From assembly GCA_019244055.1 (NCBI GenBank), contig JAFATG010000124.1, positions 1-37,156 on the forward strand: a stretch of DNA of 37,156 nucleotides. The letters are read 5' to 3'. Shown here in pieces: positions 1 to 37,156 of this stretch (its first letter is position 1; every line of letters begins with the position of its first letter). The notes beneath the pieces are model-generated. The model was not told the DNA's origin, did no database searches, and saw only the letters and a list, made by a program, of their open reading frames with translations. This stretch comes from Acidobacteriaceae bacterium (GTDB lineage Bacteria > Acidobacteriota > Terriglobia > Bryobacterales > Bryobacteraceae). The position numbers and the translations under genes are program-made.

Positions 1-2
1 GG

Positions 3-1346
3 ATCAGCCGGCCGGTTGCGCCCGGCGCCGAGGACCGCGAGCGGTGCTTACGCCTCGCGGGCGAAATTTCAATTCTGCGCGCGAATCTGGCACGGCAAGA
101 GATTCCAAGAGAGTTCAATCTTCCACATTGCGGCGAACGATCGGACGTGCCGTTCCTTCCCGTCATGGAACAGACCGTTACTCTCCTACCCCACGCGTTC
201 TCCGGCTCCGGGTCTCAGATGGATGTCTTCATTCCGGCTCCGACGGACGAAAGCGCAGGTCAACGCCTCTTGGTGGCCGACGCATTTTCCAGTTCCGATC
301 ACCTGAAGTTCGCCGTGCGCGGAATGGTTGCGTCGGCCACCTGCTACCTCGTCTACACGGCAATCGATTGGCGCGGGCTGGCCACCTCGATCGCGACATG
401 CATCATCACTGCGCTGACGACTATCGGCTCGTCGCGGCAAAAAGAATTCCTTCGTCTTGCCGGTGCCATTATTGGTGGCCTTTTGGCCATAGGCGCGCAG
501 GTATTCGTTCTACCGAACATCGACTCGATTGCCGGATTTACGTTGCTGTTTATGGTGGTGACAGCAGTCGCAGCGTGGATCAGCACTGCGAGTGCAAGAC
601 TCTCATATGCCGGGGTACAGCTTGCGCTCGCCTTCTACATCGTTAACACTTCGGAGTTCACGATCCAGACTTCGCTTGCAATTGCGCGTGATCGCGTCTT
701 TGGCGTGCTGCTCGGGTTACTGGCGATGGGGTTAATTTTTGATCGTTTTGGAGCCCGGGACGCATTAGGCGAACTCGAAGCGGCCTTCGCGCAAAATCTG
801 CGGGATTTTGCCGAGCTGACGGAACAGCCGCTACGGCCAGATCGAAACGCGGCCGTGAAACGTCATCGGCAATTACAGGACAAGATTAATGTGGGTTTCG
901 ATGCTGTTCGAGCCCAGTCTGACGGGATGCTCTTTGAATTCGGGGCGTCGCGGCAAAAAAAGCTTCAGATCCGCGAAGATCTCAAACGATGGCAGCCCGC
1001 GATGCGCACCCTGTTACAGGTCCAGAACACGTTCGCGCACTACAGAATGCAAAGGCCCCTTGAAGAATTGCCGGAACAAGTCGCGGACGCAGAAAGCGAT
1101 TTCGAGCGGGACACAGCACTTGCCGCGCGCATGATGGCTGAGGAAGTAAGCGGCAAGGCCTCTGGTCCGCTGCCGGACATCACTGCGGCTGCTGAGCGGC
1201 TGGAAAATCGAATCCGAAGTTATTACGTGGAACGTGCTCTTCCCTTAACAGCAGAAGCATTGGATGTAATCACCTTGACCCGAACCCTGGCCTCAATCCT
1301 TGGGCCTTTGCACAACGATATTCATTCCACGTTCGCGCAACGTTAG
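3..1346 (+). CDS. FUSC-family inner-membrane efflux protein, C-terminal part (5' truncated by window edge)
   Basis: The reading frame is open from base 3 to the stop at 1344-1346, so the gene starts left of the window; the GTG at 147 is an internal codon, not a convincing start. About 447 residues are visible. A soluble stretch of roughly 100 residues comes first. A block of about six hydrophobic helices follows (from 'FAVRGMVASATCYLVYTAI' to 'VFGVLLGLLAMGLIFDRFG'), then a charged helical C-terminal region of about 200 residues. A membrane block followed by a cytoplasmic helical domain matches the second half of FUSC/YccS/AaeB-like proteins, which export aromatic acids or similar compounds across the inner membrane. 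The substrate cannot be read from the sequence. Family assignment is fairly sure; an association with HlyD/outer-membrane partners would have to be sought to the left. Confidence 0.72.
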   Translation: MSRPVAPGAEDRERCLRLAGEISILRANLARQEIPREFNLPHCGERSDVPFLPVMEQTVTLLPHAFSGSGSQMDVFIPAPTDESAGQRLLVADAFSSSDHLKFAVRGMVASATCYLVYTAIDWRGLATSIATCIITALTTIGSSRQKEFLRLAGAIIGGLLAIGAQVFVLPNIDSIAGFTLLFMVVTAVAAWISTASARLSYAGVQLALAFYIVNTSEFTIQTSLAIARDRVFGVLLGLLAMGLIFDRFGARDALGELEAAFAQNLRDFAELTEQPLRPDRNAAVKRHRQLQDKINVGFDAVRAQSDGMLFEFGASRQKKLQIREDLKRWQPAMRTLLQVQNTFAHYRMQRPLEELPEQVADAESDFERDTALAARMMAEEVSGKASGPLPDITAAAERLENRIRSYYVERALPLTAEALDVITLTRTLASILGPLHNDIHSTFAQR

Positions 1347-1424
1347 GCCGATTTGGGATCCTACGGTCTTCGAGAAAAAGCAAGGTAAGCCTGACCGTGG
1401 GGGGCGACGCAGCCGGAATCTATG

Positions 1425-1430
1425 TATACT
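1425..1430 (+). promoter_or_regulatory. Possible -10 element upstream of the 185-residue gene
   Basis: TATACT lies about 70 bases upstream of the ATG at 1500, in the 150-base gap after the FUSC gene. I see no matching -35 at 16-18 bases. It is a weak candidate only; the rest of the gap holds nothing I recognise. Confidence 0.25.
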
Positions 1431-1499
1431 TAGCTCCTATCCATTCGCGAACGGGTGTCCGACGGCACATTCCAGCGATAGGCTGTCAGGTGGAGAGCT

Positions 1500-2057
1500 A
1501 TGCCCGGGTCCATCAGCCACAATCACCCTTTGCGAGCACTTTTCGCGGAACTGCTGCAAGATCGTCTCCTTGGAACCGCTCAGTTCAATGACATTCACGC
1601 GGCCAGATACATCGCCGATCTCCTTGTCGATTTCTGCCATGTTGACAGTCTGTACAAAATTCGCAATAGCAGGGGTAAGGCTCTAGAGGATGTCGGCGAG
1701 ATGCTGATCGCATCCAATCCTGTGCTTGAAGGACGCTCATTTATTTACGAACGCGAAGTGCGGAAACATATTGGCGACTACACCTTGTTTCTTACAGGAT
1801 TGTTTCCCGAGTACGTGGCACGAATCCATCGTCAGAAGAGGCGACTCGATTCGTTTGTCGACTATCTTAAAGCCGGCAAGGAGTCTTATTTGGTCGTCGG
1901 GGCCTTCGATCAGTTTGAATTCAAGGACGAGGCGCCGCTCTTCCGACGTTTAGCCGAAGGCTTCGAACTCTGCGTGTTCGGTCTCAATCTGGTGAAGCAA
2001 GATTTAGATCGATTGCAGAACGCTTCTTATAAACAACTCGGGGCAATGCTTAGTTAG
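1500..2057 (+). CDS. Hypothetical 185-residue soluble protein
   Basis: I do not recognise this family. The ATG at 1500 is preceded by a good ribosome-binding site (AGGTGGAG, about 5 bases away), which supports both the gene and the start. The product is mainly helical and charged, with no signal peptide, membrane segment or cysteine cluster. The middle is rich in basic and aromatic residues ('YVARIHRQKRRLDSFVDYLK'), and the C-terminus has a hydrophobic helix around 'FELCVFGLNLVKQDLDRLQ'. It stands alone between the FUSC gene and the convergent M20 peptidase gene, with only about 36 bases to the latter's stop. Codon use resembles its neighbours. No function can be inferred. Confidence 0.7.
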   Translation: MPGSISHNHPLRALFAELLQDRLLGTAQFNDIHAARYIADLLVDFCHVDSLYKIRNSRGKALEDVGEMLIASNPVLEGRSFIYEREVRKHIGDYTLFLTGLFPEYVARIHRQKRRLDSFVDYLKAGKESYLVVGAFDQFEFKDEAPLFRRLAEGFELCVFGLNLVKQDLDRLQNASYKQLGAMLS

Positions 2058-2093
2058 CCAACGTTACTTGCTCGTAATTGCTTCTCCAGACGG

Positions 2094-3392
2094 TCATCCC
2101 GAGCACCACTCAAGGGCGGCAGTCACCAACGTTTCAGCGGTTATCATAACTGACTCGAAATCAACGTACTCGTCCACATTATGCGCACCCCCACCCGCCG
2201 GGCCGAACAACAAGGTAGGAATCCCGAATTCACGCTGAAGAATGAAGGCATCACAGGGATACGGTGCTGCCGTCACAATCGGTGACCGTGCAGTTACGTC
2301 AGCGGCGGCCGACACCATTTGCTTCATCCATGGGTGATCTTCGGCAAGTTCATGACCGACGAGAGGTGGATCAAAAAGGGTTCGGCAGTCGATCGGGTGC
2401 GTTCTGAAGAAAGGGTCGGAAGCCGGGAGCTTCGCGAGTGAGTCCAGAATCTCCTTTTTCAGCACTGCAACGTCTTCACCCGGCAAGAACTGAAAGTAGA
2501 CGCGAACTGCAGCTTCCACCGGAACACTTAACGGCACGTCAGAACTGATTCGACCGGCCTGGACCGCCAGAAGCTGTACCGGAGCTGCATCGGCAAAGCC
2601 CGCATAAGGGCCCGTGCCTTGCACTCGCGCTCTGATACCTCGCCAGTTCTCAACCCATTCGAGGAGCCGGACCAAGTGCGACGCTGGACCGACGACTTCT
2701 TCCTTAGAAAAGTAGTTCGCCGTATCGCCGGCTGTGATGGACAAGTCCAGGACGAAGCCGCCGCGGGTTGCGCGGAAAATCTCCAATTGCGTGCCCTCGC
2801 TGATGACGCAGGCATCGGCCGAGTCACCGCGGAGTCGTCCGGCGAGTGTGCCGCCACCACCACCCCACTCTTCATCCACTACGGATTCAAACAGAAGGTC
2901 CCCGCCGAGGCGAATACCTGGAGCCTTAAGTGCGCAAAACGCGGCCACCTGCGCGCACAGACCACCCTTCATGTCGAACGCTCCCAGACCATAGACACGG
3001 CCATTCTTCACTGCAGGCCTCCAAGGCGGATAACGCCAACGACCGTTTGCGGGAGGGACAGTATCTATGTGTCCGTTAAGCAGGAGGCTCTTGCCTCTGC
3101 CGGACCCTGCGAGCCGGGCAATCAAATTTTTTCTACCCTCGTAATGGCGATCGAGGCGGGCCAACCGGTGACCGGACTCCCGGACAAACGCCGTGACGTA
3201 AAGCTCTACGCGAATGCCTCTAGACTGCAGGAAATTTCGTAAAACGCACTGTCCAGGCGTTTCTTGCCCTTCGGGTGGAATGGCGACCGTGTTGACGGAA
3301 ATCAGCTCTTTAAGGAGCATGAGGATATCGCGACGGAGGGGGCGCAGCAGTCTTCGAGCGATGCCGGCGCGACTCTGCTTCTGATGTGTCAT
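2094..3392 (-). CDS. M20-family metallohydrolase (ArgE/DapE/CPG2-like deacylase or peptidase)
   Basis: This is a 432-residue cytoplasmic zinc enzyme of the M20 family, which hydrolyses N-acyl or peptide amide bonds. The metal-site landmarks are present in order: 'GHIDTVP' (His108, Asp110), 'GAFDMKGG' (bridging Asp140), 'VVDEEWGGGG' (catalytic and metal Glu174/175), and a late 'GGGAHNVDEY' (His404). The segment from about residue 205 to 320 fits the lid/dimerisation domain. The ATG at 3392 has a GGAGGG about 9 bases upstream. It is divergent from the agaS-pfkB-pfk operon with 96 bases between the starts, so a shared control region is possible. Substrate class (N-acetyl amino acid, succinyl-diaminopimelate, dipeptide or N-acyl sugar) cannot be decided from motifs; a role with the neighbouring sugar genes is inference only. 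Confidence 0.87.
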   Translation of the reverse strand: MTHQKQSRAGIARRLLRPLRRDILMLLKELISVNTVAIPPEGQETPGQCVLRNFLQSRGIRVELYVTAFVRESGHRLARLDRHYEGRKNLIARLAGSGRGKSLLLNGHIDTVPPANGRWRYPPWRPAVKNGRVYGLGAFDMKGGLCAQVAAFCALKAPGIRLGGDLLFESVVDEEWGGGGGTLAGRLRGDSADACVISEGTQLEIFRATRGGFVLDLSITAGDTANYFSKEEVVGPASHLVRLLEWVENWRGIRARVQGTGPYAGFADAAPVQLLAVQAGRISSDVPLSVPVEAAVRVYFQFLPGEDVAVLKKEILDSLAKLPASDPFFRTHPIDCRTLFDPPLVGHELAEDHPWMKQMVSAAADVTARSPIVTAAPYPCDAFILQREFGIPTLLFGPAGGGAHNVDEYVDFESVMITAETLVTAALEWCSG

Positions 3393-3488
3393 CTGGCAGT
3401 TCCCTCCATATCAGCATTCAAGAATCGGCGGCGGCGCGAACAGCGCGGGTAGGATAAAAAGACAAAGTGCTGCTGCAACTCATTAGGA

Positions 3489-4586
3489 ATGTCCATCACT
3501 AAATCATCCGGCAAGGACAATCTAAGAGCTATCACCCTACAGGAGATCCTGCAGCAGCCCGATCTTTGGCCAACCACGTTCGCCCGCACTGAAGGGGTTG
3601 ACGGTGTCGATCCCGCTAACGCGATCATTACCGGAGCAGGCACGTCCGCCTATGCCGCCGAAGCAATCGCAGGGGCATGGCCGGGAGCGAAAGCAATCCC
3701 CTCGGGCGACCTGCTCCTTTCCTCGCGAAACGAGATTGAAGCCCGCAACCGCGGATTCGTCGAGCACGGAACACTTGTCTCTCTCGCTCGATCTGGTGAC
3801 AGCCCGGAGAGTGTAGCAACTCTGAACAAAATACGTCATCTGTTTCCTGCCGTTCGACACATTGTGATCACATGCAATCCGGATGGCCGGCTCGCCAAAG
3901 TGCCGAAAGTTGAAACGATCTTGCTTGACCCCCGAACCAATGACCGCAGTCTGGTCATGACGAGTTCGTTTACCAATTTAGTGCTCGCCGGCATGTGCCT
4001 TACTCATCGCCGTGAGCTCGGTCCGGTACTGGAAGGCATTTGCCGCCGGCTCCGGCAAGCTCTTCCGGCTATTGACACTACTGCGGAAGAAGCTGCGCAA
4101 GCGGGACCCGACAGAATCGCGATCCTCACGCCCCCGGACCTCAAGCCACTCGCCGCAGAGGTATCTCTCAAAATCCTCGAGATGACGGCTGGCAAAATTC
4201 CACCGCTCCATGATTCCTTCCTCGGTGTCCGCCATGGACCCATGAGTTACCTGCGATCCGACTCACTAGTCCTCTGCTGGTTGTCCAGTGAGCCGGCAAG
4301 ACGGCTCTATGAACTCGACCTGATTGGAGAGCTCCGAACCAAGGACCTCGGCAGGTTGATCCTTATCGCCCCGCCCGGTATTGTGCCAAATGCCGGCGAT
4401 ATGAACATTCCCGCTGTTGCTCCCGAACTTCCGGACTCACTGCGCATTCCGTTCGAAATCCCTTTTGGCCAGCTTCTTGCTTATCGCCTCAGCCTCCGCT
4501 GCGGGCTGGATCCCGATAATCCGAGTCCGAACGCCGTAATTACTCGCGTGGTCCAAGGCTTCCGCTTGCATGAACAAGAAGCTTGA
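3489..4586 (+). CDS. agaS: SIS-domain sugar isomerase/deaminase, AgaS-like
   Basis: A 365-residue cytoplasmic protein with two SIS (sugar isomerase) domains. The first holds the phosphosugar-binding 'ITGAGTSAYAAEAIAG' and 'SLARSGDSPESV'. The stretch 'TNDRSLVMTSSFTNLVLAG' is characteristic of the AgaS branch, as is the later 'EMTAGKIPPLHDSFLGVRHGP'. AgaS was named tagatose-6-phosphate ketose/aldose isomerase; characterised members deaminate/isomerise galactosamine-6-phosphate to tagatose-6-phosphate. The ATG at 3489 directly abuts AGGA, too close for a normal ribosome-binding site, so the exact start is unsure. The 3' end overlaps pfkB by 17 bases, so the two are probably translated together. 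Sugar specificity is not proven. Confidence 0.86.
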   Translation: MSITKSSGKDNLRAITLQEILQQPDLWPTTFARTEGVDGVDPANAIITGAGTSAYAAEAIAGAWPGAKAIPSGDLLLSSRNEIEARNRGFVEHGTLVSLARSGDSPESVATLNKIRHLFPAVRHIVITCNPDGRLAKVPKVETILLDPRTNDRSLVMTSSFTNLVLAGMCLTHRRELGPVLEGICRRLRQALPAIDTTAEEAAQAGPDRIAILTPPDLKPLAAEVSLKILEMTAGKIPPLHDSFLGVRHGPMSYLRSDSLVLCWLSSEPARRLYELDLIGELRTKDLGRLILIAPPGIVPNAGDMNIPAVAPELPDSLRIPFEIPFGQLLAYRLSLRCGLDPDNPSPNAVITRVVQGFRLHEQEA

Positions 4587-5469
4587 TTGTCTTGTAGCCG
4601 GTGAAACAAATGTCGATCTGATGATCGGAGCCAGCGTGAGCCTGGAGCCCGGTAAGGAAAAGCTTGCTGATGACATCAGGTTAGTTCTGGGCGGATCCAG
4701 TTCGATCACGGCCTTCAACCTCGCCGCTCTGGGCACAAAGGTCGGATTCGTTGGAGTAATTGGGTGCGATGCGTTCGGAGATTTTATCGAGCAGCGCCTG
4801 GCTTCGGCCGGGATCGATCTAAAGGGGTTGCGGCGCGATAAGACGAGCAGGACAGGTATTACCGTCTGGTTTGATGAGAAAGGCAGACGGAGTGGCATCA
4901 CCTACCCGGGCACCATTCCTTTGCTTCGCGCTCAGGATATCTCGCCTGGTCAGCTCAAACTCGCCCGCCATTTACATGTGGGCCACTATTTCTTGCTCAC
5001 GCACCTGCATCCAGAAGCACCAGATCTCTTTGCGCGTGCCAAACGCATGGGTCTTACAACCTCTCTCGACTGTAACTACGATCCATCTGAGAAATGGAAT
5101 TCACGCATCGAACAGGTTCTCCGCCATACCGACATCTTTTTTCCAAATGAACAGGAAGCGCTCCTGCTCACCGGCAGCCGATCGGTGGAAGCTGCAGCGC
5201 GTGCGCTCGGAAAGCTCGCCCATATCGTAGCAGTCAAGTTGGGCGCCAAAGGTGTTTTCGTGTTTCACGATGGGAACAGCTTCCATGTTCCAGCTCGAAA
5301 GGTTCGTGTGGTCGATACGACAGGGGCCGGGGATAGTTTCAACGCCGGCTTCCTTTCTCAGTTTCTGCGCGGAGCCTCAGTGAGGGTTGCGACGAACGCC
5401 GGTCTTGCAGCGGCTACGCGTTGCGTGGCCAGGGTCGGTGGGACCGCTGCTTTCGAGCGCAAGCCATGA
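4570..5469 (+). CDS. PfkB-family (ribokinase-like) sugar kinase
   Basis: A 299-residue kinase of the PfkB/ribokinase superfamily, transferring phosphate from ATP to a sugar or sugar phosphate. It shows the N-terminal 'AGETNVDLM' strand and the glycine-rich 'GGSSSITAFNLAALG' substrate/lid region. The PfkB signature 'DTTGAGDSFNAGF' has the catalytic base at Asp255. Length is normal for the family. It starts inside agaS (17-base overlap) and its TGA overlaps the ATG of the pfk gene (ATGA), so this is a tightly coupled operon. With AgaS upstream, tagatose-6-phosphate or a related ketose is a reasonable but unproven substrate. Confidence 0.88.
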   Translation: MNKKLDCLVAGETNVDLMIGASVSLEPGKEKLADDIRLVLGGSSSITAFNLAALGTKVGFVGVIGCDAFGDFIEQRLASAGIDLKGLRRDKTSRTGITVWFDEKGRRSGITYPGTIPLLRAQDISPGQLKLARHLHVGHYFLLTHLHPEAPDLFARAKRMGLTTSLDCNYDPSEKWNSRIEQVLRHTDIFFPNEQEALLLTGSRSVEAAARALGKLAHIVAVKLGAKGVFVFHDGNSFHVPARKVRVVDTTGAGDSFNAGFLSQFLRGASVRVATNAGLAAATRCVARVGGTAAFERKP

Positions 5470-6647
5470 GTGTTCAAAAAGGTGCGACCGCCGTTGTCGT
5501 TCACACCGGAGGCCCTACGCCGGTGATCAACGCCAGTTTGGTCGGTGTGATCGAAGAAGCTCGCAAACATTCAGCAATCGCACATTTGCTGGGTGCGCGC
5601 TTCGGATTTGACGGTGTTCTAAAGCGCCAGTATTTCGACCTGTTTAATCAGGAAGAAGAAGCTATTCAGGCAATCGCAACTACTCCCTCGTCGGCGCTGG
5701 GTACTTCTCGGCGTGAATTAACCGCGAGCGATCTCGAGGGCGTGCTGAACGAGCTGCAATTGCACAAGACCCGTTACCTCTTCGTCACAGGCGGGAATGG
5801 CTCGATGGAGACGGCTCGTCAGATTCAGGAGCTCGCACTTCAACAAGGTCGTGATCTGCAGGTTATTGGGATTCCCAAAACGATCGACAACGATCTGCTA
5901 GAGACTCATCACACACCGGGCTACGGCTCTGCGGCCCGCTTCTTCGCCTGTGCAGCGCGTGATATCGGCGCCGATAACAAAGCGCTGCCGGGACAGGTAG
6001 AGATTATCGAGGTCTTAGGGAGAAACGTCGGCTGGCTGGCGGCGGCCACATCGCTTGCCCGCCGCGATCCGGACGATGCTCCTCACTTGATATATTTTCC
6101 CGAGCGGCTCCTTCCCCTGGACCGGCTTTTGGAAGATATTGACACGGTCTATAGGCGATTGAATCGTTGCGTGGTAGCAGTCTGTGAAGGCCAATTAGAT
6201 GAGTATCGGGAACCATTCGGCGCTGATGTCCGTTCCGGCTCCCGGGGCAGTCTTGCAATGAATCTGGCCCACCGGCTTGCGATGCTTGTATCGCAGCGGT
6301 TGCGGGTCCGCGCCCGCAGCGAGAAGCCAGGTCTCCTCGGTCGATCGAACGGCGCTTTCCAGTCTCCTGCCGATCTGAATGACGCTCGCCTTTGCGGCCA
6401 ACAGGCAGTTCTTGCCGCGCTAGACGGCCATGCCGGGAAGATGATCACCTTGATCTGCGTCTCTGAATCACCTTATGTCGCAAAAACAGGCCTCGCACCT
6501 CTCGATAAGGTGGCGCTGAAGGAACGTCTCTTCCCCGAGGGCTGGCAAAACAAGTCAGGCAACGACGTGACACCAGATTTCCAGCGCTTTGCCGAGCCAC
6601 TTATCGGCTCCATCAGAGCCTACGAGGAATTCTCGTTAGACGATTAG
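5466..6647 (+). CDS. 6-phosphofructokinase of the PfkA superfamily with mixed ATP/PPi signature
   Basis: A 393-residue phosphofructokinase-family enzyme (phosphorylation at C1 of fructose-6-phosphate or a similar ketose phosphate). I chose ATG 5466, whose ATGA overlaps the pfkB stop, rather than an upstream start at 5421 that would intrude 49 bases into pfkB. Motifs: 'HTGGPTPVINASL' at residues 13-25, 'GGNGSMETA' at 109-117 and 'GIPKTIDND' at 135-143 with catalytic Asp141. In family numbering (E. coli PfkA 104 and 124) the two cofactor-determining positions are Gly112 and Lys138. Gly at the first is typical of ATP enzymes, Lys at the second of PPi enzymes. The phosphoryl donor is therefore open. 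It is the last gene of the agaS operon. Confidence 0.88.
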   Translation: MSVQKGATAVVVHTGGPTPVINASLVGVIEEARKHSAIAHLLGARFGFDGVLKRQYFDLFNQEEEAIQAIATTPSSALGTSRRELTASDLEGVLNELQLHKTRYLFVTGGNGSMETARQIQELALQQGRDLQVIGIPKTIDNDLLETHHTPGYGSAARFFACAARDIGADNKALPGQVEIIEVLGRNVGWLAAATSLARRDPDDAPHLIYFPERLLPLDRLLEDIDTVYRRLNRCVVAVCEGQLDEYREPFGADVRSGSRGSLAMNLAHRLAMLVSQRLRVRARSEKPGLLGRSNGAFQSPADLNDARLCGQQAVLAALDGHAGKMITLICVSESPYVAKTGLAPLDKVALKERLFPEGWQNKSGNDVTPDFQRFAEPLIGSIRAYEEFSLDD

Positions 6648-6668
6648 TTGAGGTGATCTTCAAGATCC

Positions 6669-7793
6669 TTACAGCTTCAGAAAAATCTGTCGGCGGTACA
6701 GCCAGTAGCACAGATACCACATGATCAGAAGAATAGCTGTGGATTGTGCCACCGGAGCCAGCGTTCCCACGAAAGTGAAGTGAAAAGTGAAGACCCCAAC
6801 AGCCCGGTCCAGCCATTGGCGCAATATCTCAGAAACCACGTAAATGAAGATTGAGTTCATTCCTACCACGACTAGCGGAAATGCTGCCATCCGCCACCCG
6901 CATACTTCGATCAGCCAATAGAACCCGATCAGCATAAGAAGTACCCAGCCAAGACTGTAAAAAATAAAAGTAGGCGTGCAAAGCTGCTTAATCATGGGCA
7001 TCCAAGGTTTCAGGGATAATGCTGCTGCAAACGACAGAATCGTGCCTGCAGCGAGGAATTGCAGCTTCTGCCGGTGCGTTCGGACCGTCATAAAGAGCTG
7101 GCCCGCCCAGACTCCCGACAGCGTCCAAACCGTACTTGGAATGAAGTTGAGTGTCGAATACGCCGGATCATAATCATAATGAAAAATGGCCCGGTCCACG
7201 AGCAGGCCGACGCTGTTCATCTTTGAATAGGGTCCACCAGGACCATGAAACGAAAAAAGCAAAAGCGTCCAAACAGCGAGCAGGCCGCCAGTGGCTAGTA
7301 CTTGATAACGCCAACGCCATCGCATGATTAGAAAGCTGATTAAGTAAGTGAATGCGATTTGCGACAGCACGTTGATGAGTTGCGGCTTGATGTGGCCGCT
7401 GCCGACCCAGATGACAATCTGGCTCATCACCATAAGTCGCGCTGAACGCGCGAGAACATGGCGCAAATTATCACTCCAGCTAGCACCCCTTTCGTTCCGG
7501 CGGACCATAGCGAAGGGCAACGCCACACCGACCATGAACATAAATGCGGGCTGAATCATGTCCCAAAACACAGCGCCTTCCCAGGGGACGTGGTCAAACC
7601 AACTCGCGACCCGAGCCCAGTCCGGGTTGTTTCTGAGACGCGCGAAACCGAAGCCGTCGGAAGCCAATAGCAGCATGATGAAGCCTCGATATGCATCGAG
7701 AGCTACATACCGTGTAGCTTTACTCCGAGACAGCGAGCTTTCCTGAGCAGCAGGATTACTCGTCACCTGATCGGAATGGACGTTCGAGATCAC
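6669..7793 (-). CDS. NagX/HGSNAT-like membrane acyltransferase (DUF1624/DUF5009 type)
   Basis: A 374-residue integral membrane protein with about ten hydrophobic helices. It has the family hallmark 'LDAYRGFIMLLLASDGFGF' near residue 33 and 'FWDMIQPAFMFMVGVALPFA' in the second segment. This pattern belongs to COG4299 proteins related to heparan-alpha-glucosaminide N-acetyltransferase, which move acetyl groups across the membrane to amino sugars. The bacterial NagX name comes from N-acetylglucosamine gene clusters. The frame opens with a GTG at 7793 and no strong ribosome-binding site, so the first 30 residues are uncertain. It is convergent with the agaS-pfkB-pfk operon (21 bases between stops) and lies about 120 bases downstream of the first ADOP permease on the same strand. 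Confidence 0.8.
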   Translation of the reverse strand: MISNVHSDQVTSNPAAQESSLSRSKATRYVALDAYRGFIMLLLASDGFGFARLRNNPDWARVASWFDHVPWEGAVFWDMIQPAFMFMVGVALPFAMVRRNERGASWSDNLRHVLARSARLMVMSQIVIWVGSGHIKPQLINVLSQIAFTYLISFLIMRWRWRYQVLATGGLLAVWTLLLFSFHGPGGPYSKMNSVGLLVDRAIFHYDYDPAYSTLNFIPSTVWTLSGVWAGQLFMTVRTHRQKLQFLAAGTILSFAAALSLKPWMPMIKQLCTPTFIFYSLGWVLLMLIGFYWLIEVCGWRMAAFPLVVVGMNSIFIYVVSEILRQWLDRAVGVFTFHFTFVGTLAPVAQSTAILLIMWYLCYWLYRRQIFLKL

Positions 7794-7914
7794 GGAGCTA
7801 CATTCACCGGGAAGAATTGCATCTTCCTGACCTATTCTGTCTCAATGGAGCACTTCATTGTCCGGCAGGCAATTTGTGACTGGCTATCACGACTGAGGAG
7901 GGCAAAAAGCTGCC

Positions 7915-10377
7915 TCAGCTCTGCCGCAGCGCCGTAGCCGGATCCACTTGCGTTGCCCGAGTAGCCGGCCACCAGACCGCGAGGACTGCACTGACGAGGA
8001 GCACCATCGGGATCGTCGCGAAAACGAGTGGATCCCATGCAGTGATGCCGAAAAGGAAACCGGATATTTGCTTGGCGAGCGCGAACGCTCCTCCCATGCC
8101 AAACAGGAGACCGAACAACGCGAATGTGATTCCTTGCCGCATGACCATAGCGCGCACATTGCCACGTTCCGCACCGAGTGCCATGCGAATGCCGATTTCC
8201 TGGGTGCGCTGCTCGACTGAATAAGCCATCAGACCATAGATGCCAATTGCTGCAAGCAACAACGACACGCCGCCGAAGACGCTCATCAGAAGCATATGGA
8301 AGCGTTCGCGCGAGGTCGAACGCCTCACGACTTCAGTCATCGCGCGAATGTCGGTTACCGGAAGCCCAGTGCTCTGCCGGAGTTGTTCTTCCACGGCGGC
8401 GCGCAGGTCCATCGGTTCGCCGCGAGTGCGAATCACCCATGAAATAGGCCTGATATTTGAATTCAGCGCCTGAATGGCATCGGTTAGCTGCCCGGTTGGG
8501 ACATACATTTCCGGTTGCGGATCTTGATTCAGAGCTCCATCTCTTTGGTCGGAAACAACGCCAATGATCTGCCGTGCCGGTTCAGCATCGAATTCGGGCA
8601 TCATTCCTTTGCCGATCACGATGCGGTCCTGAAGAGGATCGCTCTTCTGCCAATAACGCCTCGCCATGGATTCGTTAATCATGACCACGGGAGCGCCAGC
8701 ATGACTGTCGCGTTCGGTGAACGATCGCCCACGAATTACGTGAATGCGAAATACTTCAAAAAACCCCGGGGAAACTGACTTAAATCCGCCACCGCCGTTG
8801 AAGGGGCCGCCTTGCAATGGACGGCCCAATATTCGGAAACCGATTCCATAGCCGCCTTCAAGGGGCACGCAACAGGTGGCGCTGGCCATCTCCACACCGG
8901 GCAGAGCATTCAGCCGTTGCGTTGCCTGCTGAATGAGTTGCTCGACAGCAAGACTCGTGGAGAGCGTTTTTCCGGAGAGCGACATGCGCATAGTTAAGAC
9001 GTGGTGTGTGTCGAAGCCTGGCTTCACTGCGTAAATGGCTGCAGCCGTTCGGATGAGCAAACCGGCTCCCACCAGGAGAATGACAGCGAGGGCGACCTCG
9101 GAGACCACCAGCAGCGTACGGGCTTTGTTCTGTCGGAATCCGCTGCCGGAGCGATTTGCACCCTCTCTGATACTTGTATTCAGGTCCGCGCGGGCTGAGT
9201 GCCAGGCCGGGAACAACCCGAAAAAGAGGCTGGTAAGCAGAGTAATAAGGATCGTGAACACGAGCACGCGCCAATCGAGCGTGACCATCGAACCATCTGT
9301 ACCGACGCGCGGTAAGCCGGCGGTGTTAACCGAGAGCAGCGCCCGGATGCTGATCAGCCCCAACCCGAGCCCGAGGAGCGCGCCGGCGGCGGCCAATAGA
9401 AGACTCTCAGTGAGTAGTTGGCGAACGATTCTGAAGCGGCCGGCGCCCAGCGCGGCCCTGATTGCGATTTCCCGTTTTCGCACTTCGGCCCTAGCGAGTA
9501 ATAGGTTTGCTACATTTGCGCAGGCAATAAGCAGCACAAATCCAACTGCGGCAGCGAGGACCCAGATGGACCTCTCAGAGCCGCGAACCAGCCCGCTTCT
9601 CAACGTCTCCGAACTGAAGCTTTCTCCTTTATCGAGACCGTTAGGAAACTTGTGACGAAACGCTGCGGCAGACGCTTCCAGGCGTGCGTTGGCCTGTTCG
9701 AAAGTTACTCCGCTCTTTAGTCTTCCGGCTGCCTGGAAAAAGTGGCCCTGATCGTTCGAATTAGGGTCGAGCTGGAAGGGAACCCATATTTCAGGAGCAT
9801 CCCCGAAGTCCTGAAAATCGAAACGTGAAGATACGACTCCGGTAATGGTATACGGTTGAGAGCCCAGCGTCATCGTTTTGCCGAGAACGTTCGGATCACC
9901 GGCGAAGCTACTCCTCCAAATGCCTTCGCTAATCACAACGACCGGTGGAGCGCCCGGTGTATCTTCTAAAGCGTTGAAAGGCCTTCCCACGACCATGGGA
10001 ACGCCAAACAGGCGAAAATAAGCCGAGCTCACGCGTTCCGAGCGAAGCTGCTTCGGAAAGTGGCCGCCGGTCCAGTTCACAACTCCGCCGGCGAACGCCG
10101 CGACGTCCTCCAGGACTTCCGTCTGCTGCGACCAATGCGCGAATTTGGCCGGTGAACCTGCAGCAAAGCTGCCCCGCGGGGTTTTCGTTTCGAGAATCAC
10201 GATCCGGTTCGCGTTCGGGAAAGGTGGCTCCTTCAGGAGGACTGTATTCACGAGAGAAAAGATTGCGGTATTGGCTCCGATGCCCAAGGCAAGAGCGATG
10301 ACGGCCGTGAGCGTAAAGGAGCCGCCTTGGGAGAATAACCGGATCCCGTGGCGAAAATCCTGAATGAGTGTATCCAT
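7915..10377 (-). CDS. Orphan ABC transporter permease, ADOP/MacB-FtsX type (copy 1)
   Basis: An 820-residue permease with duplicated MacB_PCD-FtsX architecture. An N-terminal helix ('LTAVIALALGIGANTAIFSLV') is followed by a periplasmic domain to about residue 275. An FtsX block of three helices follows ('LACANVANLLLARAEVRKREIAIRAALGAG'-like region near 280-400). A second helix near 425, a second periplasmic domain and a final FtsX block ('IGIRMALGAERGNV' region to the C-terminus) complete it. This duplicated form is the acidobacterial orphan permease type, normally encoded without an adjacent ATPase, and none is adjacent here. By family analogy it should work in mechanotransmission or export of peptides/lipids with an unlinked ATPase. 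The second copy in this window, at 24710-27127, has the same plan. Confidence 0.9.
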   Translation of the reverse strand: MDTLIQDFRHGIRLFSQGGSFTLTAVIALALGIGANTAIFSLVNTVLLKEPPFPNANRIVILETKTPRGSFAAGSPAKFAHWSQQTEVLEDVAAFAGGVVNWTGGHFPKQLRSERVSSAYFRLFGVPMVVGRPFNALEDTPGAPPVVVISEGIWRSSFAGDPNVLGKTMTLGSQPYTITGVVSSRFDFQDFGDAPEIWVPFQLDPNSNDQGHFFQAAGRLKSGVTFEQANARLEASAAAFRHKFPNGLDKGESFSSETLRSGLVRGSERSIWVLAAAVGFVLLIACANVANLLLARAEVRKREIAIRAALGAGRFRIVRQLLTESLLLAAAGALLGLGLGLISIRALLSVNTAGLPRVGTDGSMVTLDWRVLVFTILITLLTSLFFGLFPAWHSARADLNTSIREGANRSGSGFRQNKARTLLVVSEVALAVILLVGAGLLIRTAAAIYAVKPGFDTHHVLTMRMSLSGKTLSTSLAVEQLIQQATQRLNALPGVEMASATCCVPLEGGYGIGFRILGRPLQGGPFNGGGGFKSVSPGFFEVFRIHVIRGRSFTERDSHAGAPVVMINESMARRYWQKSDPLQDRIVIGKGMMPEFDAEPARQIIGVVSDQRDGALNQDPQPEMYVPTGQLTDAIQALNSNIRPISWVIRTRGEPMDLRAAVEEQLRQSTGLPVTDIRAMTEVVRRSTSRERFHMLLMSVFGGVSLLLAAIGIYGLMAYSVEQRTQEIGIRMALGAERGNVRAMVMRQGITFALFGLLFGMGGAFALAKQISGFLFGITAWDPLVFATIPMVLLVSAVLAVWWPATRATQVDPATALRQS

Positions 10378-10492
10378 GATCCTTTTGGCTCAGACGTGTT
10401 TTGGGCGTGAAAGTTCCGAAAACGCTCAATTAGGGTGGGTTCCGGCGCGCATAGATCCAGTTATCGCCTTACGCGAAGAATGATGCGTTGGT

Positions 10493-11353
10493 TTAGGCGG
10501 CTTTTTCCTCCGCCATAGTGCTCTGGATGCTCTCGCTGACGAGCTGTTCGCCGCCGGGAAGCTGCCGATTCAGCAGATTTTGACGATCAAGTTTGGCTTG
10601 GTCGATCAGAACGGCCCATCGGTGGCGTTCCTGCTGGCGTTTTTCGCGGGCTTCGCGGCGAGCTTGATCCGCTTTTTTATGCTGCTGCGAAACAAAGCCA
10701 TTTTGCTCTCTCCTCCTTTCTGCTCGGAGCTTCAGGAGATCGTTCAAGCACTTATGGAACGCGCGCTCGTGGGTGGTTTGGTAGCGCAGATAGAGCGCGA
10801 GGTGCGCGTCGTTATCGCAGCCGCCCACTTCGTTGAAACAGAACCCTTGGAGATAGAGAGCGCGTTGAGAGAGCCAGTGGTGCTCGGCCATGCGATCGAC
10901 GAGTAAGTGCTCGGTGCGAGTAGCAGGACGGTGCTCCTCGCGGAGACCGTCGAGAAGTTCTTGATAATCGTCCTCGCTTTCATAAGGCATGATTGCGAAG
11001 CGTCCAGTGAGCCCGTGGCGAAAGGCGTTGAAGGAGACGGTCTCCTTGCCCGCGGATGATCTTGGCCCGCAGGATCGCTGAGCATTCTGGCGGTTAGCGC
11101 GGAGTTGGGCGAAGGAAATGCGGCCGCTCGCTGCGGGTCGTGGTTCCCAATCGAGTTGAGTGGGGGAACTGCCTCCGCTCGCTACCGCTCGCGGTTCCGA
11201 ATGGGGGACCGCTTCCTGTGGGTGCGGCTCAGAATCGGGAAGGAGGCCGGCTTTGCGCTCGATCTTTTCGCGCAGCGCGTTGGCTTCGGCGATGAATTCG
11301 GGGGTGAATTCGTCAAGGAGTTCGGGATTCGGTTCGCTCGATCGAGGGGACAT
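10493..11353 (-). CDS. Lineage-specific hypothetical protein ('NRxNAQxSxGPR...GK' family)
   Basis: A 286-residue protein of unknown function, of a type I associate with Acidobacteriota where it tends to be multicopy. The recognisable core is 'NRQNAQRSCGPRSSAGKE' followed by 'NAFRHGLTGRF' near residues 88-118. A helical domain follows, then a very basic, Q/R-rich coiled-coil tail from about 200 to 265. The N-terminal third is low-complexity and carries two related segments ('SEPRAVASGG' and 'WEPRPAASGR') spaced 17 codons apart. They are encoded by an imperfect DNA repeat listed separately. The ATG at 11353 has AGGAGA about 5 bases upstream. No signal peptide or membrane segment is seen. The gene is divergent from the hsd locus. 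Confidence 0.75.
   Translation of the reverse strand: MSPRSSEPNPELLDEFTPEFIAEANALREKIERKAGLLPDSEPHPQEAVPHSEPRAVASGGSSPTQLDWEPRPAASGRISFAQLRANRQNAQRSCGPRSSAGKETVSFNAFRHGLTGRFAIMPYESEDDYQELLDGLREEHRPATRTEHLLVDRMAEHHWLSQRALYLQGFCFNEVGGCDNDAHLALYLRYQTTHERAFHKCLNDLLKLRAERRREQNGFVSQQHKKADQARREAREKRQQERHRWAVLIDQAKLDRQNLLNRQLPGGEQLVSESIQSTMAEEKAA
11124..11200. repeat. Imperfect in-frame repeat (two 26-bp copies) inside the hypothetical gene
   Basis: Copies at 11124-11149 and 11175-11200 match at 21 of 26 positions and start 51 bases apart, so the repeat is in frame (17 codons). On the minus strand the second copy contains GCGAGCGGTAGCGAGCGG, two GCGAGCGG octamers separated by TA. This looks like a small dispersed or REP-like element domesticated in a coding region. 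Confidence 0.5.
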
Positions 11354-11407
11354 AAGTTCTCCTGCGATGAAAGTAAATTAAAGGTGTTCTCCCGGTGTCG
11401 TGGTATC

Positions 11408-11459
11408 CGCGTAACGCGCTGTGGGCGCGAGAGAAGAAACGTATGAGTCAGCAGTGACT
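11408..11459. promoter_or_regulatory. Two small inverted repeats in the divergent hypothetical/hsdM intergenic region
   Basis: The 170-base gap between the divergent starts holds CGCGTAACGCG (11408-11418, arms of five around a central A) and AGTCA-GCAG-TGACT (11446-11459). Either could be an operator or a short hairpin for the divergent promoters. The sequence TACCATAAT at about 11496-11504 is a possible -10 region for hsdM. No function is demonstrated. Confidence 0.25.
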
Positions 11460-11523
11460 GGCAATTCTTAAGGCGTCGCGAAGGCTTATCCGATACCATA
11501 ATGAGTTCCAGTTTTCATAACGA

Positions 11524-12844
11524 ATGCTTTCCGGCGAGATCCGCAACCAAATCGACGCCATCTGGAATGTTTTCTGGACAGGCGGTATTTCCAACCCGCT
11601 CGAAGTCATCGAGCAGATCACCTATCTTCTCTTTTTGCGCCGTTTAGACGAGCTCCAGGAGCTCGAGGAGCTCAAGGCGACACGCTTGGGCAGACCGCTC
11701 GAGACGCGATTCTTTCCCGAAGGTAGGGATGACAAGGGCTGGCCCTACGAAAACCTGCGATGGTCACGTTTTAAGAACCAAGAGCCACGGGATATGTACG
11801 ACACGGTGGCCGAACATGTGTTTCCGTTTCTGCGCCAGCTTGGAGGTAATGGCACGGCTTACGCGCAGCACATGAAGGATGCGCGGTTCACCATCCCCAC
11901 GCCGGCGCTCCTCTCGAAAGTCGTCGATCTCATAGCCAAGGTCCCGATGGAGGATCGCGACACCAAAGGCGACCTCTACGAATACATGCTCAGCAAAATG
12001 CTTCGATTTCGACAACACGATGCTCCGTATCGGCAGCATGAACATGCTGCTGCATGGCGTTGAAGATCCCGACGTGCGGTACCGCGATTCGCTGGCTCAG
12101 GACCACGCGGCTGATGCCGAGACCTACTCGCTTGTGCTGGCGAATCCGCCGTTCGCCGGAGCGCTGGATTACGAAAGCACCGCCAAAGACCTGCTTGCCA
12201 TAGTCAAGACCAAGAAAACCGAGCTGCTATTTGTAGCGCTCTTTTTGCGCCTTCTCAAAACCGGCGGGCGCGCAGCGGTAATTGTGCCCGACGACGTGCT
12301 GTTCGGTTCGAGCAAAGCGCACAAGACGCTGCGCGAGCTTCTGGTCGAAGAACAGAAGCTCGATGCTGTTATTTCGCTTCCGGGAGGCGTCTTCAAGCCC
12401 TACGCGGGCGTCTCGACGGCCGTTCTGCTCTTCACCAAAACGAATTCAGGAGGCACCGATTACGTCTGGTTTTATGACATGGATGCGGACGGCTGGTCGC
12501 TCGACGACAAACGCCAGGAGCTCTTGCCGGAGGACAGGCTCGGTCCGTGCCCAGAAACGCCTCTCACGGAAGACGAACATTCGAAGAATAATCTTCCCGA
12601 TGTGCTGACGCGTTGGGCCAATCGCGAGACGAGCGAGCGCGAACGCCCGCGCACAGCGCAGAGCTTTTGCGTTCCGAAAGACGACATCAAGGCGAACAGC
12701 TACGATCTCAGCATTAACCGATACAAAGAGGTTGTGCATGAAGAGACCGAGCATATTCCGCCGCAGCAAATACTTGCTGAGTTGATGCAACTAGAGCGGG
12801 AGATTGAGAGCGGCTTGCGAGAGTTGGAGGGAATGCTCGCGTAA
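11524..12844 (+). pseudogene. hsdM: Type I restriction-modification methyltransferase subunit with internal deletion and frameshift
   Basis: The first frame (11524 to about 12001) gives a normal HsdM N-terminus: 'NPLEVIEQITYLLFLRRLDE' and 'GDLYEYMLSK'. The second frame (from about 12003) resumes with 'FDFDNTMLRIGSMNMLLHG' and includes the catalytic 'ANPPF' motif IV. It then runs through 'SLPGGVFKPYAGVSTAVLLF' to the stop at 12842-12844. In intact HsdM proteins the two pieces are separated by roughly 70-75 residues holding the 'G-Q-F-x-T-P-R' segment and the SAM-binding 'DPACGTxGF' motif I. Those residues are absent here in every frame, and the join also changes frame. The product cannot be a working methyltransferase unless the sequence is wrong. 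The stop overlaps the hsdS ATG (TAATG). Confidence 0.88.
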
Positions 12845-13995
12845 TGAACCGGGTAATTGCATCGGCTCACTATCCGATAAGGCCGCTTGGGGCTGTCGCA
12901 GAGTTCCTCGATAGCAGGCGCGTCCCCGTCAAAGATTCGAAACGCCTTCCTGGGCCTTACCCGTATTACGGCGCAAATGGCCAAGTTGGTACGATTGACG
13001 GCTATCTTTTCGATGAGCCTTTGGTTCTCCTCGCGGAGGACGGTGGGTTCTTCGATGCACCTCATCGGGGAATTGCATATGCGGTTCGCGGGAAAACCTG
13101 GGTGAATAACCATGCGCACGTACTTCGACCTCGAGAGGCTGTCGACCTACGTTATCTCTTCCGCGTGCTTGAGAACTACGACGTCACACCATTCATTAGT
13201 GGCACGACACGTAGCAAGCTTACCCAGCAGGGAGCATCTCGAATTCCGATCCCCCTCCCGCCGCTTTCTGAACAGGGGCGAATCGCGGCCATTCTCGATC
13301 AGGCAGACGCGGTCCGCTTGAAGCGCAATGAAGCGCTCGAAAAAGCGGACGCAACAATCGAGGCCGTTTTCAGAAATATGTTCGATGCACCAGGTACAAA
13401 GTGGCCTGAGGTCCCGATATCGGATCTGGCAACAAACATCAGAACAGGCCCGTTTGGCAGCCAGCTACTTCATTCCGAGTTCAAAGAGTCAGGCATCGCC
13501 GTACTTGGAATCGACAACGCAGTGCAAAACAAATTTGTCTGGGCGCGTCCCCGGTATATCAACGAGCGGAAGTTCCAACAGCTGAGGCGCTATGCGGTTC
13601 ATCCGGGCGACGTCCTAATCACAATCATGGGAACGTGCGGTCGATGTGCCGTGGTGCCACAAGACATCCCGACCGCAATAAACACAAAGCACCTTTGCTG
13701 CATATCTCTCGATCAGGCAAGATGTCTGCCAGCGTACCTACATTCCTGCTTCTTAATGCATCCCAGTGTGTTGCGGCGACTCGGTATCCACGAGCGGGGG
13801 GCAGTCATGCCGGGCCTGAACATGCAAATCATCAAAGAACTTCCGATCCCGTTGCCACCGCTTCACCTACAAGGGAAGTTCTCGTCCCTTGCCGTTCGGC
13901 TCGAGTCCGGAATGGAGCTTCGAAGGGAATCATTCGCCAAACTGAACGCGCTCTTCCAATCCCTCCAATACCGCGCGTTCCGAGGTGAACTTTAG
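12844..13995 (+). CDS. hsdS: Type I restriction-modification specificity subunit
   Basis: A 383-residue HsdS that would choose the bipartite target sequence for the methylase/restriction complex. It shows the usual two-repeat plan. The first target-recognition domain covers about residues 1-140. A conserved spacer follows ('IPLPPLSEQGRIAAILDQAD' then a helix through 'EAVFRNMF'). The second recognition domain begins near 'WPEVPISDLATNIRTGPFGS', and a second conserved region ('IPLPPLHLQGKF' to 'LNALFQSLQYRAF') closes the protein. The frame is intact, unlike hsdM and hsdR. It starts on the hsdM stop (one-base overlap), and hsdR begins directly after its stop, so the three were one operon. Target sequence cannot be predicted. 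Confidence 0.9.
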   Translation: MNRVIASAHYPIRPLGAVAEFLDSRRVPVKDSKRLPGPYPYYGANGQVGTIDGYLFDEPLVLLAEDGGFFDAPHRGIAYAVRGKTWVNNHAHVLRPREAVDLRYLFRVLENYDVTPFISGTTRSKLTQQGASRIPIPLPPLSEQGRIAAILDQADAVRLKRNEALEKADATIEAVFRNMFDAPGTKWPEVPISDLATNIRTGPFGSQLLHSEFKESGIAVLGIDNAVQNKFVWARPRYINERKFQQLRRYAVHPGDVLITIMGTCGRCAVVPQDIPTAINTKHLCCISLDQARCLPAYLHSCFLMHPSVLRRLGIHERGAVMPGLNMQIIKELPIPLPPLHLQGKFSSLAVRLESGMELRRESFAKLNALFQSLQYRAFRGEL

Positions 13996-16900
13996 ATGCC
14001 GCACTTCGGCTTCCTGCAAGCGGAATGGAAAGACATCTTCACTGCCGCCGCGAAAGCCGAATTGAACACGCTGCCCGATCCCCGCACCGGATGCTTCTAC
14101 GCCCGTCGTGCGCTCGAACTTGCAGTTGCGTGGCTCTATAAGGCTGATAAGAGTCTCAAGGCTCCATACGACGACAACCTTAGCGCGCTGCTCAACGAAC
14201 CTACTTTTCGCACTCTGATCGGCCAGGATCGATACACCAAGGCCCGCATCATAAAAGAACTCGGCAATGAGGCTGTCCACAGCCACGTACCGATTACACC
14301 GGCGCAATCGATTGAGGCTCTGCGCGAACTTTTCCATTTCTGCTATTGGCTCGGAAGAACTTACGCGCGGACAGCCGCAGGGCGCCCCGCGCCGGGACTT
14401 AAATTCGATCCCAACCGGCTTCCAAAGACATCGCCCATCCCGCCGCAGACGGCGGCGCAACTCGCCAGGCAGGCGGAAGAGATCGCCCAGCGCGATGCGG
14501 AGCTGAAACTGCGCCAGCAGAAGCTCGATGAGTTCGCGGTCGAAACCCAGCAGCTCAACGAAGAGCTCGCCCGCCTTCGAGCCGACATAGCGGAAGCGAA
14601 ACGGGCCAACCAGTCCGTCCCAGATACTCACGACTATTCGGAAACCGAAACCCGCGACGCCTTTATCGACCTGCTGCTGCGAGAGGCCGGATGGAAGCTC
14701 GCCGACACGCGCGACCGGGAATTTCCAATCACCGGGATGCCCAACGAGTCAGGAACCGGCTGGGTAGATTATGTTCTCTGGGGCAAAGATGGCCGCCCGC
14801 TGGCGCTGGTCGAGGCGAAGCGGACCAAGCGTTCTATCGAAGAAGGCCGACAGAAAGCGAAGCTCTATGCCGATTGCCTGGAAAAGCAGTTCGGGCAGCG
14901 ACCGATTATTTACTTAAGCAACGGCTATGAACACGAGATCTGGGACGATACGCAATACCCCTCGCGTCCCGTGCAGGGATTCCGGACACAAGATGAACTC
15001 GAACTTCTCTTCCAGCGCCGGACCACTCACCGCCCGCTGCATGAGATCGAAATCGATCGCAAGATTGTGGACCGGTATTACCAGGAGCGCGCGATTCGCA
15101 AAATCGCCGAGGCGTTCGAAACGAAGCACGTTCGCCGCGCGCTTCTCGTCATGGCAACGGGAGCCGGCAAGACCCGGACCGTCATAGGGCTTGTCGATCT
15201 GCTGCTTCGGGCTAACTGGATCAAACGGGTTCTCTTTCTGGCCGATCGCGTAGCGCTCGTAAACCAGGCGGTAAGCGCGTTCAAGAAGCACCTGCCCTCA
15301 TCAGCGCCGGTCAACCTCGTTACCGAGAAGAACGTGGACGGGCGAGTTTATGTCTCGACGTATCCGACGATGCTGGGCTTAATTGAGGAAGCCCAGGATG
15401 GCGAGCGCCGCTTCGGCCCTGGTTATTTCGATCTGGTCATCATCGACGAAGCCCACCGTTCGGTGTACCAGCGGTACGGGGCCATTTTCGAGTATTTCGA
15501 TTCGCTGCTTGTGGGACTCACGGCGACGCCGCGGGATGAGACTGACCGCGATACTTACAAGCTCTTCCATTTGGAACCGGGTGTTCCCACAGACGCGTAC
15601 GAACTCACGGACGCCGTAGCCGACGGATATCTGGTGCCGGCCCGCTCCGTTTCGATGGCGTTGAAGTTTCCGCTTGAAGGCATCCACTACAACGACCTCA
15701 CGGAGGAAGAGAAGCGCGAATGGGACGAGATTGAATGGGACGAAGATCCCGAAGCTCCCAAACCGGACCGTGTCGAAGGAGGCCGTCAACAGGTGGCTGT
15801 TTAATGAAGACACCGTGGATAAGGTTCTCGAGACGCTGATGCTAAGGGGCAGCGTGTCGCCGGGGGCGACCGGCTCGGGAAGACGATCATTTTTGCAAAG
15901 AACAACGATCATGCGGTTTTCATCGCGAAGCGTTTCGACGCAAATTACCCGCAGTACGGCGGCCAGTTCGCACGCGTGGTCACTTTCAAGACCGAATACG
16001 CCCAGAGCCTGATTGACAGCTTCTCAAAACCGGAGGCGATGCCGCACATCGCGATATCGGTGGACATGCTGGATACAGGTATCGATGTGCCCGAAGTCGT
16101 CAATCTGGTGTTCTTCAAGCTGGTCCGCTCGAAGACGAAATTCTGGCAGATGGTGGGACGCGGAACACGTCTGCGGCAGGATCTTTTCGGCCCGGGCGAA
16201 GATAAACAGTTCTTCTACATATTCGATTTCTGCGGGAATCTCGAATACTTCAAGGAAAACCCGGAAGCGGTGGATTCCAGCCTCAGCATGCCGCTCGGCA
16301 AGCGCCTATTCGTTCTGCGACTCGAACTGATGGATGAGCTCGACAAGGCGGAGCCGAAACGATATCCGGAACTGCGAGCCGCGACGGCTGAACTGTTGCG
16401 CGCAGAAGTCGCCGCCATGAACGTGAATAACTTCATCGTGAGGCCGCACCGGCGGCTTGTGGAGCACTACGCCGAAGCGGCCGCATGGGAGTCGCTGTCG
16501 ATAGAGAATCGTTCAGAACTCGAAAAGAACGTGGCCGGGTTGCCGTCGGAGCTGATTGACAACGATCAGGACGCGAAGCAGTTCGATGCTCTGACGCTGC
16601 GGCTCCAGTTGGCCGTACTGCGGGCCGAACCGCAGTTTTCCACGCTCCGCATGCAAGTTGAACAAATTGCGGGCCTGTTATCGGAAAAGGCAAACATCCC
16701 GATGGTGCGGGCGCAGATGCCGCTCATAGAGGATCTGCAAACGGACGCTTTTTGGCAAGACGTAACGCCCACGATCCTGGAACGGGTCCGCAAGGACCTT
16801 CGGGCTCTTATTAAGCTCATCGAAAAGGTAGGACGTAAGCCTGTCTTCACGAGCTTTGAGGACGAGCTCGGCACCGAGGCCGAAATCGCATTTGCTCAAT

Positions 16901-17385
16901 TCACACCCGGCATCGATTTTCAGCGATTCCGAGCCAAAGCGCGGCACTTCCTACGGGAGCATCAAGACATACCTGTGGTTCGCAAGCTGCGTAGCGTGGA
17001 GCCTCTAACGGCGGCCGACCTGCAGGAAATTGAACGCCTCTTGATAACGGAGGGCATCGGCAGCGAGCGCGACCTCGCTCACGCGAAGGAGGTCAGCCAC
17101 GGGTTGGGCTTGTTCCTGCGCTCTCTCGCCGGCGTGGATCGGGTAGCCGCAAAGGCCGCGTTCAACGACTTCCTGAATGGCCGTACGCCGACTGCGAACC
17201 AGATTGAGTTTCTGAACATGATCATCGACCATGTGGCGGATCGGGGCTTTCTCGACCCTGAACTTTTGTATGCTTCCCCGTTTATCGACATCAGCGCGAA
17301 GGGTGTTGATGGAATTTTCCCGCCGGAGGAGGTCAATGCGCTGTTTGCTGTCCTTCAGAATCTCAAGGCAAGTGCCGCGGTATAG
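13996..17385 (+). pseudogene. hsdR: Type I restriction enzyme R subunit with two compensating frameshifts
   Basis: The protein would be about 1130 residues. Domains in order: an N-terminal DUF4145-like helical domain (about 1-125); a coiled coil (about 150-205); the HsdR_N nuclease core with 'GWVDYVLWG' and 'ALVEAKRTKR'; DEAD-like helicase motifs 'MATGAGKTRT' (Walker A) and 'VIIDEAHRS'. After the lesion come 'SVDMLDTGIDVPEVVN', 'QMVGRGTRLRQD' and an EcoEI-type C-terminal domain. At about 15778 the reading shifts +1: an extra G after the codons for 'PDRVE' restores 'EAVNRWLFNEDTVDKVLE'. At about 15840 it shifts back, resuming 'VAGGDRLGKTIIFAKN' in the original frame. Unshifted translation stops at 15804. 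These are real indels or assembly errors; if real the gene is dead. Confidence 0.9.
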
Positions 17386-17476
17386 CGTGTGGTGAACGTG
17401 GTGTGGTGTTCGGGAATGTCTTCTGCACGCGCTGTTGTTTGCGCTGTCTTCGATGAGATCGCCCCGCAGGAGACCC

Positions 17477-17815
17477 ATGCCGGCGCATAGCAATACCCGA
17501 TCCGTCCAGCGCGATATCAAACGGATGGTTCAGCGGATCGTCAATCAGTTCCATCCCGAGCGTGTGATTCTCTTTGGTTCTCACGCACGCGGAGAAGCGG
17601 GCCCGGATAGTGATGTGGATCTATTGATCGTGATGCCGGTGGACGGGCAGAAGCGTAAGATGCAGGTTCAGATTCGAGTAGCCCTGCACGACATCCGCGT
17701 TCCGAAAGACATTATCGTTACTACGCCCGAGGACTTCGAATGGCGCAAGGAAGTCCCAGGCACGATCGAGTACCCCGCCGTGAAGGAAGGAAAAGTCCTG
17801 TATGTCCGATCCTGA
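17477..17815 (+). CDS. MNT-type minimal nucleotidyltransferase
   Basis: A 112-residue protein of the DNA polymerase beta-like nucleotidyltransferase superfamily. It has the signature 'FGSHARGEAGPDSDVDLLIV' (GS followed by DxD). I chose ATG 17477 because AGGAG lies 4 bases upstream; a longer TTG start at 17435 has no such site. Proteins of this size usually pair with a HEPN partner as a toxin-antitoxin-like module, where the MNT adenylylates the toxin. Here no HEPN gene follows; the next frame begins at 17802 and resembles a PQQ-propeller remnant. It therefore looks like an orphan or relic of a module. It lies 90 bases after hsdR, in keeping with a defence-island setting. Confidence 0.82.
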   Translation: MPAHSNTRSVQRDIKRMVQRIVNQFHPERVILFGSHARGEAGPDSDVDLLIVMPVDGQKRKMQVQIRVALHDIRVPKDIIVTTPEDFEWRKEVPGTIEYPAVKEGKVLYVRS

Positions 17816-18072
17816 CAACGTCGCGACCAATACGGGTCCGAAGATACTGGTGTTCGTGGTGAGCAGCTCTAACACGTTGTTCGCAGTGGATGCAAAAGAC
17901 GGCAAGAGTGGTCTGGAACCGCACGTTCCAGAGTTATGCGCCAAAGTGGAGATGCGATGAAGGCGTGGGTACACTTCACTGGCATTGCGGTGACAGGCGG
18001 CCGTGTTTTGCCGTGGAGCATGAATCGCGCCTCTACCGCTTCGGCTTGAGACGTGGTGGGGCGGGGGAGTGA
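17802..18072 (+). pseudogene. Remnant of a PQQ-type beta-propeller protein
   Basis: The frame starting ATG 17802 reads 'ILVFVVSSSNTLFAVDAKDG', which resembles one blade of a PQQ quinoprotein propeller. It then ends at a TGA near 17958-17960. In a second frame the sequence continues 'RVVWNRTFQSYAPK', the expected 'V-W-x-R-x-F' that follows such a blade. That frame ends with 'ESRLYRFGLRRGGAGE' before the stop at 18072, reminiscent of a terminal 'LYALDLxTG' blade. The remnant would be the 3' end of a secreted dehydrogenase or similar protein that lost its body and accumulated frameshifts. Compare the intact gene at 34670, which has 'AYAVDAATGKLLWK'. The resemblance is short, so this is a moderate-confidence call; a meaningless open stretch is the alternative. 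Confidence 0.38.
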
Positions 18073-18175
18073 AAGGGCGACATGCCGATGAACATTTCAG
18101 CGCCCTCGCGGCCACTCAAGATTCGACCAACATAAGGGCCGCGGATTACGTTCGGTATGATTTGGGAGCGCACAC

Positions 18176-18463
18176 GTGGGATTACAAAATTTTATCGAAG
18201 AAGTGGAAGTTCTGGGCAGAGATCTGGTCGAGAAAATTCGAGCCTTGATCCATGAAGGTAATGTGCAGCGCATTATCATCAAAGATGAGCACGGACATAC
18301 CTTCATCGAAATTCCTGTGACGTTTGCAGCAATAGGTGCTATTGCAGCTCCAGTGCTCGCTGCCGTTGGCGCGATCTCTGCAATCGTGGCTAAATTCACG
18401 ATCGTTGTTGAGCGTGCAGAGCCGAATACTTCCGCGGATGCGGCCGGGCCGAAGAAACAGTGA
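18176..18463 (+). CDS. DUF4342-like small protein
   Basis: A 95-residue protein starting at GTG 18176, with GGGAG about 7 bases upstream. The N-terminal half is a helix-strand unit containing 'DLVEKIRALIHEGNVQRIII' and 'HGHTFIEIPVT'. The second half is a hydrophobic hairpin ('FAAIGAIAAPVLAAVGAISA') ending in 'TIVVERAE'. This order of features fits the DUF4342 family of small, probably membrane-associated proteins of unknown function. Its stop overlaps the GTG start of the VOC gene (GTGA), so the two are translated together. No function should be assumed. Confidence 0.72.
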   Translation: MGLQNFIEEVEVLGRDLVEKIRALIHEGNVQRIIIKDEHGHTFIEIPVTFAAIGAIAAPVLAAVGAISAIVAKFTIVVERAEPNTSADAAGPKKQ

Positions 18464-19347
18464 GTGGGTTTGTGCATCGTTTTGGTTTCTTGCTGTTCAT
18501 TCCTATATTGCTTGGAGCCGCCGATTTGAAAGTCGACCATGCGACAGTCGCGGGAAGCGACCTGCGAACCATGATGGATAATCTTGCCGCCGTCGGGATT
18601 CATTGCGAGTACGGTGGCCCGCACAATGATCACATCACGGAGATGGCGTTGACAAGCTTCCCGGACGGGTCATATCTCGAGTTGATCGCGCCCCAATCAG
18701 GCAGCAATAAGGATGTGACAGCACACGTATGGATAAAACAGATGCAGAACAATGCAGGTCCGTCCGCTTGGGCTATCCGGTCCTCGGATCTCGCTGGAGA
18801 TGTGAAACGCCTCCAGGCGGCTGGCGTAACGGTGAGCTCACCCCAACCAGGCGGGCGCAAACGGCCCGATGGCAAGCGTCTGGAGTGGGAAACTGCGCAG
18901 ATCGGGGAAGAGCCTCGCGGCACATTCTTTCCGTTCATTATCCAAGATTTGACGCCTAGGCAGGACCGCGTCTTTCTCACCGGAAAGCCGACGACAAAGG
19001 ATTTCATCGGTATAGCTCGTGTTGTGATCGCGGTGCGGGATCTGCGTGTCGCGGTGCAGCGTTATCGGGATGCCTTTGCGCTTCCATCGCCAATCGAGCA
19101 AGTCGATAAGGATTTCGGGGCCCATCTGGCCTTGTTTACTGGTACTCCTGTCGTGTTGGCGGCGCCGCTACATGCCGGCTCCTGGCTGGCGGCCCGCTTA
19201 GAGCAATTCGGCGAAGGCCCCTGCGCATTCATCCTTGGAGCGCGCAAAGCCGGGCATTACAAACCGGCTGAGAAAACGTACTGGGCGATGGCGGATATCT
19301 CATGGTTTGACACGACCAAATTAGGATGGCATCTCGGATTCGAGTGA
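18460..19347 (+). CDS. Secreted VOC/glyoxalase-like protein
   Basis: A 295-residue protein with an N-terminal hydrophobic segment ('FGFLLFIPILLGAAD') fitting a signal peptide, so it probably acts outside the cytoplasm. The mature part begins 'LKVDHATVAGSDLRTMMDNL', the first strand-helix of a vicinal-oxygen-chelate module. 'SYLELIAP' and a second module from about residue 185 ('GIARVVIAVRDLRVAVQRYRD') follow. His (in 'KVDHATV') and Glu (in 'YLELIAP') sit where VOC proteins bind metal. It resembles the Glyoxalase_3 group, whose reactions are mostly unknown. It starts on the stop of the DUF4342 gene with a 4-base overlap. Substrate is not predictable. Confidence 0.75.
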   Translation: MSGFVHRFGFLLFIPILLGAADLKVDHATVAGSDLRTMMDNLAAVGIHCEYGGPHNDHITEMALTSFPDGSYLELIAPQSGSNKDVTAHVWIKQMQNNAGPSAWAIRSSDLAGDVKRLQAAGVTVSSPQPGGRKRPDGKRLEWETAQIGEEPRGTFFPFIIQDLTPRQDRVFLTGKPTTKDFIGIARVVIAVRDLRVAVQRYRDAFALPSPIEQVDKDFGAHLALFTGTPVVLAAPLHAGSWLAARLEQFGEGPCAFILGARKAGHYKPAEKTYWAMADISWFDTTKLGWHLGFE

Positions 19348-19431
19348 CAGCAGGGGCATAGAATTTCTGGGACGAATAGGCTGTCCGATTTTGCGTTCGT
19401 CCAGCTAAGAACGCCATACCCGGAGCAATCC

Positions 19432-20277
19432 GTGCGGACCGAAGAAGAGATGATGGCGTTGATCCTCGGGTTTGCCCGTGATCGTGACGATGTGCGTGCT
19501 GTGGTTATGACGGGCTCGCGCACAAATTCGGCGGCCAAGCGCGATCGATTTCAGGATTACGACATCACGTATGTGGTCGAAGATCTCGCACCGTATCGGC
19601 GAAACCAGCGTATTCCCGCATATTTCGGCGACATTATGATCCTCCAGAACCCGGATGACATGGGAGACGCTACGGCCGACAAAACGAGCTATGCGTATCT
19701 CATGCAGTTCATGGACGGGAATCGAATTGATCTGACTTTTCGCCCCGTTTTTGACGTAGGCTCGATTTTGGCAGACTCACTTTCGCTCGTACTGCTGGAT
19801 AAAGATCGACGATTCGAGCTCCCGCCGCCGACCCTCCAGAGTTACCTCCCTACAAAGCCCACAGCGAAGCAATTCGCCGACTGCTGCAACGAGTTCTGGT
19901 GGTTGAACCCGTACGTTGCCAAAGGATTGTATCGAGATCAGATCCCTTATGCCAAAGCCATACTCGATGAACTGTTACGTACTCAGCTACGACAAATGTT
20001 GACGTGGTACTTGGGCGTGACAACGAATTTCCAGGTCTCGGTCGGTCTAGCTGGCAAACATCTCAAGAGTCAACTGCCTGATGACCTCTGGAGGCTCATG
20101 GAACGCACCTACTCCGATGTCCGGCCAAACAACATCTGGGAAGCACTGTTCGCCATGGACGAGCTTTTCGGGACGGCAGCCCGCGCAGTCGCCAGAGCGT
20201 TTGGGTTCGCTTATTGCGAGCGGGAAGAAGCCGCGATCTCGTTGTTCACCCGGCAGATTCGGGATCAAGCTGGTTAA
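19432..20277 (+). CDS. ANT(6)-like streptomycin/aminoglycoside 6-adenylyltransferase family protein
   Basis: A 281-residue nucleotidyltransferase of the ANT(6)/AadK family, which adenylylates the 6-hydroxyl of streptomycin. It starts at GTG 19432 with CGGAG about 7 bases upstream, and the first residues 'MRTEEEMMALILGFARD' match the family start. The active-site signature is 'MTGSRTN' with 'FQDYDITYVV' (DxD), and the third acidic residue is in 'GNRIDLTF'. The C-terminal helical half includes 'WWLNPYVAKGLYRDQIPYAK'. Length is normal for the family. It is flanked by the VOC gene and a convergent pseudogene, with no transposon signs, so it looks like a chromosomal environmental homologue. Whether it confers resistance cannot be told from sequence. 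Confidence 0.85.
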   Translation: MRTEEEMMALILGFARDRDDVRAVVMTGSRTNSAAKRDRFQDYDITYVVEDLAPYRRNQRIPAYFGDIMILQNPDDMGDATADKTSYAYLMQFMDGNRIDLTFRPVFDVGSILADSLSLVLLDKDRRFELPPPTLQSYLPTKPTAKQFADCCNEFWWLNPYVAKGLYRDQIPYAKAILDELLRTQLRQMLTWYLGVTTNFQVSVGLAGKHLKSQLPDDLWRLMERTYSDVRPNNIWEALFAMDELFGTAARAVARAFGFAYCEREEAAISLFTRQIRDQAG

Positions 20278-21545
20278 CCGCGCACATTGCGCGCCAGCGT
20301 AAGAGATCCATCAGCGTTCGTCTTTTGCCGGCAGGCCCAGGTCACCGGATACTGAACGCCTTTCACCTCCAATTCCGCCTTCAGCCGGACACCCTTCCAG
20401 TCTGTTCCGGGCGGTAACATCAGCATCGCCTGGCGAATTCCCGTGGGCTTCGGATATCCCGGATCAACACATCCGCTGACATTGACAGCCCCATTCTCGC
20501 TGAACGCGGTCAATCGCAACACGCGCGGCATACCCGCGACTCCGTTATTCGCCAGCCCAATTACCAGCCCTGGCGTCCCCTCCCGTTCGAAGCTCCAGAT
20601 GAATGACGGCCGGATCCGATACCCGATATGCCGCGCAATAAAGTCGATCGGTTCCGGATACTTTTCGTAATAGCTCAGGACGTTCTTCGCCGCTTCGTTA
20701 TGCCAGTTCCACACCGACCAGTAGTTCGCGCCGACATCCAGCACGTGTGAGGTGATCTTTTCGTTATAGGTGACGCCCTCATCCAGTGCCACGCGCCGCG
20801 GATCGCCGGTAGTCATGCCAACCTCGCAAATCGCCGCCGTCCAGGACGGCCGGTTACTTAAGACCTCGCGTGTTTTCGATAAAGATCGTATCCGTTCGAA
20901 TCCAGTTATGACTGCGAATGGTCTGGTCGAGCAAGTCCGCATTGCCCACGTGGCCGAAGTCCGGTTGCGTATTTGTGACGAGAGGAATTTTGGTCCATAT
21001 TTCGAGTTGCGTCTCGAACATCTTCATCCATGTCTGCTCGGCGACGACGTCGCTCGGAAATATATTGCCTTCAAACGGCCACGTATGCCCCTCGCCCCAG
21101 AAGCCGTACATCATCGTATCCATGTACTCGATCCAGGGATTCCCATTGAACTCAGCCGCCAGCAGTTCGTTCAACTCGCGAAACGCGGCCTGATACTCCG
21201 GGTGATCGTAGCGCGGCATCCGGTGCTCTTTCTGGTAACGCGTTTCTGATGGATTGCCTTTCCACTCGCCCTTGAGCCTCACATACGGAACCTTGTTTTT
21301 CAGGAACTCGGGCATTCCCGGCTCTGGAAAGTCCGGGTTCTCCAGCATGATGCGGAACCCGACCCGCTTGTTGTACCGTTTCGCCAGATCGAACGTGATC
21401 TGCCCCAATCGGGCAAATCGAGCCTGCCGGGCTTCTTCTGAACCTCTCTCCAGTTGGCCGGATATAAATCTTCTCAGTAAAGGGAATCTTGACCAGGTCT
21501 TCGAGCGATTTCTCCAGTGTTTCTCCCGTCAGGTGCGGCGGTTTG
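20274..21545 (-). pseudogene. Decayed glycosidase-like (TIM-barrel, DUF4832-type) gene, several frameshifts and 5' truncation
   Basis: Reading the minus strand from about 21545, protein-like sequence switches frame at least three times. 'HLTGETLEKSLEDLVKIPFT' goes to 'PANWREVQKKPGRLDLPDW' near 21460. That goes to 'ITFDLAKRYNKRVGFRIMLE' near 21405. That reaches 'FIENTR' and shifts to 'EVLSNRPSWTAAICEVG' near 20870, running to the stop at 20274. The barrel part contains 'WIEYMDTMMYGFWGEGHTWP', like glycoside hydrolase-like proteins with a DUF4832-type C-terminal beta domain ('PGLVIGLANNGVAGMPRVLR'). No start or signal peptide is found in frame: a stop precedes the first segment. The 3' end overlaps the ANT(6)-like gene by 4 bases. 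Substrate unknown; clearly non-functional as read. Confidence 0.72.
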
Positions 21546-21554
21546 AATCGGGTT

Positions 21555-21710
21555 CACGGCCAGGAAGAACAAGCCCGGCGTTATTCCGCGCAGCTTGCAG
21601 ACAACGAAGCGCAATTCAGCAAGCTGCGCAATCAAAGCCGCGACATTGCAAAGCGGCAATCAGCACTTGAAGCAGAGTTGAAGAGCTCGATTGCCGCGCT
21701 GAATTTTTAG
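21555..21710 (+). pseudogene. 3' fragment of an unrecognised coiled-coil protein gene
   Basis: A frame ending at 21710 reads as a clean heptad-like C-terminal helix ('EEQARRYSAQLADNEAQF' continuing to 'SALEAELKSSIAALNF'). Upstream of about 21550 the same frame runs antisense into the decayed glycosidase-like gene and loses protein character. It therefore looks like the last 50 residues of a larger gene cut off by a rearrangement. I cannot name the family. It could also be a chance open frame, but the composition is convincing for a real coiled coil. Confidence 0.4.
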
Positions 21711-21735
21711 CAGTGAAGCTTGAGAGGGAGAGAGC

Positions 21736-21891
21736 TTACACCGTCGTCGTCGCCGAACACTCCGGATGCCCGCAGTTGCACTGAATCTCTGTCGTGGTTC
21801 CAGCAGCTTCGCAATACGGGCTGCAATACTTGCTGTCGGCTCTTGCTTGACACTGGCACGACGGATGTGCGCATTTCTTGTTCTCGGCCAT
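21736..21891 (-). CDS. Bacterial metallothionein (SmtA/BmtA-like), 51 residues
   Basis: A short gene starting at ATG 21891, with GGAGG 4 bases upstream, and ending TAA at 21736-21738. The product has eight cysteines (7, 12, 14, 23, 27, 38, 40, 45) and histidines at 9 and 42. Key blocks are 'CAHPSCQCQ', 'YCSPYC' and 'CNCGHPEC'. The C-x-H-x-x-C-x-C ... Y-C-S-x-x-C ... C-x-C-G-H-x-x-C pattern matches the bacterial metallothionein family, which binds Zn, Cd or Cu through clustered thiolates and His in the cytoplasm. It lies 65 bases downstream of the serine hydrolase gene on the same strand and could be read through from that operon. No metal-responsive repressor gene is adjacent. Confidence 0.88.
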   Translation of the reverse strand: MAENKKCAHPSCQCQARADSKYCSPYCEAAGTTTEIQCNCGHPECSATTTV

Positions 21892-21956
21892 AACGCCTCC
21901 TTCCCGTTTGATCCGGCCCAGGGTAAACGGCTACACCTGAAGCGGAGCAGTCCGGC

Positions 21957-23462
21957 TTACCTGAGTGAAATCGCAGGTTTTCCGCTCAGGCGCTCCGCCA
22001 CGTGTTCGCCCAAATTGTCCGCGAGGGTTCCGTTCTGAGTGATCGTGGTATTGAAGAGCACCACCAGGGCGTAATCCTCTTTCGGATTGAACAGAGCAAA
22101 ACTGCTATATCCGCCTGTGGCTCCGTTGTGCCAATACCCTCCGCTGGCCGGTACATAGAGCCACGCCAATGCGACCTTCAGTCCCGCCATCGCGTCCGAC
22201 CGTGGTTCGTGGGACATCTGGATCGCGCTCGATAGTGTGCTCGCTGGCGACTCGGCGCCTTCCGCGCCGCCCGCGTACTGGATCTTGTTCGGATAGAGTT
22301 GCGCCTCGAGGTACGTCAGCATGTCGCTCGCGGTCGATCGGATAGCTCCTGCCCCCGCGAATGCGTCTAGGTCCCACGCATGCGCTACGTGACGTTGCGC
22401 ATCATGGCCCTCGGCGAATCGCTTCTCCTGTCCTGGCGAAAGCTTCACCACCGTATCGCTCAGGCGGAGCGGTCCCGTTATCTCCGTCTTTAGCAATTCC
22501 GGATACGCTTCTTTCGCCTGGTTCGCGAGTGCTTGTCCTAGCAATCCAAATCCCAGGTTGCTGTAATTGAAGCTTGTGCTCTCCGGCTTCGCTACACCGT
22601 GCTTGCCCATGAACTCGTATAGATTCGCGGCGTGGTAATCCGCATACGGGTCATTCGGATCGGCAGGATGAAAATTATCTGGCATTCTTGGCAACCCCGA
22701 ATGCTGCGTCGCCAGATCCAGCAGCGTGATTTCCGTGCCCTCCGGCTTCGGTACCGTCCCGGCTGGCAGCAGTTCCCGAAGCGGCTGGTCCAGCCTGACT
22801 TTTTTCTGCTCGACCATCTGCGCCAGTATCAGTCCAGTAAAGGTCTTCGAAATCGATCCAATCTCGAAAATCGAATCCTCTTTCACCGGCCCATAAACTA
22901 GAATCCGGCGCGTTCCATGCTGAACTACACCGATGACCACGCCGCCGCCCGTTGCCGGCGCAAGCGTGCCCTGCTGTAACGCGGGCGCCAGATCCTGATC
23001 TAGCACGGCCTTCAGGCCGTCCACAGGCACCGGAGCGATGGCTTTATCGAATTGCGGCGGCTCCGGCTTCTTCGGCGCAGCCGCCTCCGTCTGTCGCGTC
23101 AAGTTGAGCGGCAAATCGGCGCCCTGCGACCACGCTCCATCCAGCTCATTGCCGTCCGCGCTCAGCGTTCCCGACCAGTGGCCGTTCACGACAGGAACTT
23201 CGAATGAAAACCGGTTGCCCTCGAACCGCACCTTGTCGCAAGGCAGCCCCATCGCCCCCTGGTCCAGGCTGTCCAACGTGCAGGATTCTTTACCCGCCGC
23301 GTCGCTCTTTAGGTGAATCTGTACGCGCAGTTTTGCTCCGCCGGCCTGCAGAGTTCCCAGCCAAATCCCATCCACACGTGATGTCATCTGCGCAAGCGCC
23401 GGTCCCACGCAAGCAAAAATAGACAGCCAGCGAAAGCCCGCCACAAAACGCCTCCTCAGCAT
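21957..23462 (-). CDS. Secreted serine hydrolase, class C beta-lactamase/PBP-like, with N-terminal beta domain
   Basis: I start this at ATG 23462 (501 residues) because a signal peptide ('FVAGFRWLSIFACVGPALAQ') follows and GGAGA lies just upstream; the frame stays open to 23597 but that stretch is antigenic noise from the upstream gene. After cleavage a beta-rich domain of about 100 residues ('VDGIWLGTLQAGGAKLRVQI') precedes the catalytic domain. Active-site elements are S203-I-S-K206, Y300-S-N302 and H445-N-G447, as in class C beta-lactamases, DD-peptidases and esterases of PF00144. The reaction could be peptide, ester or lactam hydrolysis. The start overlaps the stop of the membrane protein gene by 7 bases, coupling it to the sigma factor operon. 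Confidence 0.88.
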   Translation of the reverse strand: MLRRRFVAGFRWLSIFACVGPALAQMTSRVDGIWLGTLQAGGAKLRVQIHLKSDAAGKESCTLDSLDQGAMGLPCDKVRFEGNRFSFEVPVVNGHWSGTLSADGNELDGAWSQGADLPLNLTRQTEAAAPKKPEPPQFDKAIAPVPVDGLKAVLDQDLAPALQQGTLAPATGGGVVIGVVQHGTRRILVYGPVKEDSIFEIGSISKTFTGLILAQMVEQKKVRLDQPLRELLPAGTVPKPEGTEITLLDLATQHSGLPRMPDNFHPADPNDPYADYHAANLYEFMGKHGVAKPESTSFNYSNLGFGLLGQALANQAKEAYPELLKTEITGPLRLSDTVVKLSPGQEKRFAEGHDAQRHVAHAWDLDAFAGAGAIRSTASDMLTYLEAQLYPNKIQYAGGAEGAESPASTLSSAIQMSHEPRSDAMAGLKVALAWLYVPASGGYWHNGATGGYSSFALFNPKEDYALVVLFNTTITQNGTLADNLGEHVAERLSGKPAISLR

Positions 23463-24058
23463 TGTGTTTCTCCTTCCGCGCCAGCCAAAACCTGCGCCCG
23501 CCATCGTTGAAGCTTCCGAACAGAATACACTTCGTTCAACCACCAAACACCTGCAAACACCAGCGTGTACAACAGTGGGAGAATCGCATCGGCCCACCCA
23601 ACAGTTCCCTGCTTCGCGTGTTCTCTCAAGATCCCCACGCTGCCCGTGAGCAGGCCAATATAGAGCGGCGCCAAATACCAGAATTTGACCTTTCGCAACA
23701 ACCGGATCTGGTGCTCGTATTTCCGCACCAAGGCGCGTTGGTAACTGCTAATGGTCTGGTCCGGTGAAGGATCTTCGGGCCCCGCCCCGTGGCGCAAAAT
23801 GTAATAAACGATCCACAGCGCGCCCGCGATGATAACTATGCTTCCCGCCCGTTCGAGCCCATTCCGCTGCAGCCATGCGAAGTAGCTAAACGCCGCTACA
23901 ACCAGCAGCGCGGCCAGGATTTCAGTTTCGTTCCGCAACCGGATCATGCGATCAAAGGTCGCGGTCTTCTCCAAAACAATACGGCGCATTTGTTCCCCCT
24001 TTGTTCCCGTATCTACTATCTGGCTCTTCCAAAGCTCTTCCAAATTCCTTCCGTTCAT
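23456..24058 (-). CDS. Membrane protein in sigma factor operon, possible anti-sigma or sensor
   Basis: A 200-residue protein of no family I can name. A soluble N-terminus of about 45 residues ('NLEELWKSQIVDTGTKGEQM') is followed by two membrane helices ('EILAALLVVAAFSYFAWLQ' and 'SIVIIAGALWIVYYIL'). A charged cytoplasmic-looking loop and two more helices ('WYLAPLYIGLLTGSVGIL' and 'ILPLLYTLVFAGVWWLNEVY') complete it. Its ATG overlaps the sigma factor stop by 4 bases and its stop overlaps the serine hydrolase start by 7. Position right after an ECF sigma gene suggests it restrains or senses for that factor. It lacks the zinc-binding H-x-x-x-C-x-x-C motif of ZAS anti-sigma factors, so the role is inferred from context alone. 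Confidence 0.72.
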   Translation of the reverse strand: MNGRNLEELWKSQIVDTGTKGEQMRRIVLEKTATFDRMIRLRNETEILAALLVVAAFSYFAWLQRNGLERAGSIVIIAGALWIVYYILRHGAGPEDPSPDQTISSYQRALVRKYEHQIRLLRKVKFWYLAPLYIGLLTGSVGILREHAKQGTVGWADAILPLLYTLVFAGVWWLNEVYSVRKLQRWRAQVLAGAEGETQC

Positions 24059-24645
24059 GGCTCGCGGTCTCCTTGCAGTCGCTCGGCAAGCCGCTGCCGC
24101 ATTCGTGAGAGCCGGGTGGCGACCGCCCCTCGCGAAACCCCAGTGACCTCCTCTATTTCCGAAGCGCTCAGCCCCTCCAGTTGCAGCGTCACCATCTGCC
24201 TGTCGAGCACCGGCAATTCCCGGATCGCACCCATCAGCGCTCGTACCCTCTCATCCAGCAGCAGAGTCTCTTCAGCGCCTCTTCCCTCCGAAGCTCGGTC
24301 GAACGAGCCTTCCACGGGCATCTCCCGTGCGCTACGGCTCCGGACGCGCGAGCAGTTCCGGATCGCGATATTGTGGGCAATTCTATAGATCCAGGTGCGC
24401 TCGCTCGCCTCTCTGCGAAAGGCGGGCAAAGATTTCCAGATCCCCGCGGCAATGTCCTGGAGCAGATCCTCACGATCGCTCGGATTCGCCACGTAGGCCG
24501 ACACAAGCCGCCGAAGCGCGGGCTGATAAGCCTCGAACAGCTCGCAGAATCTGCCGCTGTTTACCTCTGCTCCGATCTCGACCGTTTTGTCCGCCACGGC
24601 TGACGCTGCGATCATCCTATTAGGCTTCCAAACAGGTAGTCGCAT
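24055..24645 (-). CDS. ECF-type RNA polymerase sigma factor
   Basis: A 196-residue sigma-70 family factor. Region 2 runs through about residues 33-80 ('FCELFEAYQPALRRLVSAY' and 'DREDLLQDIAAGIWKSLPAF', then 'TWIYRIAHNIA'). Region 4 is near 136-190 ('IRELPVLDRQMVTLQLEGLS', then the helix-turn-helix 'SEIEEVTGVSRGAVATRLSR'). Regions 1 and 3 are lacking, as expected for ECF factors. The start may be ATG 24645 or the internal ATG 24615. It leads a three-gene, overlapping operon with a membrane protein and a secreted serine hydrolase. I cannot recognise the target promoter, and no autoregulatory element was evident in the 65 bases upstream. Confidence 0.9.
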   Translation of the reverse strand: MRLPVWKPNRMIAASAVADKTVEIGAEVNSGRFCELFEAYQPALRRLVSAYVANPSDREDLLQDIAAGIWKSLPAFRREASERTWIYRIAHNIAIRNCSRVRSRSAREMPVEGSFDRASEGRGAEETLLLDERVRALMGAIRELPVLDRQMVTLQLEGLSASEIEEVTGVSRGAVATRLSRMRQRLAERLQGDREP

Positions 24646-24686
24646 GCGGCGAGAATTTCTTACGCCGTAGGCCGCAACTAGCTCTA

Positions 24687-24709
24687 GCAGCCTCCCCCGC
24701 CCGGGCTGC
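24687..24709 (-). terminator. Hairpin directly after the second ADOP gene
   Basis: GCAGCC and GGCTGC arms (24687-24692 and 24704-24709) flank a C-rich loop immediately downstream of the permease stop and just before the sigma factor gene. There is no T-run after it on the minus strand, so it is at best a weak or processing-type terminator. Confidence 0.3.
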
Positions 24710-27127
24710 CTACTCCTCTCGCAGGGCTGTCATCGGGTCGATGTGCGTCGCTCTCAAGGAGGGCAGATAGCTGGCCAGCAGCGCTGACAGGAAAAGCACG
24801 CCGGTATAGATGGCGAAGGTTGTTCCGTCGATGTTCACCACATTGTAAAGCGCGCTCGCCATCACGTGGGCGAGCAGCATCGAGAGCGGGATTCCGAACG
24901 CAAGCCCGGTAACGGTCAGACGCAAACTCTGGCCCATTGTCATCCGGAGGACGTCATTCCGATTCGCGCCCAAGGCCATATGTACCCCAATATCGTGAGT
25001 GCGCGCCGCAACGAAATACGAAATCATCGCGTAAATCCCGCTGGCGGCTAAGAGCAAAGCAATCACCGCGTAGGTCGTCATGCTCTGCGCTGCCGCTCGG
25101 ACGCCACCGCGCTCTTCGGACATACTCTGCTCCATCGTTTTGACCTCATAAACGGGGAGGTCTTTATCGACACGGCGGATCGCAAAGCGCGCGGGGCTTG
25201 CAGCCTGCATGGGGTCGCCGGACGTCCGAAGAAGGAACATGGTCTGTGGAGCCGGAAACTGCGCGTACGAAATATATGCCACCGGCGCAGGCTGATTCGT
25301 AAACCAGTCTTCTACAACATTTCCCGCCACACCGACAACGGTCAGCCAGCCTGACTGAGCATCGAGCCTGATCTTCTGCCCGATCGGGTCGGCTTTGGGC
25401 CAATAATGCCGCGCCACATTCCCACTGATCACAGCCACTGGCGGCGATCCGCGGCGATCCGTATCAGAAATAGAACGCCCCTCTAGCACCGGAATGCGCA
25501 TTGCGGCGAAATAACGCGCGCTAACCGCGATCACCTCCGGATGCGGGTCGGCAGGCCTCGGCTCCGGCTGACCTTCGATCGCAAACCGTTCGGCCGAACC
25601 GATGCTAGAAGAAAGAGCCGCCGACGTCACGCCGCGAATTGTTCCAAGCCCTTCCAGCGCGCGGTCGTAGAACCTTCTGCTTTGCGCAGCATCTCGATAC
25701 TGCGTTGCTGGAAGAGAGACCTGCATCGTCAACAGGTTCTTAGAATCGAAGCCCTGATTCAAATACAGCAGCCGATCAAATGTCTTTACCATCAATCCCG
25801 CCCCGACCAGCAACACCAGTGCCAGCGTCAGCTCAAAAATCACCAGCGCCGTTCGCAGGCGGTTGCGCGCCGGAGTGGTGCTCGTGCTCCCTCCTCGCCC
25901 GCGCAGCACGTCATTCAAATCGGCGCACATTCTCCGATTTACGACCTGCGAAATCATCGGCAAGCCGCACAGAATGCCTGCAATCAATGAAGCAACGACG
26001 GTTAGTACAACCACGGTCGAATCCACGTGCATCGTCCGGAGGCCCGGAACCTCCCTCAGCGCGATCGGCGGAATTCTCGTCTTCATCAATGTGTTGTTCC
26101 AGCTCGCTAGTAAAAGCCCGACTACGCCTGCCGCAGCCGAAATCAGAATGCTCTCCGTGAACAGTTGGCGTGCAATCTCGAACCGGCTCGCGCCCAGCGC
26201 CGCGCGCACGGCAATCTCTCGTTCACGGTTGGTCGCCCGCGCGAGCTGTAGATTCCCGATATTCGCGCAAGCCAGCAGCAGCACGAATCCGGCCGCGCCC
26301 ACCAGGGTGATAACAAAGTGACTCGTTACCTGATCAATAAGATCGCGAAGAGGCAGTACCAGCATGCTTCGATCCTGATTGGTTTTCGGATACTCATGCG
26401 CCAGTCTTGACGCCAGGGTCGCTGCCTCCGCGCCGGCTTCCGCCGCCGACACACCAGGCTTCAGGAGACCGAGCACCATCAGGCTGTGTAAGTCGCGCTC
26501 GCCCTCTGCGGCCGCCTCCAGAGTCATAGGAGTCCACACCTGCGTTCCGAGCGGATAATCGAAGCTGTCCGGCATTACCCCGATCACTGTGTAGGCGAGC
26601 CCATCAAGAGTGATGGGTTGGCCGATGGCACTGGAAGAACCGCCCAGATGGCTCTTCCAGAAACCCTCGCTCAGCACTGCAACTCTGGAGCGGGATGGCT
26701 GATCCTCATCGGCCGCAAATACCCGCCCCATCTCCGCGCTGCTGCCAAGTACAGAGAAAAAACTCGGAGACACGAGCATCGCTCGCACGCGCTCGGGCGT
26801 CACGGTGCTTGTCAAACTGGCGTCCCACCCCCGGTAGGCCGCGAGTTTCTGAAACGAATGAGTCTCGTTCTTCAGGTCATTAAAATTCGCCGGTGCGAAG
26901 CTGCTTTTCTGATCGTGAAGCTTAGGCGGCGTCTCCCAGATTGTAACTATCCGTTCGAGATGTGGATACGCCAGCGGATGCAGGATGAGCGCGCTGACTG
27001 TTATGAAGATGGATGCGTTCACCCCAATGCCAAGGGCCAGCGCGATCACCCCCACCGCCGTTGCCACCGGACTCTTCCGTAGAACGCGGATCGCATAACG
27101 AATATCCCGGACGAGACTGTTCACCAC
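24710..27127 (-). CDS. Orphan ABC transporter permease, ADOP/MacB-FtsX type (copy 2)
   Basis: An 805-residue permease with the same duplicated layout as the gene at 7915. An N-terminal helix ('ATAVGVIALALGIGVNASIF'), a periplasmic domain, an FtsX block ('LACANIGNLQLARATNRERE' region) and a second helix near 425 ('LVIFELTLALVLLVGAGLM') come first. A second periplasmic domain and a final FtsX block ('GVHMALGANRNDVLRM' to 'MTALREE') follow. The start is one of two adjacent GTG codons (27127 or 27124) beside GGAGG. It lies upstream of the sigma factor operon on the same strand and is divergent from the TonB-dependent receptor gene. No ATPase is adjacent, in line with the orphan type; the transported substrate is unknown. 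Confidence 0.9.
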   Translation of the reverse strand: MVNSLVRDIRYAIRVLRKSPVATAVGVIALALGIGVNASIFITVSALILHPLAYPHLERIVTIWETPPKLHDQKSSFAPANFNDLKNETHSFQKLAAYRGWDASLTSTVTPERVRAMLVSPSFFSVLGSSAEMGRVFAADEDQPSRSRVAVLSEGFWKSHLGGSSSAIGQPITLDGLAYTVIGVMPDSFDYPLGTQVWTPMTLEAAAEGERDLHSLMVLGLLKPGVSAAEAGAEAATLASRLAHEYPKTNQDRSMLVLPLRDLIDQVTSHFVITLVGAAGFVLLLACANIGNLQLARATNREREIAVRAALGASRFEIARQLFTESILISAAAGVVGLLLASWNNTLMKTRIPPIALREVPGLRTMHVDSTVVVLTVVASLIAGILCGLPMISQVVNRRMCADLNDVLRGRGGSTSTTPARNRLRTALVIFELTLALVLLVGAGLMVKTFDRLLYLNQGFDSKNLLTMQVSLPATQYRDAAQSRRFYDRALEGLGTIRGVTSAALSSSIGSAERFAIEGQPEPRPADPHPEVIAVSARYFAAMRIPVLEGRSISDTDRRGSPPVAVISGNVARHYWPKADPIGQKIRLDAQSGWLTVVGVAGNVVEDWFTNQPAPVAYISYAQFPAPQTMFLLRTSGDPMQAASPARFAIRRVDKDLPVYEVKTMEQSMSEERGGVRAAAQSMTTYAVIALLLAASGIYAMISYFVAARTHDIGVHMALGANRNDVLRMTMGQSLRLTVTGLAFGIPLSMLLAHVMASALYNVVNIDGTTFAIYTGVLFLSALLASYLPSLRATHIDPMTALREE

Positions 27128-27278
27128 CTCCGCGGCGCAATTCCGGTTCCGAACAACATACGCTCTGATCCTGGTGATTTTCGTATCATCCGTCCCGTAT
27201 TGTCGCGATTCCGGGACGCTGCTGTCCGATGCCGAACTAAGCGCGTCGAGACTCGCATACGATTCCCCTGAATGGGGT

Positions 27279-27284
27279 TATAAT
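27279..27284 (+). promoter_or_regulatory. Perfect -10 hexamer upstream of the TonB-dependent receptor
   Basis: TATAAT sits 73 bases before the ATG at 27357. Directly upstream, CCCC-TGAAT-GGGG (27265-27277) forms a short inverted repeat where the spacer would be, which may be an operator. No good -35 is present at 17 bases. The rest of the 229-base divergent gap shows nothing further. Confidence 0.45.
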
Positions 27285-27356
27285 CTGTTCACATCTAGCG
27301 CTGGGGTCTTGCAGCTTGGCCTGGTGTTACAGCGCATTTCGTTTCAGGGGTGAAAC

Positions 27357-30300
27357 ATGCGATTTCTCAGAACGCTTGCCGTTCCACTTTCTCTTCTCTT
27401 TTGTGCCACGCAAATTGAGGCGCAGGCTACAACCGGTAAGATCACGGGTACAGTAACCGATCCCTCAGGAGCCGCCGTAGCCGGTGCGAAGGTTACCGTC
27501 ACGCAGAACGCGACCGGCATTAGCCACGCCACCGTGAGCGACCAGTCAGGCACGTACCAAGTACCGCAGTTACCAATCGGTCTGTACAGTGTTACCGCAG
27601 AAGCTCCCGGTTTTAAATCCGTAACCGTAAACTCGACGAGTCCGCTCGAAATCAACCAGACTCTGCGCATCGATCTCACGCTGCAAATTGGTCAGGTTAG
27701 CAGTGCAATCGAGGTACAAAGCAACGTTTCGCCGGTCGAAACGGAGAACCAGACCATTGCGGCCACAGTTACGGGTCAGGCGATCTTCGAACTGCCTCTA
27801 AACGGCCGCAACACCCTCGACTTGCTCAAAACCCAGCCGGGTGTCACGCCTACCAACCCTGATTCGGGTGCCGCGGGGAGCTACAGCATAGGCGGCCAGC
27901 GAACTGACTCCGTGACTTATCTCCTGGACGGTGGGAACAACAACTCTCTTCTTGGGAACGATGTCGTCGCCAATCCCAATCCCGACTCTATCGCGGAATT
28001 CCGAGTGCTCGAAAGTAATTACAGCGCAGAGTATGGCCGGAATGCGGGTGGAATCGTCAGCGTTGTGACCAAGAGTGGCACAAACAGCTTTCACGGCACC
28101 GCCTACGATTACGTTCGGAACAGCTATTTCGATGCGAACACGTTCTTCAATAATGAACAAGGCCTGCCTGTTCCCGTTCTGAAGCGCAATCAGTTCGGCG
28201 GCACCGTTGGCGGCCCTATCCTCAAGAACAAACTGTTCTTCTTTTTCTCGTATGAAGGCCAGCGGGAAAGCGCGCTCGATACTACACCGGGCAAGCAGAC
28301 GACCTTCACGCCTGCTGAAGCGAACGGCGATTTCTCGAATACCGGTTACGCGTCCACAGTAGCCGCATTCCTGCTGAAAAACCCACAGTATCAAGCTAAC
28401 CCGATTGTCGCGGCACAGGGCATTATCGATCCGGCTGCAATTGATCCCGTTGCCGCAGCCTACTTTGCGCACGGCCTTATTCCAACCTCCCCTACCGGGT
28501 TCCTCTTCCCCCAGGGTCATGCGACCAACAACTACAACGAGTACTTAGGCCGCCTCGACTACAACATCACTTCCAGGGATGTCATCACGGGAACATTCAC
28601 CAGCAATGATAATCCGATCCTTTACCCCTTCGGGTTCACCGGGCCCAATTTTGACGAACCAGGTCCTCCTACCACAGTCCTCGGTTATCCAGTGACCTAT
28701 TCGAACACGACTTACTTCGGCTCTGTCGGCTACACCCACACGTTCACTCCCGCTCTATTGAACGAATTCCGTGCCACTGCCCAGCGCCTGAACCACGCAC
28801 AAGCCATTCCTGCCGCGAAACTCCCCACGGCTACCGAGTTGGGTGCCAATCTCCCCTCGGACGATCCCACCGGACCGCCACGCATCAATCTGTATGGATC
28901 GAACCTCCAGGTGGGATTCAGCCCGCAAGGTCCCACGCGCGAGATCGACAACACCTACACCTTCTACGACAATCTCTCCTGGATTAAGGGCACCCACAAC
29001 TGGAAATTCGGTTTCTATTTCTCGCCCTACCAGAACAACACTGTATACGATTACTACGTCAACGGCGAGTACGATTTCTACGGTCCGAGTACGTCGGTGG
29101 GCTCCGGTGTGGATCTGGCTGACTTCCTGATGGGTCTGCCCGATTTCTATACTCAGTTCGGGAAAGCGCCGTCGAACATTCGCTCGCATCAATATGCCGG
29201 TTTCGCTCAGGATTCCTGGAAGGTCAGCAAACGCCTCACTCTGACCCTCGGACTGCGCTACGAATATGCTGAGCCGAAGTTCGATACCCAAGGGCGCTCG
29301 TTCTCTTTTATCCCCGGTCTTCAGTCGCAACGTTTCGTGAACGCTCCGAATGGGTTGGTCTTTCCCGGCGACCCCGGTGCTCCTAAGGGTTCTAACTTCC
29401 CCGACAAGAAAGACTGGGCGCCACGCTTCGGCTTTGCATACGACGTTTTTGGCAACGCGAAAACCAGCCTTCGCGGAGGATTCGGTGTTTTCTACGACAT
29501 CTTGAAGGGAGAAGACAACCTGCAATTCAATGGTCAGGCGCCCTTCTTCGGATCTGCGAACCTTTCGCCCTGTGGGGCTGGCACGTCTCCGAGCGGCCTA
29601 CAGGATCCGTTCGCCTCAGGATCAGGAGCTCCGGGCTGCACCGCTGCCCCAGATCCCTTCCCGTCCAAGCCTCCGACGAAGAATCTCGATTTTGCCGCCG
29701 CCGGGTACATCCCGTTCGGCGGCACCAGTGTCTACTTCGTCGATCCCAACCTCCGGACGCCCTACGTGTATCAGTACAACCTGTCCGTGCAGCAGCAGCT
29801 TTCCTCCAACATGATCCTCGAAGTCGGCTATCTCGGCTACTCCGCGCATGGACTTACGTCCTTGGTCGACGTGAACCCGTTCGCCCTCGGTACGAACACC
29901 CGAATCTACAATGCGCCGTATGGCAGCGAAACTTTCAGTTTCCTGGATGAGTTCCAGAACGTTTCGAGAGCCAATTACAACGGTGCGGAGATAAAACTGC
30001 AGCGCCAAGGGTCTCTCGGCGCGTGGGGAACCGCGTTCTTCACGCTCGGCTATACCTGGTCGCATGAAATCGATAACGTATCGGGCTTCCGCCAGCGTAA
30101 TTCGCAGGTCCCTTCTTACGATCACGAGTTATTCCGAGCTTCAGGTGATACTGACGTTCGTCACGTCCTTACCTTTTCCGGCGGCTGGGAGCTGCCCTTC
30201 GATCATCTATGGCAGAGGGGACCCAAGCTCCTCACCTCAGGCTGGAGCCTGTACCCCATCTTTACCTGGCGCACAGGTTTCCCATTGGATGTGTTCGCAA

Positions 30301-30800
30301 ATCTGAACACGACAACAAGCGATCCCGGCCCCTCGGGCGCTGGCGATGCAGGTCTTGTCCACGCTGATTATGTGGGGCCGGTCGTTACTATGAATCCGAA
30401 GACCTACCAGACCTTCACGAATCCAAATTCCGGTACAACTCAAAGCGGAAACTACTATTTCAATCCCGCTATTTTCAGCGACACGAATCTGATCGCGCTG
30501 GATGGCATCGCAAGTACGGACGCCTCGAAGCTGCCCTTTTTCACTTACGGTTCGTTCCCGCGCAATGGGTTTCGCGGTCCTGGATTTACAAACCTCGATA
30601 TAGCGATCTCAAAGCACTTCCGCTTCGGTCAGGAAAAGTATGACATGGAATTGCGCATGGACGCGTTCAACGTGTTCAACCATACGCAATTCCAGAATCC
30701 AAGTCAGTCAGTTACCGCTATAACGAACACCACATTCGGCCAGATTACGAATACCTATCCGAGCCGTATTTTGCAGCTCGCGCTGCATTTCAGGTTCTGA
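27357..30800 (+). CDS. TonB-dependent receptor, Oar-like, with N-terminal carboxypeptidase-regulatory domain
   Basis: A 1147-residue outer-membrane protein starting at ATG 27357 after AGGGGTG. A signal peptide of about 23 residues ends near 'LLFCATQIEAQA'. Residues about 26-115 form a CarboxypepD_reg-like domain ('GTVTDPSGAAVAGAKVTVTQ'). A plug-like region follows ('IFELPLNGRNTLDLLKTQPG' and 'SVTYLLDGGNNNSLLGNDVV'), then a long beta-barrel finishing with 'RILQLALHFRF', whose C-terminal Phe is typical. Such receptors take up glycans, siderophores or other large substrates using TonB energy; the Oar type is greatly expanded in Acidobacteriota. The ligand cannot be predicted. No SusD-like partner is present. 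The downstream histidine kinase is 150 bases away on the same strand. Confidence 0.92.
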   Translation: MRFLRTLAVPLSLLFCATQIEAQATTGKITGTVTDPSGAAVAGAKVTVTQNATGISHATVSDQSGTYQVPQLPIGLYSVTAEAPGFKSVTVNSTSPLEINQTLRIDLTLQIGQVSSAIEVQSNVSPVETENQTIAATVTGQAIFELPLNGRNTLDLLKTQPGVTPTNPDSGAAGSYSIGGQRTDSVTYLLDGGNNNSLLGNDVVANPNPDSIAEFRVLESNYSAEYGRNAGGIVSVVTKSGTNSFHGTAYDYVRNSYFDANTFFNNEQGLPVPVLKRNQFGGTVGGPILKNKLFFFFSYEGQRESALDTTPGKQTTFTPAEANGDFSNTGYASTVAAFLLKNPQYQANPIVAAQGIIDPAAIDPVAAAYFAHGLIPTSPTGFLFPQGHATNNYNEYLGRLDYNITSRDVITGTFTSNDNPILYPFGFTGPNFDEPGPPTTVLGYPVTYSNTTYFGSVGYTHTFTPALLNEFRATAQRLNHAQAIPAAKLPTATELGANLPSDDPTGPPRINLYGSNLQVGFSPQGPTREIDNTYTFYDNLSWIKGTHNWKFGFYFSPYQNNTVYDYYVNGEYDFYGPSTSVGSGVDLADFLMGLPDFYTQFGKAPSNIRSHQYAGFAQDSWKVSKRLTLTLGLRYEYAEPKFDTQGRSFSFIPGLQSQRFVNAPNGLVFPGDPGAPKGSNFPDKKDWAPRFGFAYDVFGNAKTSLRGGFGVFYDILKGEDNLQFNGQAPFFGSANLSPCGAGTSPSGLQDPFASGSGAPGCTAAPDPFPSKPPTKNLDFAAAGYIPFGGTSVYFVDPNLRTPYVYQYNLSVQQQLSSNMILEVGYLGYSAHGLTSLVDVNPFALGTNTRIYNAPYGSETFSFLDEFQNVSRANYNGAEIKLQRQGSLGAWGTAFFTLGYTWSHEIDNVSGFRQRNSQVPSYDHELFRASGDTDVRHVLTFSGGWELPFDHLWQRGPKLLTSGWSLYPIFTWRTGFPLDVFANLNTTTSDPGPSGAGDAGLVHADYVGPVVTMNPKTYQTFTNPNSGTTQSGNYYFNPAIFSDTNLIALDGIASTDASKLPFFTYGSFPRNGFRGPGFTNLDIAISKHFRFGQEKYDMELRMDAFNVFNHTQFQNPSQSVTAITNTTFGQITNTYPSRILQLALHFRF

Positions 30801-30953
30801 TTCCCTTGACCGGCTGCGCGGTCAGTTCAACATCCGCTCTCCTCCATCCGCCGCCTCTGATCTCGGTAGTTCGCGGCGGATCGCCCCCGAATTAGGCCGC
30901 TTCGTCAAATTTCACCATTTCTCCCTGCTCTCTTGCGGTAAGCTACGGGCCTG

Positions 30954-32123
30954 ATGCGAAGTGCGCTCTTACGCTGCCTGCGCGAACAAGGAATTTATGT
31001 TCTAATCTGGACGGTTATTGGCCTCTTCTTCTCCAGCCAATCCCTCACACAAAGGGCCTTCTCCCGTGATCCAACCCCGCCCTCGCATTACCTGATCTCG
31101 TGGGCAGTCGGGTCTTACACCTGGGCCTTTCTAACCCCCGTCGTACTCTGGCTGGGCCGCCGATTTCCCATTGAGCGGCGCAATTGGGCTCGACGTATGG
31201 CTCTTCATCTTCTGCTGAGCTTGGCCCTCGATCTGATTCAGCTCGCAATCGAAGCCGAGATTCTGTTTCGAATTGGCGTCTTTCCCTCTGTCATGAAGAG
31301 CTTTGGAATGGCGTTCGGCTTTATGTTGATTCTCGGCTTTCACCCGAACATCACCACTTACTGGATTATTTTAGGCATCCAGTACACGTTCCGCTACTAC
31401 CGCCGGTATCACGAGCGTGAACAGCAGGCGCTGCAACTCGAGCTGCACGCCTCGGAGCTGAAGACTCAGCTTGTTCGAGCCCACCTGAGCGCATTAAAGA
31501 TGCAACTTCAGCCGCATTTTCTCTTCAACACTCTGAATGCCATCATGGTACTCGTTCGCCAGCAAAAGGCGCTGGAAGCCGAAGAGACGCTCGCCCGGCT
31601 CAGTGATCTGTTGCGATGCGTTCTCGAGGATGTCGAAGCACAGGAAGTGCCCCTCCGCCGCGAACTCGAATATCTGCAGCTTTACCTGGCTATTGAACAG
31701 GTCCGCTTTCAGGACCGCCTTCGAGTCGAGATATCCGCTGACCCCGCCATTCTCGACGCCGCTTTTCCTCACATGGCTCTTCAACCGATTGTGGAGAACG
31801 CGATCCGTCATGGGCTGGGCCGTAGTTCCTCCGCAGGCAGGATCCAGATCAGCGCCTCTCGCCGCGACGGCATTCTGGAGGTCAAAGTTCAGGATGACGG
31901 GCCTGGTCTCCCGCCCGGCAGCTCCTTAACGGGCCGCGGAATCGGGTTGGCGAATACGCGCGCGCGCCTCGCCGAGCTTTACGGCGAGGCCGGCCAGCTA
32001 ATAGTTGACAATGGTCCGCAAGCCGGCGCGGTTGTGACAATTCTCCTTCCCTACCACGTCGCGGCTGTCGTTTCAGAAACCGAATTGCTGGAGGTGCATG
32101 CCTTTGAAGATTCTGCTGGTTGA
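30954..32123 (+). CDS. LytS-type sensor histidine kinase
   Basis: A 389-residue membrane sensor kinase. About four hydrophobic helices occupy residues 12-145, with no large external sensor domain, so it probably senses within or through the membrane. A short coiled linker leads to the His_kinase domain 'LKMQLQPHFLFNTLNAIM' with phosphoacceptor His188. The ATPase part follows: N-box 'PIVENAIRHGLG', 'DDGPGLPPG' and 'GRGIGLANTRARLAELYG'. This is the LytS/YehU class that phosphorylates LytTR regulators. The response regulator gene starts 26 bases before this gene's stop, so the pair is co-translated. In view of the downstream genes, a lipid- or peptide-stress signal is possible but unproven. Confidence 0.9.
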   Translation: MRSALLRCLREQGIYVLIWTVIGLFFSSQSLTQRAFSRDPTPPSHYLISWAVGSYTWAFLTPVVLWLGRRFPIERRNWARRMALHLLLSLALDLIQLAIEAEILFRIGVFPSVMKSFGMAFGFMLILGFHPNITTYWIILGIQYTFRYYRRYHEREQQALQLELHASELKTQLVRAHLSALKMQLQPHFLFNTLNAIMVLVRQQKALEAEETLARLSDLLRCVLEDVEAQEVPLRRELEYLQLYLAIEQVRFQDRLRVEISADPAILDAAFPHMALQPIVENAIRHGLGRSSSAGRIQISASRRDGILEVKVQDDGPGLPPGSSLTGRGIGLANTRARLAELYGEAGQLIVDNGPQAGAVVTILLPYHVAAVVSETELLEVHAFEDSAG

Positions 32124-32865
32124 CGACGAGCCACTCGCTCGCGAAGGCTTGCGCATGCTGCTTTCTCGCGATCCCGACATTACCTCTATTGTCGAAGCCA
32201 AGAACGGACAGGAAGCCGTCAACGCTATTCGGAACGCACGTCCCGACCTCGTCTTCCTCGACGTGCAGATGCCGGAGATGGACGGCTTTTCAGTCGTCAA
32301 GGAAATCGGCGCGGAACAGATGCCCTCCGTTGTATTCGTCACCGCGCACGATCGCTATGCAATTCAGGCATTCGAGATCAATGCAATTGATTATTTGCTC
32401 AAGCCTGTAACGGAGGAACGGTTTACTCAAACTCTGAATCGGGCGAAGGGCCGCCTGCGCTCCAAACCAGTCGATGAAGCGAGCCGCCAGATTCTCTCGC
32501 TTCTCGAAACCATCACCTCGCCGCACCGCTATCTGAAACGCCTCGCCGTGCGTACCGCGGGCAAGACTGTCTTCGTCGATGTGGAGGATATTGATTGGAT
32601 CGAAGCTGCCGAAAACTACGTTCAGTTGCACGCCGGACGGACCGGTCATCTGTTGCACGTTGCAATGAATACTCTCGAGAAATCTCTTGATCCTGAAATG
32701 TTCGTGCGCATCCAGCGCTCCGTGATCGTAAACGTCAGGCGCATCAAAGAGCTTCAGCCGGCTCTCCACGGCGAGTATGTCGTCACTCTGCACAACGGAG
32801 TACGCCTTCAATCCGGCCGTGTCTACAACGAAAAGCTGAAGGCCCTTTCGGCCAATCCTTTCTAA
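32098..32865 (+). CDS. LytTR-family response regulator
   Basis: A 255-residue transcription factor. The receiver domain (about 1-120) has the acidic pair Asp9/Asp10, phosphoacceptor Asp55 in 'LVFLDVQMPEMDG', and the conserved Lys in 'DYLLKPVTEERF'. The C-terminal LytTR DNA-binding domain runs from about 150 to 250 ('DVEDIDWIEAAENYVQLHAG', 'FVRIQRSVIVNVRRIKELQP'). The ATG at 32098 has GGAGG 5 bases upstream, inside the kinase gene. LytTR proteins bind paired direct repeats about two helical turns apart, and such a pair is found 35 bases past this gene's stop, upstream of the ABC genes. Confidence 0.92.
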   Translation: MPLKILLVDDEPLAREGLRMLLSRDPDITSIVEAKNGQEAVNAIRNARPDLVFLDVQMPEMDGFSVVKEIGAEQMPSVVFVTAHDRYAIQAFEINAIDYLLKPVTEERFTQTLNRAKGRLRSKPVDEASRQILSLLETITSPHRYLKRLAVRTAGKTVFVDVEDIDWIEAAENYVQLHAGRTGHLLHVAMNTLEKSLDPEMFVRIQRSVIVNVRRIKELQPALHGEYVVTLHNGVRLQSGRVYNEKLKALSANPF

Positions 32866-32899
32866 TTTCCTCTTCGCGCCTGTTCGCCCCAGCATTCAT

Positions 32900-32930
32900 C
32901 CAGTTGGTCAAAATCCGCTTCCCCGTTAGC
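32900..32930 (+). promoter_or_regulatory. Candidate LytTR operator upstream of the ABC exporter genes
   Basis: CCAGTTGGT (32900-32908) and CCCGTTAGC (32922-32930) are direct half-sites starting 22 bases apart. Each keeps the GTT core, and they match a LytTR half-site consensus of the form [TA][AC][CA]GTTN[AG][TG] at all but one and two positions. The spacing is the two-turn arrangement used by LytTR dimers. The site ends 33 bases before the ATPase gene's start, just after the LytTR regulator gene. Confidence 0.5.
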
Positions 32931-32962
32931 TCTGATGCCCGCAAACTTGGATTGGAGGACAA

Positions 32963-33853
32963 ATGAACAACGGTTCGGTCGCGGAGCTATCGCAAGTAAC
33001 CAAACGCTTTGGTACTATCACAGCGCTCGATGGGCTGAGTCTTCAGGTTCAGCCCGGCGAGCTTCTCACCATCCTCGGACCCAATGGCGCAGGCAAAACC
33101 ACGGCGATTTCCCTGCTGCTCGGATTGCAACAGCCCAACTCGGGTTCGGCTCTTCTCTTCGGTAAATCCCCACTGTGCGTGGAAGCGCGGCGTGAGATCG
33201 GCGTCATGATGCAGGAAGTCGGACTAGCGCCGGAGCTTCGCCTTCGTGAGCACATCGATCTCGTCGGCAGCTACTACCCTGCTCCGCTTACGCCCGCCGA
33301 GGTCGTCGAGTTTACTCACACAGCTTCTCTTGCAGATCGCCCTTACGGAAAGCTTTCCGCTGGGCAGAAGCGCCAGGTTCAGTTCGCCTTGGCCATCTGC
33401 GGCCGTCCGAAACTGCTGTTCCTCGACGAACCCACGGTCGGCCTCGATGTTCAGGCGCGAGAAATGATCTGGGAAGCGGTGCGCGCGCTCATCAACCAGG
33501 GATGCTCGATCGTCCTCACCACTCACTACCTCGAAGAAGCCGAAGCGTTGGCCGACCGGGTGGCCGTGCTCGCCAAGGGCCGCCTGATTGCCTCAGGAAC
33601 TGTGTCCGAAATGCGCGCTCTCGTGGTCCGCACGCGCATTAGTTGTCTAACCGCCTTGGCTGCTGAACAAGTAATGGTGTGGCCCGGGGTGGGAAGCGCC
33701 CATCGCGATCGCGACCGGCTGCATATCACCACAAGTAATCCCGAGACCGTGGTCCGCCAGCTTCTCGCTGCGGACGATGATCTGCAGGAACTGGAAGTCC
33801 GGCGTGCCGGCCTTTCCGACGTTTTCACAGAACTTACCCAGGAGGCAGCATGA
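32963..33853 (+). CDS. ABC-2-type transporter ATP-binding protein
   Basis: A 296-residue ATPase of the ABC exporter class. The Walker A motif is 'LGPNGAGKTT' near residue 38. The Q-loop is in 'IGVMMQEVGLAPELRLREHI', the signature is 'LSAGQKRQVQFAL', and Walker B is 'LLFLDEPTVGLD'. The H-loop is in 'SIVLTTHYLEEAEALADRVA'. The last 80 residues form the extra C-terminal domain found in drug/antibiotic (CcmA/NatA-like) ATPases. The ATG at 32963 has GGAGGA 4 bases upstream. Its stop overlaps the permease start (ATGA), so the pair makes one exporter. Likely control is by the preceding LytTR system. Candidate cargoes are antibiotics, lipids or small peptides. Confidence 0.93.
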   Translation: MNNGSVAELSQVTKRFGTITALDGLSLQVQPGELLTILGPNGAGKTTAISLLLGLQQPNSGSALLFGKSPLCVEARREIGVMMQEVGLAPELRLREHIDLVGSYYPAPLTPAEVVEFTHTASLADRPYGKLSAGQKRQVQFALAICGRPKLLFLDEPTVGLDVQAREMIWEAVRALINQGCSIVLTTHYLEEAEALADRVAVLAKGRLIASGTVSEMRALVVRTRISCLTALAAEQVMVWPGVGSAHRDRDRLHITTSNPETVVRQLLAADDDLQELEVRRAGLSDVFTELTQEAA

Positions 33854-34644
33854 CTGATTCTTCTTTAGCGGTTCGTGGCAACTTGCCCTGCTCCGCCCGT
33901 ATGCCCGGTTCCCGCCTGTTTCGCGCTTATCTCACGGAAGCAAAATATGAGTGTCTCCGCTCGCTGCGGATGCCCGGCTTCGCGGCGCCGTTTCTTGTGC
34001 TCCCCTTTGCCCTGTACCTGTTCTTCGGAGTAGTTCTATTCGGCTCGAGCAAAGAACCCAACACAGCGCTGTACATCTTCCTTGCCTTCGCCGTGTTCGG
34101 CGTGATGGGCCCCGGCATGTTTGGCTTCGGTGTCTTCGTGGCAACGGAGCGCGAGCAAAGCCTTATCACGCTCAAACGCGCGCTACCGGCGCCCCCTGCA
34201 GCGAACCTGCTCGCGAAAATGCTCATGGCAACGCTCTTTGCCGTTCTCGTCATGATCACCATGATTGGCGCGGCCCTGTTTATCGCGCATCTCCGACTCA
34301 CTTTCGCTCAATTCCTCAGTCAAGCGGTCATCAACGTATTAGGATCGTTGCCGTTTTGCGCACTCGGCCTCTTCATCGGTACGCGAGCCTCTGGCAAAAG
34401 CGCACCCGCATTTGTGAATCTCATGTATCTGCCAATGATTTATCTCTCCGGCTTCTTCTTCCCGCTGCCTCACTCGATTCACTGGATTCAATTCGCCTCG
34501 CCCGCGTTCTATTTGGATCAGCTTGCTCTCAGCGCTGTCGGCCTCCCCGCCTCTGGTACTCCTTTATCCAATGCAGCGGTTCTGGTAGCGGTGACTCTGC
34601 TTTTCGGCGCGCTTGCTGTTCGTCGTCTGGCGCGCGTGGGTTGA
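33850..34644 (+). CDS. ABC-2-type transporter permease
   Basis: A 264-residue inner-membrane protein with six hydrophobic helices, typical of ABC-2 permeases. These run from 'FAAPFLVLPFALYLFFGVVL' to the last helix 'AAVLVAVTLLFGALAVRRLA'. The region 'LMYLPMIYLSGFFFPLPHSI' is the conserved fifth-helix loop of the family. A soluble N-terminal 35 residues precede an amphipathic 'RLFRAYLTEAKYECLRSLRM' coupling helix. It overlaps the ATPase gene by 4 bases and is followed 25 bases later by the quinoprotein gene. As the membrane half of the exporter, it sets substrate choice, which remains unknown. Confidence 0.9.
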   Translation: MTDSSLAVRGNLPCSARMPGSRLFRAYLTEAKYECLRSLRMPGFAAPFLVLPFALYLFFGVVLFGSSKEPNTALYIFLAFAVFGVMGPGMFGFGVFVATEREQSLITLKRALPAPPAANLLAKMLMATLFAVLVMITMIGAALFIAHLRLTFAQFLSQAVINVLGSLPFCALGLFIGTRASGKSAPAFVNLMYLPMIYLSGFFFPLPHSIHWIQFASPAFYLDQLALSAVGLPASGTPLSNAAVLVAVTLLFGALAVRRLARVG

Positions 34645-34669
34645 TCTGCCCGTCTAAACGAGATTTCTC

Positions 34670-36535
34670 ATGCGACCTCTATTCTTGCTTCTCTCTCGGT
34701 CCATAACGTTTTTCTCTCTAAGTGTTGCGATCGTTGGTGCGCAGGACGGCGCAACCATTTACAAGCAGCATTGCGCCGGATGTCACGATGCGCCCGGCAC
34801 GCGCGTGCCGCCGCTCAGTGCGCTTCGTGCCATGGATGCACCGAGCATCCTTCGCTCGCTGGAAACCGGGCTCATGAAAACTCAGGGCGCCGCGCTGACT
34901 GCTAACGAGCGGTACGCGGTAGTGGGGTACCTTGCAGCTCCCGTCGCGAAAACTGCCGCTCCGCCGCCGTCCGCGGCGCTCTGCAGCGCTCAGCAACAAC
35001 AATCCTCTTCCATCGCCACGCGCGCATCGTGGACCCTTTGGGGCGTGAACTCTGCCAACACGCGTTTTCAGAACAGTGCCGCGGCAGGTCTGACTGCGGA
35101 GGATGTCCCAAAGCTCAAATTGAAATGGGCCTTCGGTTTGGGCGATGGCAACGAAACGCGCTCCCAGCCGGCTGTCGAGGAGGGCCACATCTTCCTTGCC
35201 AACCTCACCGGTTCCGTCTATTCTCTCGAAGCACACAACGGTTGTATCCAGTGGACCTTCCAAGCCGACGGACCCGTGCGCACTGGCATAGTCTTCGGCC
35301 CAACGAGCAGTTCCGCACAGCGGGCAGTCTACTTCGGCGATGTGAAAGGGAACGCTTATGCCGTGGATGCCGCTACTGGCAAGCTGCTCTGGAAAGCTCA
35401 CCCGGAGGATCATTTCGCCGCCATCATCACCGGGGCGCCGCAGTTGCACAACGGTGTCCTATATGTCCCGGTCGCATCGTATGAAGAGGCGCTAGCCCCG
35501 TCTCCCGGGTACTCGTGCTGCACCTTTCGTGGCAGCGTGTCCGCACTTGACGCCGCTACCGGTAAGCGGCTTTGGAAGACCTACACGATAGCCGAACCGC
35601 CCCATCCCACGGAAAAGAAGGCCGGAACCCAGTTGCAAGGACCCTCCGGTGCTTCCGTATGGTCCACTCCGACCTTCGATGACAAGCTTAATGCGATCTA
35701 TGTTGCTACCGGTGACAATTACTCCGACCCGCCCACCAAAACCAGCGACGGGGTGCTTGCTCTCGATGCGAAAAACGGCCAGATGCTCTGGTCCAGGCAA
35801 CTGACTGCTCGCGACGCCTACAACAACGGTTGCGCGACTCCCGCAAAAACGAATTGCCCCGAGCATCCTGGCGCGGATTCCGACTTCGGACAACCGCCCA
35901 TTCTCGTTTCTCTCTCAAACGGACACCGAGCCCTGGTGCTCGGACAGAAATCGGGAATGGTTCACGCTTTAGATCCGGACCGGCAAGGTGAGATTCTCTG
36001 GCAAACGCGTGTCGGCCAGGGCGGTCCGTTCGGCGGTATTCAGTGGGGCTCTGCTGCCGATACCGAAAACGTGTATGCCGCAGTGTCGGATCTGCAGATC
36101 ACTGTCGCTCTTGATAGCTCCGCGCCTCAGGGATACAGCCTCGGCGTCGATCCCAATCGCGGAGGCGGCCTCTTCGCTATGAAGCTATCGACCGGTGAGA
36201 AGGTCTGGAGTGCCAAACCGGGCTCTTGCGACGCTCGGAAACACTGTAGCCCCGCTCAATCGGCGGCCGTGACGGCCATTCCGGGAGTCGTGTTCTCCGG
36301 TTCCGTTGATGGCCATCTCCGCGCGTACGCTGCGCGCAGCGGCGACGTCATTTGGGACGTGGATACCGGACGTGAGTACGAGACGGTAAACGGACAAAAA
36401 GCTCGCGGCGGTTCTATAGACGGGGCTGGCGGCCCGGTCATCGCGGGAGGTATGCTCTACGTCAACTCCGGATACGGCCAATGGGGCGGCGCGCCCGGAA
36501 ATGTATTCCTGGCGTTTGGGGTCGACGGCAAATAA
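34670..36535 (+). CDS. Periplasmic cytochrome c-PQQ beta-propeller dehydrogenase (polyvinyl-alcohol-dehydrogenase-like)
   Basis: A 621-residue exported protein. A signal peptide ('FLLLSRSITFFSLSVAIVGA') is followed by a c-type haem domain: 'CAGCH' with Cys35, Cys38 and His39, probable axial Met69. After a linker, the propeller covers about residues 120-621, with repeated PQQ blades such as 'GSVYSLEAHNGCIQWTFQ' and 'GNAYAVDAATGKLLWK'. A vicinal Cys283-Cys284 in 'GYSCCTFRGSVSALDA' matches the adjacent-cysteine disulfide of quinoprotein dehydrogenases. Haem first and propeller second is the order of polyvinyl-alcohol dehydrogenases. It would oxidise an alcohol in the periplasm and pass electrons to its own haem. 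It follows the ABC permease by 25 bases and may be part of the same transcript. The real substrate is unknown. Confidence 0.88.
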   Translation: MRPLFLLLSRSITFFSLSVAIVGAQDGATIYKQHCAGCHDAPGTRVPPLSALRAMDAPSILRSLETGLMKTQGAALTANERYAVVGYLAAPVAKTAAPPPSAALCSAQQQQSSSIATRASWTLWGVNSANTRFQNSAAAGLTAEDVPKLKLKWAFGLGDGNETRSQPAVEEGHIFLANLTGSVYSLEAHNGCIQWTFQADGPVRTGIVFGPTSSSAQRAVYFGDVKGNAYAVDAATGKLLWKAHPEDHFAAIITGAPQLHNGVLYVPVASYEEALAPSPGYSCCTFRGSVSALDAATGKRLWKTYTIAEPPHPTEKKAGTQLQGPSGASVWSTPTFDDKLNAIYVATGDNYSDPPTKTSDGVLALDAKNGQMLWSRQLTARDAYNNGCATPAKTNCPEHPGADSDFGQPPILVSLSNGHRALVLGQKSGMVHALDPDRQGEILWQTRVGQGGPFGGIQWGSAADTENVYAAVSDLQITVALDSSAPQGYSLGVDPNRGGGLFAMKLSTGEKVWSAKPGSCDARKHCSPAQSAAVTAIPGVVFSGSVDGHLRAYAARSGDVIWDVDTGREYETVNGQKARGGSIDGAGGPVIAGGMLYVNSGYGQWGGAPGNVFLAFGVDGK

Positions 36536-36537
36536 AA

Positions 36538-36894
36538 CTACTGTCCGAAGAAGCCCTTAAGGATGGTCGTGAATTGTGGCGAGTTTACGTTCTCCGCATT
36601 TACGTTCAGCTTCGAGCCATCCGGCTTTGTCATCTCGAAGGTGAAGCTGCGTTTCCGTGCGATGTACGCCTGTAAGACACCGGCAAGCGCCACAATTGCG
36701 GGCGTCGCAGCTTGTACAATCAGCACGCCGAGGGTGAGCGGATCGCCTTTCTTGCCCGGCTCGGGCGTCCCTTGCGGCAGTGTGGCGTTCATTCCCTCCT
36801 GCTGCAGCGCCCGCTGCAGATCGCGCGTCACATCCTGCACCTGCGACTCGGAGGTGCCCTCGTCAGACAGCTTCAGCGTAAACTCGGAATCCAT
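36538..36894 (-). CDS. Small EACC1-like protein (effector-associated constant component type)
   Basis: A 118-residue protein. It begins with a beta strand ('SEFTLKLSDEG') and a helix ('QVQDVTRDLQRALQQEG'). A hydrophobic helix follows ('LGVLIVQAATPAIVALAGVL'), then basic 'YIARKRSFTFEM' and 'TKPDGSKLNVNAENVN'. This order (strand, helix, one membrane-like helix, RxR, strand with 'PDG') resembles the EACC1 component of bacterial conflict systems that use effector-associated domains. I recognise this from the pattern, not from a search. It is convergent with the quinoprotein gene (2 bases between stops) and lies just downstream of the SnoaL-like gene. No ribosome-binding site is evident at ATG 36894. 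A linked effector, if any, would be to the right. Confidence 0.55.
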   Translation of the reverse strand: MDSEFTLKLSDEGTSESQVQDVTRDLQRALQQEGMNATLPQGTPEPGKKGDPLTLGVLIVQAATPAIVALAGVLQAYIARKRSFTFEMTKPDGSKLNVNAENVNSPQFTTILKGFFGQ

Positions 36895-36917
36895 TTAAGA
36901 ATGGATATCACAAGCCA

Positions 36918-37156
36918 CTAGGAATTTGAATTCCAGATGTCCACGTGCCATTTCCAATGGCCGTCTTCCTGCCGCCAGTAAACGAGATACTTCACTTCCA
37001 TTTCGCTCGCGGACTGCCCCTTCGGTTCCATCCTCAGCGTCGCGCGCCCGATCTCGACCGCGCCATCGCCGGTCGGCATCACATCTATGGACTCGAGCAC
37101 CGCGGATTTTGCATTGACAGATTGGATCAGACTGGACCAGAACCCCTTAATGGATT
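36918..37156 (-). CDS. SnoaL/DUF4440-like (NTF2-fold) protein, C-terminal part, truncated by window edge
   Basis: The minus-strand frame is open to the end of the window, so only the last 78 or so residues are visible. They alternate strands and end 'MEVKYLVYWRQEDGHWKWHV' followed by 'DIWNSNS', the usual finish of NTF2-fold SnoaL/DUF4440 domains ('W-R-x-x-D-G-x-W-K-x-x-x-D'). Such proteins bind small ligands or act as simple isomerases/hydrolases. The GTG at 37100 is probably internal. The stop is 23 bases upstream of the EACC1-like start, so the two may share a transcript. Confidence 0.65.
   Translation of the reverse strand, partial: SIKGFWSSLIQSVNAKSAVLESIDVMPTGDGAVEIGRATLRMEPKGQSASEMEVKYLVYWRQEDGHWKWHVDIWNSNS

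Follow-up and report, generated by a model that had tools for sequence, protein, structure and literature searches.

A type I restriction-modification operon of the Bryobacteraceae, probably inactivated through an internal deletion of the SAM-binding block of hsdM

Type I restriction-modification (R-M) enzymes act as R2M2S complexes and, as set out in PMC3874165, their activity needs ATP, Mg2+ and SAM; the same source names EcoAI as the prototype of type IB (PMC3874165) and describes the gamma-class methylases as having a SAM site contributed by motif I and a catalytic site contributed by motif IV (PMC3874165). Systems resembling EcoAI and EcoEI have their M, S and R genes in a row, with the respective domain combinations HsdM_N plus N6_Mtase, Methylase_S, and HSDR_N plus helicase plus EcoEI_R_C. 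An insertion in hsdRSM, together with the absence of m6A, has been reported in Streptococcus pyogenes M1-SC (PMC8597746). The locus analyzed here shares gene order and domains with the EcoAI/EcoEI-like systems, but its hsdM is devoid of the SAM-binding block and its hsdR carries two small deletions and a stop. It is also akin to the M1-SC case in being a type I system apparently lost through a natural lesion, although the lesion here is an internal deletion and not an insertion as in M1-SC (PMC8597746).

The window, i.e. the entire stretch of DNA analyzed, comprises positions 1-37,156 (37,156 nt, forward strand) of contig JAFATG010000124.1 from assembly GCA_019244055.1 (Acidobacteriaceae bacterium; Bryobacteraceae). 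The source genome (6.2 Mb in 372 contigs, completeness 96.7%, contamination 3.81%) looks like a metagenome-assembled one. The genes hsdM, hsdS and hsdR follow one another on the + strand between 11524 and 17385 (Table 1), and HsdM_N, N6_Mtase, Methylase_S, HSDR_N, ResIII and EcoEI_R_C are all detected by Pfam over their cut-offs. With all three genes present, the operon is a type I R-M system by descent. The best-scoring relative of its hsdM is found in an operon of Acidobacteria bacterium isolate S-RSF-IL-07 (hereafter L006), with an HsdM amino acid identity of 81% in the C-terminal and 64% in the N-terminal part. Unlike the window, L006 has an open hsdM and two extra ORFs between hsdS and an hsdR-like stretch, at 5260-6684 (474 aa), which we take to be dGTPase-like, and at 6867-8039 (390 aa), presumably Fic-like.

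Table 1. Features of the interrupted hsdM-hsdS-hsdR operon (window coordinates)
Feature	Position	Strand	Basis
hsdM 5' part (HsdM_N domain, then up to LYEYMLSK)	11524..11999	+	PF12161; 71-73% DNA identity to L006, L117, L118, L120
hsdM deletion junction, SAM-binding block (QFRTPR, DPACGT) gone	11999..12000	+	L006 alignment, relatives' motif spacing
hsdM 3' part, other frame: GFD, MNM, NPPF, C-terminal region	12000..12844	+	PF02384; L006 aa identity
hsdS, 383 aa, open, two Methylase_S stretches	12844..13995	+	PF01420 95.5 bits
hsdR (DUF4145 + HSDR_N + helicase + EcoEI_R_C), interrupted, both ends in one frame	13996..17385	+	tblastn, Pfam
hsdR 2-nt deletion (~15778) and resulting in-frame TAA (15802-15804)	15778..15804	+	alignment to 12 open HsdR relatives
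hsdR 1-nt deletion, frame regained after stop	15842..15843	+	alignment to 12 open HsdR relatives

Examination of hsdM reveals no single open frame, but two overlapping ones, 11524-12063 (179 aa) and 12020-12844 (274 aa), with the frame switch at 11999/12000. The first contains HsdM_N (70.8 bits against a cut-off of 24.5) and, past the junction, runs through 14 or more nonsense residues to its stop at 12063, while the second matches the N6_Mtase profile PF02384 (123.6 bits) over profile positions 91-309 of 311. A DNA alignment with L006 shows that 218 nt of the latter (2711-2928) have no counterpart at the switch, flanked by segments of 72% (11547-11996) and 78% (12000-12753) DNA identity; the 5' matches to L006, L117, L118 and L120 all end at 11990-11999. 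Furthermore, the K codon of LYEYML.K and the G codon of HGFD are 219 nt apart in 47/47 readable relatives, out of 81 supplied to the motif script (the 80 loci described below plus L117); a relative counts as readable if the two flanking motifs are present and the sequence between them is free of stops, and the other 34 of the 81 could not be read with the patterns used. From these comparisons the net loss of 218 nt is firm, and the frame changes because 218 is not a multiple of three (3 x 72 + 2). An internal deletion removing the SAM-binding block had been claimed in the preliminary description of this DNA, and is borne out by the L006 alignment and the 47/47 spacing: the proposed junction at about 12001 was right to within two bases, the "roughly 70-75 codons" correspond to 72.7 codons, and the comparison with an intact HsdM that it had called for, made here on the DNA of L006, yields the gap of 218 nt.

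In L006 numbering the lost block begins with the last base of the codon for residue 159 and ends with the first base of that for residue 232; TPR (170) and DPACGT (192) lie within it. The earlier wording that "precisely" the segment with these two motifs had been lost was correct in that both are gone and slightly strong in that the linker up to GFD has disappeared as well; GFD itself and the catalytic NPPF (280 in L006; 12143-12154 in the second frame) are kept. Stretches of L006 HsdM that take in the lost block are matched by solved HsdM structures (5ybb, 3ufb, 2okc, EcoKI as 2ar0 and 2y7c, and others), and the counterpart of the block in the two alignments examined, those of 5ybb and 3ufb, reads GEFYTPR ... 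DPACGT. A DPACGT-like motif I is absent from the gene, and such sites across the window are no more frequent than expected by chance. A search of the genome itself for a spare copy of the block returned only the 15 residues that follow the junction, and in this 96.7%-complete genome the sole protein matching PF02384 is the hsdM product of the window. The deletion should abolish SAM binding, and with it methylation and restriction alike; modification by this system is probably lost.

The neighboring hsdS is open, in line with the earlier statement that it stays intact, and the damage that had been noted in hsdR is also evident. The 12 best relatives of HsdR align in a single frame from 13996 or 14005 to 17370-17382 with 56-60% identity, save that a stretch of 30 of their residues is read from two frames in the window, the first change corresponding to a loss of 2 nt and the second to a loss of 1 nt. 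The TAA between these two small deletions lies inside the helicase region, so that an uninterrupted hsdR frame through this domain is absent. Together the two deletions bring the frame back and, judged by these alignments, hsdR is nearer to intact than its two separate ORFs imply. The C-terminal EcoEI_R_C domain (PF08463) scores 87.4 bits (cut-off 24), and the NCBIfam whole-protein EcoAI model gives 190.7 and 56.3 bits for the two separate HsdR pieces (cut-off 550).

It had further been proposed that a working HsdR would be dangerous once hsdM is lost, which would make the damage in hsdR significant. The supposed danger finds no support. Restriction by type I enzymes depends in turn on HsdM and SAM, so an HsdM without a SAM site should leave restriction failing as well. 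After targeted knock-out of hsdM, two Streptococcus pyogenes strains are reported to have grown unaffected, and the one assayed for transformation showed an approximately 500-fold gain in plasmid uptake (PMC8597746). Among seven interrupted relatives queried with HsdR, two have an hsdR that is open over its whole length beside the interrupted hsdM, namely L031 (hsdM at 5478-6822, from a Chloroflexi metagenome genome) and L118 (hsdM at 5052-6590, from the family of the window's own host); in three more (L017, L009 and L075) hsdR is open up to the end of the locus, in L071 it is broken, and for L043 no HsdR match was found within the locus stretch examined. An open hsdR beside an interrupted hsdM does not fit an obligatory loss of hsdR, an argument that would weaken if the interruptions were sequence errors. 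The hsdR damage thus reads as further decay and not as a needed safety step, which corrects the idea of a dangerous HsdR left behind after loss of the HsdM SAM site.

Interruption of hsdM is not rare among close loci. A collection scan with the C-terminal half of HsdM as query, which leaves an intact N-terminal part unselected, found 406 loci, of which 80 were kept; with hsdM counted as open where a single tblastn match without stops exceeds 450 residues, 70 are open, a contig end truncates 4, and in 6 the interruption lies within the contig (L009, L017, L031, L043, L071, L075). L031 is without about 32 codons ahead of the motif-I block, and the other five have small frame shifts or stops. Loss of the whole motif-I block was seen in none of these six, the exact lesion being encountered once only. 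The distribution of the operon is patchy: with full-length L006 HsdM as query, 13 of 399 sampled genomes of the class gave a match at E <= 1e-60, the source genome included. An N-terminal HsdM query had matches in 3 of the 59 other genomes searched, and in none of the 16 others from the genus. One of the HsdM matches (G317) has a single in-frame TGA, and another (G121) is limited to residues 1-217, inside a 19.5-kb contig.

In light of these observations, we consider it probable that this type I R-M operon, which has a patchy distribution and encodes an R subunit with an EcoEI-type C-terminal domain, was inactivated by deletions and is now a pseudo-operon. The hsdM deletion would have arisen by an illegitimate event, i.e. 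one not guided by repeats, and would have cost the enzyme SAM binding and thereby both methylation and restriction; hsdR could have decayed before or after the loss of hsdM, in the absence of selection. A fairly recent loss would explain why the remainder of the operon can still be read. As to the mode of deletion, direct repeats of at least 8 nt are absent from 11900-12100, and 10380-18400 contains two 18-nt pairs, one direct (12054, 15655) and one inverted; a shorter inverted pair of 8 nt, at 12033-12050, is part of the GSMNMLL codons and identical in L006. As a repeat-guided deletion leaves a single copy, such a search of the present sequence is only weakly informative, and the break points were therefore compared in the 47 readable relatives. 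The two break points have no base in common in register, and the longest word common to the 20 nt around each is 3-7 nt. A repeat-guided origin is thus not suggested, although the bases lost from this particular lineage could still have held a short end repeat.

The best-surviving alternative, which we regard as unlikely, is that the gap and the hsdR indels are assembly artefacts of mis-joining or low coverage, and that the living cells have an intact operon. The hsdM junction may indeed be a mis-assembly, or a minority variant in the cells, given the metagenome-like genome with its many contigs and its contamination. The hsdR indels compensate each other in frame, an outcome that random decay does not favour, and similar small frame changes are found in a nearby gene at 20277-21541 on the - strand. 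Homologues of this gene with about 80% amino acid identity are open at 521 aa (G031) and 548 aa (G432), and a third is open at 378 aa, where it is cut by the locus end (G453); the copy in the window changes frame near 21450, 21405 and 20867, lacks any match upstream of about 21541, and its two ORFs gave no match to Pfam. By comparison with its homologues it is also a decayed gene. Against an artefact, the break points of the 47 readable relatives offer no repeat that could have been collapsed, and the missing block was found on no other contig of the genome. The lesions are moreover confined to the operon and this one other gene, whereas the 21 other ORFs of 180 aa or more in the window (26,652 nt) are open, as judged by length only. 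An even spread is disfavoured, since under it the operon's three lesions would all fall in the operon with p ~0.006 and the six lesions in the operon and the second gene with p ~1e-4, but with reservations: the second gene was counted because it is broken, and the comparison ORFs (>=180 aa) were chosen as open, which favours such a result.

We see very little room for a split or remodelled HsdM, in which the N- and C-terminal fragments and the intact HsdS would form a DNA-binding complex incapable of methylation or cleavage and kept for a non-restriction, regulatory role. Consistent with such a complex, hsdS and both halves of hsdM are open, and the second frame starts with an ATG at 12020; however, with part of its SAM-binding core deleted the domain would be expected to unfold, hsdR too contains a stop, and the same form occurs in 0 of the 80 loci. 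Phase variation, i.e. hsdM being switched on and off by a reversible deletion or recombination, is known for type I systems such as SpnIV (PMC6265443), but is scarcely credible here and is rejected because a lost block could not be restored in the absence of a donor copy: no spare copy was found in the genome and there are no notable repeats around the operon.

Returning to inactivation by deletion, the type I R-M system of the window has very probably ceased to function, a common kind of decay of which this is an ordinary example. If the lesions are real, the host is without this defence and without this m6A mark. The reach beyond the host genome is small, a further dead system of type I being put on record.

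The surroundings of the operon were compared with other genomes in search of an empty site in the genus. The left neighbor gene, 6669-7793, has amino acid matches of 82% (G010) and 72% (G014). The G010 contig is only 3,548 bases long, and the G014 contig (16,968 bases) has in common with the window only the DNA of this gene and two short matches to 17833-18049. The right neighbor, 18460-19347, has a best match outside its own genome of 64%, and it is the only DNA that the stretch examined in G006 has in common with the window. These comparisons did not fix the insertion point, and the window has no tRNA genes that could have served as an integration site. Adjoining hsdM is an ORF on the - strand, 10493-11353 (286 aa), with no Pfam match. 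Its family has 30 matches in its own genome, itself included, and matches occur in all 17 genomes searched within the genus. The longer of the DNA copies are 71-80% alike, and the ORF may represent a mobile or repeated element that is so far undescribed. On the other side, 19432-20277 (+) encodes a protein similar to streptomycin adenylyltransferases (PF04439, 328.7 bits), in what is apparently an environmental genome.
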